A stretch of 64,000 bases of DNA from [Eubacterium] infirmum (lineage in GTDB: Bacteria; Bacillota; Clostridia; Peptostreptococcales; Anaerovoracaceae). Below, piece after piece: positions 1 to 64,000 of this stretch. The DNA is taken from assembly GCA_900450455.1 (NCBI GenBank), contig UGGN01000001.1:62001-126000 (forward strand), written 5' to 3'. The notes beneath the pieces are model-generated. The model saw only the letters and a list, made by a program, of their open reading frames with translations. It was not told the DNA's origin and ran no database searches. A program made the translations under genes and the position numbers. The first letter of the stretch is position 1; each line of letters starts with the position of its first letter.

Positions 1-1
1 T

Positions 2-598
2 CGCGGCTATCGCAGGGGCCTTCTTAACTCCTTTTTTAATTTCTTTCGCTGGTCGCTATGTGCCGTTTGTGGAATTGTATTTGCACTTCCCATCAAAAAT
101 TTCATATTGAAACACACAAGCCTTCAGCTCAATATATCAAAGAGTATCAAAGAAACCATGGATTCATCCATAACAGCTAACAAATTCATCATGAGTCTAC
201 CTCGCCAGATTCGGCTGTTTTGGGACGACATCCGAAACGAAGCAACATCAAAAATTTCGGTATCTTTAGCAGACACTTTGATTTCCATGCTTTCATTTAT
301 CCTTCTCTTTGCTATTCTATTCATTCTGGCACGTTTTGCACTTCGTAGCCTAGAGCTGAAGAAGCCTGGCGTTCTAAGTCTCTCCAACAGACTTTGTGGA
401 ATGTTCTTCGGCGCTCTCAAAGGTGCTTTGCTCGTAAGTATCATAATGCTGATTTCATTTCCGCTTCTAAGCCTTTTGGATCCTGACACGTCAGCAACTA
501 TTGCGAAAGGTCTAAGCCACGGCAGACTATCAGGCTTCTTCTACGACTCAAATCCAATCACTGAAGGCATTTCCTTAATTTCAAGGTATTCGGTCTAG
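2..598 (+). CDS. CvpA-family membrane protein, 5' end outside window
   Basis: The reading frame is open from base 2 with no in-frame start before the window edge, so the true start lies upstream. The first visible residues (RGYRRGLLNSFF) match the glycine-tyrosine-arginine-rich turn after the first membrane helix of CvpA (colicin V production) proteins. Three further hydrophobic segments are visible: one right after that turn, one near LISMLSFILLFAILFILA, and one near GALLVSIIMLISFPLL. CvpA proteins are small inner-membrane proteins linked to envelope homeostasis; their mechanism is not settled. The family call rests on topology and the N-terminal motif, not on a catalytic residue. Confidence 0.7.
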   Translation, partial: RGYRRGLLNSFFNFFRWSLCAVCGIVFALPIKNFILKHTSLQLNISKSIKETMDSSITANKFIMSLPRQIRLFWDDIRNEATSKISVSLADTLISMLSFILLFAILFILARFALRSLELKKPGVLSLSNRLCGMFFGALKGALLVSIIMLISFPLLSLLDPDTSATIAKGLSHGRLSGFFYDSNPITEGISLISRYSV

Positions 599-663
599 AT
601 GGCGGTTCAGTATTATAAATATGGCAAAGCTGATAGTAAGACACATAGAAACCTAACACAAAA

Positions 664-691
664 GGGGCGTTAAGCAAAAGCTTAACGCCCC
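664..691 (-). terminator. Strong rho-independent terminator, possibly bidirectional
   Basis: A perfect 12-bp stem (GGGGCGTTAAGC and its complement) closes an AAAA loop. On the minus strand it is followed by TTTTGTG, which suits the end of the VanY-like gene. The convergent CvpA gene also ends upstream of it on the plus strand, but the plus-side U tract is poor. Confidence 0.85.
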
Positions 692-724
692 ATCTCTATT
701 TCTCTCGAGTTATATGTACTTTCT

Positions 725-1882
725 CTACTTAGAGTATACACTCGAAATTCCAAAGTATTCCTCTAGTGTAATCCATTCCCCGTTGTTATATAACTTTGTT
801 GCAAGCTCAGGTCCTACATACCTGATATGCCACGGCTGATACTCCCTGCCTGTCACAGATTCCTTTCCCTTAGGGTATCTGATAATAAATCCGTACTTTG
901 CACAATTCGCCGCGAGCCACTTACCCTCTGCCGTATTTCCAAAGCTCTCATCAGCATTGTTTAGGTCAAGCGCATACCCTGTCTGGTGCTCCGAATAGCC
1001 GGCTCTGGCAACCGCCTTGTCAGCTGCTTCCTTTCCGTGCTTGGAAACATAATCGTCATAGATTTCCTTCTGCACGCGATATGATCTATATCCACTTAGC
1101 AAGCTGAAGTGAACTCCATCCGCCCTAGCGTCAGCGAGCAGTTTCTTAAACTCATCATATGCGTCTTTTTGTATAGCGCCTATGCCATAGCCCTCCGGAA
1201 GTGAGAAGCTGTTATTTACAATCAAAATACCATCTATGCTTGTGAGTCCATCAACACGTGTCAGCTTAAAACCCTTACCCGTTACAAAGCTCATATCACC
1301 TTCCGTCTGATTCATATCGATAACATTGACCTTAATCTTCTTCTCTGTCTTATTTCCACTGTCGTCAGTTGCAATCAGAGTCAAGTTATAGCTTCCGGGC
1401 TTTTGGGCATCGTAGCTTCCCTTGAGCTGTGTCTTAAACTTTCCTGAGTTATCGCTCACCTTAGCCATATCCTCAATCTTGCTTGTATTACCAATCAATA
1501 CATTAACTTCACTTTCCATATTAATTGTCGGCGCCTTGGTATCTACAACTTTGACTTCAAAATCATAGTTCTTTTCTTCACCTTTTATAATAAGAACCAG
1601 CTTGCATTTCTTTTTACCTAGCTTGGACGTATCAATCTGAACATCCTTCTTAAGCTTACCACCGTCTATATTCTCGATATAGTCTGATGCCATAGCCTTG
1701 CTGTTAATCTCAGCGTTTAGGCTATCCTTCAGCTTAACCCTGCTCGCCGTACCAAAGAAGTTAAAATATATGAACAGGAACACTAAGAAAGCTAAAAATA
1801 GAATTATAACTCCGATTACGATGTCCCTTATATACTGAATTCGCGTTTTTCTCGCAAAGAGGTATTTCTTTCTTCCAAACAT
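725..1882 (-). CDS. Membrane-anchored VanY/LdcB-type D,D- or L,D-carboxypeptidase
   Basis: Predicted 385 aa. A positively charged N-terminus and one membrane helix (residues about 22-42) tether it outside the membrane. A beta-sandwich (HYR/Ig-like) domain follows at about 105-190, then a VanY-type zinc peptidase domain at about 215-365. The peptidase motifs are SGYRSY, a SxHxxGxAxDL motif (SEHQTGYALDLN) and PWHIRYVG, supplying the zinc ligands His, Asp and His. The family trims the terminal residue of peptidoglycan stem peptides. The ATG at 1882 is preferred over a GTG 18 nt upstream because AAAGGGA lies 6 nt before it. It appears monocistronic, ending at the hairpin at 664. D,D versus L,D specificity cannot be read from the sequence. 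Confidence 0.88.
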   Translation of the reverse strand: MFGRKKYLFARKTRIQYIRDIVIGVIILFLAFLVFLFIYFNFFGTASRVKLKDSLNAEINSKAMASDYIENIDGGKLKKDVQIDTSKLGKKKCKLVLIIKGEEKNYDFEVKVVDTKAPTINMESEVNVLIGNTSKIEDMAKVSDNSGKFKTQLKGSYDAQKPGSYNLTLIATDDSGNKTEKKIKVNVIDMNQTEGDMSFVTGKGFKLTRVDGLTSIDGILIVNNSFSLPEGYGIGAIQKDAYDEFKKLLADARADGVHFSLLSGYRSYRVQKEIYDDYVSKHGKEAADKAVARAGYSEHQTGYALDLNNADESFGNTAEGKWLAANCAKYGFIIRYPKGKESVTGREYQPWHIRYVGPELATKLYNNGEWITLEEYFGISSVYSK

Positions 1883-1983
1883 AGATGTCCCTTTCGGCAC
1901 ATAGCCTATCTAAAATCTTCGTTTAATGCTGCCTATATAATACCATAACTCTCTCATATTTTAAAGTTCTAGAAAAAGCAAAA

Positions 1984-2001
1984 GAACCGCAGATGCGGTC
2001 C
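1984..2001 (-). terminator. Rho-independent terminator after nhaC
   Basis: On the minus strand, GGACCGC-ATCT-GCGGTTC can form a 7-bp stem with one G-U pair. It is followed by TTTTGCTTTTTC. It lies about 55 nt beyond the nhaC stop. Confidence 0.75.
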
Positions 2002-2055
2002 TTTCGCTTTACAGGATTTCTATGTGATTAATTATGTTGATTTCACGTCTAAAAT

Positions 2056-3504
2056 TTATAGCTTTACTAGTCCGCCCTCATCTGCAATCTTCTGCTCTTC
2101 ATCTGTCATCTTCTTAATTGTGATTCCAACGAATGCGAAGAGGAATGTAATTACTGGCATTGCCAAGTTGAAGATTGCCCATGGGAAGTATACTGCTGTG
2201 CTCTGGATACCGAGAGTCTTCTTGATATAGATAGCGCATGTATTCCATGGAACGAGTGGTGAAGTAACTGTACCTGCCGACTCTAGAGCGTTTGATAGAG
2301 CTACAGGGTGCATTCCTGCCTTACGATATGCCGGAGCATACATTCTTCCTGGAACTAGGATTGAAATGTACTGCTCAGGCATTGTTACGTTTGATGCGAT
2401 ACATGTAAGCTCTGTAACACCGATAAGTGCCGGACCGCTCTTTACGTACTTAGTAATAGCGTTGATGATAACGTTGAGCTGTCCTGTAGCTTCCATGATT
2501 CCACCGAACATCATAGCAATCATTGTCATGAGAATTGATTCAGCCATTCCCATGAGTCCACCCTTAGTCAGAAGTGTATCGAGTGCCTTGATTCCGCTCT
2601 CCATTGTGAATCCGTTCATTGCGCTTTCGAAGATAGCTCCGAGCGTAGCACCGTTCTGGAAGATTGGTGCCATAATAGCTGCAACGATTACACCGAGTGT
2701 GATGCCAGGGATTGCAGGCATCTTCAGTGCTATAGCAAGAATAACTACTAATGGTGGAAGAAGCAGAATTGGATTAACATTGAAGTTGTCCTTAATTCCG
2801 TTTACAAGAATATCCAGCTGTGATGTGTCTGCATGTCCATTGTTAGCATGCATAAATCCATATACACCGAAGAATACAAGTGCGATTATATAAGCCGTAA
2901 TTGTAGCCTTCATCATAAACTTAACGTGTGAGAATACATCTGTTCCTGCCATAGCTGGTGCCAGGTTTGTTGTATCTGATAGAGGTGATAGCTTATCTCC
3001 GAAGTATGCACCTGAAAGGATTGCACCTGCTGTAGGTCCAACCGGGATTCCCAGACCTGCTGCGATACCCATAAGTGCCAGACCCATGGTTCCCATTGTT
3101 CCCCATGATGTACCTGTTGCTAGGGATGTTACTGAGCAGATAAGAACAGTTGCAACCAAGAAAATTGATGGTGATAATAGCTTAAGTCCATAATAAATCA
3201 TTGTTGGGATTGTTCCTGACAGAATCCATGTTCCAACTAGCATACCAACAATCATAAGAATTAGAATAGCCTGCATTGCACGTGAGATACCTGTAATCAT
3301 CATGCTCTCAACTGCATCCCACTTGTAACCGAGTCTCAGTGCCATAAGTGCTGCAAAGATAACGCCAATGAACATTGGGATATGTGGGCTTACTTCGAAT
3401 ACTACGATTCCCACTGACATGATTACAACTAAGCCTAGGAACGTAGCAATCGCCTCGTACAGCTTAGGTGCTCTTGGCTCTTTAGCCTTTACATTGTCTT
3501 CCAT
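2056..3504 (-). CDS. nhaC: NhaC-family Na+/H+ antiporter
   Basis: About 482 aa, highly hydrophobic with roughly 11-12 membrane segments. It has the NhaC-type conserved stretches: a glycine/threonine-rich SLATGTSWGTMGTMG region, SGAYFGDKLSPLSDTTNLAPA, and SNALESAGTVTSPLVPWNTC near the C-terminus. NhaC proteins exchange Na+ for H+; some relatives in amino acid fermenters may move amino acids or organic acids instead. The ATG at 3504 is preferred over one 24 nt upstream because AAAGGAA precedes it. It is close to the ornithine cluster but separated from it by a terminator and an unknown gene, so it has its own transcript. A role in ornithine uptake or ion balance is inference from position. Confidence 0.85.
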   Translation of the reverse strand: MEDNVKAKEPRAPKLYEAIATFLGLVVIMSVGIVVFEVSPHIPMFIGVIFAALMALRLGYKWDAVESMMITGISRAMQAILILMIVGMLVGTWILSGTIPTMIYYGLKLLSPSIFLVATVLICSVTSLATGTSWGTMGTMGLALMGIAAGLGIPVGPTAGAILSGAYFGDKLSPLSDTTNLAPAMAGTDVFSHVKFMMKATITAYIIALVFFGVYGFMHANNGHADTSQLDILVNGIKDNFNVNPILLLPPLVVILAIALKMPAIPGITLGVIVAAIMAPIFQNGATLGAIFESAMNGFTMESGIKALDTLLTKGGLMGMAESILMTMIAMMFGGIMEATGQLNVIINAITKYVKSGPALIGVTELTCIASNVTMPEQYISILVPGRMYAPAYRKAGMHPVALSNALESAGTVTSPLVPWNTCAIYIKKTLGIQSTAVYFPWAIFNLAMPVITFLFAFVGITIKKMTDEEQKIADEGGLVKL

Positions 3505-3765
3505 TTGTTGTAATTCCTTTCTTTTCATTAGACTTCCATAATTTTGTAGAACCCTGTAGTTTCATACATACATTATGAACCTTAATCTACATTATTACAA
3601 TAGTTAATTTAATCAAATTTGGGGGGTCATTTTTGTTGACTTCCCACAAAGAATTTTCTATTTTTTTATTAGTGATTCTAATTAACATTTGCTTTATCGT
3701 CGCGTTTACTAATGATAAACGTGTAAAATCTGCTTTTTTGAGATAAAATAGCCTTATTTATCTAT

Positions 3766-4329
3766 TCAGAAGCTAATTCGAAGGATTTTTTTGTTCTCTG
3801 AAAGCTCTTTTAACTTTCTTTCCAGCACGACCTCGTTCATACCATTTTCTTTCGCGATTTTAAAATACTTATCGAATTCCTGGTGATTGTTTTGTTTTAC
3901 AACCGCTAAAAGCTCACCAAAGTACTCCCAAGCTTTGTTGTAGCTTCTCGTCGAACTGTAATCATCTTTTTTCGGCATCCACTCTAACTCCAAAAAGTAT
4001 CTGTGCAGTATCTCGCTCCAAGTTTTCTCATCATCGTCATAGCAAAAGAACTTATTTTTAAATAGGCTTCCAAATCGCCTATCCCAAATTTTTACTTCAT
4101 CCGGCAGATACCACACTTCTCTGCATATAAGCTCCCCTACTACCATTTCAAGTATGTTTTCAGGAAATCCTCCCACACATCCGTATCCTCCGGGAACCGA
4201 TGTCTTTGATGCATCTTCTTTAAGCTCTTCATAAGCGGTAGCACTGTCAAGCAAAGCTATTGCAATTTTAGCACGATGAGCAAAAGGCATTCCTTCACTT
4301 AGGATTTTATATTTCTTGAAATTGTTCAT
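3766..4329 (-). CDS. Hypothetical protein, soluble, 187 aa
   Basis: I do not recognise a family. The start is supported by GGAGGAG just upstream of ATG. The protein is soluble, mixed in charge and rich in aromatic residues (many Trp, Tyr and Phe). It has no signal peptide or membrane segment, and its C-terminal third is probably helical. A central segment, GGYGCVGGFPENILEMVVGELICREVW, contains glycine turns and two cysteines. It sits between the terminator of the ornithine operon and nhaC, so it is likely a separate transcript. The region 3529-3765 between it and nhaC is AT-rich; apart from a 6-bp inverted repeat (CGTTTA/TAAACG near 3703-3724) I see nothing clear there. Confidence 0.7.
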   Translation of the reverse strand: MNNFKKYKILSEGMPFAHRAKIAIALLDSATAYEELKEDASKTSVPGGYGCVGGFPENILEMVVGELICREVWYLPDEVKIWDRRFGSLFKNKFFCYDDDEKTWSEILHRYFLELEWMPKKDDYSSTRSYNKAWEYFGELLAVVKQNNHQEFDKYFKIAKENGMNEVVLERKLKELSENKKILRISF

Positions 4330-4441
4330 AACTCCTCCAATTTTATGATTGTATTCACTATTTGATATGGATAATCTACTGACTGTTATGCGCTAATTGA
4401 ATCACAAGTGAAATACGTGCAGCATGTTCGCAATATAAAAA

Positions 4442-4472
4442 CGGCACGCCCCACACTTCGTAGCTTGTGCCG
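4442..4472 (-). terminator. Terminator of the ornithine operon
   Basis: On the minus strand, CGGCAC pairs with GTGCCG across a 19-nt loop and is followed directly by TTTTTATATT. It lies 55 nt past the orr stop and separates the operon from the hypothetical gene below. Confidence 0.75.
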
Positions 4473-4526
4473 CTTTGCCGGATTTATATCCTTATTGGTT
4501 TCTTTGAATTTTAATATTTGAACGGT

Positions 4527-5615
4527 CTACTTAACATATGTCTTTTCTACATATTTGCTAGTCATGCACTTTAGCAGTCCGCCGTAGCTCAATGTAAACT
4601 CAATTATGTCGCCGACTTTGTAGTCGCCTTTTGCCTTTGTTACATCGACAATGATGTGGTCTGAGCTTCCGCCCATAATCTCAAGTCTTGAGTCAACCGG
4701 TTCCATGCTGTCGAGGTCTGTGTCCTGCTTTCCTATTGCGATGATAGCTCTGTCCATCAAACCTCTGTCCTCGTAGTAAGGCTTCTGACCGAATGCGTCA
4801 ACACCAACCTCTCCGATAGGTAGTGACGGCTTTCTCTTAAGCTCTACAATTTCCGCCTTGAGAATAAATGCATCTGCATCTGTGCCCGGAAGTCTTGTGC
4901 TATAAGCTGTGTCATTTCCGAGAAGCACTGACTCGCCTAATCTTAGGTTATTTATTCCATCCGGAAGCTCGCCCTTGTCAATCAGATATATTGAGCTTGA
5001 ATTTCCTCCTGAAATCATCTCCAGCTTGATGCCAAACTTAGCTTCGATTTCTCTCGCAATTTCAACAAGGGCTGAAAGGTTCTCGTTCTTTGGAATAATA
5101 GCACCGTAGCATGTGAGGTTAACACCCACACCATAAAGATTGATGTTGTCGAGTGCCAAAATCTGCTGAACTGCTTCGAAAATCAAATCCTTATTTTGGA
5201 AGAAAATTCCCTCTCTGAGGTCTCCCATGTCAATCATCAAAAGGATGTCCTGCTTTTTGCCGAGTTTTGATGCTTCAGCGTTTAGAAGCTTAATCGTCTC
5301 AATCTCGGAAATCATGCAAAGGTCAACGTACTTTGCTACTTCGACAATCTCGCTCTGCATTGGAATTCTTAGAAGAACTGTCTTCTTTCCGTTCTTGTGA
5401 GCCACGTCTGCATAGCTTGCTATATTTGATATACGTGAATCTGCAAGGAAGTCAACCGCCGGAGTCTCTGCGATCATCTTTACAACTTCTTCGTCTGCAC
5501 AAACACACTTTGTTACAACCATCATGCTACACTTGCCATGCTCCTTAGTTGTCTTTGCGACTGCATCGAGATTATTTCTGAGTTTCTTTATGTTAATACT
5601 AACCTGTGGATACAT
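4527..5615 (-). CDS. orr: Ornithine racemase, PLP-dependent
   Basis: 362 aa with the alanine-racemase-like TIM-barrel fold (fold type III PLP enzyme). The PLP lysine is expected at K36 in MVVTKCVCAD, the variant motif of this racemase group rather than the KAxAYGHG of alanine racemases. A glycine-rich phosphate-binding stretch (MISGGNSSS) and a conserved LRLGESVLLG segment follow. In ornithine-fermenting Clostridia this enzyme converts L- to D-ornithine, the substrate of ornithine 4,5-aminomutase. It is the last gene of the operon, 15 nt after the GlmL-like gene. The function call rests strongly on context, because related racemases act on other amino acids. Confidence 0.88.
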   Translation of the reverse strand: MYPQVSINIKKLRNNLDAVAKTTKEHGKCSMMVVTKCVCADEEVVKMIAETPAVDFLADSRISNIASYADVAHKNGKKTVLLRIPMQSEIVEVAKYVDLCMISEIETIKLLNAEASKLGKKQDILLMIDMGDLREGIFFQNKDLIFEAVQQILALDNINLYGVGVNLTCYGAIIPKNENLSALVEIAREIEAKFGIKLEMISGGNSSSIYLIDKGELPDGINNLRLGESVLLGNDTAYSTRLPGTDADAFILKAEIVELKRKPSLPIGEVGVDAFGQKPYYEDRGLMDRAIIAIGKQDTDLDSMEPVDSRLEIMGGSSDHIIVDVTKAKGDYKVGDIIEFTLSYGGLLKCMTSKYVEKTYVK

Positions 5616-5630
5616 TTCATTCTCCTTTTA

Positions 5631-7217
5631 TTATTTTTCTGTCCACTTGCCCTTAACGCCTTCATCGTCACCGTTGCTCGTAGGGTCATCCTTCTTATAA
5701 GCTGACATATCGTAGCCGAGCTTCTCCATCTGCCTGATATGTTCTCTGCGCTCCTCTTCAGCGTGATCCTTTTCTTCTACTGCAAGTTCAGCCTCTTTGA
5801 GAGCCACAGCTGCTGAAGCAAACTTCTCATCCTTCTTCTCCGGAAATTTGAAATCCAAGCTCTTCTCAAGCAGCTTTATCGCAGCATCGCGATAACGAGT
5901 CGAAAGCACACCCAGTGAGGCCATTATGTAGTCATTATCTACCAAAATCCGAGCATGCTCACTTGGGAACAAAAGCATTCCGCTCTCATTATATGGAGCA
6001 ATTTTCTTCATGATGTCAACTCTGTGAGGAAGTCTTGTCAAAGCACCACCTGTACCGATAATATATTTTACCTGTGTCAGGTCCTTACCCTCTGCAAGAG
6101 TACTTCTTCCACTTGGCCCATAGATATATCTGAGATATCCTGCATGTCTTTCAGTCGCCTTGAGAACCGCCTCAGTTGTAAGTCGCTCAACAAACTTTAT
6201 CTCAGCTTCGTTCTTTGGAATTGCAACATAGCTTGCGAGCACCTCATCAAAGTCAACTCCCATTGACTTGCACTCTTCTCTTAGCTTCTCCTCGCCAATG
6301 GATTCGATAACCTTCATTCTATTGACATAGACACCAAGGTCTCCCTCTACGGTTCTCTTCGCCTTTGGTTCAGGTGAAATCATAAGCCTTGCGATCTTAT
6401 CGGATTCCGTAGCCACTGAGTGAAGATCAGTCGTTGCACCACCTACATCGAGAACCATGAGATCTCCCAGGCAATCATATAAAACCTTTGTACACTCCAT
6501 TACAGCACCCGGTGTTGGAATTATAGGACCGTTAACCATGTCCCTAACGTGTTCCATTCCCGGGGCGTTTGTTATGTGATCCTCAAAAGCATCCTGTATT
6601 ACCTTACGGCAAGGCTCTACATTGAGCGCATCTATCTTTGGATATACATTGTCTACGATGTAGAGCTTCTGTCCGCTCTCTTCATCAAAGATAAGCTTCA
6701 TTTCTTCCTGGTTCTCAACATTTCCGGCATAGATTACCGGAATCTTGAGACCCATAGCACGAATTAACTCCGCATTGTCAAGCGCTGTATCTCTTTCACC
6801 GAAGTCAACTCCGCCGGCTATCAGGATGAGATTAGGATTGATTTCCTTTATCTTTGCTATATCCGTTCTTCTTAAACGACCTGCCGTTATGTAGTGGATG
6901 ATTCCACCGGCACCGAGAGCAGCTTCCTTTGCTGCCTTAGCTGTCATATCGTAAACGAGGCCGTGAACTGTCATCTTTAGTCCGCCTGCAGCAGATGATG
7001 TTGCAAGCATTTCACCATATTCCAGTTTATCAATACCTTTATTTCGGCAGAGATCATCAATTGCACCCTGCAATCCGACCCTTACGTCACCTTCTAAAAC
7101 CGAAGTGGGTGCCTGTCCTTGTCCCCAAAAAACCGGATTATCAGTATCAAGATCCGTAAACGCGTTTACAACCGTCGTTGTAGATCCGATTTCTGCTACC
7201 AATACATCTACTTTCAT
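5631..7217 (-). CDS. GlmL/MutL-type protein, putative ornithine aminomutase reactivase
   Basis: About 528 aa of the ASKHA (actin-like ATPase) type. A phosphate-1 motif is visible at the N-terminus (VAEIGSTTTVVNAF) and a second nucleotide-binding motif in the middle (LDVGGATTDLHSV). Proteins of this family accompany B12-dependent glutamate mutase and ornithine aminomutase, and are thought to recycle enzyme holding damaged cobalamin. The C-terminal 60 residues are charged and probably helical. The ATG at 7217 is preferred over one 18 nt upstream because AAGGAAG precedes it. It follows oraE, separated by a hairpin (7242-7269). The reactivase role is family knowledge plus context, not shown by the sequence. 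Confidence 0.82.
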   Translation of the reverse strand: MKVDVLVAEIGSTTTVVNAFTDLDTDNPVFWGQGQAPTSVLEGDVRVGLQGAIDDLCRNKGIDKLEYGEMLATSSAAGGLKMTVHGLVYDMTAKAAKEAALGAGGIIHYITAGRLRRTDIAKIKEINPNLILIAGGVDFGERDTALDNAELIRAMGLKIPVIYAGNVENQEEMKLIFDEESGQKLYIVDNVYPKIDALNVEPCRKVIQDAFEDHITNAPGMEHVRDMVNGPIIPTPGAVMECTKVLYDCLGDLMVLDVGGATTDLHSVATESDKIARLMISPEPKAKRTVEGDLGVYVNRMKVIESIGEEKLREECKSMGVDFDEVLASYVAIPKNEAEIKFVERLTTEAVLKATERHAGYLRYIYGPSGRSTLAEGKDLTQVKYIIGTGGALTRLPHRVDIMKKIAPYNESGMLLFPSEHARILVDNDYIMASLGVLSTRYRDAAIKLLEKSLDFKFPEKKDEKFASAAVALKEAELAVEEKDHAEEERREHIRQMEKLGYDMSAYKKDDPTSNGDDEGVKGKWTEK

Positions 7218-7241
7218 CTTCTTCCTTTCTTCCATTTAGAC

Positions 7242-7269
7242 AAAAGGACGGGTAAAAGCCCGCCCTTTT
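7242..7269 (-). terminator. Intercistronic hairpin between oraE and the GlmL-like gene, possible partial terminator
   Basis: AAAAGG-A-CGGG pairs with CCCG-C-CCTTTT around a 6-nt loop: 10 pairs with a single A/C mismatch. On the minus strand it is followed by TTTTGTC. It could stop part of the transcripts after oraE or protect the upstream mRNA 3' end. Either would lower the reactivase and racemase relative to the mutase. Confidence 0.6.
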
Positions 7270-7283
7270 ATTTAATAGAAATC

Positions 7284-9539
7284 CTATTTTTTACCGAACT
7301 TTTCGTTGGCCTTTTCGCCGGGAGCCAATTCTCCCCTTCTTCTCATTGCTTCTTCTGCAAGGAATGTAGCAACATCAATACCATGTGAGTCTCTTCCGAA
7401 ACCTTCATCGATACCGGTCTTTCTTGCGTCTTCAGGAACAACCTGAGTTCCTCCGGCACAGATAATTACCTTATCTCTGATACCCTTCTCAATTGCAAGT
7501 TCGTTGATTCTCTTCATGTTCTTGTAGTGGATGTTGTCGTGTGAAATGATTGTTGATGCCAAGATTGCCGAAGCATTAAGCTCTATAGCAGCGTCAACAA
7601 GCTTTTCAACCGGAACTGAAGTTCCAAGGTAGTTAACCTTGATACCCCACTTCTCAATACCACCGTGCTTGATGTTAATAATTTCTCTCAGTCCAACAGA
7701 GTGTTCATCCTCTCCTACTGTTCCGCAAACAACTACCATTGGGTGCTCCTTGAACTCCTCAAACAGTATTGCATCCGGTAGGTGATGTGGTTCAGGTGGA
7801 ATCTCAAGTCCGTTAGGGTCTACATCGAATGTAACCTTACCCTTCATCTCGATTCTTGTACCTTCAGCCTCTTGCATTACTTCCTTACTTGTTACTTCAG
7901 GATTCTCAAGACCAAGCTTGCGTCCAATCTCCAGAGCAACAGCTTCGGATGTTCTTGCATTTGCCGGAACCATCATTGTCATGAGTACAACGCCGTCTCC
8001 GCACCACTCCATCTCTGGCTTGATTGCTTTTCCGTCAAGGTATTTCTCAACCTTTTCGAGTCTGCGATGTACTGTATCTTCTTCTTCGAGCTCATCGATA
8101 TATACGATTTTGCTTCTATCTTCGAATGTGCATCCGCCGATAAGAGCTGATGGATTTTCAGGATCTCCGCCGTACTGCTCTACGTTGTTGTAGCCGTAGT
8201 GAGCTGTTACAGGAGCCATGTAGTCTTCTTCTCTCTCAAAGATAAATCCGTAGCCTACACCACCTTCAATCTGTCTTGCGATACCGTCGCCGTTTCTTGC
8301 CGGATACTTAGCTGAGTCTACGAAGAAGCCTTCCTGTACAGCCTGGAAGTATCCACCAACTTCGATGATTTCTTCCATGAATAGAAGTGCTCTTTCTTTG
8401 ATGTCTCTAGCCATCTCTCTGAGCGGTCCGTCCTTCTTGAGCTCTACGAGTTCCATAAGTCCGTCCATACCGATTAGCGCCTGCTTAGCGTTGTCGCAAG
8501 CTTCCATGTTGTAGATGTGCCATGGAACGTTTCTTCCTTCATCAGGTGTGATTGTTGACTGAATGTCAGCACGTGTAAGCTTTGAAATGAACATGTTTAG
8601 CACGTGTGTTACAGTAGCTTCTCTTACTGATGAACAGATATACTTTGTGTTCTGCTGAGCTCTCATCTTATATCTGTCGCAGATATCTCTAAGTGCTACA
8701 GCATATGGCAAGTCAAGGTACATACAAGGAGCCGGTGTAGCTGTTGGAGGTACTGTTGACAGTGAGATATTGCTTGGCTTAATGCCAACCTTCTCTGAGA
8801 AGAGTGAGTTGATTGAGTGCTGAACGATAAGTTCAGGCATTACCTTCCAAGCTTCTCTTGCTGTTGCGTTAGCATTGTGAGCACCGTCAATCTGAAGAAT
8901 GTCAGCCCAAGCCAAAATCTTCTTTGATTCGCAAGCGTCTACGAATGATCTAACACAGTTGATATCTCTGTAAAGAACGTTGTACTGTGGATCCTGGTGA
9001 GCACCGTTGATACCTTCTTCAGCGAACATTACCGCTACGTCCGGTCCTGCTACACCTGATACGTATGAGTGGTAGTTGATTGGACGACCTACTTCATCTT
9101 CGATGATATCTAGAGCCTTTCTCTGTGCTCTAACTTGTTTTCTTGTTACAGGAATACCACCGATACCCTGTGGAGTACCCTCCATAAGTCCATCGATATG
9201 TGACTGACCCATGTGTCTGATTACCATGATATGGTCAGCACCGTGCCAAGCAGCCATTCTCATTCTTCTGATATCGTCTTCGAATCTACCGGAAGCGATT
9301 TCTGTTGTGATTACCGGAAGTGGCTGTGGGTCGATGTCGCCGAAGAACTTAGCCGGTGGAAGACCAACGCTGTTCTTTAGCGGCTTTGAACAATCCTTAT
9401 ATACAAAAGGTCCCATCTCAAGATTAGGTACAGGTTCACGCCAGTGCCATCCTCTTCTTCTTGGTTCATACTTATCGAGATCCTTGATAATCTCTCTAAC
9501 GTCGAGCTTTTCGTTATGCTTTAAAATCATATCTGACAT
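7284..9539 (-). CDS. oraE: D-ornithine 4,5-aminomutase, large subunit
   Basis: 751 aa. With OraS it converts D-ornithine to 2,4-diaminopentanoate using adenosylcobalamin and PLP. The N-terminal two thirds form the TIM-barrel catalytic domain. The Rossmann-like cobalamin domain carries the base-off DxHxxG signature as D611-E-H613-S-V-G616, with H613 the expected axial cobalt ligand. K624 lies 11 residues after H613, the same spacing I recall for His618 and the PLP lysine Lys629 of the Clostridium sticklandii enzyme. The start is 2 nt after the oraS stop, preceded by a strong GGGGG ribosome site inside the oraS end, so the subunits are translated together. Length and motifs are intact. Confidence 0.96.
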   Translation of the reverse strand: MSDMILKHNEKLDVREIIKDLDKYEPRRRGWHWREPVPNLEMGPFVYKDCSKPLKNSVGLPPAKFFGDIDPQPLPVITTEIASGRFEDDIRRMRMAAWHGADHIMVIRHMGQSHIDGLMEGTPQGIGGIPVTRKQVRAQRKALDIIEDEVGRPINYHSYVSGVAGPDVAVMFAEEGINGAHQDPQYNVLYRDINCVRSFVDACESKKILAWADILQIDGAHNANATAREAWKVMPELIVQHSINSLFSEKVGIKPSNISLSTVPPTATPAPCMYLDLPYAVALRDICDRYKMRAQQNTKYICSSVREATVTHVLNMFISKLTRADIQSTITPDEGRNVPWHIYNMEACDNAKQALIGMDGLMELVELKKDGPLREMARDIKERALLFMEEIIEVGGYFQAVQEGFFVDSAKYPARNGDGIARQIEGGVGYGFIFEREEDYMAPVTAHYGYNNVEQYGGDPENPSALIGGCTFEDRSKIVYIDELEEEDTVHRRLEKVEKYLDGKAIKPEMEWCGDGVVLMTMMVPANARTSEAVALEIGRKLGLENPEVTSKEVMQEAEGTRIEMKGKVTFDVDPNGLEIPPEPHHLPDAILFEEFKEHPMVVVCGTVGEDEHSVGLREIINIKHGGIEKWGIKVNYLGTSVPVEKLVDAAIELNASAILASTIISHDNIHYKNMKRINELAIEKGIRDKVIICAGGTQVVPEDARKTGIDEGFGRDSHGIDVATFLAEEAMRRRGELAPGEKANEKFGKK

Positions 9540-9541
9540 TT

Positions 9542-9907
9542 TTATTTGCCCCCTTTCTTAAAGAGAGCAACAGCATCTGTCCAGTATTCACCGTTTGCCA
9601 GTGCTGTGCCTGCTTCAGGAATAGTAATGTTCTTTTCTTTTGAAATCTTGTAAACAACGTGTCCTGCACCGTGGCCCATTAGTCCGTTGTCCATACAACC
9701 CTGTACAATCTTCTGTGTCTCGAGTGATGAGATTCCCATTCTTAGGAGCACAGCTCTCTCAACTGAAGGTGTTGTGTTCTTTCTTCCAAGCTCCAAAAGT
9801 GGCTCTACTACCTGTTCTGTAAGCTGCCAGAATCTTTCATATAGTTCTTCGTCAGTAAGATTAGCTATATGTTTTCTTCTTTCTTGAAAATCGTCTTCTC
9901 TTATCAT
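9542..9907 (-). CDS. oraS: D-ornithine 4,5-aminomutase, small subunit
   Basis: 121 aa, the usual size of OraS. It is a small helical subunit required for the active heterodimer/heterotetramer with OraE. Conserved-looking stretches are FQERRKHIANLTDEELYERFW at the start and NGLMGHGAGHVVYKISK in the second half. It lies 20 nt after ortB and 2 nt before oraE. The call rests on length, the tight pairing with oraE and the pathway operon. Confidence 0.93.
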   Translation of the reverse strand: MIREDDFQERRKHIANLTDEELYERFWQLTEQVVEPLLELGRKNTTPSVERAVLLRMGISSLETQKIVQGCMDNGLMGHGAGHVVYKISKEKNITIPEAGTALANGEYWTDAVALFKKGGK

Positions 9908-9927
9908 TCTTTTTCTCCTTAATTATT

Positions 9928-11334
9928 TTATAGACCTAAGGTGTTCTTAACGAATTCGATATCTGTCTTTGTTTCATCTGCTAGGAACTGAAGGTCTTCA
10001 GCTGTTGGGTTTGTTACACCACGCTTCTTGCATGACTTTTTGATGAGAGACTGTCTGAAGTGCTTGATGTCAGCTTCCTGGATTCTTAGATAGCTTGGAT
10101 CCTTAGGAAGTACTAGGTTTACGCCTGGCTTATCTTCCTTATCAGGATCGCCGAACTTAATCTCGATTCCGTTCTCTCTAGCAAACGCCATCTGTGGCTG
10201 GATGTGCTTACCTGCACCTGTGTACTCAGTTTCACTTACTACTATTACTGCATCCTCAGGAAGTTCCTGAGCTAGTGCAAATGCAGCAGCTACAGCTGTA
10301 TTTCCGGCAGGTCCTCTCTCGATACCTTCCAACTGAGCAAGAGCTTCTGTGATATACATTACATCACCCTGCTTAACTGTTACGTATCTGTCCATGTAAC
10401 GTAGAGGTCTTGCAGCACTTCTTGGAACGTCTGAGTGGTCAGGGTCTGTAGCATATGGTACACCGAATCCTGTGTGTCCTGTTGTGCATGACTTCTTGTT
10501 GAATGCTTCATCTGATGCCATTGAAAGTCCTGATAGGTCAATTGAAGCTGAAACCAGCTTTGTATCTACAGCGCCGGCCTTTATTAGACCACGAGCTGTA
10601 CCTGTCATCATTCCGCCACCTGCGTTTGTGCAAACTACCATTTCCGGATCCTTGCCAATGCGCTCACGGCACTGTGTAGCGATCTCGTATCCAAGTGTTT
10701 CTACACCGGCGATACCAAATGGTGAGTATAGTGAAGCGTTGAAGTATCCTGTATCCTCTAGGATTGATAGGAATGAGTAGAATAACTCAGGTCCTACTGT
10801 TAGCTGAACAACCTCTGCTCCGTATGCTTCGCACTTTCTAGCCTTCTCTACGATTTCAGGCTGTCCAACTCCGTGTGAGTCGTAACATTCCTGAACGATG
10901 ATGCACTTTAGACCCTGCATAGCAGCCTGTGATGCAACGGCAGCACCGTAGTTACCTGATGTAGCAGCGATAACTCCCTTGTATCCCAGTTTCTTAGCAT
11001 GTGCAACAGCGCAAGCTGCTCTTCTTGCCTTAAAGCTTCCTGATGCGTTTGCAGCCTCATCCTTAGCGAATATTCTTGCACCATATCCCGGCTTTGCATA
11101 CTTTCTTGAAAGAGCTGAAAGGTTGCGTAGCTCGATAAGTGGTGTGTTTCCTACTGCGTGTTCTGACTGAATTTTAGCGATTTCGTCAAGAGTATATCCT
11201 GTTGACTTCATTAGAGCTTCGTAATCAAATGCAACTGAACCTGATTCAAAATCATTGTAGTCAAGTCCAAGTGCCTTCTTCATGATCTCATTCGATCTTC
11301 CCATCACGGAATCATAATCTTTTGCTAATGCCAT
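9928..11334 (-). CDS. ortB: 2-amino-4-oxopentanoate thiolase, beta (PLP) subunit
   Basis: 468 aa, PLP fold type II (threonine synthase-like). The PLP lysine is expected at K102 in ASGSFKARRA. A glycine-rich phosphate-binding loop follows at NAGGGMMTG. With OrtA it cleaves 2-amino-4-oxopentanoate with CoA to alanine and acetyl-CoA, the last step of the oxidative branch of ornithine fermentation. The start codon overlaps the ortA stop (TAATG), implying translational coupling. Without the operon this could be mistaken for a threonine synthase or diaminopropionate ammonia-lyase. Confidence 0.93.
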   Translation of the reverse strand: MALAKDYDSVMGRSNEIMKKALGLDYNDFESGSVAFDYEALMKSTGYTLDEIAKIQSEHAVGNTPLIELRNLSALSRKYAKPGYGARIFAKDEAANASGSFKARRAACAVAHAKKLGYKGVIAATSGNYGAAVASQAAMQGLKCIIVQECYDSHGVGQPEIVEKARKCEAYGAEVVQLTVGPELFYSFLSILEDTGYFNASLYSPFGIAGVETLGYEIATQCRERIGKDPEMVVCTNAGGGMMTGTARGLIKAGAVDTKLVSASIDLSGLSMASDEAFNKKSCTTGHTGFGVPYATDPDHSDVPRSAARPLRYMDRYVTVKQGDVMYITEALAQLEGIERGPAGNTAVAAAFALAQELPEDAVIVVSETEYTGAGKHIQPQMAFARENGIEIKFGDPDKEDKPGVNLVLPKDPSYLRIQEADIKHFRQSLIKKSCKKRGVTNPTAEDLQFLADETKTDIEFVKNTLGL

Positions 11335-11630
11335 TATTTGTTACCTCCCATGATTTCTCTGAGCTGCTTATCGATTTCGATAATTTCCGGAACAAACTTT
11401 CCGTAGCTATGTGTGTAGTAAGGACCTTCTTCAATAAGTTCGCCTTCTACTATACGACCAACTGCTGTCTCTACCTTAACTGTGTCGCCAATTTTAGCAT
11501 CCTCCAGTAGAGTTCCCTTTGTCCACATTTCTAAGTCACATTTCTGAGTGTCTTCAGGTATCTTTCCTGTTCTTTCTGCAGCTTTAAGAACTACAGAATG
11601 AATTCTTACCCACTCGCCTTTTTTTACCAT
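11334..11630 (-). CDS. ortA: 2-amino-4-oxopentanoate thiolase, alpha subunit
   Basis: 98 aa, a small beta-rich protein (GEWVRIHSVVL, LLEDAKIGDTVKVETAVGRIVEGEL). It partners OrtB in the thiolase that makes alanine and acetyl-CoA. GGAG sits upstream of the start at 11630. A strong hairpin separates it from ord, and its stop overlaps the ortB start. Size, position and coupling fit OrtA of ornithine fermenters; no catalytic residue can be assigned by eye. Confidence 0.92.
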   Translation of the reverse strand: MVKKGEWVRIHSVVLKAAERTGKIPEDTQKCDLEMWTKGTLLEDAKIGDTVKVETAVGRIVEGELIEEGPYYTHSYGKFVPEIIEIDKQLREIMGGNK

Positions 11631-11651
11631 TTTGTTACTCCTTTATTGATA

Positions 11652-11677
11652 GGGCGCGAAAAAAGAAATTCGCGCCC
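11652..11677 (-). other. Intercistronic hairpin between ord and ortA
   Basis: A perfect 9-bp GC-rich stem (GGGCGCGAA / TTCGCGCCC) with an 8-nt loop lies in the 69-nt gap between ord and ortA. On the minus strand it is followed by TATCAATAAAGG and not by a T run. It is therefore more likely an mRNA-stabilising or processing structure than a terminator. Confidence 0.7.
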
Positions 11678-11699
11678 ATAGTAAATAACTTTTGTTTAA

Positions 11700-12758
11700 T
11701 TATTTTACGATTTTCTTGTCTGGGTTGATTCTTTCTCTTACGTCTCCCATGATTGCGCGTGGAACTGGAAGAGTAATCATTGTGTGTAGACCAGCTTCTG
11801 CATTGATAACCTGTGGAATCATATTTACGCACATAGCGATTGTTCCAAGACCGCCTTCAACCTCTGGGCTGTTTACCATGTTTACATTAGGTGTTCCCTT
11901 GATGATTACATAGTCACCGGTCTGAACGCCAACCTGCTCAGGTTCAATCTGCTGTGGGTGCTCCATACGAATTTCCATTCCGTTTGAAAGTGTAGCGTCA
12001 GCTGTCATAGCAACACCTGCGCATGATCCCTTAGCTGCGAATCCGTAAGGTGACTTTCTGTCTACATCTGTTGTGATAGGAGCCATGTCCTGAGCGAACT
12101 TGTCAACCTTTAGTCCAAGACCTTCAGCCATCATTCCTACTGATTCAGCGAATCCAACGTGTCCTGACATTGTTCCGTTAGCTTTTCTTGTCTCAAACTC
12201 TTCTACGCTGATGCCGATTCCCTGCTCTTCCATAACTGTCTTACCGAAAGGTGATAGTGAGTTAACTCTCTTTGATAGGATGTGTTCTACGTCTGTCATG
12301 CATCCTGTCATAACGAGTACAAGAAGATCCATGATATGTCCAGGGTTGATACCTGTTCCAAGAACTGATACGCCGTTAGCCTTAGCGATTTCGTCAAGCT
12401 GCTTAGCTAGTTCTGGCTCCTGAGCTGCAGGATATGACATCTCTTCTGCAGATGTGATAACGTTTAGCTTCTGCTCCAGGATGAATTTTAGCTTATCAAA
12501 AGCTGTTCTTGTGAATGAGTCTGTGCAAAGAAGAACGATGTCTGCTGCACCCGGCTTAATGATGTCCTTAGGATCTGAAATTAGTACCTCAGGTCTGTTG
12601 CCCTTTTCTGTCTTGATGAAGTCGTACATTGACTTGCCAATCTTAGCTCCTCTACCTGCTACGCCAACGATTTCAAAACCCTTCTTTGAGAGAATCATGT
12701 CAGCCATTCCGCCGCCCATAGCGCCGAGTCCCCAAATAATTACTTTTACATTTTCCAT
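11700..12758 (-). CDS. ord: 2,4-diaminopentanoate dehydrogenase
   Basis: 352 aa, DapB-like dehydrogenase. An N-terminal Rossmann motif (VIIWGLGAMGGGMADMIL) binds NAD(P)+. A central ILGTGINPGHIMDLLV-type segment belongs to the substrate/oligomer domain. It oxidatively deaminates 2,4-diaminopentanoate at C4 to 2-amino-4-oxopentanoate, supplying the OrtAB substrate. The ATG at 12758 has AGGAG upstream; a GTG 12 nt earlier lies directly against that site and is unlikely to be used. It is the first gene of the operon, 93 nt downstream of the sigma-54 promoter. Confidence 0.94.
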   Translation of the reverse strand: MENVKVIIWGLGAMGGGMADMILSKKGFEIVGVAGRGAKIGKSMYDFIKTEKGNRPEVLISDPKDIIKPGAADIVLLCTDSFTRTAFDKLKFILEQKLNVITSAEEMSYPAAQEPELAKQLDEIAKANGVSVLGTGINPGHIMDLLVLVMTGCMTDVEHILSKRVNSLSPFGKTVMEEQGIGISVEEFETRKANGTMSGHVGFAESVGMMAEGLGLKVDKFAQDMAPITTDVDRKSPYGFAAKGSCAGVAMTADATLSNGMEIRMEHPQQIEPEQVGVQTGDYVIIKGTPNVNMVNSPEVEGGLGTIAMCVNMIPQVINAEAGLHTMITLPVPRAIMGDVRERINPDKKIVK

Positions 12759-12850
12759 AATAACTTTCACTCCTTTTCTTTGTCTAAGCTATATGCCAAC
12801 TAATTTTGGCGATTAGGAAATTGCGATTCTTCGCATACCTAATATGTTAA

Positions 12851-12866
12851 TGCAATTGCTATGCCA
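12851..12866 (-). promoter_or_regulatory. Sigma-54 (-24/-12) promoter of the ornithine operon
   Basis: The minus strand reads TGGCATAGCAATTGCA, against the sigma-54 consensus TGGCAC-N5-TTGC. The -24 GG and -12 GC are both present with exact spacing. The predicted transcript start is near 12840, giving a leader of about 80 nt before ord. The adjacent sigma-54 activator gene supports it. Confidence 0.88.
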
Positions 12867-13006
12867 ACTATATTGTGTATACATTATATTTATTTCGCGT
12901 ATTCCTTTGTTATATCGGTTATTATAACATAAAACAGTTGTGTTTTTTGTGAAGAAGCAAAAAGACTTGAGTTCACAAGTCCTTTAGAAAAAATCTATAT
13001 TTTTTG

Positions 13007-13047
13007 GTGCAAATAAATGGGCGTCTTTGGTGCAAATAAATTTGCAG
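13007..13047 (-). promoter_or_regulatory. Two upstream activator sites for the ornithine regulator
   Basis: Two copies of TTTGGTGCAAATAAAT begin 23 bp apart, about two helical turns. The copy at 13030-13047 continues into a near-perfect palindrome GTGCAAA-TAAA-TTTGCAG; the copy at 13007 keeps only the left arm. They lie 140-180 bp upstream of the -24 element, the usual place for enhancer sites of sigma-54 activators. The same palindrome is upstream of the regulator gene. Confidence 0.7.
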
Positions 13048-13048
13048 C

Positions 13049-14440
13049 TCACTCCTTTAGACCGTACTTTTTCATCTTATGCTGAAGGGTTTGGCGCTTA
13101 ATCATCAAAACCTCTGCAGTCTTTGAAATATTGCCGCCTTGGTCGAGCAAAGTCCCCCTAATAATCTCTTTCTCGAGACTTTCCATGTATTCTGTTAGTG
13201 GGCCGCGTCTTTGCCAATTTGCCATGTCGTCACCCAGAGCCTCTGCTCGCATAGGCATCTGAAGCAGCTTAGTCGTCAAAACACTCTCGTCATCAGCCAT
13301 TGAAACCGCTTGGATTACAATATTTTCGAGTTCACGTACATTTCCCGGATAGTCATAACTCTTAAGTTTCTCTATAACCTTTTCATCTACACTTGTAAGC
13401 CGCTTACCAAACTGCTTGTTATGTTTCTCGAGAAATGCCTCAATCAAAATCGGAATATCGCTCATTCTCTCGCGAAGCGGAGGTATGCTTATGCCGACAA
13501 CATTAAGTCGATAGTAAAGATCTCGCCTCAGCTTGCCTTCTTCTATAAGCTTCTGCGGCGGCTCATTTACAGTAGCAATAATCCTCGTATCTATTGGAAT
13601 ATCACGGGTTCCACCTACACGTCTTATATACATTTCCTGAAGTACACGAAGAAGTTTGCCCTGAAGTTCATAAGGCATTGAATTAATCTCGTCGAGCAAA
13701 ATGGTTCCGCCACTAGCCTGTTCAAATAGACCTGCTCTATCTGTAGCGCCTGTAAATCCGCCCTTTGTCGTACCGAAGAGGATACCTTCCAGTAGCGACT
13801 CCGGAAGTGCTGCACAGTTTTGTGCCAGAAACGGCTTGTTTTTGCGCTTGCTGGCACAGTGAATACTCTGAGCAAACAGTTCCTTACCGGTACCTGTTTC
13901 GCCATATATGAAAACTGTAGCATCGTTTCTTGCCGCCTTTTGGGCACGCTCTATTACCTGTGCAAAGTTAGGTGATTCCCCGACCAAATCATCGAAGCTA
14001 TATCTTTTGATAGATGGGGCTTCTATCTCTCCTTCCATGTCCTTTTTTTGAAGTTCCAAAATCGTGTTGCTCATCGACTGTAGCGCCGTTATATCCTTCG
14101 CCACCTCAATAGCCGCAATCGTTGTGTTCCCTGACTTTACAGGAACGGTACTGTTGACGGTTGTTATGTTTCTACCGTATAGGTTCTTGTATGACTGTCG
14201 TTTATTCCTTGTCGAAATTCCTTTTTTGAGCGCCTGAAACATCGTGCTCTCGGCCTGAGGAACCCCCGGGAATGCCTTGTGATACTCTCTGCCGATTACA
14301 TCACTCATCGTAATTTGCTCAACATCAGACATAGCCTTATTGTAAAAAATACCGACTCCGTCATTATCAACTATGTATACTCCCTCGTCCATAATGTCGA
14401 GAAGACTTTCCAAAATCAGTTTATAATCCCTGTTTTCCAT
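13049..14440 (-). CDS. Sigma-54-dependent PAS/AAA+/Fis activator of ornithine fermentation
   Basis: 463 aa. An N-terminal PAS domain (about 8-118) is the likely sensor. The AAA+ domain has Walker A GETGTGK at 180-186 and Walker B GGTILLDE near 244-251. Its sigma-54 contact loop reads GGFTGA at 227-232, where GAFTGA is usual. The C-terminus is a Fis-type helix-turn-helix (GNISKTAEVLMIKRQTLQHKM). It is transcribed in the same direction as, and just upstream of, the sigma-54-driven ornithine operon, which it very likely activates. A palindrome 47 nt before its start suggests autoregulation. It belongs to the RocR-like architecture; the ligand is unknown, with ornithine a natural guess. Confidence 0.93.
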   Translation of the reverse strand: MENRDYKLILESLLDIMDEGVYIVDNDGVGIFYNKAMSDVEQITMSDVIGREYHKAFPGVPQAESTMFQALKKGISTRNKRQSYKNLYGRNITTVNSTVPVKSGNTTIAAIEVAKDITALQSMSNTILELQKKDMEGEIEAPSIKRYSFDDLVGESPNFAQVIERAQKAARNDATVFIYGETGTGKELFAQSIHCASKRKNKPFLAQNCAALPESLLEGILFGTTKGGFTGATDRAGLFEQASGGTILLDEINSMPYELQGKLLRVLQEMYIRRVGGTRDIPIDTRIIATVNEPPQKLIEEGKLRRDLYYRLNVVGISIPPLRERMSDIPILIEAFLEKHNKQFGKRLTSVDEKVIEKLKSYDYPGNVRELENIVIQAVSMADDESVLTTKLLQMPMRAEALGDDMANWQRRGPLTEYMESLEKEIIRGTLLDQGGNISKTAEVLMIKRQTLQHKMKKYGLKE

Positions 14441-14486
14441 TTAAACTCTCCTTCTTAATATACATAGTACCACACAAAAATAATTA

Positions 14487-14504
14487 GTGCAAATATTTTT
14501 GCAC
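14487..14504. promoter_or_regulatory. Perfect palindromic operator upstream of the regulator gene
   Basis: GTGCAAATATTTTTGCAC is a perfect 7-bp inverted repeat with a 4-bp spacer. It matches the sites at 13030-13047 and 13007, at the other end of the regulator gene. It lies 47 bp before the regulator start, consistent with feedback on its own promoter. Confidence 0.7.
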
Positions 14505-14540
14505 CACCTTGTCGCCAGCTTCAGACTTTTTAAATCAAAA

Positions 14541-14575
14541 GAAGAAGCAACCGGCCAATGACCCGCTGCTCCTCC
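14541..14575 (-). terminator. Terminator of the surface/VTC operon
   Basis: On the minus strand, AGGAGCAGCGGG pairs with CCGGTTGCTTCT (11 of 12 positions, two G-U) around a 7-nt loop. It is followed by TCTTCTTTT. It lies 43 nt past the lipoprotein stop. Confidence 0.75.
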
Positions 14576-14617
14576 TTAGGCCTAAAGTTTAATTGAATAC
14601 ATTAAGCCCTGTAATTT

Positions 14618-16039
14618 CTAATTATAACTTATTGTGCTCTCGCTTACTCCGGCACCGCTTACTATTATGTTGTTAAACGACTTGCTCGGCTTTAGTGTAC
14701 CAAGAACCTTTCCACTCGAATCCTTAACAACGATTTCTGAAGCTGATGAGCTGCTTACATTCAGTACAACTGTATTCATGCCCGATTGAGCTGTAAGAGA
14801 TTGTAGCATGCTGCCGTTATCAGTAGCGATTACCACTCCGCCGCTGATTGTTCCCGTTCCTGTGAAATCAAGAGCGGCATTACCACCTCTTGACGGTCCT
14901 TCGACATATACAATGCCACCTGTAACATCAAAGTTTCCGTTTGAGTCAACTCCATCACCCTCTGCAGATATGTGTATCTCGCCTCCTGTAATTTTAATAT
15001 ACGCGTTTTCATCTACGGACATATCTCCACCTCCGCCCGGGCCTCCGGGACCCTGATTTGTGTTATCATTGCCGGTTGATGGACTTGCTGCGTTTAATCC
15101 GTCATCACTTGAAGTTACATCAATCTTTCCTCCGTTTATATCTATGCTCTGCCCCTCAATACCTTCGGAGGATTCGGTGACAGTTATCGTTCCTCCGTCA
15201 ATGGTAACATTGTTTCCGCTGTGTATTCCGTCATCCGCTGCGGTTATTTTGATAGTTCCGCCTTTGATATATACAAAGCCTAGGTTGCTATCATCCTTGT
15301 TTTCACTGTGGATTCCATCGTTAGATGAATTGATTGTAATCGTTCCTCCAGCGATTCTTACGCTGTCCTTCCCCTGCAGACCGTGTCCGCTTGATTTGAT
15401 TTCTATAGTTCCTGATGCGATTACAAGGTCATCCTTGCTGACAACTCCGTGTCCCGACTCTGTGCTGATTTTTAGCAATCCGGTTCCGTTGATGCTTAGA
15501 TCGTCCTTTGAGAAGATTACACCGTCAACCGTCGATGAATTATCCGAAGCGAATTTCCCCGTTTCCGTCAAAGTATTTTCGCTGTTTGGTGCAAGCGTTA
15601 GGAACACTTTATCTGCCTGTTTTACGTATATTGCAGCGGTGCTCTTGCCGGAGACGGTCGCTCCCTTAAGTACAATCTGAACCTTAGCGGTCTTATCTGT
15701 ATTGACAACAACCTGTCCGTTTAGCTTCCCTGATAGTATGTAAGTTCCCTCATTAGTGATTGTTACGGTATTTACGCCGTTTTCACTTGAGAACTTTGCG
15801 CCATCTCCACTGACAGTCGTCTTGCTGTCTGAGAGCTTAATCTTTGTTGCCTTGCTCTCGTCATAGCCGGAATCCAAATCTCTTTTAGTAAACATGTCCG
15901 ATGCCGAAACCGTCGTGGTGCTGCCAGAGGAGCCCGTACTCTTGCTTGTAGTCTTTGTTCCACACGCTGCAAGGCTTGTCACAGCCAGCATTGTACTGAC
16001 AAGCAAAACCCCGGCTATCTTAATCTTTTTTCCTTTCAT
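14618..16039 (-). CDS. Beta-helix surface lipoprotein (DUF4353/carbohydrate-binding type)
   Basis: 473 aa. A lipoprotein signal peptide ends at the lipobox LAAC (C26), so the protein is expected to be lipid-anchored outside. From about residue 110 to 400 it has irregular repeats of about 20-25 residues built on GTITI-x-SS-x-DGIHS-like units, typical of a right-handed parallel beta-helix. Acidic DDG or DG turns recur. A glycine/proline insert (GPGGPGGGGD) interrupts the helix near residue 330. Such proteins are often annotated as carbohydrate-binding; no catalytic residue is visible. Its start overlaps the stop of the DUF4956 gene, so it is co-translated with the membrane protein. It is the last gene of the operon. 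Confidence 0.82.
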   Translation of the reverse strand: MKGKKIKIAGVLLVSTMLAVTSLAACGTKTTSKSTGSSGSTTTVSASDMFTKRDLDSGYDESKATKIKLSDSKTTVSGDGAKFSSENGVNTVTITNEGTYILSGKLNGQVVVNTDKTAKVQIVLKGATVSGKSTAAIYVKQADKVFLTLAPNSENTLTETGKFASDNSSTVDGVIFSKDDLSINGTGLLKISTESGHGVVSKDDLVIASGTIEIKSSGHGLQGKDSVRIAGGTITINSSNDGIHSENKDDSNLGFVYIKGGTIKITAADDGIHSGNNVTIDGGTITVTESSEGIEGQSIDINGGKIDVTSSDDGLNAASPSTGNDNTNQGPGGPGGGGDMSVDENAYIKITGGEIHISAEGDGVDSNGNFDVTGGIVYVEGPSRGGNAALDFTGTGTISGGVVIATDNGSMLQSLTAQSGMNTVVLNVSSSSASEIVVKDSSGKVLGTLKPSKSFNNIIVSGAGVSESTISYN

Positions 16040-16722
16040 TATAGTTCTCCTTCCTCTATCGGCCTGTGGATGATTATCTCCAAATTACCGTTTCTACATC
16101 TTATTTCATCGACAAAGTCTTTTTCCGTAGCTTCTGATTTTAGTTTGAGGCTATATGTGAGCTTGAAAAGGCTTCCCATGTTACTTGTTTTCATCTGTGT
16201 TAACTTGCACTCGTCTGTATATTTCTTGAACAGGTCATCGAATACATCTGTGTAATCGAGAACCTCCGGAATTGTGACCGTCATCGTACGTGCTTTTTTA
16301 GACTGACTACCGAACTTGCTTAGCGAATATAGTAGGATAGCCGTCAAAATAATTGCCACAAACAGAAATGCGTATATTAAGAATCCCATACCGCAGGCAA
16401 GTCCCGCAGCCATAGCCAGAAAGACGGCTGCTATTTCCTTTGCACTTCCCGGAGCTGAGCGAAAACGCACAAGGCTGAAGGTTCCGGCAACAGCAATTCC
16501 CGCACCTATACTTCCGTTTACCATCATGATTACCATCGCTACAACTGCAGGTAAAATAGCTACCGTAACTACGAAACTCTTTGTATAACTACTTTTGTAC
16601 ATATGCACAAGTGCAATCATGAATCCGATTATCAAAGCTGCGCCGATGTCAATCAGAAATGTCGTCATCGCTATGCTCGATGATTGCCCGGCTGCATTCT
16701 GTAACAAAGATTGTAAACTCAT
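16039..16722 (-). CDS. DUF4956 membrane protein
   Basis: 227 aa. Four hydrophobic segments lie in the first 140 residues; a soluble domain of about 85 residues follows (from KKARTMTVTIPEVLDY). The conserved block GTFSLVRFRSAPGSAKEIAAVFLAMAAGLACG is the hallmark of DUF4956. Members are commonly found next to VTC-domain genes, as here. No biochemical role is established that I know of; a part in making or moving a polyanion or surface polymer is inferred from that pairing. Start and stop overlap both neighbours by 1 nt. Confidence 0.85.
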   Translation of the reverse strand: MSLQSLLQNAAGQSSSIAMTTFLIDIGAALIIGFMIALVHMYKSSYTKSFVVTVAILPAVVAMVIMMVNGSIGAGIAVAGTFSLVRFRSAPGSAKEIAAVFLAMAAGLACGMGFLIYAFLFVAIILTAILLYSLSKFGSQSKKARTMTVTIPEVLDYTDVFDDLFKKYTDECKLTQMKTSNMGSLFKLTYSLKLKSEATEKDFVDEIRCRNGNLEIIIHRPIEEGEL

Positions 16723-17474
16723 TACCCTACTCTCCTTTCCTCAAAGCCTTCATAATCAAAGCTCCCCTTTATACATTTTTTATACGCCTCCCCATACTTG
16801 GAGAAGCTTCCTTTGATTATTTTCTCTTTTCCCATAAACTCCCTTAACCAGAGAGGAAGGCCATTTAAGGTTTTAACCTCCAATAAGACCTTGCCTTCCG
16901 GAAGTATCCTGTGTAATTGTGTTTCTTCATTCTTTGACCCCTCAGATACCATGCAGATATTACAGTCAAATGTAAGTCTGAGGTTCTTGTCCTCAATGCC
17001 CGTGAGAGCTATCCTGTCATATTCAATATGGGCGGACCGTATAAGTCCTCCGTAGAAGTCCCTTGCGTACTGCAGTTCTTTTAGAATTTGTTGTTCCTTT
17101 GGACTTTTATCTATAAAGACCTCTTGATCATTTTTGCCTGCCATGAAGTCGAGTGCCTCTTGATACTCAAGCTTTACACGTCTCTTATATACAACATGCT
17201 TGAGCTTTTTCTTAATCTCAAGAAACACATCGTCTCCCGCAACCGCTTCACCGTAGAATCTGATTCTGAACTTCTCTTTATACAGAGGTTTTTCAAGACT
17301 TCTCCTTATCAAGACATAGTTTGGCGTGTCGAAGTATATGCTCTTTACATTGCTTCTTCCAAACTTGTCCTCCACCATGTATTTGCTTGCAATCTGTCTA
17401 AGCAAAGCCGCCTGTTTTGATGTCAAAACGTATTTAATTTCTCTTCTCTTGAAAACATCCTTCATCATTTTCAT
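16722..17474 (-). CDS. VTC-type polyphosphate polymerase domain protein
   Basis: 250 aa, a stand-alone triphosphate-tunnel (VTC/CYTH-like) domain. Basic and acidic strands expected to line the tunnel are visible: RREIKYVL near the start, SIYFDTP, KFRIRFYG, VFLEIKKK, VYKRRVKLEY, IEYDRIAL, RLTFD, LLEVK and KGSFSKYGEAYKK. In yeast VTC4 this fold makes polyphosphate from ATP; bacterial stand-alone members are annotated by homology and few have been tested. It has no membrane segment, so it is probably cytoplasmic and works with the adjacent DUF4956 protein. The gap to the upstream gene is 1 nt and the downstream overlap 1 nt. Confidence 0.87.
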   Translation of the reverse strand: MKMMKDVFKRREIKYVLTSKQAALLRQIASKYMVEDKFGRSNVKSIYFDTPNYVLIRRSLEKPLYKEKFRIRFYGEAVAGDDVFLEIKKKLKHVVYKRRVKLEYQEALDFMAGKNDQEVFIDKSPKEQQILKELQYARDFYGGLIRSAHIEYDRIALTGIEDKNLRLTFDCNICMVSEGSKNEETQLHRILPEGKVLLEVKTLNGLPLWLREFMGKEKIIKGSFSKYGEAYKKCIKGSFDYEGFEERRVG

Positions 17475-17475
17475 T

Positions 17476-17865
17476 TCATTTCACCTTTTTGTAGTAATTT
17501 TCCATACCAAGTGCCACAATTATCAGCACTGCGGCCGCCGGTAGATATAGTAGCGGATAAATGGAACTCGTTCCGTAGATGTCGAGAACTCCCTTTAGAA
17601 AGCTTCCGAAGATCAAAGTGAGAACCCCAAGCTTATATGTAGCTCTTGCATCTTTTGATGTAATAAAACTCTTATCCAGCATTCTTGCTGCAAGGTTCGG
17701 TGCAAGCCCGAGTAAAAGCGGTATCATGAACATCAGATACATGAATGGTGAATATACTTGGTGGCTGAATAGCTCATACACCGTTCCTATTACCAGAGTT
17801 ACAACGCTTTCCACCGCGTAGAAAATCAGCTCCGCCCTGTTCTGTTTAAGCTTATATGTAGACAA
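17476..17865 (-). CDS. Small polytopic membrane protein, unknown
   Basis: 129 aa with four hydrophobic helices (about 14-30, 39-55, 76-93 and 100-120) and short charged loops. I do not recognise a family. It overlaps the phosphodiester glycosidase gene by 14 nt and ends 1 nt before the VTC gene, so it is a true member of this operon. Its size and topology would fit a small integral partner of the GtrA or DUF4956 proteins, but that is only context. Confidence 0.75.
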   Translation of the reverse strand: MSTYKLKQNRAELIFYAVESVVTLVIGTVYELFSHQVYSPFMYLMFMIPLLLGLAPNLAARMLDKSFITSKDARATYKLGVLTLIFGSFLKGVLDIYGTSSIYPLLYLPAAAVLIIVALGMENYYKKVK

Positions 17866-18769
17866 TGTCGCTCACCGCCCTTTCCTGTATTGAATTTCCG
17901 TTTGTAGTTGGCTTATTTACAATCTGTCCGTTGAAGTACATTGTTGATGATCCGCCACCATCAAGATTGTATGCCGTAGTTACATTCAGCTCCTGCATGA
18001 ACTCTGCAAGTTCCTTTAGGGTCAAGCCCTGACTTTCGCTTGTGCGTCCGTCCGATACAACAAATACGTAATTGTTTTCATCTATGATTCCAATCGCTGT
18101 ACGCGGATTGCTCGCCATCGCCTTGCCTACCTCGTCTGAGCTGTCCACAGCAACTTTGCCGTTCTCTATCAAAGCAGGTCCAAATGAGAGAACCTGATAT
18201 GCATTGTTATCTAGTAGTTCCTCGGCTGTGACATCGCCCTCTTTGATGATTTTCATGCTGCCATCCTTGTAAATAACCAAATCTTCCTGGTCGTCACTTT
18301 GGCTTTCACTTCTCAAGAGCTGTCCGTTTCTTATTACGTATCCGGCGTTACGCGCTCCGTAGAAGTCTCCATTTATCGCAAGTACCGCATTCACACTGCT
18401 TGCTATATTTGATGTCGTATCCGTTACATTCTTACCGTAGGTTTCCCCTGCAAGTGCAGATTTGATTGACGAGTTTTTCTTTAAAGTTACAAAGGCAACG
18501 TATATCTTTGTCGAATTTCTCTCGTAAGTTTTGATGGTGACCTTCTTGTAGTCGTCTTCGTAGGCAGTCGACGTGCTCACCGATGCCTTATTTGAGCTAC
18601 TTGAGCTACTCGATGTTGTCTCGTTGCTGAAACTTAAATAGCTTCTTGAAATCACAAGACTGTCGAGTATCACCAGTCCGGAACCGCCGAGCAGAACCGT
18701 AATATATGCGATTGCCAGTATTCTTCTAAGCTTATTGCTAAATATACTATCTGTTTTCTTATTTGACAT
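17852..18769 (-). CDS. NAGPA-type phosphodiester glycosidase, membrane-anchored
   Basis: 305 aa. One N-terminal membrane helix (about 18-40), a serine-rich linker, then a PF09992-type domain. Its conserved motifs are AINGDFYG, NPRTAIGI, NLDGGGSSTMYFNG and ERAVSDIVYI. The human relative uncovers mannose 6-phosphate by removing N-acetylglucosamine; bacterial members are thought to cleave sugar-phosphodiesters in exopolysaccharide or wall polymers. The ATG at 18769 with AAAGG upstream is preferred over a GTG 9 nt earlier. It overlaps the glycosyltransferase gene by 11 nt. Its active site faces outward, so it would act on a polymer handled by this operon. Confidence 0.86.
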   Translation of the reverse strand: MSNKKTDSIFSNKLRRILAIAYITVLLGGSGLVILDSLVISRSYLSFSNETTSSSSSSSNKASVSTSTAYEDDYKKVTIKTYERNSTKIYVAFVTLKKNSSIKSALAGETYGKNVTDTTSNIASSVNAVLAINGDFYGARNAGYVIRNGQLLRSESQSDDQEDLVIYKDGSMKIIKEGDVTAEELLDNNAYQVLSFGPALIENGKVAVDSSDEVGKAMASNPRTAIGIIDENNYVFVVSDGRTSESQGLTLKELAEFMQELNVTTAYNLDGGGSSTMYFNGQIVNKPTTNGNSIQERAVSDIVYI

Positions 18770-19799
18770 AATGCACACCTTTCTTTTGGCGAAAAATAAG
18801 TTTCTTTTGTACTATCCAATTGAAGAAAAACATCGTTATCTCCGTACATATCTTTCCGATAAACGGGCCTATCCCTACTCCGTAGCTGATTCCCATCAAA
18901 ATTAGAGTATTTACCATCAATGAGAAAGCGGCAAGAAGCACATAAGCACCAAGTTCTTTCATCACCGGTTTATCGCTGGCGAATACAACTTTCTTATTTA
19001 CAAAGAAATTGAACCCGGCGCTTATAAACCTCGCTGATATGTTTGCCGCAACCAGCGGAATTCCTAAAAAAATCTGCAATGTGTATAGGCTGTAGTCCAG
19101 GCAAAACGATAGAATCGACGATAGGGCGAACTTGAAGATTTCCTTATATATCCTCACGGAATCATGCACAGTATTAAAGTGCGATCCCTGATTATTGTTT
19201 TCATAAATCGTCTTGATCTCCAGCTCATAAAATGGCCTGTTTTCCTTTGCCCAAACCATCAGCATGTTCATTTCATATTCATAACGTGAACCGGAGATTT
19301 CCAACATCTTGTCCAGATGAACGGCTGAAAAACCTCGCAGTCCGGTCTGGGTATCCCCTATTTTGCTACCGCTTGTTATCTGAAAGACCTTCAAAGTAAT
19401 CTTGTTTCCCAGCTTGCTTCGAAGCGGAACCTTTGCTCCGTCAAAGTTTCTCACCCCGATAACCAGACTATCCTCGTCCATCGAAGCTCTTGCTGCTACT
19501 CTTACGATATCGTCAGGACTGTGCTGACCGTCTGAATCAGCTGTTACTACAGAAAAGTTATTTCCCTTGAAAGTTTCTTTTATATATCTGAAAGCGGTTT
19601 TTAACGCCGCGCCTTTTCCCATGTTCTTAGGATGTCTCAAAACCTTAGCTCCTACCAGTTGTTCAAAGATATTAAGGTATTCTTCCCCGCTGCCGTCATC
19701 GACAACGACTACCGGCAAGCTCTTTCTAACAAGCTCAGATGTTAGCTTTACAAGTTTTTCATCCGGCTCATATGCAGGTATTACTACTATTGTTTTCAT
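18759..19799 (-). CDS. GT2 glycosyltransferase fused to a GtrA-like membrane domain
   Basis: 346 aa. The N-terminal 1-205 is a GT-A fold family 2 transferase of dolichyl-phosphate-sugar synthase type: VVIPAYEPDE, VVVDDGSG, MGKGAALKTAF, and ADSDGQHSPDD with the metal-binding DxD-like motif. The C-terminal 215-340 is a GtrA domain with four membrane helices. Such fusions are expected to make a polyprenyl-phosphate sugar and help present it across the membrane. The ATG at 19799 (GAGGAG 9 nt upstream) is preferred over a GTG at 19868. It is the first gene of the operon. A perfect palindrome overlaps its ribosome site. Confidence 0.87.
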   Translation of the reverse strand: MKTIVVIPAYEPDEKLVKLTSELVRKSLPVVVVDDGSGEEYLNIFEQLVGAKVLRHPKNMGKGAALKTAFRYIKETFKGNNFSVVTADSDGQHSPDDIVRVAARASMDEDSLVIGVRNFDGAKVPLRSKLGNKITLKVFQITSGSKIGDTQTGLRGFSAVHLDKMLEISGSRYEYEMNMLMVWAKENRPFYELEIKTIYENNNQGSHFNTVHDSVRIYKEIFKFALSSILSFCLDYSLYTLQIFLGIPLVAANISARFISAGFNFFVNKKVVFASDKPVMKELGAYVLLAAFSLMVNTLILMGISYGVGIGPFIGKICTEITMFFFNWIVQKKLIFRQKKGVHYVK

Positions 19800-19811
19800 C
19801 GTTTTCCACTC

Positions 19812-19828
19812 CTCACCTGTCAGGTGAG
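19812..19828. promoter_or_regulatory. Palindrome overlapping the ribosome site of the GT2-GtrA gene
   Basis: CTCACCTG-T-CAGGTGAG is a perfect 8-bp inverted repeat with a 1-bp centre. Its proximal arm overlaps the minus-strand GAGGAG ribosome site at 19809-19814. It may be a protein-binding operator. A one-base loop makes a simple RNA hairpin less favourable, though opening the central pairs would allow one. Confidence 0.5.
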
Positions 19829-20010
19829 CTCTCTCCTTTACCTTAGTGTTATTTATGATTTTAAGCACGAACCTTAAACCTACTTTAAAAAAACAAAAAA
19901 AGTGGAAAAAAATTTGATTTTATTATTTAATATAGTTATAGCTAGATAATCAAAACTAGGAAAACCGCCATATTCTAATGTCTTATGCCATTTTATAATC
20001 AGGAGATTCT

Positions 20011-20706
20011 ATGAGAATTCTTTTATGCGAGGATGAAAGAGACCTGTCTGATGCTCTTTCAACGATATTAAAACATAATAATTATTCGGTAGATCAGGTT
20101 TATGACGGACTTGAAGCGCTGGATTATCTCGAGGCCTCAAACTACGATGTCGTAATCCTGGATATAATGATGCCAAAGCTGGATGGTGTTGAGGTCTTGC
20201 GCAGGCTTCGTGCAAGCGGAAGCGATATCCCCGTAATCATGCTGACCGCTAAGTCCCAAGTTGAGGACAAAATCTTAGGACTCGACAGCGGAGCAGACGA
20301 CTATCTGACTAAGCCATTTGACAGCAGCGAGCTTATAGCAAGGCTCAGAGCAATTACAAGACGAGTGAGCTCAGCCCTTCAGTCTGTTTTAACGCTCGGT
20401 AACACGCAGCTGGACACAGCAAGTTTTGCCCTTAGCACAGACAGGGGTTCAGTGACTTTGACAAACAAAGAATTTCAGATGATGGAATACTTCATGCTAA
20501 ATGCAGGAAATGTTATCTCCGCAGATAGCTTTATGGAAAAGATTTGGGGTTACGACAGCGATACAGAGATAAATGTTGTCTGGGTATATATTTCCTATTT
20601 AAGAAAGAAGCTTTCAACCCTTGGTTCCAATCTCAAAATCAAGGTCTCAAGAAATATAGGCTATTCACTGGTGGTGGACGAAGATGGAAAAGAAACTGAG
20701 AACTAA
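20011..20706 (+). CDS. OmpR/PhoB-family response regulator
   Basis: 231 aa. The receiver domain (1-118) has the acidic pair E7/D8, the phospho-acceptor D51 (VVILDIMMPK), T79 and the conserved lysine in TKPF. A winged-helix DNA-binding domain (about 135-225) ends in VWVYISYLRKKL and GYSLV. The start follows an AGGAG site. It overlaps the sensor gene by 23 nt and is divergent from the VTC/DUF4956 operon across about 210 bp, which makes that operon the first candidate target. Confidence 0.94.
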   Translation: MRILLCEDERDLSDALSTILKHNNYSVDQVYDGLEALDYLEASNYDVVILDIMMPKLDGVEVLRRLRASGSDIPVIMLTAKSQVEDKILGLDSGADDYLTKPFDSSELIARLRAITRRVSSALQSVLTLGNTQLDTASFALSTDRGSVTLTNKEFQMMEYFMLNAGNVISADSFMEKIWGYDSDTEINVVWVYISYLRKKLSTLGSNLKIKVSRNIGYSLVVDEDGKETEN

Positions 20707-21994
20707 ATTTACATTTTTATCTGTATGCGCATTTTTCATAGCGCTGATGCTTATTTCCTCAGCTTTGATATATGCAAACTACAATAAAATCGTCAAGCAA
20801 GCCGATTCGACTCTCGAAAGAATTATAAATAGCGGCGGCAAATTCGGTACGCCCAAAGATAACGACGACGATGATAAAGACGATGAAAGAAAGCACTCGC
20901 CTGATGATAAGGATGACGATGAAAAGCCGGACGCCGAGGAACCGTTCTTTAGTCGCTATTTTACGGTAAAGTTCAATAGCAATAAGACTATTAGCACAGT
21001 AGACACCGCTCACATCTATGCAGTGAGTCAAAGTGATGCTAAGACCTATGGCAAGAAAATCATCTCGAATCTTGGAAGCAGCACCGAGAAAACAGGCTTT
21101 CTCTACAACTATAGATATAAACTTCAAAAGACCGCTGACGGATACATCTGCGTATTTCTAAGCTGTAGCCGTGATCTAGGCATTCTTAAAGTCTTTGTTA
21201 GAAACAACATCCTGATTGCAATAGTCAGCCTGATGTTCATCAGTGTAATCTCGTGGCTCCTATCAAAGCGTGCCGTTTCCCCACTGGTTTCAGCATATGA
21301 GAAGCAAAAGGAATTTATTACTAACGCAAGTCATGAGCTCAAGACTCCGCTTGCCATAATCAGTGCCAACAACGATATAATTGAGATAGAAAACGGTGAA
21401 AGTAAGTGGATTTCGAGCAATAAAACCCAGATTAAAAAGCTGAGCAGCATGATAGATATGCTCGTAAGCTTAACAAAACTGGATGAGAATACCAAAGTCG
21501 AAAACGCTACGGCAGTCGACATATCTTCTCTCCTGCAATCGTCCATAGAAAGCCTCTCTCCTCTTGCAGAGGCACAGGAAAAAAGCTTTTCAATCAACGT
21601 TCCTGACACTCTCACATCAAAGGTAAACTTTGATGAGATAAAAAAGCTGTTCTCAATATTGCTGGAGAACAGCATAAAGTACTCAAAAGATAATAGCACA
21701 ATTCACATAGAACTCAAGTCACTTGATGGCGATGGAGTTTATAAGAGAGAAAAGGACGAAGTGCCTCTAGAGCACTTTACATTCTCCATCTCAAACGCTT
21801 CGGAGAATTTGCGAAAGACTTCCTATGATATCCTGTTTGACAGATTCTACCGCCTCGATTCATCTAGAAATAGTGAAACCGGCGGCTTCGGCATAGGCCT
21901 TTCTATCGCTAAGGCAATAGTAGAAAAGCACGGTGGCAAAATAAAGGCTTATAGTCCTAACGGCGAACGCATGGTCATTAGACTTGAGATATAG
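20684..21994 (+). CDS. Sensor histidine kinase with aspartate-rich external loop
   Basis: 436 aa. Two membrane helices (about 10-32 and 175-194) bracket a 140-residue external domain. Residues 59-86 are almost all Asp, Glu, Lys and Arg with runs of Asp, unusual for a small sensor loop and suggestive of cation or cationic-peptide sensing. There is no clear HAMP domain: the dimerisation helix starts directly, with H217 in NASHELKTPL. The ATPase domain has the N box LLENSIKYS and a G box GGFGIGLSIAK. It pairs with the overlapping upstream response regulator. The signal cannot be assigned from sequence alone. Confidence 0.93.
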   Translation: MEKKLRTKFTFLSVCAFFIALMLISSALIYANYNKIVKQADSTLERIINSGGKFGTPKDNDDDDKDDERKHSPDDKDDDEKPDAEEPFFSRYFTVKFNSNKTISTVDTAHIYAVSQSDAKTYGKKIISNLGSSTEKTGFLYNYRYKLQKTADGYICVFLSCSRDLGILKVFVRNNILIAIVSLMFISVISWLLSKRAVSPLVSAYEKQKEFITNASHELKTPLAIISANNDIIEIENGESKWISSNKTQIKKLSSMIDMLVSLTKLDENTKVENATAVDISSLLQSSIESLSPLAEAQEKSFSINVPDTLTSKVNFDEIKKLFSILLENSIKYSKDNSTIHIELKSLDGDGVYKREKDEVPLEHFTFSISNASENLRKTSYDILFDRFYRLDSSRNSETGGFGIGLSIAKAIVEKHGGKIKAYSPNGERMVIRLEI

Positions 21995-22080
21995 CATGTA
22001 TTCTTAGACGAATTTTTAAATTCACTAAAAAATATTTTGTTTGGTTTTAAGAAATTCAGTTGGGAAGCTTAAACTTATAC

Positions 22081-22125
22081 TTGATTTTTAGGCGAAAGTA
22101 TCGTATATTGTTAATTAACAATATA
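22081..22125 (+). promoter_or_regulatory. Promoter and 22-bp palindromic operator of the ArsR-type gene
   Basis: TTGATT at 22081 and TATATT at 22104 are spaced by 17 bp. The -10 box starts a perfect 22-bp palindrome (22104-22125, core TTGTTAATTAACAA). A repressor bound there would block the promoter, the usual arrangement for autoregulated ArsR proteins. The leader to the start codon is about 95 nt. Confidence 0.65.
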
Positions 22126-22211
22126 ACTTATACAAATTCAGCAAAGCCGCTGGAAATAGCACCGTTATGAACTATACAAAACTTTGATGCTTTAAAGAAT
22201 GGAGAGAACAA

Positions 22212-22532
22212 ATGAGAATCAGACGTGAAAACGATATGGCCGATGCCGATATAGAATTTATAGCAAATGTTTCGGATGCCTTTGCACATCCTGTCAGACT
22301 TCAGCTTTTCAGATATATAATGCAGGTGAACAAGGAATTCAAAAGCATCTGTAACAAAGAGCTGGTTGCCGAGTTCGGATATGCTCAGGCAACAATCTCA
22401 CAACACATGAAGAAACTTATCGATGCCGGTCTGATTGAGCCGAAGAAAATTGACAAATTCACATATTACTATGCAAGCCTTGGCGTGCTCATGAAATATG
22501 TTAAGCTAACAAAACAATTCTCAGTTGTTTAA
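22212..22532 (+). CDS. ArsR-family winged-helix regulator
   Basis: 106 aa. The recognition helix region reads YAQATISQHMKKLIDAGLIEPKKIDKFTYYYA, a clear ArsR-type winged helix. The ELCVC metal-binding motif of arsenic/cadmium sensors is absent and only one cysteine is present, so it may sense something other than a thiophilic metal. GGAGAG precedes the ATG. It stands alone between the sensor kinase and convergent rlmH, so its targets are unknown apart from its own promoter palindrome. Confidence 0.87.
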   Translation: MRIRRENDMADADIEFIANVSDAFAHPVRLQLFRYIMQVNKEFKSICNKELVAEFGYAQATISQHMKKLIDAGLIEPKKIDKFTYYYASLGVLMKYVKLTKQFSVV

Positions 22533-22598
22533 GAGGCGGAATTGAAGCGGCCGAATGCTGTGCGAAACTGCCTGATTTGCGGCGAACGGAAAACGGAA

Positions 22599-22657
22599 AC
22601 AGCCGGTGTTTGGCGGGCTGACCAAGCGGGTCAGCGGCTAATCTCCGGCTGTCTTTT
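22599..22657 (+). terminator. Large branched terminator between the ArsR-type gene and rlmH
   Basis: ACAGCCGG (22599-22606) pairs with CCGGCTGT (22645-22652) and is followed by CTTTTATTT. An inner hairpin (CTGACC/GGGTCAG) fills the loop. It ends plus-strand transcription at the convergent rlmH stop. Confidence 0.75.
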
Positions 22658-23132
22658 ATTTATGGTATTTTTCTCCGCGTGCGATTTTGAAGCTGCGGTA
22701 GATTTGCTCTAGGAGAATGGTGCGCATCATTTGGTGCGGGAAGGTCATGTCCGAAAAGGAAAGCTTCATGTTCGCACGCTTGCTGACTGCTCTGCTTAGA
22801 CCTAAACTTCCGCCGATTACAAAGGCCACATCACTCTTACCTTCAATCGAAAGTTCTTCAATCTTTTCAGCCAGCTGTTCTGAGCTAAGCTTCTTTCCCT
22901 TGATTTCGAGAGTTATAACATACATATTCTGTGTTATTCTAGAAAGAATTTCCTCTCCCTCACGCTCTCTAACTATGTGCTCGGCCGCTTCGCCTTCTCC
23001 ACTTTGCTTGCTCTCTTTAAGTTCGATTATCTGCGGATTGCAGTAGCCCTTTAGCCGCTTCATATACTCGGCGACAGCATCACGCCAATAGGCTTCTTTA
23101 AGCTTTCCGATACATATAATCCTTATGTTCAT
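22656..23132 (-). CDS. rlmH: 23S rRNA pseudouridine-1915 N3-methyltransferase
   Basis: 158 aa, the usual length. It is a SPOUT (trefoil-knot) methyltransferase. The SAM-binding knot is visible as FVIGGSLGLS, and the C-terminal LSFSDMTFPHQMMRTILLEQIYRSFKIARGEKYHK block is highly conserved in RlmH. It methylates pseudouridine 1915 in helix 69 of 23S rRNA. Its start overlaps the stop of the WalJ-like gene by 4 nt, a pairing common in Firmicutes. Confidence 0.96.
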   Translation of the reverse strand: MNIRIICIGKLKEAYWRDAVAEYMKRLKGYCNPQIIELKESKQSGEGEAAEHIVREREGEEILSRITQNMYVITLEIKGKKLSSEQLAEKIEELSIEGKSDVAFVIGGSLGLSRAVSKRANMKLSFSDMTFPHQMMRTILLEQIYRSFKIARGEKYHK

Positions 23133-23929
23133 ATTTTTATAATCTCTCCTATAATGTCTCGCTCGAGCACGAACATCTTGAAATCACGATTATCCACATA
23201 TCCCTCTTCCATAAGTCTGCTCCTTATCGTAAGATAGGCCTGTCTCGGCGTATTATTTTCTCTGCTCAGGTGAGATAATGCAATTTGGGGCATATCTTCT
23301 TTTGTTCGCTCACCCAAGGCTCTAATGATTATCTCTGCTGCGTTTTCATTTGACAGATGGCCCTCGTCTCCTAAAATTCGCCTCTTCAGCGAATATGGAT
23401 AGCTTCCCATCAGCAAAATATTTTTCTCGTGATTCGCTTCCAACACATAGAGGTCTGAGTTGACAAGATAATCAAAGGCATCGTCTGTTATGCAACCTGT
23501 ATCTGTAACTATGGTTATACGTCTTCCCTCATGCATCAAAGAAAACCCGAGCGGTTCCGCAGCATCATGCGAAAGCGTGAATGGGGAAACCTCAATGTCG
23601 CCTATTGAAATAGCAGAAAAAGCATCTACCGTGAAGGATTTTTCCGATGCAATTTTATCCGTGATTGCATCTAATGTGCCTTGCGAAGCATAGACCAAAG
23701 CATTTTCGGCCTTTTTGCTGACCATCCTAACGCTCTTGATATGATCTGTGTGCTCATGAGTAATCAAAATACCGTCGAGGTCACCCGGCTCAAGGCCACA
23801 TTTAGATAGTCCCTCAAAGATTTTCTTCCCCGTAATTCCTGTATCGATAAGTAAATGAGTGGTTTCTGTGCTCACAAGATAGCAGTTTCCGGAGCTTCCA
23901 CTCGCAAATGAACAAAATTTAAAAGCCAT
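23129..23929 (-). CDS. WalJ/YycJ-type metallo-beta-lactamase-fold hydrolase
   Basis: 266 aa. The MBL metal motif is THEHTDHIKS, with downstream ligands in LSHDAAE, VTDTGC and ALSHLSREN. In Bacillus the relative YycJ (WalJ) lies in the walRK operon and acts as a 5'-3' exonuclease linked to DNA repair. No walRK genes are adjacent here. It is co-transcribed with rlmH. Confidence 0.88.
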   Translation of the reverse strand: MAFKFCSFASGSSGNCYLVSTETTHLLIDTGITGKKIFEGLSKCGLEPGDLDGILITHEHTDHIKSVRMVSKKAENALVYASQGTLDAITDKIASEKSFTVDAFSAISIGDIEVSPFTLSHDAAEPLGFSLMHEGRRITIVTDTGCITDDAFDYLVNSDLYVLEANHEKNILLMGSYPYSLKRRILGDEGHLSNENAAEIIIRALGERTKEDMPQIALSHLSRENNTPRQAYLTIRSRLMEEGYVDNRDFKMFVLERDIIGEIIKI

Positions 23930-24005
23930 ATATTTCCTTTGATTTTTAACTTCGAGCTTTCGCTCGCAAATAGATTATACCACAAAATTCCCCGTTTACA
24001 TTTCA

Positions 24006-24034
24006 TTGAAAAGATATTTGAGCTGGGGTATAAT
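24006..24034 (+). promoter_or_regulatory. Sigma-A promoter placed directly before rnhA
   Basis: TTGAAA (24006-24011) and TATAAT (24029-24034) are spaced by exactly 17 bp. The start codon at 24041 falls where transcription should begin, so the mRNA may have no leader. Confidence 0.7.
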
Positions 24035-24040
24035 TTGAGC

Positions 24041-24583
24041 ATGAGTATTTTGAGAATATATACGGACGGAGCATGCTCCGGCAACCAAAACGAAACGAAT
24101 ATCGGCGGTTGGGGCAGCATCCTCGAGTTTGGAGATAACCGGAAGGAACTCCACGGAGGAGAGCTTAACACCACAAATAACCGCATGGAGCTCACTGCTG
24201 TCATCGAGGCGCTGAAGATTCTAAAACGAGACGGTCTTGTTATTGAGATTTTCACAGATAGTTCCTATGTGGCTTCCTGTTTTAGGGATAAGTGGTATAT
24301 AAATTGGCGCAAGAACGGATGGATGACTTCGGGCAAGAAGCCTGTCGAGAACCGCGAGCTCTGGGAAGAGCTGATCGGTCTTGTGGAGAAGAACAAGGTC
24401 GAATTTTTCCGTGTCAAAGGCCATGTGAACCTGTCCTCACCGAACACAAACCTAGCCGAACACTACAAGAAGTTCAAGCAGTGGAACGGAGATCGCTTCA
24501 CCATGGAAGACTTTATCTACATAACCGAAAAGAATAACAGAGCAGATGCCCTTGCCAATATCGGCATGGATGAGCTGCGATAA
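24041..24583 (+). CDS. rnhA: Ribonuclease HI
   Basis: 180 aa. Catalytic residues are D9 (IYTDGACSG), E50 (NNRMEL), D73 (FTDSSYV) and D169 (NRADALAN). It removes RNA from RNA-DNA hybrids. The usual NPGPGGWG after the first motif is NQNETNIGGWG here, and a longer loop precedes the last catalytic Asp (residues about 130-160). The frame stays open about 100 nt upstream, but family alignment fixes the start at this ATG. There is no ribosome site and a strong promoter ends 6 nt before it. It is monocistronic, followed by a strong bidirectional terminator. Confidence 0.93.
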   Translation: MSILRIYTDGACSGNQNETNIGGWGSILEFGDNRKELHGGELNTTNNRMELTAVIEALKILKRDGLVIEIFTDSSYVASCFRDKWYINWRKNGWMTSGKKPVENRELWEELIGLVEKNKVEFFRVKGHVNLSSPNTNLAEHYKKFKQWNGDRFTMEDFIYITEKNNRADALANIGMDELR

Positions 24584-24620
24584 TATAATCCAAATTTTAT
24601 TTGGGCTTTACAGACAGGAA

Positions 24621-24668
24621 AAAACACCTCATAAGCCGCGGGCCATGCGCCGGCAAATGAGGTGTTTT
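24621..24668. terminator. Bidirectional terminator between rnhA and the heptad-bead protein gene
   Basis: AAAACACCTCAT pairs perfectly with ATGAGGTGTTTT (12 bp), and an inner GCCG/CGGC stem caps the loop. U or A tracts are present on both sides, serving the convergent genes. Confidence 0.88.
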
Positions 24669-24685
24669 AATAGGGGTTTGAAAAC

Positions 24686-26764
24686 TTACTCACCTATAGA
24701 TGAAGTCTTGTATACAAACTTTACATTCGACTTTGTACCCTCTGTCTTACCTGCAAAATTATCGTATGATTTTGCCATATCGGACATAGCCTTTAGCCTT
24801 GCTGACAACTCACCGAATCTACCGTTGAACAGCTCAACTATTTTTTGAACACCTTCCTTATTGAACCTGTTCATGCCTTCAGATAGCGTCTTTGCTCCAT
24901 CGTTTAATTGCGATACACCGCCTACAAGCTTGTCACCACCTGCCATCAAAGCCTTTATGCCTGCCTCTAGTGTCGCTGCGCCGGCCTGAAGCTCTTTGCT
25001 CTTTTCTGCAAGTTGACCTACTCCGTAATTTATCTTCTTAGATCCCTTAGCAGCCTTATCTACACCTTCAATGTACTGTCTTAATCCCTGATAGAATTGA
25101 TTGTACTTGTCGAGCTGTCCTTTTAGCGCTGCCAAGCTGCTTACTCCGGTTTTAGCCTTTGCAACGGCCTCCTCTATGCCCTGAACTACGGCAGGTGAAT
25201 TCATTGCCTGCTCGATTTGATTATTGATTTCAGCATTTACTTTAGCCTGTATAGTGCTCTGAACCTGTTCTGAGCTCATCTGTGCGGCTACTGCATTATC
25301 AATCTGCTGTGCTACTGATGCCGGAATTGTGCCTGATGCAAGCGCATTTTTATATGCCTCTACTGTCATGGATATTCCCGACGCATTTAAAACGTTTTGA
25401 AGCACCTGTTCCTTTATCTTTTGCGTAACTACAACTGCAATCTGAGCCTCGTTTTGATGTACCTGAGCCTCAACTGTCTGGCGTGCCTTCTGAGTTGCTA
25501 TAGCTCTTACATTACCCTCATCCATATTTTTGATGATGGATGTCAAAACGCTGCTGTAGTTATCCTTTGTCATGCTCACGGCCCCAAGACCTCTGGCACT
25601 GAGTTCTGTGTTTGCCTGTGCAATTAACGAATCAAATATCTGTGCGGCACCGTTATTCAGCTGCTCGCTCTTGCTGCTCAAAGCTTGAAGGCCCTCGTTC
25701 AGCTCAGTCGTACCTTTATATAATTCACCTGTACCTTCTGAAAACTGCTTTGCTCCATCGTTTAGGCTTACTGCCCCTCTATATAGCTTCAATGTTCCGG
25801 TTTTGATTTCTCCCGCCTTCTCAAGTAGAGTGCCAAGTCCATCATATAGTTGACTGCTGCCGTCTGCCAGTTTGTTAGCTGAATTTGCGAATTCATCCAG
25901 CTGTGACTTAATTCCGTTCAAACTTGACAGCTTGTCGCTCGAAACATTTGCAAACAGTTCACTTGACACTACACTTATTGAGGTCTCAACTGAGAAGTTC
26001 TTCACATCCGCTGTCACCTCAAAAGTCTCAGGAAGATTCAAGCTATTTGCCGCATCGCCGAGGTTTTCCTTCATTCCCGGAAGTGCAAAACCCATAACTA
26101 TATTTCTCTTCCCGTCGTTGATGACTCTTCCGTTTGTTACCTCAACATTCGAAAATGCCTTGTCGTCCAGCACAAGACCTGTAACAACAGAGAAAGGAAC
26201 ATACATAGTTAGGCTTTGACCGTCGACATTTACCGTTCTTGCCTCATTATTCTTATAGGAATACTTGATTGTAACCCTTCCGCTTTTTCCTGCGAGCTCC
26301 TTTGCACTCACATTCTTTCCGTCAAGTGTATAGCTTACAGAAATATCCACAGGAAGTTTCTTATCGATTTCGCCCTGATAGTAGACATCCTTGCCCTCTG
26401 CAGTCCAAACCTTCATATTATCCTTATCAATGACGTATTTAGCATTATCCTTGACATTTTTGATATTCTTAAGTTCGCTGCTATCCTCCAGCTTGGCAGC
26501 TTTTTCAGTATTCTTGAGCCACTCGCTGACGATTATTTTCTCAGGGCTTCCGTCACTGCCTGCTATTACATAGACAGTTTCATCCTTTTCTCCCTTTCCT
26601 ACCTTATCTATTATCTGAGACGAGGTCTGCGCCTTGCCTTTGCTCGTACCGGCCTGCTTATCCTCAGCATATGAAAACCCGCTGAAAACTAGGCTGCCGG
26701 TTACAAGTGCCAATGAAAGCACAGATGCAACAATCCTTTTGCCAATCATCTTATCCTTTTTCAT
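24686..26764 (-). CDS. Secreted heptad-bead (YhgE-ectodomain-like) protein, MMPL partner
   Basis: 692 aa. A signal peptide likely ends at SYA/ED. The N-terminal 250 residues are beta-rich. The rest is helical, with repeated LxxGxxx heptads at about 300-370 (GLGTLLEKAG, LYRGAVSLNDGAKQ, LYKGTTELNEGLQAL) and again at 600-660. Alanine/glutamine-rich coiled coil lies between. The repeats resemble the external part of YhgE/Pip phage-infection proteins, but there is no C-terminal membrane domain. The ATG at 26764 has AGGAGG 7 nt upstream. It starts 2 nt after the MMPL transporter stop, so it probably extends or gates that exporter outside the membrane. The substrate is unknown. Confidence 0.82.
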   Translation of the reverse strand: MKKDKMIGKRIVASVLSLALVTGSLVFSGFSYAEDKQAGTSKGKAQTSSQIIDKVGKGEKDETVYVIAGSDGSPEKIIVSEWLKNTEKAAKLEDSSELKNIKNVKDNAKYVIDKDNMKVWTAEGKDVYYQGEIDKKLPVDISVSYTLDGKNVSAKELAGKSGRVTIKYSYKNNEARTVNVDGQSLTMYVPFSVVTGLVLDDKAFSNVEVTNGRVINDGKRNIVMGFALPGMKENLGDAANSLNLPETFEVTADVKNFSVETSISVVSSELFANVSSDKLSSLNGIKSQLDEFANSANKLADGSSQLYDGLGTLLEKAGEIKTGTLKLYRGAVSLNDGAKQFSEGTGELYKGTTELNEGLQALSSKSEQLNNGAAQIFDSLIAQANTELSARGLGAVSMTKDNYSSVLTSIIKNMDEGNVRAIATQKARQTVEAQVHQNEAQIAVVVTQKIKEQVLQNVLNASGISMTVEAYKNALASGTIPASVAQQIDNAVAAQMSSEQVQSTIQAKVNAEINNQIEQAMNSPAVVQGIEEAVAKAKTGVSSLAALKGQLDKYNQFYQGLRQYIEGVDKAAKGSKKINYGVGQLAEKSKELQAGAATLEAGIKALMAGGDKLVGGVSQLNDGAKTLSEGMNRFNKEGVQKIVELFNGRFGELSARLKAMSDMAKSYDNFAGKTEGTKSNVKFVYKTSSIGE

Positions 26765-26766
26765 TT

Positions 26767-28863
26767 TTAAACCTCCTCTACAAGACCGGCCTTTGCAATA
26801 TGCTTCATGCTTCCGGTTGTCTTGCAAATTATCTTATCAAATACGTGAAGCATAGCCGGCAATATGAATATTACTGCCAGTACGCTTATTATTGCTCCCC
26901 TTGACATCAAAGTACAAAGCGACTTTATCATGTCTATATTCGAATAAATCGCAACTCCGAAGGTCGCCGCAAAGAATCCGAGACCGCTTACTATTATCGA
27001 CGGAATCGATGTCGCTAAGGCTATGTTAATAGCGGAATCCGTATCTTCTCCTCTTAGTCTTTCCGCCTTATATCTTGTAGTCATCAAAATAGCATAATCT
27101 ACCGTCGAGCCGAGCTGTATCGTGCTTATGCAAATTGGTGCTATAAACGGCAGCGAAACACCCATCAAATGTGACAGCCCCAGATTTATGAATATAGCAA
27201 ATTCTATTACTGCAACCAGAATTACCGGAAGTGATGCGCTCTTAAATACTATGAGGATGATTAAGAAGACCAAAAATATCGAAACCGTGTTTACAATATT
27301 AAAGTCTCTGCTCGTTGTCTTTATTAAATCGTAAGTCGCAGGTGCCTCACCTATCAAAAGTCCCTTTTTGTCATACTCTTTGATGATCTTTTTTGCAGCG
27401 GCAACCTGTTTATTTACCTGATCTGACGCCACTTCATACTCCGATGTAATCATAACAAGTTGGTATTTACCCGATTTCAATTTACTCGTCATTTCACTGG
27501 GAATGAACTGATCCGGAAGTGACCCCCCTATAATGCTGTCGAGTCCCATAGCAGCCTTAATCCCCTTAAGGTCACTGATTCTATCTGTCATCTCGGTAAG
27601 CTCCTTGTTGCTAAGATTCGAGTTCACCAAAGCCATATATGTGCTTCCAAGATCAAAGTGCTCCGCTTGTTTTTCATCTGCAACCACACTTGGAAGCGAC
27701 TTTGGAAGAGAACCCCCTATATCATAGTAGACTTCTTTGTTCGTCTGGTTATATGCAAACAGCGCCGGAATCAAAACAATGAGGAATATTCCAATCTGGA
27801 TGTAAGGCTTTGCCGTTACCTTCTTGGCAAAATTATTCATATCCGGAATCAAGCTTCTATGTCTTGTCTTCTCTATGAATCTATCAAATACCAGTATCAT
27901 CGCCGGCAAAATGGTTACGCAGCTTATAACACCGAATATTACTCCCTTTGCCATAACTATACCAAGATCCATACCCAGCTTGTATGTCATAAAGCAAAGT
28001 GCGACAAAGCCTGCAACTGTCGTTATCGAGCTTCCTAAAACGGCACTCAAGGTCTTGTTTACGGCCTCTGCCATAGCCTCATGGTCATCGTCTATGATGT
28101 CTCTTTCCTCTTCATACTTATGCCAAAGGAATATTGAATAGTCCATAGTGACCGCAAGCTGAAGTACCGATGACAATGCCTTCGTTATATAGGAAATCTC
28201 GCCCATAAAGATGTTCGAACCTAGATTCCACATTATCGCCATGCCTATGCCCGCAAGAAATACAAACGGAATTAGCCAGGAATCAAGGAAAATCATCATC
28301 ACTAAAGTTGCAAGAAGAACTGCAAGACCAACATAGATAGGCTCTTCCTTTTCGCACAAATCCTTAAGATCCGTTACCAGCGATGACATACCTGTCAAAA
28401 AACAATCCTTTGTTGTAATATTTCGGATATCCTTTATTGCTGTCATTGTCTCCGATGCTGATGTTGAGCTATCAAAGAAAATTACCATTAAGGTCGCATT
28501 TCCATTGTTAAAAGCATCGTAGTACTTCTTTGGAAGAAGCTCCATCGGAATCTTACCATTTGATAAACTGTCGTACCAAATTACGGAGTCGACGTGATTT
28601 ACCTTTTCGATTTTGGCCTTAAGCTGCACGATATCCTTTTGTTCCATGCCCTCGATGACCATAGTCGAAACCGCTCCTTTGCCAAATTTGTCCAGCAGAA
28701 TGTCCTGACCCTTGACCGTGTCCATATTCTTTGGCAGATAGTGGAGCATATCATAGTTTATCCTTGTGCCTATCATTCCGAAGAACGATGGAATCAGCAG
28801 TAAAATGCCGATAATCAGAACCAATCTATGATGTTTTACTGTTACCTTTCCGAACTTTTTCAT
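26767..28863 (-). CDS. MMPL/RND-family exporter
   Basis: 698 aa with two pseudo-repeats: one membrane helix, an external domain (about 40-165 and 390-520), then five or six helices. Each repeat carries the Asp-Tyr pair expected in the proton relay: TMDYSIFLWHKYEEE and GSTVDYAILMTTRYKAE. Family members export lipids, glycolipids or hydrophobic compounds by proton motive force. It is preceded by its own leader after the TetR terminator and is coupled to the secreted bead protein. A TetR-type gene just upstream is the probable repressor. Confidence 0.92.
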   Translation of the reverse strand: MKKFGKVTVKHHRLVLIIGILLLIPSFFGMIGTRINYDMLHYLPKNMDTVKGQDILLDKFGKGAVSTMVIEGMEQKDIVQLKAKIEKVNHVDSVIWYDSLSNGKIPMELLPKKYYDAFNNGNATLMVIFFDSSTSASETMTAIKDIRNITTKDCFLTGMSSLVTDLKDLCEKEEPIYVGLAVLLATLVMMIFLDSWLIPFVFLAGIGMAIMWNLGSNIFMGEISYITKALSSVLQLAVTMDYSIFLWHKYEEERDIIDDDHEAMAEAVNKTLSAVLGSSITTVAGFVALCFMTYKLGMDLGIVMAKGVIFGVISCVTILPAMILVFDRFIEKTRHRSLIPDMNNFAKKVTAKPYIQIGIFLIVLIPALFAYNQTNKEVYYDIGGSLPKSLPSVVADEKQAEHFDLGSTYMALVNSNLSNKELTEMTDRISDLKGIKAAMGLDSIIGGSLPDQFIPSEMTSKLKSGKYQLVMITSEYEVASDQVNKQVAAAKKIIKEYDKKGLLIGEAPATYDLIKTTSRDFNIVNTVSIFLVFLIILIVFKSASLPVILVAVIEFAIFINLGLSHLMGVSLPFIAPICISTIQLGSTVDYAILMTTRYKAERLRGEDTDSAINIALATSIPSIIVSGLGFFAATFGVAIYSNIDMIKSLCTLMSRGAIISVLAVIFILPAMLHVFDKIICKTTGSMKHIAKAGLVEEV

Positions 28864-28897
28864 ATTTTTTTCACCCCTATGTTCAAACTGTCCTAAT

Positions 28898-28908
28898 GGA
28901 TAATATCC
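28898..28908. promoter_or_regulatory. Possible TetR operator upstream of the MMPL gene
   Basis: GGATAATATCC is a perfect 11-bp palindrome in the 80-nt region between the TetR terminator and the MMPL start. TetR operators are usually longer, so this is only a candidate. Confidence 0.3.
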
Positions 28909-28942
28909 TCAAATATGTGTAATAAAAATGGACAATAAAAAA

Positions 28943-28967
28943 TCAATGCCCAAAATTTAGGCATTGA
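28943..28967 (-). terminator. Terminator after the TetR gene
   Basis: TCAATGCC pairs with GGCATTGA (8 bp, 9-nt loop). On the minus strand it is followed by TTTTTTATTG. It separates the regulator transcript from the exporter. Confidence 0.8.
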
Positions 28968-28986
28968 CCTGTTTTTGTCTAATAAA

Positions 28987-29547
28987 TTACTTTGTTTCTG
29001 CATTTTTTAAGGCATTTTTTACGCTGTCATACATCAAATCGCACATTCGTCTTATTACAGCCTCGGGCTCATCCTTCATCCTACGCTGTAGCCATTCTAG
29101 AACAATACCGACAACCGCATGCTTATAAAACAGTATGATTAATTCCTTGTCCCTTTCGCTCACATTCATACCACTTGCCTGCTGATTCACATATCTTGCA
29201 ACAATATGCGTTGAAACATTGTATAGATAACGCTCAAGGGTTTCCCTGCTTATCGAGTTATATACATTGAATATAAGCCTCTTGTTATCTAGTGCAAATC
29301 GTGAGGATTCAACGAAAATCCTCTCCCAGTTGCCATCATCATATTGTAGCGTTTCAGCAATTTCCTCAGTCTCAGTCTCAAAAATATCCGCCAGAAGCTC
29401 ATAGATATCTTTATAGTGATAGTAAAAGGTATTGCGATTAACTCCGCACTCCTCGACCAAATCCTTGACTCTAATTTTCTCGAGAGGTCTCTCGTTAAGC
29501 GCTCTTATCATTGTCTCTCTGAGAGCCTTCTTTGTTAAGCTTGACAT
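28987..29547 (-). CDS. TetR/AcrR-family regulator
   Basis: 186 aa. The N-terminal helix-turn-helix reads IRVKDLVEECGVNRNTFYYHYKDIYELLADIF; the C-terminal ligand-binding part is all-helical (TetR_C_8-like). It lies directly upstream of the MMPL exporter and bead protein on the same strand, the usual arrangement for their repressor. It follows the DUF218 gene by 27 nt and may share its transcript. Confidence 0.92.
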   Translation of the reverse strand: MSSLTKKALRETMIRALNERPLEKIRVKDLVEECGVNRNTFYYHYKDIYELLADIFETETEEIAETLQYDDGNWERIFVESSRFALDNKRLIFNVYNSISRETLERYLYNVSTHIVARYVNQQASGMNVSERDKELIILFYKHAVVGIVLEWLQRRMKDEPEAVIRRMCDLMYDSVKNALKNAETK

Positions 29548-29574
29548 AATCTACCTCAATTAAAACGTCCTTAA

Positions 29575-30282
29575 TTACTCTCCGTGTGAAACCCTTCCAT
29601 CTCCCTGCAATGAAATTTTATCTCCACCCACGGCCTTTCTATTTCCTAGATGATTTATAATAAAATCTTTATTTCTTGCTAAAATTTCGCGACCTTCTCT
29701 ATACATCATTCCTTCAAAGTCATGCTGATCTGCACTTACTCCAATAGCATCCATGCCCTCTGCCTCTGCAAGATAGATAGCCCTATACTCATGGTACTTT
29801 TGTGTTACGATTATCAGTTTCTTTACGTCAAAGATATTTCTTGCCCTTACCATGGACTCAGATGTGGAAAATCCAGCATGATCACAGAAAATATCACACT
29901 TTGGCACGCCATGTTTTATGCAGTAGTTCAACATAGTATGAAGCTCGTTGTGCTCCTTTTGACCGTTATCTCCCGTGAGAAGAATCTTAGGGGCAATGCC
30001 TTTTTTATAAAGTGCAATACCTGCATCGAGTCTATCCTTTAGAATCTCTGATGGTGTGTCCCTATCCTTTATACCTGCACCGAGAATCATGATACAGTCC
30101 GCTTTTTCTTCAGCTAAGTTTTGGAATTCACTGTCTGATACGTTGTTTTCCTGTGTATCTATAGAGTATTGCAGGCTCGGTGAAGATGTTTTGATAACAT
30201 AAAAATTTATGCCAAGTGCAATTGCGATAAGCAGTATTAAAATTATTATTATAGTTTTTATGCTTTTCTCTAGAATCTTCAT
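29575..30282 (-). CDS. DUF218 (YdcF/SanA-like) membrane-anchored protein
   Basis: 235 aa. One N-terminal membrane helix (about 9-30) is followed by a DUF218 domain: IMILGAGIKDRDTPSEILKDRLDAGIALYKKG, ILLTGDNGQ, ESMVRARNIF and IIVTQKYHEYRAIYLAE. Relatives include SanA, linked to envelope barrier function, and YdcF, which binds SAM. The precise reaction is unknown. It is divergent from aroB across 87 nt and may be co-transcribed with the TetR gene. Confidence 0.85.
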   Translation of the reverse strand: MKILEKSIKTIIIILILLIAIALGINFYVIKTSSPSLQYSIDTQENNVSDSEFQNLAEEKADCIMILGAGIKDRDTPSEILKDRLDAGIALYKKGIAPKILLTGDNGQKEHNELHTMLNYCIKHGVPKCDIFCDHAGFSTSESMVRARNIFDVKKLIIVTQKYHEYRAIYLAEAEGMDAIGVSADQHDFEGMMYREGREILARNKDFIINHLGNRKAVGGDKISLQGDGRVSHGE

Positions 30283-30299
30283 AGTTAAGCCTCGTCATT

Positions 30300-30328
30300 T
30301 TGCAAAATAAATATATATATGGTATTAT
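30300..30328 (+). promoter_or_regulatory. Sigma-A promoter of aroB
   Basis: TTGCAA (30300-30305) and TATTAT (30323-30328) are spaced by 17 bp. The predicted start is near 30335, about 35 nt before the aroB ATG, which has a GGGAG site. Confidence 0.7.
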
Positions 30329-30369
30329 TCATATGTATTTAGTGAATCACACACCGCCGGGAGACAAAT

Positions 30370-31419
30370 ATGAAAAAATTTACAGTTTCAACATCAACTC
30401 CATACGACATTCTTATTGGACACGACCTGATTTCTCAAATAGGTGAGTTCCTTAAGCCTGTCTTCTCGCCAAGACATGTATGCGTTATCACAGACAGTAC
30501 AGTCAATGGCCTTTATGCACAGGTGGTGATGACCTCGCTCATAGAATCGGGATATCATACTTCTAAGATTTTATTCCCATCCGGCGAGCACTCCAAGAAT
30601 TTGACAACCTACTCTAACATCCTCGAAGCTCTAGCTGATGAGGGTCTTACCCGCAGCGATTTAATTCTCGCTCTGGGCGGTGGTGTAGTTTGTGACCTTG
30701 CAGGCTTTGCTGCAGGAACATATATGCGTGGAATCAACTATGTAGTTGTTCCAACAACCCTTCAGGCTTCCATAGACACAGCTATCGGTGGAAAGACCGG
30801 TATAAACCTTCTGGGAGGAAAGAACCTCGCCGGTGTATTTTGGCAACCTTCACTAGTCGTTTGCGACAGCAAAATCTACGAGACACTTCCAAATGATATC
30901 CTTCTTGAGGGTATCGCAGAGGCAACCAAAAATGCTGTAATCGCTGAAAAAGGTTTGCTCAATCACATACGCAATCATAACTATGAATATGTCATTGAGC
31001 GCTGTATTTCCATCAAGAAATCTCTTGTAGAAGCGGACGAACGCGAGACAAGTCTCAGACAACTCCTAAACTTCGGACACACCGTAGGTCACGGAATCGA
31101 AAAGCTCAGCTCCTATACCGTAACTCACGGTCAGGCCGTTGCCAAGGGCATGATTGCTGAAGCAAGAGGTGCCTATGCTCTAGGACTTACACCTAATGAC
31201 ATTAGCGGTGAACTCACTGATATTCTCAATGAATTTGGCTTTGATACGTCGCTCGATTATGATGCTAAGGCTATCTACAAACTTGCCCTCAAGGATAAGA
31301 AAATCCGAGATGGACATATTAACATCATCGTTCCTGATTCGATTGGAAAGTGCACGCTAAAAAAGCTCTCACTTCCTGAGCTGAGTGAACTTATTATGCT
31401 CGGATTCAATCAGATCTAG
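30370..31419 (+). CDS. aroB: 3-dehydroquinate synthase
   Basis: 349 aa, the usual length. It is an NAD-dependent enzyme that closes DAHP to 3-dehydroquinate in the shikimate pathway. Visible motifs are ILFPSGEHSKN, LALGGGVVCDLAGFAAGTYMRGI (NAD binding), PTTLQASIDTAIGGKTGIN, and the zinc-binding ligands in NFGHTVGHGIE and THGQAVAKGM. It stands alone, with its own promoter and terminator and no other aro gene in the window, so the rest of the pathway is encoded elsewhere or the gene has another use. Confidence 0.95.
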   Translation: MKKFTVSTSTPYDILIGHDLISQIGEFLKPVFSPRHVCVITDSTVNGLYAQVVMTSLIESGYHTSKILFPSGEHSKNLTTYSNILEALADEGLTRSDLILALGGGVVCDLAGFAAGTYMRGINYVVVPTTLQASIDTAIGGKTGINLLGGKNLAGVFWQPSLVVCDSKIYETLPNDILLEGIAEATKNAVIAEKGLLNHIRNHNYEYVIERCISIKKSLVEADERETSLRQLLNFGHTVGHGIEKLSSYTVTHGQAVAKGMIAEARGAYALGLTPNDISGELTDILNEFGFDTSLDYDAKAIYKLALKDKKIRDGHINIIVPDSIGKCTLKKLSLPELSELIMLGFNQI

Positions 31420-31478
31420 CACTACTGCGAATATCACCCGATTAAATTACTAAATTAAACAAAATCTGATAAAAACCT

Positions 31479-31502
31479 AAAGGGCTAACTTCTTAGCCCT
31501 TT
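31479..31502. terminator. Bidirectional terminator between aroB and the sulfatase gene
   Basis: AAAGGGCTAA-CTTC-TTAGCCCTTT is a perfect 10-bp stem with a 4-nt loop. It is followed by TATTTTTAT on the plus strand. Confidence 0.88.
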
Positions 31503-31506
31503 ATTT

Positions 31507-33492
31507 TTATTCCGTGGTACTTATTATTTCCTTATTCGATTTGTCAATCTGACTGACCTTCATATCCTTTGCCTTCTCCGGATCAACCTCCTCTTGCAAT
31601 CCCAGAAGTGTTGGCCCGAGGTAAATCGTCGATAGCGGTTCGCCGTTCAGCGTGACTTTGCTGTACTCCGTAAAGTTCTGGCCTTTAATGTAATACCTTC
31701 CGCCAACATTTACCACCTTGTCAATCTTAACGGTCTTAACACCCATCTTCATCTTGGTAGCCTTGACAGCGTCCTTGCTTCCGTCGTAGATGTATCTGTC
31801 TCCATACAGCATGTCATATGCCAAAAGATTTAGTCCTTCAAGAAAGCTCTTTTCACTGTGATTTGTATTCTGTTGATATTTAAATACTGTTCCCTCATGG
31901 ATTCCCAATCTGTCACAGACATCTGCTGTTATCTCATACGCATGTAGGTCCTTATCCTGCTTTTTCATATCAAAGTTTGACCAGATTACATAAGGAGTCT
32001 GATAGAGATCTTTATCATATGAATCCGCTGTGATATCAAGCGCCGGAATGTGATCTCCATACATTACAAGAATTGTAGGTTCATTTAATTTTGATAGAGT
32101 ATCGGTCAGCTCCTTTACGAACTGATCCATCTCATAAAGCTGATTTACGTAGTATTCGTACTTCCACTTTAAATCCTGCGATGGCGCCTCAGTAACCTGA
32201 ACCTTCGGGTTCTTTACGAGCTGCTCCGTTGGGTATTTACCGTGACCTTGAACCGAAATCGTGTATATGTAGTCTCTGGATTTCGTTGAATTTAGCGCTT
32301 CCATTATTTGATTCGTCAAAATCTTATCCTTAGCCCAGTTCTTAGGTGTCTTAGGCACATCGCTCATATACTCAAGTGATGTAAATGTATCATATCCTAT
32401 ATTTTTAAATACTTCGTTTCTGTTATAGAATAGTGCTCTGTGGTTATGGATTGCATGCGTTGAATATCCTCTATTCTTAAGATCTAAGGCAATGCTCTCC
32501 GCAGGCGTATTTCTCAGAACTGATTTAAATGGATATTCTCCGGGTCCGAAGAACTTAACTGAAAGCCCCGTCATAACCTCAAACTCCGTGTTCGCAGTTC
32601 CCGCACCGCAGGCCGGAACCGTCAGATATCCCGAGGAATAGTTCTTCGCCAGATTTCTGAAGTTAGGTATAGCATCCGTCGAAAGTTTTATCTTATTGAA
32701 AAGCTTAGGATCTGTAAACGACTCCAGCTGTAAGAATATGATATTAGGAGATTTATGTCCTATATCTGTGTTCTTGACCTCCAGTGCCTCTTTCCCGTTT
32801 TTAATATTAGCCTTTGCGAGTATATCCTTCATTGTACTTTCGTTATAGCCTGCTGGTTTATGAATACCCGTGTTTAGCCATGTATTTACAAAGCAATAAG
32901 GTGCTCCATAATCCTGATAAGCGTAGGCAAGGTTTCCGAAGAAGGTTGCGAGCACGTTTGTTTTTATCAATCCCCATGTTGCACCAAAGGTCAACGCGAT
33001 AACCAGAGCAACCATGGCAACGCTTTGCTTGAACTTGCCGGTCATATCCTTCCTTGGCAGTTTAATCCAGAGAATTACGACAGTAACCACAAGCAATATC
33101 AATACTCCGGCTATGATTGAAAGTTGGAATCTATTGAAGTAATTCGTTAGAATTGTAGCCGCATCGGTAATTGACGATAGGTCCTTAACGGTAAAAGGTG
33201 TCATTCTTTCGAGCAAAATCACACCGTTTGCCACACCAATCGCAATCCAGATTGTCGATATGATGACCATGAAAAACGATCGTCTTTTAAAAAGACATGA
33301 TATAGAAAGTGTAGCAGCTATTACAAGACTGTTATACAAAAATACTATTGGACTGTGTATCAAAAAAATAAATCCACCAAAATACTTTCTTGCGAGTGTC
33401 TCTATTATTAAATTAATTATAAATCCTTGAACCAAGCAAAGAATTATTCCATTTTTTCCTATCTTCTGTCTCACGCTCTGTAGCTTACTCAT
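31507..33492 (-). CDS. LTA-synthase-like membrane sulfatase/phosphoglycerol transferase
   Basis: About 661 aa. Five membrane helices in the first 210 residues are followed by an external alkaline-phosphatase-fold domain. Metal-site and nucleophile motifs are visible: IIFLQLESF (Glu ligand), GAGTANTEFEVMTG (nucleophilic Thr in the GTANTEFE block) and VMYGDHIPAL (Asp-His ligands). LtaS-type enzymes transfer glycerol phosphate from phosphatidylglycerol; relatives act on other phospholipid head groups. A C-terminal tail of about 90 residues (from YIYDGSKDAVKATK) is beta-rich and longer than in typical LtaS. The ATG at 33492 has GGAG upstream and overlaps the rsmA stop. Confidence 0.87.
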   Translation of the reverse strand: MSKLQSVRQKIGKNGIILCLVQGFIINLIIETLARKYFGGFIFLIHSPIVFLYNSLVIAATLSISCLFKRRSFFMVIISTIWIAIGVANGVILLERMTPFTVKDLSSITDAATILTNYFNRFQLSIIAGVLILLVVTVVILWIKLPRKDMTGKFKQSVAMVALVIALTFGATWGLIKTNVLATFFGNLAYAYQDYGAPYCFVNTWLNTGIHKPAGYNESTMKDILAKANIKNGKEALEVKNTDIGHKSPNIIFLQLESFTDPKLFNKIKLSTDAIPNFRNLAKNYSSGYLTVPACGAGTANTEFEVMTGLSVKFFGPGEYPFKSVLRNTPAESIALDLKNRGYSTHAIHNHRALFYNRNEVFKNIGYDTFTSLEYMSDVPKTPKNWAKDKILTNQIMEALNSTKSRDYIYTISVQGHGKYPTEQLVKNPKVQVTEAPSQDLKWKYEYYVNQLYEMDQFVKELTDTLSKLNEPTILVMYGDHIPALDITADSYDKDLYQTPYVIWSNFDMKKQDKDLHAYEITADVCDRLGIHEGTVFKYQQNTNHSEKSFLEGLNLLAYDMLYGDRYIYDGSKDAVKATKMKMGVKTVKIDKVVNVGGRYYIKGQNFTEYSKVTLNGEPLSTIYLGPTLLGLQEEVDPEKAKDMKVSQIDKSNKEIISTTE

Positions 33493-34378
33493 TCTTTTTC
33501 TCCACAAATACTGCAAGTTCATCTGAAATTGCAGCGAAATCCTCTATCGAGAGAGTCTCCGCTCTCCTCATAGGCTCAATGCTAAGCCTCTCTAGTGCTT
33601 GTTTTATCTCATCCTTGCTGAAGCCTGCTCCTGTTAAGGAATTTAAGATCGTCTTTCGCCTCTGCCCAAAACCAGCTTTGATGCAATTGAACATCAGCTT
33701 CTCATTCTTAGGGTGCACCGGCTTTTCCGTCCTTATGCTCAGCTTGAGAACTGTAGAATCCACCTTAGGCACCGGATAGAACACCTCTTTTGGTACATCC
33801 GCGACCTCACTGACCTCACAGTAATACTGAACGGCAAGCGAAATAGCCCCGAAAGTTTTACTTCCCGGACCTGCAATGATTCTATCAGCTACTTCCTTCT
33901 GCATCATAATCGTTATAGACTCAATGTTTATTTCATTCTCCAACAGATACATGATGATAGGTGTAGTTATATAGTATGGCAGATTTCCTATTATCTTTGT
34001 ATGTTGAAAAGTTGAAGACTTTATGATGTCGTTAAGATTTGTTTTTAGAACATCTTGATTTATAACTTCAATATTGTCGTACCCTTTTAGAGTAAAGTCA
34101 AGAACGGGAAGCAAATTTTTATCGATTTCTATAGCGCAAACCTTGCCTGCTTCCTTTGCTGCTTCAACTGTCAAAACTCCGATGCCGGGTCCAATTTCAA
34201 TAACCAGGTCCTCCTCGTTTATATTTGTCGCCTCGATAATGCTATCGATTACTCCCTTATCGGTCAAAAAGTTCTGGCCCAGACTCTTCGCATTGTGAAA
34301 GCCGAACTTCTTCCTTATATAATTTAAAGTGCTTAGGGAATGTAATTCCATGTTCTTAGCTGTTTCCAAGCTTTTCAT
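33485..34378 (-). CDS. rsmA: 16S rRNA dimethyladenosine transferase (KsgA)
   Basis: 297 aa. SAM-binding motif VIEIGPGIGVLT, catalytic IGNLPYYITTP and an N-terminal SLGQNFLTD block are all present. It dimethylates two adenosines in helix 45 of 16S rRNA late in 30S assembly. It overlaps rnmV by 23 nt, a pairing conserved in Firmicutes. An in-frame ATG 27 nt further in (MELHSL) is a possible alternative start. Confidence 0.96.
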   Translation of the reverse strand: MKSLETAKNMELHSLSTLNYIRKKFGFHNAKSLGQNFLTDKGVIDSIIEATNINEEDLVIEIGPGIGVLTVEAAKEAGKVCAIEIDKNLLPVLDFTLKGYDNIEVINQDVLKTNLNDIIKSSTFQHTKIIGNLPYYITTPIIMYLLENEINIESITIMMQKEVADRIIAGPGSKTFGAISLAVQYYCEVSEVADVPKEVFYPVPKVDSTVLKLSIRTEKPVHPKNEKLMFNCIKAGFGQRRKTILNSLTGAGFSKDEIKQALERLSIEPMRRAETLSIEDFAAISDELAVFVEKKNE

Positions 34379-34922
34379 TCACCTTTCTGATTGCTTCATC
34401 AAAATCCTTGCGGCTGACTAACATCAAATTGAGTTTCTTCAACAGAGCCTTGCCATTGCAATATCCAAGCCCTAGCAAATCTCCGAGCATGGTGCGTCTC
34501 GCCTTTGATGATTCACCACCTATAAGCCCGTTACTGCTGAGATCTATATAAGAGAACTCCTCTCGCTTTCCCGTAATCGTACACTTTGCAAGCTTCAGTG
34601 CATTGACTATGTCCTCAGGCCTTGCGTTTTCTATACCTATATCACCGTTTTTCTCGGCTTTTGCGGCGGTCAAAAAGGCCTGCTTTGCCTCAGGATACCT
34701 TGCGCAGATTCGCTCCCTTATCTTGCGACCTGCGTGGTCGGGATCCGTCATTACAATCAGCCCTTTACTCTCATACGCACTATCTAATTTTCTCCAAGTT
34801 GCCGCCGAGATTCCGTAGCCGTGAGTTTCAACGGTCACAGCCTCCACCGCCTTATTTATAGCGGCAGTGTCATCCCTTCCCTCGACGACGATAACCTCAT
34901 TAATAACCGGCCTTTCTTCCAT
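34356..34922 (-). CDS. rnmV: Ribonuclease M5
   Basis: 188 aa. The N-terminal Toprim domain shows EVIVVEGRDD and IVMTDPDHAGRKIR, giving the metal-binding Glu and Asp residues; a small C-terminal domain follows. It matures 5S rRNA by cutting a double-helical precursor with ribosomal protein L18. Its start overlaps the stop of the FtsB-like gene (TAATG). Confidence 0.95.
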   Translation of the reverse strand: MEERPVINEVIVVEGRDDTAAINKAVEAVTVETHGYGISAATWRKLDSAYESKGLIVMTDPDHAGRKIRERICARYPEAKQAFLTAAKAEKNGDIGIENARPEDIVNALKLAKCTITGKREEFSYIDLSSNGLIGGESSKARRTMLGDLLGLGYCNGKALLKKLNLMLVSRKDFDEAIRKVNEKLGNS

Positions 34923-35242
34923 TACTTCTTATCCTTACCATCCTTATTCTTTTTGCCATCCAAGACATAAAGGACTTCTCCCGGCTTAATCATCTTAAGC
35001 TGCTTACGTGCTTGCTCCTCAATGTAGTCGAGTTCGTTGACATTCTTGAGCTCTGCAGTCAAATCATCCTTCTTCTGCTCCAGCTCCTTCTGAGTCTTCT
35101 CCAGGTGACTCTTCTCAATATGAAGCGTAACTATTTTCTTGATTGAAAATGCACAGCCTATGAGGAGAAAAAGAACTATCAAAGATAGAACCAATCTACC
35201 CATATTTAATTTTTTCTTCTTTTTTCTCGTTGACTTTGCCAT
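34922..35242 (-). CDS. FtsB/DivIC-like septum protein
   Basis: 106 aa. A lysine-rich cytoplasmic N-terminus, one membrane helix (about 17-36), an external coiled coil (about 42-75) and the C-terminal segment ARKQLKMIKPGEVLYVLD, typical of the DivIC/FtsB family. Such proteins form a complex with FtsL and FtsQ/DivIB that recruits septal wall synthases. It overlaps the DnaD-like gene by 37 nt. FtsL-type proteins share this topology, but the C-terminal motif favours FtsB/DivIC. Confidence 0.82.
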   Translation of the reverse strand: MAKSTRKKKKKLNMGRLVLSLIVLFLLIGCAFSIKKIVTLHIEKSHLEKTQKELEQKKDDLTAELKNVNELDYIEEQARKQLKMIKPGEVLYVLDGKKNKDGKDKK

Positions 35243-36486
35243 TCTTCAGCCTCAATCATCCTTTGTTCTATACAAGAACATCTTTCTCCCGTATCCATAA
35301 TACCCGTGTCATCACATCGATTACACTTATATCTTTCCTCCATGTAATCCATATCGTAGTTGTTTTCGGTCAGAATTATAGCGCGTTCCTCGTAGAGCAT
35401 ATTCATCTCGTCATTTAAACTCTTTGATTCACCGTTATCTTGACCAAATAGCATCATTCCTGAAAGCTTTGCACTTAATGAGTGAATATTTTTCTCTATT
35501 TCCCTTATCTTTGGAAGCTTCTTATATATTTCCTTACGTCTAGCGTCGGCATCCGTCTCCGCCTTCTTGCGTAGAAAATCGTAGTACTTGTTCAAAACAG
35601 CCCTGCTAACAGGTTTCTTTTCATTAACATCCCTGTTTTCCTTGCCGGCTTCCTTTCTCCAGTTATCAAGAATCGAGTTCACATATTTTAGATTAGGATT
35701 CGAAATTCCCGCAGTCTTGCTACAAGCCTCCAGTACCTTATCCATCTTAAATCCCATCTCATCAAACCAGCTATCCATGAGCCTCTGCTCCTCTTCGGAC
35801 GGATTTCTCGAAAAACCTAGCGCCTTCATAACGCGTCTATATCTCACATGCCTCTGATCATTCTCCTCGAGATAATTATCAACATCCTCACTGGTTTTGA
35901 TGCCAATCTTGGTCCATTCCTCAATAACTTTTTCTATATACTTGAAGCTAAGCTTTCCCTTATCAGAGCAGTAAATCACTGCCTTTTCAACAACTTCGGG
36001 CGTTGCTTTCACATCGTCTATCCACGATATGACCTTTTGCATGTCACTGCTGGATAGAGTGCGACCTAAAATCTTTTCTATCTTCGGCATCAAGGTAGAA
36101 ATTGCCTCACTACCAAAAACGCTCACCGGTTCAACGCCCTGTGAATCCTTTTGTTCTTCTCCCTTGCCTGTTCCGTAAATCAATTCCTTGAGGTTTATGA
36201 ACTCAACTGCAAAATCAGCCTTGCCCTCTCCATAGAATCTCTTTTTGATGGCATTCATATCCTCCCAATAATTCCAGGCTTCCACAATGGTCTTTTCATC
36301 GACTCCAAGCTCATTGGATATCTGAGCGTTATCGAGCGGGTATCCCAGCTCTGCGTAGAGCCTTGCATAAAGATAGACCTTAACGAAGTCTCCCGGAGCT
36401 ATCGGAAGAAATTCATTTATGAAAATGTTTTCGAGCGATATATCGCCAAGATACATATCTCGTTTTTTTGCTTTGATATATTTCAT
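35206..36486 (-). CDS. DnaD-like primosome protein ending in a DnaI/DnaC N-terminal-type zinc domain
   Basis: 426 aa. An N-terminal winged-helix domain (about 20-110) resembles DnaD_N. Two DnaD_C/DnaB_2-like helical modules follow (about 130-205 and 215-290; the second ends in ISNPNLKYVNSILDNW). Residues about 300-426 look like the N-terminal domain of the DnaI/DnaC-type helicase loader: a helix region YKKLPKIREIEKNI, then a zinc site C388-x2-C391-x11-C403-x-C405. The loader AAA+ domain is absent and the next gene is FtsB-like. DnaD helps load the replicative helicase, and the DnaI N-domain contacts it. dnaB lies 47 nt upstream. The fusion is read from the sequence; its function is inference. 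Confidence 0.85.
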   Translation of the reverse strand: MKYIKAKKRDMYLGDISLENIFINEFLPIAPGDFVKVYLYARLYAELGYPLDNAQISNELGVDEKTIVEAWNYWEDMNAIKKRFYGEGKADFAVEFINLKELIYGTGKGEEQKDSQGVEPVSVFGSEAISTLMPKIEKILGRTLSSSDMQKVISWIDDVKATPEVVEKAVIYCSDKGKLSFKYIEKVIEEWTKIGIKTSEDVDNYLEENDQRHVRYRRVMKALGFSRNPSEEEQRLMDSWFDEMGFKMDKVLEACSKTAGISNPNLKYVNSILDNWRKEAGKENRDVNEKKPVSRAVLNKYYDFLRKKAETDADARRKEIYKKLPKIREIEKNIHSLSAKLSGMMLFGQDNGESKSLNDEMNMLYEERAIILTENNYDMDYMEERYKCNRCDDTGIMDTGERCSCIEQRMIEAEEWQSQREKRRKN

Positions 36487-36533
36487 GGATTTCTCCTAAT
36501 AATCTGAGGCTAGCCCATAAAAGGCACATTAAA

Positions 36534-37847
36534 CTATACCATGTCGCTGAACTTGGTATATCTCTCTACCCAGGTCAAATCACGTCTTGCGGTCTCTCCG
36601 TTTCTATGCTTTGCAATGCTGACCTCACATACATTTGGCTTATCACTCTCCTCGTTATAGTAGTCATCTCTATAGAGGAAGATTACCATATCAGCATCCT
36701 GCTCGATTGAGCCCGATTCTCTGAGGTCCGAAAGCATAGGTCTGTGGTCTGTTCTGAGCTCCGGCGCACGTGAAAGCTGAGACAGTACGAGAACCGGACA
36801 GTCCATCTCTCTGGCAAGTAGCTTAAGATATCTTGATAATTTACTGATTTCTTGCTGTCTGCTTTCGGATCTGCCCTCTGCTGTCATCAGCTGAAGATAG
36901 TCGACAACCACAAGGTCAAGTCCATACTCCGCCTTCATCCTTCGGCATTTATTCTTCATCTCCATAACCGTGATACCCGGGGTATCGTCTATGGTTATAT
37001 TTGTTTTCGAAAGAATATCTCCGGCTATATTTATCTTCTGCCAGTCATTTACCTCTATCTTGCCCTTTCTGATGTTCGAAAGCTCGATATTGCTCTCCAT
37101 AGAAAGAAGTCTCTGACCGAGCTGATCCTTAGGCATCTCGAGATTGAAGATGATAATCCCCTTTGAACCTCTCTTTGCCGCATTGAGCGCAATATTCAGT
37201 GCAAATGAACTCTTTCCCATAGCCGGTCTTGCTGCAATGATTATGAGATCGGATCTCTGGAATCCGCCCGTAATCTTATCGATTTCAGTAAAGCCGGATG
37301 GTATACCCGTAACATCACCATCGGATCGTGCAGCCTTGTCAATCATATCGATGTTTTCCATGATGACATCTTTGATGTGCGAGTAGTCATTCTTCTGACG
37401 CTTCTGCGCAATCTCAAATATATTCTGCTCGGCAAAATCGAGGATATAACCTGCATTCTCGCTTTCCTCAAAGCTCTTTTCTCTTATCTCATCCGCAGCC
37501 TTAATAAGTCTTCTAAGCTGTGCCTTTTCGGCCACAATCTTAGCATAACCTACAGCATTCTTCGCTGACGGCACATTTGACGGAAGCGAAGCAATATATG
37601 CTCTTCCACCTGCAATCTCAAGGCTTCCGCGCTTCTTTAGCTCATCGCAAACAGTTACAATATCCACAGTCTCATTTTTTTTCGCAAGATCCAGGATAAC
37701 GTCATAGATTTCCTTATGAGCTGCATCATAAAAATCCTCAGCCTTTACTGTTTCAAGCACGTCAAAAAGTGCATCCTTATCAAGCATGGCAGCACCTAAG
37801 ACGGACTGCTCCGCTTCCTTATTATGCGGAGGTATCTTCTCTGTCAT
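36534..37847 (-). CDS. dnaB: Replicative DNA helicase
   Basis: 437 aa, the DnaB-type helicase (called DnaC in Bacillus). The N-terminal helical domain (1-115) includes PHNKEAEQSVLGAAM; the RecA-like domain has Walker A ARPAMGKSSFALN and Walker B LVVVDYLQLM. The conserved LSQLSRAPE and SDLRESGSIEQDADMVIFLYR segments are present. It unwinds DNA at the fork as a hexamer. It follows rplI by 9 nt in the common Firmicute order gdpP-rplI-dnaB. Confidence 0.97.
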   Translation of the reverse strand: MTEKIPPHNKEAEQSVLGAAMLDKDALFDVLETVKAEDFYDAAHKEIYDVILDLAKKNETVDIVTVCDELKKRGSLEIAGGRAYIASLPSNVPSAKNAVGYAKIVAEKAQLRRLIKAADEIREKSFEESENAGYILDFAEQNIFEIAQKRQKNDYSHIKDVIMENIDMIDKAARSDGDVTGIPSGFTEIDKITGGFQRSDLIIIAARPAMGKSSFALNIALNAAKRGSKGIIIFNLEMPKDQLGQRLLSMESNIELSNIRKGKIEVNDWQKINIAGDILSKTNITIDDTPGITVMEMKNKCRRMKAEYGLDLVVVDYLQLMTAEGRSESRQQEISKLSRYLKLLAREMDCPVLVLSQLSRAPELRTDHRPMLSDLRESGSIEQDADMVIFLYRDDYYNEESDKPNVCEVSIAKHRNGETARRDLTWVERYTKFSDMV

Positions 37848-37856
37848 CTTTGACTC

Positions 37857-38300
37857 CTAATCTACAAGCTCAACCTTGATCTCGCCTTTTATTTCGTGAT
37901 ACAGCTTAACCGCTACATCAAAACTGCCCAGCTGCTTTAGCGGATTTGCAAGCTCAATATTCTTCTTTTCAATATCTATTCCGAGCTGGTCCTTGATGGC
38001 ATCAGATATGTCTTTTGATGTTATTGACCCGAAAAGCTTTCCGCCTTCGCCTGACTTTGTCTTAATTACAATTTTTTTGTTCTTAAGCGTTTCTGCCTGG
38101 CTCTGAGCTCGCTCTCTGTTCTCCTTCTCCTGTTGGATTTTGAGCGCCTTCTGCTTTTCTAGACTTCTTAGGTTTGCCTGCGTTGCCTCAACTGCCAGCC
38201 CTTTCTTTAGAAGCATGTTTCTTGCAAAACCGTCGCTGACCTTGAGAACCTCGCCCGCCTTACCTGTACCTTTTACATCCTCTTTAAGTATTACTATCAT
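37857..38300 (-). CDS. rplI: 50S ribosomal protein L9
   Basis: 147 aa, the usual length. The N-terminal rRNA-binding domain shows [34 protein letters not shown], the L9 signature. A long charged helix (about 50-75) and a C-terminal domain ([16 protein letters not shown]) complete it. It overlaps the GdpP-like gene by 17 nt. Confidence 0.97.
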
Positions 38301-40050
38301 TATTATCTCCTTTTTGTAACAATCCCAGCACTATCTCCAGCACTTCCTCAGGTTTTTCTTCAACCTGAGCGCCCGCTGTGTTCAGATGACCGCCACCACC
38401 GATTTTTTCAAGAAGAACCTGAACATTTATGTCTCCAAGCGACCTTGCACTTATGCAGGTAGTTCCTTTATCGTTTACTCCTGCAACAAAGCTCGCCTTT
38501 ATTCCTTTGATATTTAGGAGTTCATCCGCAACCTGTGCATTGATTACCTGAGCATCTTGGTTTTGTCCCTCACAAATAGATGTCGCAATGCCGCCATCGT
38601 AAAAGCTTGCATTTGCAATAGCCTTAGCCCTTACCTTAAACGTATCTGAGTCAATTTGGAAAAATCTCTTTACCTCTGTCGTGTCAGCACCCGCTCTTCT
38701 GAGCCATGCAGCAGCCTCAAAGGTTCTAACCCCTGTCTTTACAGCGAATCTGTTCGTATCTAATGTTATACCCGCAAGAAGAGCTTCTGCCTCAAGCTTT
38801 ACGAGCGACTTTCTTGGAATTACATACTGAAGCATCTCTGTCACCAGCTCTGAAGCTGACGATGCATATGTCTCTATATACGATAGAGTTGCTCCTGTTA
38901 TGTAGTCCTCAGCTCTACGGTGATGGTCTATTACAACTACTCTCTCAGTCTTGTCTAAAAGCTCCGGAGCTTCCAAGTAGCTGGGTCTTTGCGTATCTAC
39001 AACGACCAGCAGAGTGTCTGATTCTATCAGAGCATTAGCCTTTTCAGTCGAATCCAGGTTATAGTTTTGGGTTGCTCTAACCTGATCATACACGGCCTGC
39101 ATTGTATCATTTACCTTGTCTATGATAATGTGCGCCTCAGTTCCACTATTGATGCACATCCTATAAATTCCGAGCGCAGATCCGAATGCGTCCATATCTG
39201 CATTTTGGTGCCCCATAATCAAAACACGATTAGATTGCTCTATAAGCTTTCTCAAGGCATGAGCAATAATCCTTGACTTGCCCTTGCTACCCTTTTCTAT
39301 TGACTGTGTCTTTCCGCCAAAGTAACTGATTTCCGATTCTTCTTTGACAACAACCTGGTCTCCTCCACGTCCTAGCGCAAGATCAAGTGCTGCCGCTGCA
39401 TACTCTGATGTCTCCATTATGTTTGAGCCACCAATTCCAAGTCCCATACTAAGTGTCAGTGGAAAATCAGCACCCGTATCTATCTTTCTTACGTCATCCA
39501 ATATTGTAAATTTGTTTTCGACAAGTTCCTCAAAATGGCCGTACTGAAAGTACACGTTATATAGTGTATCCTTGATTTTTTCTAGCGATGCATCTATGTC
39601 AGCCGCCCACTTTCTTATGATGCGATCAACCTGACTCGTTACCGACATACCGGTCTCCGGAGTTACAGATCCCGCAAACTGGTCGTAGTTATCAACACTT
39701 ATGCGACACACGCAAACTCTCTCTGACATATATCTTTTCTTTAGATCCTCGTAGCCGGTAACATCCCTGAAAAATACGATTATATCATCACCATATTCAT
39801 TTTTGTCACTATCTGCAATCACTCTGAACTTTCGTCCGTTTCTATCGAGAAGATACTTGTTATCACCCTCTAAAAGAGATTTTACCTTTATTCCTGTGAG
39901 AGCAAAAAAATCGGCATCTTCTATTCCTTTATATGGAAATACTCTGTCTATGAATCTGTTCGCACTGGTTACCTTGCCGGCCCTATTGACTATACACATT
40001 GGCATAGGCAGGTCGGCTGATATAATGCGCTTTGCCACTTTTTCCGTCAT
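38284..40050 (-). CDS. GdpP-like DHH phosphodiesterase lacking membrane anchors
   Basis: 588 aa. An N-terminal PAS-like domain (about 10-100), a degenerate GGDEF domain (about 105-240) and a DHH-DHHA1 phosphodiesterase (about 265-575). Metal-binding motifs are [22 protein letters not shown] and VIDHHRR, and the C-terminal [12 protein letters not shown] is intact. GdpP hydrolyses cyclic di-AMP, affecting turgor and wall homeostasis. Usual GdpP proteins (about 650 aa) start with two membrane helices; none is present here. Only 13 nt separate its start from the parB stop, so no missing exon-like segment lies upstream. It is therefore probably cytoplasmic. It is co-transcribed with parAB and rplI. 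Confidence 0.88.
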
Positions 40051-40063
40051 CTTTACTTCTCCA

Positions 40064-40963
40064 TTACGAATTTATGTTTGCAACTCTGAGAATGTCTATC
40101 AATCTGTTCAGTTCATCCATGCTGTAATAATGGAGCTGAATAGATCCGCCTTTCCCTTTTGCTTCAATATTTACCTTCGTCCCATAAATATCCTTAAGTT
40201 CATTCTCAACACTGAGAATTTCTCTAGGTTTAACGCGTTTTAAAGGCTTGTTTCTCTTCTGTTTTTCAGTGCTTGCAAGTTTTTCGGTTTCTCTTACCGA
40301 TAGACCTTCTGCGATAACGCGCTTGCAAAGTTCTTCCTGTTTCTGGAAATTATCCGCAGATAATATGGCTCTTGCATGCCCCGCTGAAAGCCTACCCTCA
40401 GCGACCTCATTTCTAACGCTCTCAGGCAAATTCAAAAGCCTCAAAGCGTTGGTAATATAAGGTCTTGACTTACTTACACTCTTAGAAACCTTGTCCTGTG
40501 TAAAGCCGTAAACCTTAATCATCTTCTCAAGCCCTTCAGCTTCCTCTATAGGGTTTAAGTCCTCTCTTTGCATATTCTCAATTATTGCAAGGAGCATATT
40601 CTCTTCTTCTGTAAGAGCTCTAACAAGACAAGGCACTTTCTTCAACTCCGCTTCCCTTGCCGCTCTCCAACGTCTCTCACCTGCTACAATCTCATAGCCA
40701 ACCTCAGCTTTGGTTACAACCAAGGGCTGAATTATACCATGTTCCTCTATAGATCTGGCGAGTTCACTTATCTTCTCAGGATCAAAAGTCTTGCGAGGTT
40801 GCCCGTGATTAGGCTTAATATCATTTATATTTATGTATTTGACGCTGTCTTTAGATTCCTCCTGAGTCGGAAGTTTAGTGTCCTCGTTAACCGCAACTTC
40901 ACGATCAGCAAACAATGCGTCAAGGCCTCTGCCCAGTCCACTCTTCTTTCCTTTAGCCGCCAT
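40064..40963 (-). CDS. parB: Chromosome partitioning protein ParB (Spo0J)
   Basis: 299 aa. The N-terminal stretch GKKSGLGRGLDALF contacts ParA. The CTP-binding N-domain shows IKPNHGQPRKTF and GERRWRAAREAEL. A central helix-turn-helix (TQDKVSKSVSKSRPYITNALRLL) binds parS; a C-terminal dimerisation domain follows. It spreads from parS as a CTP-gated clamp and loads SMC. Its start overlaps the parA stop. A perfect parS lies upstream of parA. Confidence 0.96.
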   Translation of the reverse strand: MAAKGKKSGLGRGLDALFADREVAVNEDTKLPTQEESKDSVKYININDIKPNHGQPRKTFDPEKISELARSIEEHGIIQPLVVTKAEVGYEIVAGERRWRAAREAELKKVPCLVRALTEEENMLLAIIENMQREDLNPIEEAEGLEKMIKVYGFTQDKVSKSVSKSRPYITNALRLLNLPESVRNEVAEGRLSAGHARAILSADNFQKQEELCKRVIAEGLSVRETEKLASTEKQKRNKPLKRVKPREILSVENELKDIYGTKVNIEAKGKGGSIQLHYYSMDELNRLIDILRVANINS

Positions 40964-41733
40964 TACTCTTCCTCCCTTTCGAGGAATTCCTCAGCAAACT
41001 CTCTGTATGCCTCCGCACCTCTCGATTTAGGATCATACTCGGTTATTGCCATGCCGTAGCTTGGTGCCTCGGCAAGCCTAATATTTCTCGGGATGACCGT
41101 AGAATATACCTTTGCCCCGAAGTACTTCTTAACCTCCTGAACTACCTGAACAGATAGGTTGGTACGTCCATCGAACATGCTCAAAATTACACCTTCAATC
41201 TCGAGTCCTTTGTTTAGATTCTTTCTAACTATTTCAATTGTGCTCACGAGTTGGCTAACTCCTTCAAGTGCATAGAACTCGCACTGAATAGGAATTAATA
41301 CACTCTGCACAGCAGTCAAAGAATTTATAGTTAGAAGTCCCAGTGAAGGTGGACAATCAATGAAGATATAATCATACTTTTGTCTTACCTTATCTATGGC
41401 CTTTCTAAGTCTCTGTTCTCTGCCCTCAATCTGGACAAGTTCAATCTCAGCGCCTGCCAAATCTACGCTTGCAGGAATTATATCCAATCCCTTGATGTTT
41501 GTATGCAAAATCGCCTTTTTGGTATCAAAGTTATCCTCAATTAGAAGATCATAGACAGTATAATCGAGGCTTTTCTTCTTAATCCCAATTCCACTGGTCG
41601 TATTACCCTGAGGATCAATGTCTAAAATTAAAACTTTCTTACCCAAAAGTGCCAAGCATGCTCCCAAATTAATATTTGTGGTTGTTTTACCTACTCCGCC
41701 CTTCTGATTAAATATTGCTATTGCTTTTCCCAC
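40963..41733 (-). CDS. parA: Chromosome partitioning ATPase ParA (Soj)
   Basis: 256 aa from a GTG start. The deviant Walker A is FNQKGGVGKTTTN near the N-terminus, and LILDIDPQGN and YIFIDCPPSLG follow. It drives origin segregation with ParB, and in Bacillus also controls DnaA. The GTG at 41733 is chosen because GGAGG lies 8 nt upstream and the protein then begins MGKAIAIFNQKGG, the canonical Soj start. The frame stays open a further 105 nt through the parS site, which would add a tail without family support. Confidence 0.95.
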   Translation of the reverse strand: MGKAIAIFNQKGGVGKTTTNINLGACLALLGKKVLILDIDPQGNTTSGIGIKKKSLDYTVYDLLIEDNFDTKKAILHTNIKGLDIIPASVDLAGAEIELVQIEGREQRLRKAIDKVRQKYDYIFIDCPPSLGLLTINSLTAVQSVLIPIQCEFYALEGVSQLVSTIEIVRKNLNKGLEIEGVILSMFDGRTNLSVQVVQEVKKYFGAKVYSTVIPRNIRLAEAPSYGMAITEYDPKSRGAEAYREFAEEFLEREEE

Positions 41734-41821
41734 TTTATTATCCTCCATAATCAAAAAATGGACTTGATTTATTATATAACATATGGAATGTTTTTTCCAC
41801 TTTTTTATAGCAAATAGAGAA

Positions 41822-41837
41822 TGTTTCACGTGAAACA
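41822..41837. promoter_or_regulatory. parS centromere site
   Basis: TGTTTCACGTGAAACA matches the ParB-binding parS consensus exactly. It is embedded in a 26-bp perfect palindrome (41817-41842) between parA and rsmG. Confidence 0.97.
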
Positions 41838-41855
41838 TTCTCTATACTACCATAC

Positions 41856-42563
41856 TTATAAGGGCTGTTTTGACGGGGTTCCCGGCTTTCTTGGATACAC
41901 GTTTGGTGTTATTTTTACTTTCTTTATTTTTACAAAACAATGGTCGATATCCTCGTGGTCTGAGGATATGATTTCAACATCTCCACCACCGAGAATCCTC
42001 ACTGCCTTCTCGGCATTTTTTATTTCCACTTTAGCCGCATCAGTCTTGTATGCAATGAAGTATCCACCTTGTTTTACCATAGGCAAACAATATTCGCATA
42101 GCGTCGAAAGATTTGCTACCGCTCTAGACACACAACAATCGAAGTTCTCTCTGTACTCAAAGTTTCTTCCCAAATCCTCGGCTCTTCCGTGAACCGTACT
42201 TACATTATTTATGCCGACATTTCCACATAACTCGTCTATGACCTTTAATCTCTTCTTCAGCGAATCGACAAGAACAAATTCAGTTTTAGGGTAGGCTATT
42301 GCCAGCGGCACTCCCGGAAAACCTCCACCGGTCCCAATATCTATAACTTTACAACCCGGCTTAATCAATCCCAGCTTTGCTATCTTTAGAGAGTCGATGT
42401 AATGTTTTTCTACAAATTCATCTTCATCTGTAATTGCAGTTAGGTTGATTTTTTTGTTCCAGTCCAAAACACCCTTCATATAGAATTCAAACCGCCTCAG
42501 AGTATTGTCATCATAAGGGAGATAGAGAGACTTCAGTTGCTCTTTAAAATTTAGCTTTTTCAA
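41856..42563 (-). CDS. rsmG: 16S rRNA guanine-527 N7-methyltransferase
   Basis: 235 aa. SAM-binding motif [17 protein letters not shown] and the conserved [11 protein letters not shown]; the C-terminal [13 protein letters not shown] is an RsmG hallmark. It methylates G527 in 16S rRNA; loss gives low-level streptomycin resistance in other bacteria. It overlaps mnmG by 20 nt in the conserved mnmG-rsmG order. Confidence 0.97.
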
Positions 42564-44418
42564 TTCTCTTCTCCTTTTCTAAGTATACTTGAAGTACATT
42601 TATATCCGCAGGTGATACGCCAGAAATTCTCGAGGCCTGACCTAGAGATACCGGCTTAATCTTATTCATTTTTTGGGCTGCTTCAATTCTAAGTCCATCA
42701 ATTTTCTCATAATCTATATCGCCGGAAAGAGGTTTTCTTTCGAGCTTCTTAAACTTCTCAACCTGTTGAATTTGTTTCTTTATATAACCCTGATATTTAA
42801 TTTCAACTGAAACTTGAGCTCTTGCGTGCTCAGATATTTCAGGTCTTTCCTTATCTATTTCCTGTAGGTTTTCGTATGTCACCTCCGGTCGTTTCAATAG
42901 ATCTGCAAGGCTGATTTTTCCGTCGACCGGCGAACTGTTAATTTTTTCCAAATATGAATTTGTTTCTGCAACGGTAGGCATTACGGATTTAAGCCTGTCT
43001 ATTTCCCTAGCTACTTCCTCCTGTTTTGATTTAAGTCTATTAAATCTCTCTTCGGAAGCAAGTCCTATCTCATAACTCTTGGCTGTCAACCTGTCGTCTG
43101 CATTGTCTTGCCTCAGAAGCAGCCTATATTCCGCTCTGCTCGTCATAATTCTATAAGGTTCATTAGTACCTTTAGTCACCAAATCGTCGATTAGAACGCC
43201 AATATAGGCCTCGTTTCTCGCAAGAACAAAAGGTTCTTTACCATTTATTGCCAGGTGTGCGTTTATGCCGGCCATGAGTCCCTGAGCTGCCGCCTCTTCA
43301 TATCCGGAACTTCCATTAAACTGTCCGGCACAAAAAAGTTTCTCGATTACCCTGCTCTCCAAGTTTAATTTTAATTCAAGCGGATCTATGCAGTCATATT
43401 CGATCGCATAAGCCGGTCTGGTGATAACTATATTCTCAAGACCTTCTATACTTTGATAAAAATCTCTCTGTACATCTTCAGGAAGACTTGAACTCATGCC
43501 CTGGATATACATTTCATCAGTATCAAGTCCCTCCGGCTCAATGAAGAGCTGGTGCCTTTCCTTCTCAGCAAAGCGATTTACCTTATCTTCAATTGAAGGA
43601 CAGTATCTTGGTCCTATCCCCTCGATTTGACCGCCAAACAAGGCGGAACGGTTGAAGTTTTCCCTAATTATCTCGTGAGTTCTGCTGTTTGTATATGTGA
43701 GCCAACATGAAATCTGTTCCTTTTCAAGTTCATCATTTAAGAAAGAAAACGGTACGATTTTCTCATCGCCCTTCTGCTCCAGCATTTTTGAATAGTCAAA
43801 GCTTAAAGCCAGTGCTCTTGCCGGTGTTCCGGTCTTAAAACGCCTTAGTTTTATGCCGTATTCAACGAGCTTATCCGATAGCTCATTTGCCGGTGCAAGA
43901 CCGTTTGGACCACTCGAATACGCGCTATCTCCAATAAAAACCTTACCGCGAAGAAAGGTTCCGGTCGCTATAATTACAGCCTTTGCTCTATAGACAGCGT
44001 GATTTCTTGTGACAACTCCACAGGCCTTACCATCTTCAACTATTATGTCTATAATCTCGTCTTGCTTCATAAAGAGGTTTTCCTGCCTCTCTATGGTCTT
44101 CTTCATCTCAAGGTGATACTGATACTTGTCAGCCTGCGCTCTAAGAGAATGAACAGCAGGACCTTTCGCTGTATTTAGCATGCGGCTCTGTATAAAGGTT
44201 TTATCTATATTTACACCCATCTCACCGCCAAGTGCGTCTATCTCTCTTACGAGATGACCTTTGCCGGTTCCACCAATAGAAGGATTGCAAGGCATCATAG
44301 CAATTGCCTCCAAATTGATAGAGAACATGATTGTCTTGCTTCCCATTCTTGCCGCTGCAAGTGCCGCCTCGCAGGCTGCATGACCCGCTCCTATGACGAT
44401 TACATCGTATTTTCCCAT
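42544..44418 (-). CDS. mnmG: tRNA uridine-34 carboxymethylaminomethyl modification FAD enzyme
   Basis: About 624 aa. The FAD-binding motif is at the start ([17 protein letters not shown]). The conserved [12 protein letters not shown] and the C-terminal helical domain that binds MnmE are intact. With MnmE it modifies U34 of certain tRNAs. The start at 44418 gives the family-typical [10 protein letters not shown]; an ATG 15 nt upstream (44433) is possible and neither has a strong ribosome site. A candidate extended -10 (TGATATAAT, 44448-44456) just upstream could give it its own promoter, now needed because an IS110 element splits it from mnmE. Confidence 0.95.
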
Positions 44419-44489
44419 TAAATACCGGTCCATCTATTTCTTGTATGATTATATCATAGGCTAAATCATACTCTCCTTTCCATTTTTAC

Positions 44490-44709
44490 TGTCTGTGTCA
44501 TAATACATTTAGATACTGTGGACTTTTTATCTATTTCTGTAGCATTGACTACTTGATAGGAGTGTATTGCCGCTACATTATCTGAAATGTTTATTAGTTG
44601 GATGTTGCCGGAGGCTTTGCTTTCCGAGTACTTATATCGATCAAGTTTACGAGGATAATTGTAAGGTGGATCTGACAGTATCAAATCTTTATGAAAGGAG
44701 GCGCTTTCA
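44490..44709 (+). ncRNA. Candidate IS110 bridge (guide) RNA region
   Basis: In IS110 elements of the IS621 type, a structured RNA from the non-coding end before the recombinase guides target and donor choice. Here the upstream region is non-coding and contains a TGTAGC/GCTACA stem (44538-44543 with 44572-44577) closing a 28-nt loop. A hairpin CGGAGG/TTTCCG lies at 44609-44626. The limits and guide sequences are not determined. Confidence 0.35.
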
Positions 44710-45876
44710 ATGATATATGTTGGCATTGATATCGCCAAGCTTAATCACTATGCCTCTGCCATCGATTCCGATGGTGTGGTACTCATCGAGCCGTTCGAAT
44801 TCTTGAATGACAATGCGGGTTTTTACACCCTCTTATCCAAGCTCAATTCCTTTGAATTGGATGACATCATCATTGGTCTTGAATCCACTGCTCATTATGG
44901 CAACAACCTGGTTTCTTTCCTTGTCACCAAAGGTCTGCACGTCTGTGTCATCAATCCGATACAGACCGCCACTTTGCGGAAGAACAATATCCGTAAAACC
45001 AAGACGGACAAGGTCGATACTCTGGTAATTGCTAAAGCCGTCGCATTGATGGATCACCCAAGATTTGTTACTCTGTATGATATTGCTCTCATGCAACTGA
45101 AGAATCTAGGGAGATTCCGGATGAAGCTTGTTAAGCAGCGTTCTCGCACCAAGATACAGCTCACTGCTTACCTGGATCAGGTCTTCCCTGAACTCCAGTA
45201 TTTCTTCAAGTCCGGTATTCATCAAAAGACGGTCTACGCTATCCTAAAAGAGGCACCCTCTGCTACCCGGATTGCTTCCATGCATCTGACTCATCTTAAG
45301 AACCTTCTTGTGTCTAATTCCCACGGACACTTCAAGAAGGAAACGGCCTTAGAATTAAGAGTTCTGGCACAGAAGTCCGTCGGCACTGCCGACAGATCTC
45401 TATCCATTCAGATTACTCAATCTATCGCCCAGATCGAGCTACTGGATAGTCAACTTGATGCGGTAGAATCTGAGATGAAAGACATTGTCACATCTCTCGA
45501 CTCTGTTATCATGACCATACCGGGTATCGGTCCCATCAACGGGGGAATGATTATCGGTGAAATCGGTGACATTAACCGCTTTTCCAAGCCTCGCAAGCTG
45601 CTTGCCTTTGCGGGTCTTGACCCATCCGTTTACCAATCCGGAAACTTCATTGCGAAGAAAACCAAAATGTCAAAACGGGGTTCTTCCGCCCTTCGTTATG
45701 CCCTCATGAACGCTGCTCACAATATTGTGAAGTACAATCAGACATTCAAGGAATACTATGATTCTAAAAGGGCCGAAGGCCGTGGCCATTACAATGCTCT
45801 TGGACATTGCGCCGGCAAGCTTGTCCGTATCATCTACAAGATGCTTAAGGACGATGTGGAATTTAACTTAGATTAG
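44710..45876 (+). CDS. IS110-family DEDD transposase
   Basis: 388 aa. The N-terminal RuvC-like DEDD domain has D7 (VGIDIAK), E58 ([10 protein letters not shown]), D100 and D103 ([10 protein letters not shown]). The C-terminal Tnp domain shows [34 protein letters not shown] with the expected catalytic serine, and [17 protein letters not shown]. Both domains are full length, so the enzyme may be active. AAGGAGG precedes the ATG, and a GAAAG/CTTTC hairpin (44693-44708) places that ribosome site in its loop, which could damp translation. It is on the opposite strand to its neighbours mnmE and mnmG. Confidence 0.96.
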
Positions 45877-46016
45877 ATTCCATCCATATGATTTTTGAGG
45901 CTTCCTGCTGGGAGGTCTTTTTAGGCTGCGCTTCTTTCTAAATGCAACTTATTCTATTTTCTTCTGAAATTTACCTTGACTTTTCATAGTTGGTCTCCAT
46001 TTGATATTCATTAGAT

Positions 46017-47426
46017 TTATTTACCTAAACAAAATCTGCTAAATACCTCATCTATGACATCGTCCTGCACTGAATCACCTGTGATAAATCCCAGTTCCTC
46101 GTATGCATTTCTTATATCTATTTCTAAGAATTCTAAAGGCATGCCGCCGGAAGCTGCATTTATAGCTTCCCCAAGTGAAGTCGCCGCTCTTTCCAACATA
46201 TTCTTATGCCTTGCATTTGTAACTATATTGCTCTTTTGTGATCCTGCAAGCTTATCAGTTTCGCTTTCCTTTCCTAGCAGAAGATTTCCGCCTGCCTTCT
46301 CAAAGATAGCATTTTCAATCTCATCAACGGATTTGCTATCGTTTACGGAAGTTATCATATAATGCACTTCACGAGCAAATGAAGCAATATCAGCCTCAGA
46401 AATTCTTGCAGTCTTATCTGCCTTATTAAACAAAATGAGAAGCTTCGACTTATCTACTTGATTAAGAATATCGTAGTCCTCAGTAGAAATTTCAGATGTT
46501 AAATCTATCATGAAAATGACTAAATCAGCCGATTCAAGAGACTTCTTCGACTTATCTATACCGATTTGCTCGATTACATCATCGGTGCTTCTAATTCCGG
46601 CAGTATCTATTAGATTTACAGGAATGCCCCTTACATTTATCAGCTCTTCAATTGTGTCCCTCGTCGTTCCGGGAATCTCAGTCACTATAGCTCTTGATTC
46701 CCTAAGCATTGCATTCATCAAAGATGATTTTCCGACGTTTGGACGACCTATAATTGCAACATTAAGACCTTCCCTCAAAATCCTGCCCGTGTCGGAACTG
46801 TCTATTAGATAATCGACTTTTTTCTTTATAGAACGAAGCTCCTTTTCCAGCTTATCGTAAAGTATAAGCTCTATATCTTCATCCGGATAGTCGATATTTA
46901 CGGCAATGTCAACTAAAACATCCGTTATTTCCTTACGTATTTCATTTATCTCTTTCGAGAATCTTCCCCTTAACTGCTCCATAGCTACATCAAAAGAGGA
47001 ATTTGTCTTTGAGTTTATGACATCTATCACAGCTTCAGCCTGAGTTAAATCAAGTCGTCCATTTAAAAAAGCCCTCTTTGTAAACTCTCCGGGTTCCGCT
47101 AAATTCGCTCCACAGCGTAGCACAAGTGAGAGTGTATTTGACAGTGGTACAATTCCGCCATGACAATCTATTTCAACTACATCTTCAGCCGTGTATGTCT
47201 TTGGCGCAGGAAAGTAGACAGCGAGAACCTCATCTATTATATGACCGAATTCGTCCTTTATATGGCCGTAAATCAGCTGTCTATGATTATCCTTTGGAGC
47301 TAAATTCTTGCTCGCAGGATAAAATATTTTGTTTAGGATATTTAGAGATTCTTCTCCACTTATCCTTATAATTCCAATTCCGCTTTCTCCCGGAGATGTT
47401 GCTATCGCAGCTATTGTACTTTCCAT
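46017..47426 (-). CDS. mnmE: tRNA modification GTPase MnmE
   Basis: 469 aa. An N-terminal formyl-THF-binding domain, helical domain and inserted G domain: GRPNVGKSSLMNA (G1), DTAGIR (G3) and NKAD (G4). The C-terminal FCLGK carries the catalytic-support cysteine of the family. It works with MnmG on U34 of tRNAs. The ATG at 47426 has AAAGGAAG upstream and gives the family-typical MESTIAAIAT start, against an ATG 33 nt earlier. It is separated from mnmG by the IS110 element. Confidence 0.96.
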   Translation of the reverse strand: MESTIAAIATSPGESGIGIIRISGEESLNILNKIFYPASKNLAPKDNHRQLIYGHIKDEFGHIIDEVLAVYFPAPKTYTAEDVVEIDCHGGIVPLSNTLSLVLRCGANLAEPGEFTKRAFLNGRLDLTQAEAVIDVINSKTNSSFDVAMEQLRGRFSKEINEIRKEITDVLVDIAVNIDYPDEDIELILYDKLEKELRSIKKKVDYLIDSSDTGRILREGLNVAIIGRPNVGKSSLMNAMLRESRAIVTEIPGTTRDTIEELINVRGIPVNLIDTAGIRSTDDVIEQIGIDKSKKSLESADLVIFMIDLTSEISTEDYDILNQVDKSKLLILFNKADKTARISEADIASFAREVHYMITSVNDSKSVDEIENAIFEKAGGNLLLGKESETDKLAGSQKSNIVTNARHKNMLERAATSLGEAINAASGGMPLEFLEIDIRNAYEELGFITGDSVQDDVIDEVFSRFCLGK

Positions 47427-47476
47427 AATTCTTCCTTTGATTACAAAAGGCTGCCGCAAAGCGACAGCCCAATCTA

Positions 47477-48322
47477 CTATTTTAGTTCGATATGAATCCT
47501 TCTATATGGATCCTGACCCTCACTCTTTGTTGTAACGCGTGGATCTTTCTGTAGTGTTGCATGAATAATTTTTCTCTCGTAAGGGTTCATAGGCTCCAGT
47601 TTGAATGGTCTACGACTTCTTACTACCTTTTCAGCCAGTCTTTTAGCCAGCTTTTCCAATGATTTTTCTCTTTTTGCTCGATAATTTTCAGCGTCAACAA
47701 CTACGCGAATATACTCTCCGTTACCCTTATTTACCACAAGGCTGGTCAAGTACTGAATTGCGTCGAGAGTTGCTCCTCTCTTACCTATTACAGTACCGGA
47801 GTCTTTTCCTTCTAATAGGAAGAACAAATCGGTTCCATCCGTCTTACCGACAATATTAAGCTCTATTCCCATCTCCTCAACGAGACCCTTTAGGAATACA
47901 AAAGCCACATTATCTTCTTCCAAATCATTTAGGGAAGTCATATCAATCTCCGGAATGACAGGTTCGCTAATCTGATTTTCATCATCACGATGTCTGTCAT
48001 TTTTCATAGATTTTTTCTTCTTCTTTTGTGATGGTGTTTTTTGTTTCGCCTCAACTTTTTTCTCAGAGACCTTTTTACCATCTATGTTTGCATCTTCAGT
48101 GGATATTTCTTGTATTTCTTCTGCAAGTTCTTGCTTATTTTCTTCTTCCTTATCATTAAGGCTTACTCTAACGAGTGCAAGCTTTGATCCTATTCCAAAA
48201 AATCCTCTTGAAGGCTGCTCGAGTACTTCTATGTCTACCTCTTCCTTGCTTGCATTCAGTTCCTGCAAGGCAAGTTCAACTGCGGTATCCACATCTGTTC
48301 CCCATTTTTCCGAAACTTTCAT
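47477..48322 (-). CDS. khpB: RNA-binding protein KhpB (Jag/EloR)
   Basis: 281 aa. Jag_N domain (1-50, with EQPSRGFFGIGSKLA), an acidic/lysine-rich linker (60-130), a KH domain (GKDSGTVIGKRGATLDAIQYLT) and a C-terminal R3H domain (RPFKLEPMNPYERKIIHATLQ). It binds RNA and, with KhpA, tunes cell elongation and division in Firmicutes. It lies 39 nt downstream of yidC in the conserved order. GGAGG precedes the start. Confidence 0.95.
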   Translation of the reverse strand: MKVSEKWGTDVDTAVELALQELNASKEEVDIEVLEQPSRGFFGIGSKLALVRVSLNDKEEENKQELAEEIQEISTEDANIDGKKVSEKKVEAKQKTPSQKKKKKSMKNDRHRDDENQISEPVIPEIDMTSLNDLEEDNVAFVFLKGLVEEMGIELNIVGKTDGTDLFFLLEGKDSGTVIGKRGATLDAIQYLTSLVVNKGNGEYIRVVVDAENYRAKREKSLEKLAKRLAEKVVRSRRPFKLEPMNPYERKIIHATLQKDPRVTTKSEGQDPYRRIHIELK

Positions 48323-48362
48323 CTTATAGATTCCTCCAATGAGTGTACGCGAATACTAATTT

Positions 48363-49064
48363 TTACTTCTTTTTGTTTTTAGCCTTTTTATTCTGTGCCT
48401 TCAATTCTTTTCTCAGTTTATTAAATCTAATATTGAAGAATATCTGAGTGAAGTTACTGATAAACCAATAGATTGCAAGGCCTGCAGGATATGCTCTTCC
48501 TAACCAAACTATCATGATAGGGAAAATATATTTCATCATTCCCATTCCCATATTAGAACCTTGCTGCCCTAGCTGGTTCTGCTGCGACATTGAGAAAGAG
48601 AAAAATGTTGCAATACCGGAAAGTATAGGTAAAATCCATGGATCCGGTTGGCATAAATCCTTAATCCAAAGGAAGGACTCATGCACTGCAAATACCATAT
48701 TTTCATCACTGATATAGTTAAGAGGATATCTGAGTAAAACAAAAAGACCTGAAATAACTATAAGCTGTACAAGCATAGGCATACAACCCGCACTTGGGTT
48801 AAAACCTGACTCCTTGTAGAGCTCAGCTATTTTCTGATTCATCATTTCTTTGTCATTAGCATACTTCTTCTTGATTTCGTTCATCTTTGGCTGCATATCT
48901 GCCATGCCTGAAGTTGAAAGAATCTGCTTCTTATATAGCGGGTACATCGCTACTCTTATCAAAACTGATAAGATGACAATCGCTAACCAATAATGCCCCG
49001 TAATGTTATAAAAGAAAGCGAGCAGTATACTAAACGGTTTGGCTAAGAAATTAAATAAAGCCAT
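48363..49064 (-). CDS. yidC: Membrane protein insertase YidC
   Basis: 233 aa, the short Gram-positive form. The conserved catalytic arginine is in VLIRVAMYPLYKK. The coiled hairpin PKMNEIKKKYANDKEMMNQKI and five membrane helices follow, then a basic C-terminal tail that can contact ribosomes. Unlike many Bacillus homologues it shows no N-terminal lipobox. It inserts and folds membrane proteins with or without SecYEG. Confidence 0.95.
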   Translation of the reverse strand: MALFNFLAKPFSILLAFFYNITGHYWLAIVILSVLIRVAMYPLYKKQILSTSGMADMQPKMNEIKKKYANDKEMMNQKIAELYKESGFNPSAGCMPMLVQLIVISGLFVLLRYPLNYISDENMVFAVHESFLWIKDLCQPDPWILPILSGIATFFSFSMSQQNQLGQQGSNMGMGMMKYIFPIMIVWLGRAYPAGLAIYWFISNFTQIFFNIRFNKLRKELKAQNKKAKNKKK

Positions 49065-49080
49065 ATACTAAATTCCTCCG

Positions 49081-49314
49081 TTATTTTAAAGGGTCATATC
49101 CACCGGGATTTCCGGGATGACACTTTAAAATTCGTTTAATACCTAAGTAACTGCCTTTAATAGGTCCGTACTTCTGTAGTGCCTGTATGCAATAAGTAGA
49201 ACAAGTAGGATAGAATCTACATGTCTTGGGAAGTAGCGGAGATATAAAAATCTGATAGAATCTAATTAGCTTTATCATGAAGAATGAAATAATCTTACCA
49301 ATAAATCTAAACAT
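49081..49314 (-). CDS. yidD: Membrane protein insertion efficiency factor YidD
   Basis: 77 aa. The conserved core [19 protein letters not shown] and [12 protein letters not shown] are intact; an amphipathic N-terminal helix precedes. It overlaps rnpA by 8 nt, in the conserved order rpmH-rnpA-yidD-yidC. Confidence 0.95.
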
Positions 49315-49648
49315 TTTTCTTTATTTTAGCCTTTCGCAAAGCTGAAGAAATCGATTTTTTAACGTCATCCGCTTTCTTATCGTTAATAGTATTTCTGGAT
49401 ATGAATATAAAATCGTAGCCGGAATCCAATCCGTCACAAAGATATCTATATCCTTCCTTCATAAGTCTTCTCGCACGATTTCTTCTCACACTGTTACCAA
49501 CTTTTTTACTCGCTAAAAAAGCTGTTCTATTATAATCAAGGTGATTTTTTCTCCAGAATAATACTACGTATCTATCTCCTACAGAATTTCCTTTTTTATA
49601 AATACTATCAAAATCTGACTTTTTTCTTATTACATTAGGTCTCAACAT
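49307..49648 (-). CDS. rnpA: Ribonuclease P protein component
   Basis: 113 aa, very basic. The signature [18 protein letters not shown] is present. It supports the RNase P RNA in maturing tRNA 5' ends. It starts 17 nt after rpmH in the standard order. Confidence 0.96.
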
Positions 49649-49665
49649 ACTAAAACACTTACTAA

Positions 49666-49800
49666 CTAAGCTGAAAGTCTTTTTCTTCCCTTAGTTCTTC
49701 TTCTCTTTAGAACGTTTCTACCATTCTTAGTAGCCATTCTCTTTCTAAAGCCGTGTTCCTTCATTCTCTGCCTATTCTTAGGCTGAAATGTCTGTTTCAT
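49666..49800 (-). CDS. rpmH: 50S ribosomal protein L34
   Basis: 44 aa, the full L34 length: it begins [20 protein letters not shown] and ends [15 protein letters not shown] lies upstream. It is the first gene of the rpmH-rnpA-yidD-yidC-khpB cluster, reading away from oriC. Confidence 0.97.
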
Positions 49801-49863
49801 TTTTTACCTCCTCTTTTATAAACTTACCTGCATCTTCTAAATTTCAAAAATGCATACAAAATT

Positions 49864-49892
49864 ATTTTATATTGATATACCTCCTATGTCAA
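49864..49892 (-). promoter_or_regulatory. rpmH promoter abutting the insertion sequence repeat
   Basis: On the minus strand, TTGACA (49887-49892) and TAAAAT (49864-49869) are spaced by 17 bp, a near-consensus sigma-A promoter. The left 30-bp direct repeat begins at the next base, 49893, so the insertion left the promoter core intact but replaced everything beyond that repeat. Confidence 0.8.
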
Positions 49893-49922
49893 TACAAGAT
49901 TTGAATTTATCAACGTTTTAAG
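49893..49922. repeat. Left 30-bp direct repeat flanking the insertion sequence
   Basis: This 30-bp sequence (core GATTTGAATTTATCAACG) is identical to 50966-50995. Bases on either side of the two copies differ. It is best explained as a long target duplication made on insertion. Confidence 0.85.
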
Positions 49923-50965
49923 TCTTAGTTGTCAACACATATGTTACACTTTGAGAAGTATTCCGATACAACTTGGTTTGGGCTCTTGAAATCAAGAACT
50001 GTCTTTGCTGTCTTATTATATCTAGCCTCATGCTTTGACACTTGTTTTCTTAGATCTTTTTCGCTTGTAAAAGCTTTTCTTCCATAGAGAATCTTTCCAT
50101 CCTCCCTATGGCTTCTTTCGACTTTACCGTTTTGCCAAGGTGAATATGGTCTTATCCTCTTTAATTCCATGTTCAATTCTTTTGCAGCCTTCTCAAATGC
50201 ACTTTCTCGTTCTGTACGATCACCATCATTTACAAATTCACTGCCATTATCAACTTGAATCATACGAATTGGAAAGCCCATTCTCTTTTCTAATTCCTGT
50301 AAATACTTACATGTTTCATATGTGCTCTTCTCTTTTACTATTTTTAGTACTCGTTTTCTGCTGTATTCATCTATTCCTGTAATTTGATAGTATCTATTTC
50401 CGTAGCTTGGAAATCGTATACATTCAGCCGGCACATACTTTATATCTATTTGAACCTTATCACCCGGATATTTACCTTCCATGTGCTCATACTTACAATA
50501 ACTCTTTTTATGTATTATTGGCTTTCTATAACCCTTTTTTCGTATTTGACGGCACATACTTGCAAAGCTTCTTGTATAGCCTTTCTCTTTACATCTGACA
50601 AAAACCTCCGCCAACCCATATACTCCATTACGTTTAAGCATTCTGCATATTAATGCAAGTTCTTCTTTTGTGTGAGCGTTAGGACTATTATGGGGTCTTC
50701 TTGATTTAAGTGCTAGGCTTCTGACATCTCCGTTATATTTTTCTAATTGGCGATAGACAAACTGTCTATTAGTATGATATCGCATTGCAGCACGTGTTAC
50801 ACCATATTTAATCGCATATTCACATAAACGCTGGCGGAAACGCATTTCTTCGGTTATACTTTTCATGAGAGGACTCCTTTAGTACTTGAAAGTTTGTGGT
50901 AAAACCTATTGTACCAAAGTTCCTCTCTTTTTTTATTTATTTCTGTAACATATGTCTTATCACAT
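49923..50965 (-). mobile_element. IS481/IS1202-like insertion sequence in the oriC region
   Basis: A 1043-bp element holding one transposase gene. Imperfect inverted ends share ACATATGTTACA plus several outer bases (left about 49929-49948, right about 50944-50963). It is bounded by exact 30-bp direct repeats. From memory, elements related to IS1202 make target duplications of about 24-30 bp, much longer than most IS; that fits here. It lies between rpmH and the DnaA boxes. Confidence 0.82.
49925..50866 (-). CDS. DDE transposase, IS481/IS1202-like
   Basis: 313 aa, a single frame without frameshift. An N-terminal helix-turn-helix (about 10-55) and a second HTH-like region (about 60-115) precede the rve integrase core (about 135-260). 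The DDE triad is D141 (QIDIKYVP), D206 (QVDNGSEF) and E250 (NGKVERSHR). The stop codon lies at the edge of the left inverted repeat. It looks intact. Family assignment between IS481 and IS1202 is uncertain; the latter is favoured by the 30-bp flanking repeats. Confidence 0.9.
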   Translation of the reverse strand: MKSITEEMRFRQRLCEYAIKYGVTRAAMRYHTNRQFVYRQLEKYNGDVRSLALKSRRPHNSPNAHTKEELALICRMLKRNGVYGLAEVFVRCKEKGYTRSFASMCRQIRKKGYRKPIIHKKSYCKYEHMEGKYPGDKVQIDIKYVPAECIRFPSYGNRYYQITGIDEYSRKRVLKIVKEKSTYETCKYLQELEKRMGFPIRMIQVDNGSEFVNDGDRTERESAFEKAAKELNMELKRIRPYSPWQNGKVERSHREDGKILYGRKAFTSEKDLRKQVSKHEARYNKTAKTVLDFKSPNQVVSEYFSKCNICVDN

Positions 50966-50995
50966 TACAAGATTTGAATTTATCAACGTTTTAAG
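50966..50995. repeat. Right 30-bp direct repeat flanking the insertion sequence
   Basis: Identical to 49893-49922. It lies 14 bp before the first DnaA box. The stretch 50867-51221 has no gene: it holds the transposase leader, the right IS end, this repeat, the oriC boxes and the dnaA promoter. Confidence 0.85.
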
Positions 50996-51008
50996 GCTAA
51001 AAACCATA

Positions 51009-51103
51009 TGTGGATAATTATGATAAAGTTATCCTCTGTATGTGGATAAGTCTTTTCATAACTACAAAATAAACATCCTTTTTTAGTAATAACCTGTGGA
51101 TAA
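51009..51103. other. oriC, DnaA-box cluster upstream of dnaA
   Basis: Three perfect DnaA boxes TGTGGATAA are at 51009-51017, 51041-51049 and 51095-51103, all in one orientation, with a degenerate TTATCCTCT at 51029-51037. An A/T-only stretch of about 20 bp follows near 51117-51137. With the second cluster after dnaA this forms a bipartite origin like that of Bacillus. Confidence 0.9.
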
Positions 51104-51160
51104 CTTTTTGTAACTATATATTTTTAAAAAAAAATTTTTGAAGTTCCCATTCAATATAAC

Positions 51161-51189
51161 TTGTTTTAAATCTAATTATTTTATACAAT
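51161..51189 (+). promoter_or_regulatory. dnaA promoter
   Basis: TTGTTT (51161-51166) and TACAAT (51184-51189) are spaced by 17 bp, giving a leader of about 25 nt that holds the AGGGAGG ribosome site at 51206-51212. The DnaA boxes lie just upstream, so autoregulation is likely. Confidence 0.65.
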
Positions 51190-51221
51190 ATATTTATATC
51201 ATTTTAGGGAGGCATCTATAA

Positions 51222-52577
51222 TTGAATAAAGAAGAAATCCTAAAAAAAGTCCTTCTTGATATAAAAAGCAATGTTACTCAAGCTACATACGATTCATTTA
51301 TATCAAAAGTAAAGATACATAATATTTTAGAAAATCCTAATCTCGTTGAATTATCAGCGGATAAAGAGTTTACTTGTAATATCCTAAATCGAAGATATAA
51401 TCATTTTTTTGAGGATTCCCTAAAATCTGTTCTAGGCAAAAGTTACCGTGTTGTTATCAAGACAGAATTTGAATATAAAGAAAACAACAAAGTAATAGAT
51501 GATACCAAAAAATCTACAGCTTATAATTTAAATTTTTATTCAAGTAAAGAGAAGATTTTTAATCCTAAATTTACCTTCGATAATTTTGTTGTGGGTAATA
51601 GCAATACTTATGCTTATTCAGCATGCATGGCTGTTGCAAAAAACCCTTCTTCTGCTTATAACCCTTTGTTTATCTACGGTAAATCCGGTTTAGGTAAAAC
51701 ACATTTGCTTAATGCCATAGGAATATATATATTGGAAAATAACGAGAATATGAGAATTCTCTATGTTTCTTCCGAAACATTTACAAACGATTTTATCAAA
51801 GCTCTTCAAGAAGGAAAGGCTTTTGAATTTAAATCAAAATATAGAAAAGCCGATGTTTTACTTGTCGACGATATTCAATTTTTAGAAGGTAAAGAAGGTA
51901 TTCAGGAAGAATTTTTTCACACATTTAACTCATTACACGAGGATAATAAGCAGATTATATTATCCGGGGATAAACCACCTAACAAGCTGGTTAAACTTGA
52001 TGAAAGACTTAGATCGCGTTTTGGTTGGAATATGATTGCAGAAATTGCACCACCGGATTATGAGACTAGAGTAGCAATACTTAGAAAAAAAGCTGAACTT
52101 TTTAATGTCGAGCTAGATGATGATGTTGAACAGGTAATAGCTATGATTTCCGATAAAATAAAAGATAATATTAGAGAATTAGAAGGTGCTTTTACCAGAA
52201 TTCATGCTTTTGCTCAGATGGGTAATCTAAAAATTGATATGAAACTTGCTAAATCTTGTCTTACAGATGTTGTTTCAATCGGTGGAAATATAAGTCCTGA
52301 TAAGATAAAATCAACTGTTTCAAAACATTATAATATCAAGGTTTCTGATTTAGAATCCGATAGTAGAAAGAGTGAATTTGCTTATCCCAGACAAATAGCT
52401 ATGTATCTATGCCGTGTCCACACTGATTTATCTCTTCCTAAAATAGGAAAGTTATTTGGTGATAAACATTATTCTACAGTTAAGCACGGTTGCGATAAGA
52501 TAGAAGATGATTTAAAAGATAATAAAGAGTTAAGAGAAATTATTGATCAACTAAATGATGAATTAAAGACTATATAA
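51222..52577 (+). CDS. dnaA: Chromosomal replication initiator DnaA
   Basis: 451 aa from a TTG start; AGGGAGG lies 9 nt upstream and no ATG fits better. Domain I (1-80) binds partners. The AAA+ domain has GKSGLGKTHLLNAIG (Walker A) and VLLVDDIQFLEGKE (Walker B). Domain IV ends with the DnaA-box-binding signature LSLPKIGKLFGDKHYSTVKHG. It melts oriC and starts helicase loading. The TTG start may limit its synthesis. Confidence 0.98.
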   Translation: MNKEEILKKVLLDIKSNVTQATYDSFISKVKIHNILENPNLVELSADKEFTCNILNRRYNHFFEDSLKSVLGKSYRVVIKTEFEYKENNKVIDDTKKSTAYNLNFYSSKEKIFNPKFTFDNFVVGNSNTYAYSACMAVAKNPSSAYNPLFIYGKSGLGKTHLLNAIGIYILENNENMRILYVSSETFTNDFIKALQEGKAFEFKSKYRKADVLLVDDIQFLEGKEGIQEEFFHTFNSLHEDNKQIILSGDKPPNKLVKLDERLRSRFGWNMIAEIAPPDYETRVAILRKKAELFNVELDDDVEQVIAMISDKIKDNIRELEGAFTRIHAFAQMGNLKIDMKLAKSCLTDVVSIGGNISPDKIKSTVSKHYNIKVSDLESDSRKSEFAYPRQIAMYLCRVHTDLSLPKIGKLFGDKHYSTVKHGCDKIEDDLKDNKELREIIDQLNDELKTI

Positions 52578-52600
52578 ACTTATCCTCATTCATCCATATA

Positions 52601-52675
52601 TTATCCACATACTTATACTTCTATAAATGAGGATAAAAAATGACTTATTTTCAAAGCTTAACATAATTATCCACT
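52601..52675. other. oriC, second DnaA-box cluster after dnaA
   Basis: A perfect DnaA box TTATCCACA at 52601-52609 and TTATCCACT at 52667-52675 lie between dnaA and dnaN, with two weaker boxes (TTATCCTCA near 52580; GAGGATAAA near 52629). AT-rich DNA follows at 52690-52735 and may be the unwinding element. Confidence 0.8.
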
Positions 52676-52747
52676 GTTTCCACAGACCTTATTACTAATA
52701 TTATTATATATAAGTTAATAATAAAATTACATTTTCAGGAGGTTTTT

Positions 52748-53866
52748 ATGAAGTTCACATGTAATCAATTAGAATTAACAAGAACTCTTAACATTGTATC
52801 TAAAGCTATAAGTTCAAGAACAACAATACCTACACTTAAAGGTATTAATATCGATATTAAATCAGGTATAGCAACATTTACAGCATCTGATATGGATATA
52901 ACTATAGAAAATTCAATAGAAGTAGCTAATTCAGAAGACGGTTCTATTGTTGTTCCTGCAAAACTATTTGGTGATATAGTAAGAAAGCTTCCTAATAATG
53001 ACATAGATTTTAACTGTGAAGATGAAAAAATTACTATAAAATGCCTAACATCAGAGTTTTCTTTAGTAGGAATGCCATCAGATGAGTTTCCTAACATAAA
53101 GAATACTGAGGAGGATGCAAAGAAATTAACTTTTGATAAGCTTAAATTTGCTGATATGATTAGAAAAACTTCATTTGCAGCAAGTATTGACCAAACAAAG
53201 GGTGTAATTACAGGTATTCTTCTTGAAATAGCTAATGATAACATCAAAATGGTAGCTATAGATGGATATAGAATGGCCATTACATCAGAAGAAATGGCAA
53301 ACAAAGAAAATCATAGAATAATAATATCTGCAAAAATAATGAATGAAATAAGCAAGATTATTTCAGAAACAAACTTAAATTCCGATAGTGAAGATATTAA
53401 TATATTAGTTGATAATAAGAGTGCTGTTTTGATGATAGATAATATCAAGGTTATTATGAGATTGATAGCCGGAGAATTTATCAAATATCAGGATATTATT
53501 CCAAAGACTGCTTCAATAAATGTAAAATTAAGAAGATCTGAGCTTATGGAATGCGTAGAGAGAGCTTCACTTCTGTCAAAGGAAGGTAAGAACAACCTCA
53601 TAAAACTTTCAATAAAGGATAATGTTATTACAATTACATCACGTTCAGAAGAAGGTAATGTAAAAGAAGATTTACTGGCAGAGAAGACAGGTGAAGACCT
53701 CGATATAGGGTTTAATGCCAAATATATAATAGATATACTAAAAGTTATAAGTGATGAAGAGATAATCATGAAATTTAATACAAGTATTTCACCATGCCTA
53801 ATTACTCCGGTAGAAGGTGAAAGATATGAATACCTTGTACTTCCGGTAAGATTATCGAATATGTAA
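52748..53866 (+). CDS. dnaN: DNA polymerase III sliding clamp, beta subunit
   Basis: 372 aa, three clamp domains. It starts MKFTCNQLELTRTLNIVSKAISSRTTIPTLKGI and ends YEYLVLPVRLSNM, the conserved C-terminal groove sequence (LPVRL) bound by partners. AGGAGG precedes the ATG. It encircles DNA and tethers polymerase and repair proteins. recF follows after 1 nt; the small S4-domain gene usually between them in Firmicutes is absent. Confidence 0.97.
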   Translation: MKFTCNQLELTRTLNIVSKAISSRTTIPTLKGINIDIKSGIATFTASDMDITIENSIEVANSEDGSIVVPAKLFGDIVRKLPNNDIDFNCEDEKITIKCLTSEFSLVGMPSDEFPNIKNTEEDAKKLTFDKLKFADMIRKTSFAASIDQTKGVITGILLEIANDNIKMVAIDGYRMAITSEEMANKENHRIIISAKIMNEISKIISETNLNSDSEDINILVDNKSAVLMIDNIKVIMRLIAGEFIKYQDIIPKTASINVKLRRSELMECVERASLLSKEGKNNLIKLSIKDNVITITSRSEEGNVKEDLLAEKTGEDLDIGFNAKYIIDILKVISDEEIIMKFNTSISPCLITPVEGERYEYLVLPVRLSNM

Positions 53867-53867
53867 G

Positions 53868-54971
53868 ATGCATATAGAAAAAATAGAGCTGCATAATTTT
53901 AGAAACTATAGCAATTTAGAATTAGAATTCAGCAAAAATGTTAATTTAATATTAGGAAAGAATGCTCAAGGAAAGACGAACCTATTAGAAGCAGTTTATT
54001 TAACTGCCATAGGTCGTTCTTTTCGTACATCAAAGGATATTGACCTAGTTAAATTCAATGAAAATAATTCTATAGTAAAGGTATGGGCAGAAAAGGAACT
54101 AAATAGTACAACAGTCGAAATATCAATAAAAAGAAAAGGCGAAAAAAGTTCCGAAAAGTTTATAAAGAAAGATAAAAAAAACGTAACTAGGACTTCACAG
54201 CTGCTAAAAAATATTTTGATAGTTATATTTTCCCCTGAAGATTTAAAAATAGTAAAAGATGAACCGGAAAAGAGGAGAAAATTTATAGATAGGGAGTTAA
54301 GTCAAATATCTCCAAAATACTATAACAGCTTATCTAACTATAAAAAATCTCTTTTACAGAGAAATACATATCTAAAAGAAGAAAATTTAGAGCCTTCAAT
54401 AATAGATATTTGGGATGTACAGTTATCAAAATATGGAGCAGAGGTAATATTTTTAAGAGAGAAGTTTATAGAGAAACTCAGTGAGTACAGTTCTAAAATA
54501 CATTCAGGTATAACAGGTGGTAAGGAAAAATTAGATATTTTATATGAGCCAAATGTTGAAATAAAACAAAGTTTATCTGAGCAGGAAGATTTTATTTATA
54601 GTGAGCTAAAAAATTCTTTTAAAACTGATTCAAGAAATAGGAATACTTCTGTCGGTCCTCATAGAGATGATATTTTGTTTGTTGTAAATGATATAGATAT
54701 GAGAAATTTTGGTTCACAGGGGCAGCAGAGAACTTGTGCTTTATCGTTGAAATTGGCGGAACTTAACCTTATTAAAGAAAAAACTGATGAGGATGCTATA
54801 TTGTTATTAGACGATGTTATGAGCGAACTTGATGCTGATAGACAGGAATTCTTAATAGATACTATGAAAAATAATCAATTATTTATAACGACGACAGAGC
54901 TTGATCAAAATATAAAGGATAAGTTTAAAGAGTTAAAAATTTTCTATATAGAAAATGGAAATCTTATTTAA
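53868..54971 (+). CDS. recF: DNA repair protein RecF
   Basis: 367 aa, an SMC-like ATPase without long coiled coils. Walker A GKNAQGKTNLLEAV, the ABC signature region FGSQGQQRTCALSLKLAEL and Walker B ILLLDDVMSELDADRQ are intact. It helps load RecA at gaps through RecO and RecR. It starts 1 nt after dnaN, so expression is coupled. Confidence 0.97.
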   Translation: MHIEKIELHNFRNYSNLELEFSKNVNLILGKNAQGKTNLLEAVYLTAIGRSFRTSKDIDLVKFNENNSIVKVWAEKELNSTTVEISIKRKGEKSSEKFIKKDKKNVTRTSQLLKNILIVIFSPEDLKIVKDEPEKRRKFIDRELSQISPKYYNSLSNYKKSLLQRNTYLKEENLEPSIIDIWDVQLSKYGAEVIFLREKFIEKLSEYSSKIHSGITGGKEKLDILYEPNVEIKQSLSEQEDFIYSELKNSFKTDSRNRNTSVGPHRDDILFVVNDIDMRNFGSQGQQRTCALSLKLAELNLIKEKTDEDAILLLDDVMSELDADRQEFLIDTMKNNQLFITTTELDQNIKDKFKELKIFYIENGNLI

Positions 54972-55011
54972 TATATGTATTAAATTGATATATATATTAC
55001 AGATTAAAAAT

Positions 55012-55033
55012 ATCGCCTTAGGGCGATTTTTTT
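55012..55033 (+). terminator. Terminator of the dnaA-dnaN-recF unit
   Basis: ATCGCC-TTAG-GGCGAT is a perfect 6-bp stem followed by seven T. It separates recF from the gyrB promoter. Confidence 0.85.
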
Positions 55034-55071
55034 ATATATAGTAATAATTTTTCTTGTAAAGAAGTAAAAAC

Positions 55072-55100
55072 TTGTTAAAAAGTTAATTTTATTGTATAAT
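55072..55100 (+). promoter_or_regulatory. gyrBA promoter
   Basis: TTGTTA (55072-55077) and TATAAT (55095-55100) are spaced by 17 bp, giving a leader of about 40 nt to the gyrB ATG. Confidence 0.8.
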
Positions 55101-55147
55101 ATATGCTATCGTTTTGATAAAAAAATTAGAAGGAAAGCGAGGATTAA

Positions 55148-57073
<1,926 letters not shown>

Positions 57074-57089
57074 GAAGGGAGGGTAAACA

Positions 57090-59585
57090 ATGTCAGATCT
57101 TTTAGAAGATACAAGATTAGAACAAACCGAGATATATTCGGAAATGAAAAAATCGTATATTGATTATGCGATGAGTGTTATTGTCGGCAGAGCCCTTCCT
57201 GATGTAAGAGACGGACTAAAACCGGTACATAGAAGAATTCTCTATGGAATGGGACATCTGGGAGTAACACCGGATAAGCCACATAAGAAGTCAGCCCGTA
57301 TCGTCGGTGAAGTAATGGGTAAATATCACCCTCACGGTGACAGTTCAATATACGATGCAATGGTAAGACTTGCACAGGACTTCTCTACCAGATATATGCT
57401 CGTAGATGGTCATGGTAACTTCGGTTCGGTGGATGGCGACTCGGCCGCTGCTATGCGTTATACGGAAGCAAGGATGACTCCTTTTGCTCTCGAAATGCTT
57501 AGAGATATTGAAAAAGAAACTGTTGATTTTAGAGATAATTTTGATGGTGAAGAGAAAGAACCTGTAGTTTTACCTAGCAGATTTCCTAACCTACTTGTAA
57601 ACGGATCAAATGGTATAGCTGTAGGTATGGCAACATCAATACCTCCACATAACCTAAAAGAGGTGATTGATGCGACAATTCGGGTTATTGACGAGCCGGA
57701 TTGCGATATAGAAGAGCTTATCAAAATTGTTAAGGGTCCGGATTTTCCAACGGGTGCCCAGATACTTGGCAAAGCCGGTATGAGAGAAGCTTACAGAACC
57801 GGTACAGGTAAGGTTAAGGTTAGATCTTGCTGTGAAATAGAAGAGACAGATCGCGGAAAGTCACAGATTGTAATAACTGAGATTCCATACATGGTTAACA
57901 AGGCCAGACTTATTGAGAAGATGGCTGACCTGGTTAAGGAAAAGAAGATAGAGGGCGTTTCAGCTATTCGTGACGAGTCAAACCGTGAAGGTATTAGAAT
58001 TGTTGTTGAGCTAAAGAGAGATGCAAATCCTCAGATTACGCTAAACAGATTCTATAAACATACTCAACTACAGGACAGCTTCAGCATGATAATGCTTGCG
58101 CTTGTAGATGGAAAGCCGGAAGTTTTAACACTTAAGAGATTCCTAGAGGAATATGTAAAGTTCCAAAAGGAAGTAGTGACAAGAAGAACAAAATTTGACT
58201 TAGCAAAGGCAGAGGCGAGAGCTCACATCTTAGAAGGATTGAGAATTGCTTTAGATAACATCGATGCTGTAATAAAGACTATTCGTGAGTCATACAGCAA
58301 TGCTAAGGAAAATCTGATGGAAAACTTCGGTCTTTCGGATATTCAGGCACAGGCAATCCTCGACATGAGACTTGCCAGACTTCAGGGATTGGAGCGCGAG
58401 AAGATTGAAAATGAATATAATGAGCTTATGAAGAGGATTGCTTACTATAAGTCACTTCTTGCAGACGAAGTTCTTTTGATGGGAGTTATCAAGGATGAAC
58501 TCATAGAGATAAGAGATAAGTTTGGAGACGAAAGGCGCACCAAGATTATCAGAGATGAAGGTGAATTCGATGAGGAAGACCTTGTTGAAGAGGAAAATGT
58601 AACAATTACATTCACTCATCTCGGATATATAAAGAGAGTTCCGGCTGATACATATAAGGCACAGAAACGTGGAGGAAAGGGTATTACAGGCGTTACAACT
58701 AGAGATAACGACTTTGTTAAGGATCTTGTAATGACTTCAACTCACGATAATCTCATGTTCTTTACAAATACCGGAAAAGCTCATAAGATTAAGGCTTACG
58801 AGATTCCGGAAGCTACGAGAACAGCGAGAGGGACACCTGCAATTAACTTCCTAAATCTTCTTCAGAGGGAGAGAATTACAGCAGTTATTCCGGTTAAGGA
58901 ATTCTCGGATGATAAATACCTGATTGCAATTACGAAGAACGGTTTAATTAAGAAAACGGCTCTTAACGAGTTTGATACAAAGAGAACAACCGGCTTAATT
59001 GCAATAAATCTAAAGGATGAGGATGAACTAATCGCAATTAAACAATCCACAGGAAGCAACAATATCATCATTGTTACAAGAAAGGGTAAATGTATCTGCT
59101 TCTCAGAAAAGGACGTCAGACCTATGGGAAGAATCGCTAGCGGTGTAAGAGCGATAAAGCTCGATAAGGATGATGAAGTAGTTTCTATGGAATTGGTTGA
59201 ACCTGAGCAGCAACTTATGGTCGTAACCGAAAACGGATTTGGTAAACGTACACCTGTTGAGGAGTACAAGATTCAAGTACGTGGAGGAAAGGGTCTTTTG
59301 ACATATGATAAGGCCAAGTTCAGCAAGACAGGAGCCCTTATCGGAGCTATGGTTGTAGATGAAAGCGACGAGATTTTGATGATTAACTCGGATGGAATAA
59401 TTATCAGAATTAGAGCGAGTGAGGTTTCCATCCTAGGTCGTGCAACCCAGGGCGTTAAGATTATGAAGGTCGAGGAAGGAAGCAAGATCGTTGCAATAGC
59501 AAAGGCAATACGCGATGATGAGGACGAGACCGAGGAAAACGCTTTAGGTACATCAAATGAAACAGAGGAACAGATGAGTCTATAA
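57090..59585 (+). CDS. gyrA: DNA gyrase subunit A
   Basis: 831 aa. The active-site tyrosine is in [10 protein letters not shown]. The GyrA box region reads QKRGGKG, which favours gyrase over topoisomerase IV. In the quinolone region, [12 protein letters not shown] keeps the Ser and Asp at the two positions most often changed in resistant strains. The C-terminal beta-pinwheel repeats are present, and the acidic tail (DDEDETEEN) is common in gyrase. Confidence 0.98.
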
Positions 59586-59652
59586 GGTTTATATTGTATA
59601 CTAATTATAGTAGATATTCACCTTTGATTTTATTGAGTCAATAAGCTATAAT

Positions 59653-59687
59653 AAGCCTGTATGTGATACTAAACCGCATACAGGCTT
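59653..59687 (+). terminator. Terminator after gyrA, directly before the anti-sigma gene
   Basis: AAGCCTGTATG pairs perfectly with CATACAGGCTT (11 bp, 13-nt loop), followed by TTAC. The ribosome site of the anti-sigma gene begins only 7 nt later, so the hairpin may also act as a leader structure. Confidence 0.75.
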
Positions 59688-59703
59688 TTACATGGAGGAA
59701 AAG

Positions 59704-60102
59704 ATGGATAATTTAAGAATTACCATTCCCGGCAAACCTGAATATATGACTATGGTAAGGCTTACAACAAGCTCGATTGCCGCAATGGCGGGATTTAATC
59801 TCGAGGACACGGATGACATAAAGATGGCTGTTTCAGAGGCATGCAAAAACGTTTCGTGTCACGGAGAGCAGGGCTTGAGTGATCAGTACGAAATATCGTT
59901 TAAGATGGATGAGGGATATCTTGAGATTAAGGTAGTAGATGCGTGTGAGAAGCATACGCTTGCAAAGGTTAATAAGACCTGTTTACACTGTCCTAAGGAC
60001 GGTGATATTGGTGTTATCGTGATCAAATCACTTATGGACGAAGTTGAGTTTGGACGCGATGATAATAATCATAAGTTTATCAGTATGGTGAAGAAAAAAT
60101 GA
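59704..60102 (+). CDS. RsbW/SpoIIAB-like anti-sigma factor (HATPase)
   Basis: 132 aa, a GHKL serine-kinase-type domain. The N box is SEACKNVSCHG, and DGDIGVIVIKSLMDEVEF is the G-box-like segment. RsbW-type proteins bind and silence a SigB/SigF-family sigma factor and phosphorylate an anti-anti-sigma partner. The ATG at 59704 has GGAGG 6 nt upstream, whereas an earlier ATG at 59692 lies inside that site. It overlaps the sigma gene by 4 nt. No gene for an RsbV/SpoIIAA antagonist is adjacent. Confidence 0.88.
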   Translation: MDNLRITIPGKPEYMTMVRLTTSSIAAMAGFNLEDTDDIKMAVSEACKNVSCHGEQGLSDQYEISFKMDEGYLEIKVVDACEKHTLAKVNKTCLHCPKDGDIGVIVIKSLMDEVEFGRDDNNHKFISMVKKK

Positions 60103-60833
60103 TAGATCAGGAATTGTTTGAAGATTACAAGCAAAATCCGACAATAGAAAAAAGAAATGCACTTGTAGAAAAAAATCTTTACATGGTTGATATTTTGATA
60201 CGCAAATATCTGAGTAAAGGCGTAGAATACGACGATCTGTACCAGATTGGAGCACTTGCTTTGGTAGCTGCAGTTGAAAGATTTGACCCGGCAAAGGGTT
60301 TTGAGTTCAGTTCATTTGCTACACCGACCATACTTGGCGAAATAAAGAAGTATTTTCGTGATAAGCAGTGGAGCCTCAAGGTTCCAAGGAGGCTCAAGGA
60401 AATCGCAGCCAAGGTGCAGGATGCAAAGGATAAATTGAACAGCGAGCTGCATAGGACGCCTACAGTAGCAGAGATAGCTGAGTTTACCGGATACACGGAG
60501 GAACAGATAATCGAAGCTATAGAAAGTTCGCATGCTTATGGAACATACTCGCTGGATAAGACCTTTGATGAGGCCGGAGAGGATGGCGAAAATGCATTTT
60601 TGGAGAAGTATACCGGTTTTGACGAACACGGATACGACCAAATAGAGACTGCCGAGATAATCAACAAGGTCGTAAACACTTTTAACGATCAGTATAAATA
60701 CATATTCCGCGAAAGATTTATAAACAACAAGTCGCAGTCAGAGATAGCTAAGAGACTTGGAATATCACAGATGACAGTATCGAGAGCAGAAAAGAGCATA
60801 GTAGGAAAGTTTAGGGCGGAACTGTTTAGGTAG
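60099..60833 (+). CDS. SigB/SigF/SigG-family RNA polymerase sigma factor
   Basis: 244 aa. Region 2 has YDDLYQIGALALVAAVERFDPAKGFEFSSFATPTILGEIKKYFRDKQW. Region 3 has LHRTPTVAEIAEFTGYTEEQI, and region 4 ends ERFINNKSQSEIAKRLGISQMTVSRAEKSI. This is the group of general-stress (SigB) and forespore (SigF, SigG) factors. The SpoIIA operon order is antagonist, anti-sigma, sigma; here the antagonist is missing, so stress SigB-like or an altered SigF-like role cannot be told apart. It is coupled to its anti-sigma gene by an ATGA overlap. Confidence 0.9.
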   Translation: MIDQELFEDYKQNPTIEKRNALVEKNLYMVDILIRKYLSKGVEYDDLYQIGALALVAAVERFDPAKGFEFSSFATPTILGEIKKYFRDKQWSLKVPRRLKEIAAKVQDAKDKLNSELHRTPTVAEIAEFTGYTEEQIIEAIESSHAYGTYSLDKTFDEAGEDGENAFLEKYTGFDEHGYDQIETAEIINKVVNTFNDQYKYIFRERFINNKSQSEIAKRLGISQMTVSRAEKSIVGKFRAELFR

Positions 60834-60844
60834 GTGAGTAATTT

Positions 60845-61639
60845 ATGGACATAAAGGCAAAGCTTGGATTTATCGGATTCGGTAACATGGGTAGTGCAAT
60901 TTGCGATGGTCTGATTAAAGCAGAAGCTGTCAGCACATCTAATATATTTGCATGCGCAAATAACTGGGATAAGTTACTTAAAAAAGCAGAATCAAGACAG
61001 ATTAAGGCTTGTAAGAATGCGGAAGAGCTTGTAAAAAGTTCGGATATGATTGTGATTGCAGTAAAATCGAACATGGTTGAGAAGGTCTTGGAGCCGCTTA
61101 AGGAAGAGCTTAAGGGAAAGATTATAGTTTCAATCGCAGCGGGCTGCAATTCAGACTTTTATGAGAAGCTTTTAGGGAACGAGTATAATTACATTGTGAC
61201 GATGCCGAATACTCCGATTTCAATTTGTGAAGGTGTTCTTTTATGTGAGGAAAATCATAGACTTACGGCAGAGCAGCTGGAACACTTTATGAGTATTTTC
61301 TCAACTGTAGCGACGGTTGAATTCATAGAGAGCAAGGTGTTTTCAGTGGCCGGAACTATAAGCGGCTGCGGACCTGCTTTTGTTGCGATGTTCATAGAAG
61401 CGCTCGGAGATGCAGGTGTTAAGTACGGACTCAAGAGAGATGTAGCATATAGACTTGCATCAAAGGTAGTTTCCGGAACAGGCGAGCTCCAGCTTGCGAC
61501 GGGGGCACATCCGGCAGCTATGAAGGATACTGTTTGCTCACCGGGAGGAACCACAATCAAGGGAGTGACATCGCTTGAAGAAAATGGATTTAGAGCTGCG
61601 GTAATCAAGGCGATAGATGCGATAGAACAGAAGCGATGA
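60845..61639 (+). CDS. proC: Pyrroline-5-carboxylate reductase
   Basis: 264 aa. An N-terminal Rossmann motif LGFIGFGNMGSAICDGL, VTMPNTPISICEGV, and the C-terminal signature VCSPGGTTIKGVTSLEENGFRAAVIKAIDA are all typical of ProC. It makes proline from pyrroline-5-carboxylate with NAD(P)H. In an ornithine fermenter this also links ornithine, via P5C, to proline, a common Stickland electron acceptor; that link is inference. It starts 11 nt after the sigma gene, so it may be co-transcribed. Confidence 0.95.
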   Translation: MDIKAKLGFIGFGNMGSAICDGLIKAEAVSTSNIFACANNWDKLLKKAESRQIKACKNAEELVKSSDMIVIAVKSNMVEKVLEPLKEELKGKIIVSIAAGCNSDFYEKLLGNEYNYIVTMPNTPISICEGVLLCEENHRLTAEQLEHFMSIFSTVATVEFIESKVFSVAGTISGCGPAFVAMFIEALGDAGVKYGLKRDVAYRLASKVVSGTGELQLATGAHPAAMKDTVCSPGGTTIKGVTSLEENGFRAAVIKAIDAIEQKR

Positions 61640-61664
61640 AACAATGCTGAAATATATGAAAAAT

Positions 61665-61706
61665 AAGCCGGTGATTACAGTTTGATAGACTGTGAATCAC
61701 CGGCTT
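61665..61706. terminator. Bidirectional terminator between proC and the ABC exporter genes
   Basis: AAGCCGGTGATT pairs perfectly with AATCACCGGCTT (12 bp). An inner ACAG/CTGT stem extends it. It serves the convergent genes on both sides. Confidence 0.88.
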
Positions 61707-61736
61707 TATGTTTTGTTGGTTATTTATATAAATGAA

Positions 61737-63473
61737 CTATCCGATCTTCCAACCGATTGCTTTACGCCTGGAATCAACAAAACGGCGATAGATACCATCC
61801 TGATTTATAAGTTCATCGTGTGTTCCGCGCTGTACAATGTGCCCTTTGTCCACAACGAAGATCTGATCCGCATTTCTTACTGTTTTTAGGCGATGAGCGA
61901 TCATCAAAATTGTCTTTTCTTTTGTCAACGCCTCAATAGCCTCCATTAGATCTTTTTCATTCTCAGGATCGATATTGGCAGTGGCCTCATCGAGAATGAT
62001 AATAGGGGCATCTTTCATGATAGCCCTCGCTATGGATATACGTTGTTTCTCGCCTCCGGAAAGAGAAGCGCCATTTTCCACGATAATGGTATCATATCCG
62101 TCGGGTAGGGCCGTAATGAAGTCGTGGCAGCAAGCCTTCTTTGCAGCAGCTATTACATCGTCCATAGGTGCATCCGGTTTCCCGAAGCGAATATTATTGG
62201 CAATCGTATCATGGAATAAGAATACATTTTGAAATACAAAACTAAAGTTCTCCATTAAGGAGTCCATCGAATATTCTTTAACATTCTTCCCGTCAAGCGA
62301 TACTGTACCATTGTTCACATCCCAGAATCGAGCTATCAAATGACAGAGCGTAGTCTTACCGCCACCGGATGGTCCTACAAAGGCAGATATTGTTTTTTCA
62401 GATATACAGAGTGATACATCGTCAATAATCTTTTTTTTATCATAAGCAAAGTCAATGTTAGATACATTGATGTTATTCGTCTGTGGTACAACATTATCAC
62501 CGGAAATATCCATTGGTTCAAGATCCAATACTTCCCTGCCACGATCAACACACAGATCAACTACTCGAAGTAGCGAGGAATACGCGCCCATTGATTCCAA
62601 TCCGGAAAAAACAATAAATGACATGATCATCATGATGATTGCCGTGAGCAATTCCATTGTGCCGTTAAGATAAAAACCTATTGATGCAATCAGGATAGAA
62701 ACACCGGTCAACTTCAGCACGATATTTTGGAACGGTATATATCGATTACAGATCATTTCAAGCTTTGTATTCGTATTAGATGCTTCTTGTATGGTATTGT
62801 CAAGTTTTTTCCTTGCTTTACCGACTATGTTGTAAGCCCTCACTTCCGAGATACCTTGAACATATTCCAAAACACCGGAAATTACCTTTGTGTCTACCTC
62901 CACTTTTTTCACGGCTGTTTCCTCGTTTGCTTTACGCATGGCTCGATTGATAAAAGCAAACACTGAAATTCCGACAATGCAGATGAGACCAATTCTCCAG
63001 TCAAAAACGAGAATTAAAAGAACAATGATTGCGGTGTTCAAAATGCCCTGAGTCGTAAGCATAACGACACGAGTTGCCACATCACCAAGCTGCTCCATGA
63101 TATTGGTTGTGATAGTTGTGATTTCACCAAGACTGTTTTCGTTAAAATACCCCATCGGCAGGTATCTCAAATGTTCCGCTATTTCAATTCGCTTTCCTGC
63201 ACATTCACGATATCCGGCTTTGCACTGCTGCATTGTCGAAATGCCACGGAAGAAGGACTCTAAAATAACTGAAACAAGTAAAATTAAAAACCCAATAAGT
63301 ATTCTGCTACCGGATATGGCACCGGACAAGAATCCGTCAAGTATCAAATAAATAGCCGGAAACTTTGCCGCTTCGCAGATAGCAATAAATACACCGACAG
63401 CAAGTGCATGATAAAACATGTGACGGTTCTTATCTTCACAAAAATCAAAGAATTTTTTTAAGATTGCAATCAT
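61737..63473 (-). CDS. ABC exporter half-transporter (membrane and ATPase)
   Basis: 578 aa. Six membrane helices (about 15-300) are followed by an ATPase domain: Walker A GPSGGGKTTL, Q-loop FVFQNVFLFHD, signature LSGGEKQRIS, Walker B IIILDEATANID, and the H-loop in IAHRLKT. It overlaps the upstream half-transporter by 4 nt, so a heterodimeric exporter is expected. Substrate unknown; multidrug, peptide or siderophore export are all seen in the family. Confidence 0.92.
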   Translation of the reverse strand: MIAILKKFFDFCEDKNRHMFYHALAVGVFIAICEAAKFPAIYLILDGFLSGAISGSRILIGFLILLVSVILESFFRGISTMQQCKAGYRECAGKRIEIAEHLRYLPMGYFNENSLGEITTITTNIMEQLGDVATRVVMLTTQGILNTAIIVLLILVFDWRIGLICIVGISVFAFINRAMRKANEETAVKKVEVDTKVISGVLEYVQGISEVRAYNIVGKARKKLDNTIQEASNTNTKLEMICNRYIPFQNIVLKLTGVSILIASIGFYLNGTMELLTAIIMMIMSFIVFSGLESMGAYSSLLRVVDLCVDRGREVLDLEPMDISGDNVVPQTNNINVSNIDFAYDKKKIIDDVSLCISEKTISAFVGPSGGGKTTLCHLIARFWDVNNGTVSLDGKNVKEYSMDSLMENFSFVFQNVFLFHDTIANNIRFGKPDAPMDDVIAAAKKACCHDFITALPDGYDTIIVENGASLSGGEKQRISIARAIMKDAPIIILDEATANIDPENEKDLMEAIEALTKEKTILMIAHRLKTVRNADQIFVVDKGHIVQRGTHDELINQDGIYRRFVDSRRKAIGWKIG

Positions 63474-64000
63474 GCCAATGTACCTCCTTCCATTTCATCT
63501 ACATCCTTTGCGTAAACATGAGCATCCCACATATTTCGATACAGCTCGCAAGAGTTGAGAAGTTCTGTATGCGTACCTTTTGCCTCAACATTACCGTCGT
63601 TTATAACAACAATCTGATCAGAATCAATAATTGTAGATAGTCTATGCGCAATCACGATCAGTGTTTTTCCTTTGGAAAGCTCAGAAACCGATTTCTGAAT
63701 AATGGCTTCATTTTCAGGATCGGTATAAGCGGTTGCCTCATCAAGAATCAAAATCGGTGCGTTTTTCATCATTGCCCGAGCGATAGAAATTCGCTGTCTT
63801 TCTCCTCCGGATAAATGTGCTCCACTGCCACCTGCGACTGTGTCAAAGCCGTTCTCCAAATTCATGATAAAGTCATAGCATCCACTTTTTTTGGAGACCT
63901 CTTCTACCTCGGCATCTGTGGCAGAAGGTCTTCCCATTCGTATATTTTCGCGAACCGATATATCAAACAGGAAGCTATCCTGCGAAACATATGCAATTTG
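63470..64000 (-). CDS. ABC exporter half-transporter, 5' part outside window
   Basis: The frame is open to the last base of the window and encodes the C-terminal ATPase part: Q-loop QIAYVSQDSFLFDISVRENI, signature LSGGERQRIS, Walker B ILILDEATAYTDPEN, H-loop IAHRLST. In-frame ATGs inside this part are not the start. It is the likely partner of the next gene, which overlaps it by 4 nt. Confidence 0.9.
   Translation of the reverse strand, partial: QIAYVSQDSFLFDISVRENIRMGRPSATDAEVEEVSKKSGCYDFIMNLENGFDTVAGGSGAHLSGGERQRISIARAMMKNAPILILDEATAYTDPENEAIIQKSVSELSKGKTLIVIAHRLSTIIDSDQIVVINDGNVEAKGTHTELLNSCELYRNMWDAHVYAKDVDEMEGGTLA

Follow-up and report, generated by a model that had tools for sequence, protein, structure and literature searches.

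How is the replicative helicase loaded in an organism whose DnaD protein appears to end in a piece of a helicase loader? This question is raised by a minus-strand gene in the window, i.e., the whole 64,000-nt stretch of [Eubacterium] infirmum DNA that was analysed here. The initial annotation had described the gene product as a DnaD protein fused to a loader N-terminal domain without the AAA+ part, and this description was borne out by matches to PF07261 and PRK06835, by a HMM of loader N-domains (the loader-N HMM) and by profile-profile comparison. The relevant features of the window are as follows.

35206..36486, minus strand: DnaD::loader-N fusion gene, 426 aa (ORF and profile matches)
36175..36486, minus strand: DDBH1-like winged-helix N-terminal part, residues about 1-104 (full-length model)
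35872..36081, minus strand: first DDBH2 (PF07261), residues 136-205 (78.3 bits; PDB chain 2zc2, E 4.2e-5)
35641..35814, minus strand: second DDBH2 (PF07261; 37.9 bits)
35263..35610, minus strand: loader N-terminal domain, presumed helicase-binding, residues 293-408 (loader-N HMM, NF005304, model)
35272..35325, minus strand: Cys4 motif C-x2-C-x11-C-x-C, presumed zinc site, residues 388-405 (invariant Cys in alignment)
36534..37847, minus strand: replicative helicase DnaB gene, directly upstream in the same direction (PF03796, E 1e-105; PF00772, E 6.1e-34)
34922..35242, minus strand: FtsB/DivIC-like gene, downstream, with a 37-nt overlap with the fusion gene (PF04977, E 7.5e-17)
51222..52577, plus strand: DnaA-like gene (context), the AAA+ protein reached by PF01695 in the window (for its counterpart in genome G104, see below)

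Domain composition of the fusion protein

The fusion protein is encoded by a single ORF and comprises a DnaD part (residues 1 to about 290) followed by the loader N-domain. The DnaD part was identified by PF07261 (E 1.7e-31, over two stretches) and TIGR01446 (E 5.8e-26), and by eye the second DDBH2 copy carries an exact version (Y268-x3-I-x3-W276) of the Y-x3-I-x3-W motif which PMC5204125 assigns to DDBH2 domains, the first copy having V in place of I (Y183-x3-V-x3-W191). In the full-length structure model the N-terminal part consists of helices and two strands, followed by a low-confidence linker (residues 105-125), and a Foldseek search related this part to the B. subtilis DnaD N-domain (2v79) through a weak row only (E 1.5). 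With the full-length model, Foldseek returned two DnaD chains, at E 1.5e-4 and E 0.013, and otherwise weaker rows, while a phmmer search against solved structures placed two DnaD chains above noise; the pTM of this model is 0.40, and the domain arrangement is not readable from it. PHROGs matches, to DnaD-like and other replication proteins, were obtained through the DnaD part, and a scan of viral contigs with the window's protein alone, which reaches close relatives only, gave no match. The next gene downstream, annotated as FtsB-like, is indeed matched by PF04977.

Relatives of the window's protein were collected for comparison: 126 fused ORFs in loci, including the window's own, correspond to 94 non-identical proteins (75 from loci of named relatives) of 296-454 aa, the shortest being truncated by a contig end. 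A profile search of the C-terminal residues, which the initial annotation had proposed, did reveal similarity to loader N-domains. NCBIfam NF005304/PRK06835 aligned residues 298-419 with profile positions 9-131 of 330 (E 5.5e-26), so that no more than the initial 40% of the clostridial helicase loader is represented, at 91.4 bits as compared to a whole-protein cut-off of 215 bits. The loader-N HMM, built from full-length loaders of other families alone, matched residues 293-408 (92.9 bits, E 3.6e-27). Furthermore, a profile-profile comparison of 20 fused C-domains with 18 loader N-domains, all of which match PRK06835 themselves, returned a probability of 100 and E 9.6e-43 over 119 columns. The claimed C-x2-C-x11-C-x-C pattern is present as C388, C391, C403 and C405, and these four cysteines are among the six columns that are invariant in a joint alignment of 66 sequences (47 fused, 19 loader). 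The pattern is kept in 93 of the 94 distinct fused ORFs, the exception (L135:6001-7284) having C-x2-C in place of C-x-C as its last Cys pair. Beyond the last Cys the fusion continues for 21 residues, and full loaders run for a median of 209 residues past the motif (38 distinct proteins). At the level of sequence, the C-terminal part of the fusion is thus clearly a loader N-domain, and no enzyme motif is seen in it.

The type of loader from which this domain derives was narrowed by comparison with solved structures. The C-domain model is of high confidence (pLDDT 95.4); Foldseek returned nothing for it at E<=0.001, and VIA gave Z 6.8 at most, which is inside that tool's 'common' range, so that a fold relative is neither claimed nor excluded. 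A search of the C-domain profile against the PDB, up to E 10, produced noise only, without a match to the Bacillus DnaI N-domain, and the DnaI N-domain structure 2K7R was not among the Foldseek and VIA rows, an absence which excludes nothing. It is only through its AAA+ part that the full loader profile matches DnaC and DnaI. Given this, and since no relative of solved structure was found, the C-domain is best designated the N-domain of the clostridial loader class. The proposed label 'DnaI/DnaC N-domain' therefore holds in the broad sense of a loader N-domain, but the module is that of the clostridial loader and the Bacillus DnaI domain was unmatched in the PDB. According to PMC3290774, the N-domains of DnaC proteins are themselves unrelated to that of DnaI.

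The AAA+ domain with its Walker A motif is absent from the window's fusion, which ends shortly after the Cys4 motif and scores below the PRK06835 cut-off. An AAA+ HMM matched none of 80 fused loci from named relatives. Likewise, tblastn with loader AAA+ parts against the 94 distinct-fusion loci (935 kb) yielded one weak match at E 0.046, all 38 loader loci being matched in the control. Because the AAA+ domain was tested for and is absent, the fusion was not filed in the AAA+ loader family. Two candidate traces of the lost part were considered and rejected. The lone tblastn match (L201:12307-12393), as a possible AAA+ remnant downstream, lies on the opposite strand about 5 kb off and was taken as chance, and the Walker A patterns found in 2/94 fused proteins, as against 38/38 loaders, both sit in low-complexity linkers ahead of the C-domain.

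Distribution, origin and genomic context

The distribution of the fusion was determined in 349 genomes of the window's family, very probably the Anaerovoracaceae, 165 of which are at least 90% complete. The fusion profile matches 164 of these 165, and in 160 the fusion is encoded in one unbroken frame (149 of 150, plus 11 of 15 that were examined separately, some of these 11 having been matched as two pieces of the same frame). The exceptions are G064, which has no match (92% complete, 7% contamination), G206, with a fragment of 39 aa, G158, with the halves on two contigs, G346, with one stop inside the match, and G026, with the halves in two frames. In this last, single-contig genome (locus L282, G026:C1:1527600-1531400), the halves occupy two overlapping minus-strand ORFs (1411-2196 and 1046-1432) that differ in frame. 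This split would be explained by an indel introduced in sequencing or, alternatively, by genuine fission of the gene after it had been fused. A sequencing error or broken gene as the source of the fusion itself was rejected in view of the unbroken frame in 160/165 genomes together with the low dN/dS of one genome pair, detailed below. The fused ORF was also present in all 80 loci kept from 175 found in named relatives, one being cut by a contig end, and these include Anaerovorax, Emergencia, Bacilliculturomica, Sinanaerobacter and Eubacterium minutum. It is from these names, taken with the NCBI listing of the family, that the assignment to the Anaerovoracaceae derives.

A search for a complete loader, likewise proposed at the outset, found none above the PRK06835 cut-off in any of the 349 family genomes. 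The cut-off was applied to 321 genomes of the order, and all 149 positives lie among the 156 genomes from other families. At E<=0.001 PRK06835 matches all 349 family genomes, DnaA-like and mobile ATPases included, as well as all 14 controls, none of which is above the cut-off; therefore only the cut-off and the match range are counted as evidence. Seven of the 156 other-family genomes have no full loader above the cut-off: G394, G395 and G396, which are all of the sampled genomes of a neighbouring family (f6) and carry the fusion themselves; G468, with a 79 aa dnaD frame only; and G351, G361 and G503, without a match to the window's protein. The latter four likely lack a loader through assembly gaps. 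At two of the f6 loci (L284 in G395 and L285 in G396) the fusion gene does not follow dnaB; rplI-dnaB lies some 1.8 kb away on the other strand, the two facing each other. On the strand of the fusion gene, the first long ORF upstream resembles a protease by eye.

Wider samples were examined as well. Among the matches listed for a class sample (n=392), the ten family members alone cover the fusion without a stop, and in the others listed a loader follows dnaD, in some cases in the same frame and separated from it by one stop. For example, at L240 (G521) and L243 (G589), both of class family f29, dnaD and loader share a frame across a single stop codon, an arrangement that is possibly a picture of the state before the fusion. 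In a phylum sample (n=398) the C-domain profile matches 115 genomes, with a frame of more than 400 aa only in three family members.

The separate genes of other families indicate how the fusion may have arisen. At 38 such loci the loader starts a median of 8.5 nt after the end of dnaD (range -4 to 112), and the DnaD proteins continue for a median of 68 residues beyond the profile-matched DnaD part, with a tail that by eye is basic and aromatic. A HMM of this tail matched 37/37 outgroup DnaD proteins, i.e., its own training set, and 0/94 fused proteins at E<=0.01; among the latter, L071 of f6 came closest (E 0.017). On a tree of the DnaD part, calculated by a quick method with a midpoint root and containing several long branches, the fused state requires one change, with support of 96 for the family plus f6 and of 99 for the family; one separate-gene row, L081 (f5), lands on the fused side of the midpoint root. 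Taken together, the adjacency of dnaD and loader, the lost tail and the single change on the tree make a single event the simplest reading of these sequences: the DnaD tail and stop codon would have been removed, the loader N-domain joined and the AAA+ part lost.

Selection on the fused domain was gauged from one pair of genomes. The window's genome and G104, its closest relative (same genus, one contig, fusion protein 95% identical), were compared by the NG86 method, and in this single pair dN/dS is 0.013 for residues 291-426 (4 nonsynonymous and 40 synonymous differences) and 0.042 for residues 1-290 (23.5 and 85.5). The C-domain is thus more constrained than the DnaD part in this pair, which speaks against decay.

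The genomic context was evaluated in the fused loci of named relatives. Of the 78 loci with more than 1.5 kb of room, 65 have a helicase homologue no further than 300 nt upstream, and in all 70 with more than 3 kb it is the first or second recognised gene on that side. These data bear on the idea that the C-domain has left the helicase for a new role, such as DnaD oligomerisation or contact with the neighbouring FtsB, to which the overlap of the fusion and FtsB/DivIC genes in the window's genome lends some colour. That idea is extremely improbable, given that the Cys4 motif is retained along with the sequence in common with real loaders, and that only 11 of the 76 loci with room have an FtsB homologue as the closest recognised downstream gene within 300 nt (blastp may miss so short a gene), against a helicase homologue upstream in every one of the 70. 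In several relatives (L128 to L188) the next gene begins about 30-50 nt inside the fusion end and encodes about 480-960 aa, which is not FtsB.

Candidate loader ATPases elsewhere in the genome

To account for the missing ATPase, the initial annotation had offered two options, namely a separate AAA+ loader elsewhere or ATPase-free loading. PF01695 was therefore searched against 19 genomes (16 of the family, three of f6) chosen for completeness or few contigs. No DnaC/DnaI/IstB-type ATPase other than DnaA was recognisable by this profile in eight of the 16 family genomes (G104, G026, G118, G015, G302, G308, G223 and G113) and in one of the three f6 genomes (G396). The matches in these nine are DnaA, Pfam-checked in each, and weak matches to other ATPases, one of them PhoH. 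The other ten genomes contain IS21-like IstB proteins (mostly frames of 248-277 aa), loader-like ATPases (281-315 aa) or fragments. The Pfam check covered the nine DnaA proteins, one PhoH and the element of the window's genome, the other rows being judged by length; those of 322-349 aa are presumably RuvB or PhoH, in line with the one PhoH row that was checked. For the DnaA-like gene of the window, the G104 counterpart is nearly identical across the 50 residues compared and is DnaA according to Pfam.

The only loader-like ATPase of the window's genome is a 283 aa IstB/DnaC-like protein, encoded on a 370 kb contig (locus L001, G000:C1:55376-58951) between RepA_N and MobA/MobL genes; given these neighbours, it is probably part of an integrated mobile element. 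This protein, and similar frames of about 260-315 aa in other family genomes, could be invoked to argue that a separate AAA+ protein supplies the ATPase step, be it a mobile-element DnaC-like protein, a divergent protein or DnaA itself. We regard this explanation as quite improbable, as the candidate in the window's genome is flanked by RepA_N and MobA genes, eight of the 16 family genomes, G104 among them, show none, and DnaA is the general bacterial initiator and hence no specific replacement for a loader. An unrelated ATPase without IstB/DnaC similarity might conceivably act as a partner in loading. Since half of the family genomes searched, G104 included, show no such ATPase besides DnaA, the first of the two options is the less likely and loading without an ATPase is the better one.

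Two further types of protein were sought in 13 genomes, i.e., the window's own and 12 more. DciA (PF05258) was matched in none of the 13, as compared to seven of 14 controls, and a second DnaD/DnaB-type protein was not seen in any: PF07261 matches one protein per genome, which is the fusion (in G026 its DnaD half).

Helicase loading by the fusion and by known systems

On this evidence we consider it probable that DnaD in these bacteria carries a presumed helicase-binding domain and helps to load DnaB without a loader ATPase, the two parts having been joined once in an ancestor. Sequence comparison shows both the joining of the adjacent dnaD and loader genes and the losses: the DnaD tail and its stop codon are gone, as is the AAA+ part, and DnaD now ends in the loader N-domain. 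By the simplest reading of the tree this happened once, in a common ancestor which the Anaerovoracaceae share with a neighbouring family. By analogy to Bacillus DnaD, the DDBH domains would meet DnaA and origin DNA. The C-terminal domain would grip the DnaB helicase, a role which in the Anaerovoracaceae we infer from the loader family to which the domain belongs. Placement of DnaB on single-stranded DNA may then rely on binding energy, on oligomers of DnaD and on ATP binding by the helicase itself. B. subtilis DnaD is described as having a ssDNA-binding C-terminal tail (PMC10201434), and the fusion would be without a counterpart if the tail of its relatives is equivalent to this one.

Published work on related loaders makes such a scheme plausible. 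In C. difficile, helicase binding survives Walker mutations in the loader, and PMC5204125 concludes that delivery does not require loader ATP; the binding reported there is that of whole CD3654, not of its N-domain alone. If, as these in vitro data suggest, the ATPase of the relatives mainly restrains or regulates the helicase, its loss here may have removed a lock and kept the delivery step. For E. coli, PMC8213410 reports that the helicase-binding domain of DnaC, when isolated, retains about half of the wild-type loading of DnaB and comes close to whole DnaC in stimulating unwinding. It also reports that the AAA+ domain and its ATP cycle increase the efficiency of loading, so that their absence may come at a cost. 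The larger contact in the structure of DnaB with DnaI is reported to be that of the loader N-domains, about 1,197 versus 548 square angstroms (PMC3791466).

The C-domain might instead only recruit or tether the helicase to DnaD at oriC, with the helicase loading itself with the help of primase and with no true loader involved. In favour of this, the retained domain has no enzyme motif, and according to PMC5204125 the C. difficile helicase seems able to self-load and primase activates it in vitro. We nonetheless judge this rather unlikely, because the isolated DnaC domain does increase loading according to PMC8213410; the strong constraint on the C-domain in the one pair fits an essential contact, but cannot separate tethering from ring opening.

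The proposed loading by an ATPase-free DnaD fusion can be set beside several known systems. CD3653 of C. difficile shares the DDBH1-DDBH2-DDBH2 composition, and its dnaD-like gene adjoins that of the loader CD3654 in the region of the helicase CD3657 (PMC5204125); there, however, two proteins are involved and the loader has an AAA+ ATPase, whereas the fusion is one protein without AAA+. The same adjacency of dnaD and loader was found in sampled genomes of the order. C. difficile is, we assume, a member of this order, and CD3654 is presumably a loader of the PRK06835 kind. B. subtilis DnaD belongs to the same domain family and the zinc N-domain of DnaI is that which makes the larger helicase contact cited above (PMC3791466), but DnaD and DnaI are separate proteins, with the AAA+ domain and the C-terminal tail of DnaD kept (PMC10201434), and sequence searches gave no match between the DnaI N-domain and the fusion C-domain. 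The helicase-binding domain of E. coli DnaC is likewise an ATPase-free loader N-domain that still loads DnaB (PMC8213410), as the fusion may do by analogy; yet it is a laboratory truncation from another loader family, is not fused to DnaD, and homology between the N-domains is not demonstrated. DciA represents a class of ATP-independent loaders (PMC8213410; distribution in PMC5109545), but differs in that it was not matched in the 13 genomes mentioned above.

The phage proteins lambda P and SPP1 G39P are helicase loaders without an ATPase domain and in this respect resemble the fusion, to which they are, to our knowledge, unrelated. A fusion of DnaD with a loader N-domain was not found in the open-access literature, searched by titles and abstract beginnings in a coverage that leaves out many journals. 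Its parts are thus known, the combination was not found in the literature, and as judged from sequence it would constitute a variant of helicase loading.

It is a standing question whether placing the replicative helicase requires a loader ATPase or whether this ATPase only times and restrains it. We lean towards the view that the whole family starts replication with an ATPase-free, single-protein DnaD loader, in which case a lineage of AAA+ loaders would have reverted to a motor-free state with the grip domain taking the place of the DnaD tail. If this is true, these bacteria represent a natural version of the experiment performed with the helicase-binding domain of DnaC, and a loading route distinct from those of DnaC/DnaI and of DciA. 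As the ATPase has apparently been removed family-wide, with the binding domain under strong selection, the question becomes testable with native proteins.
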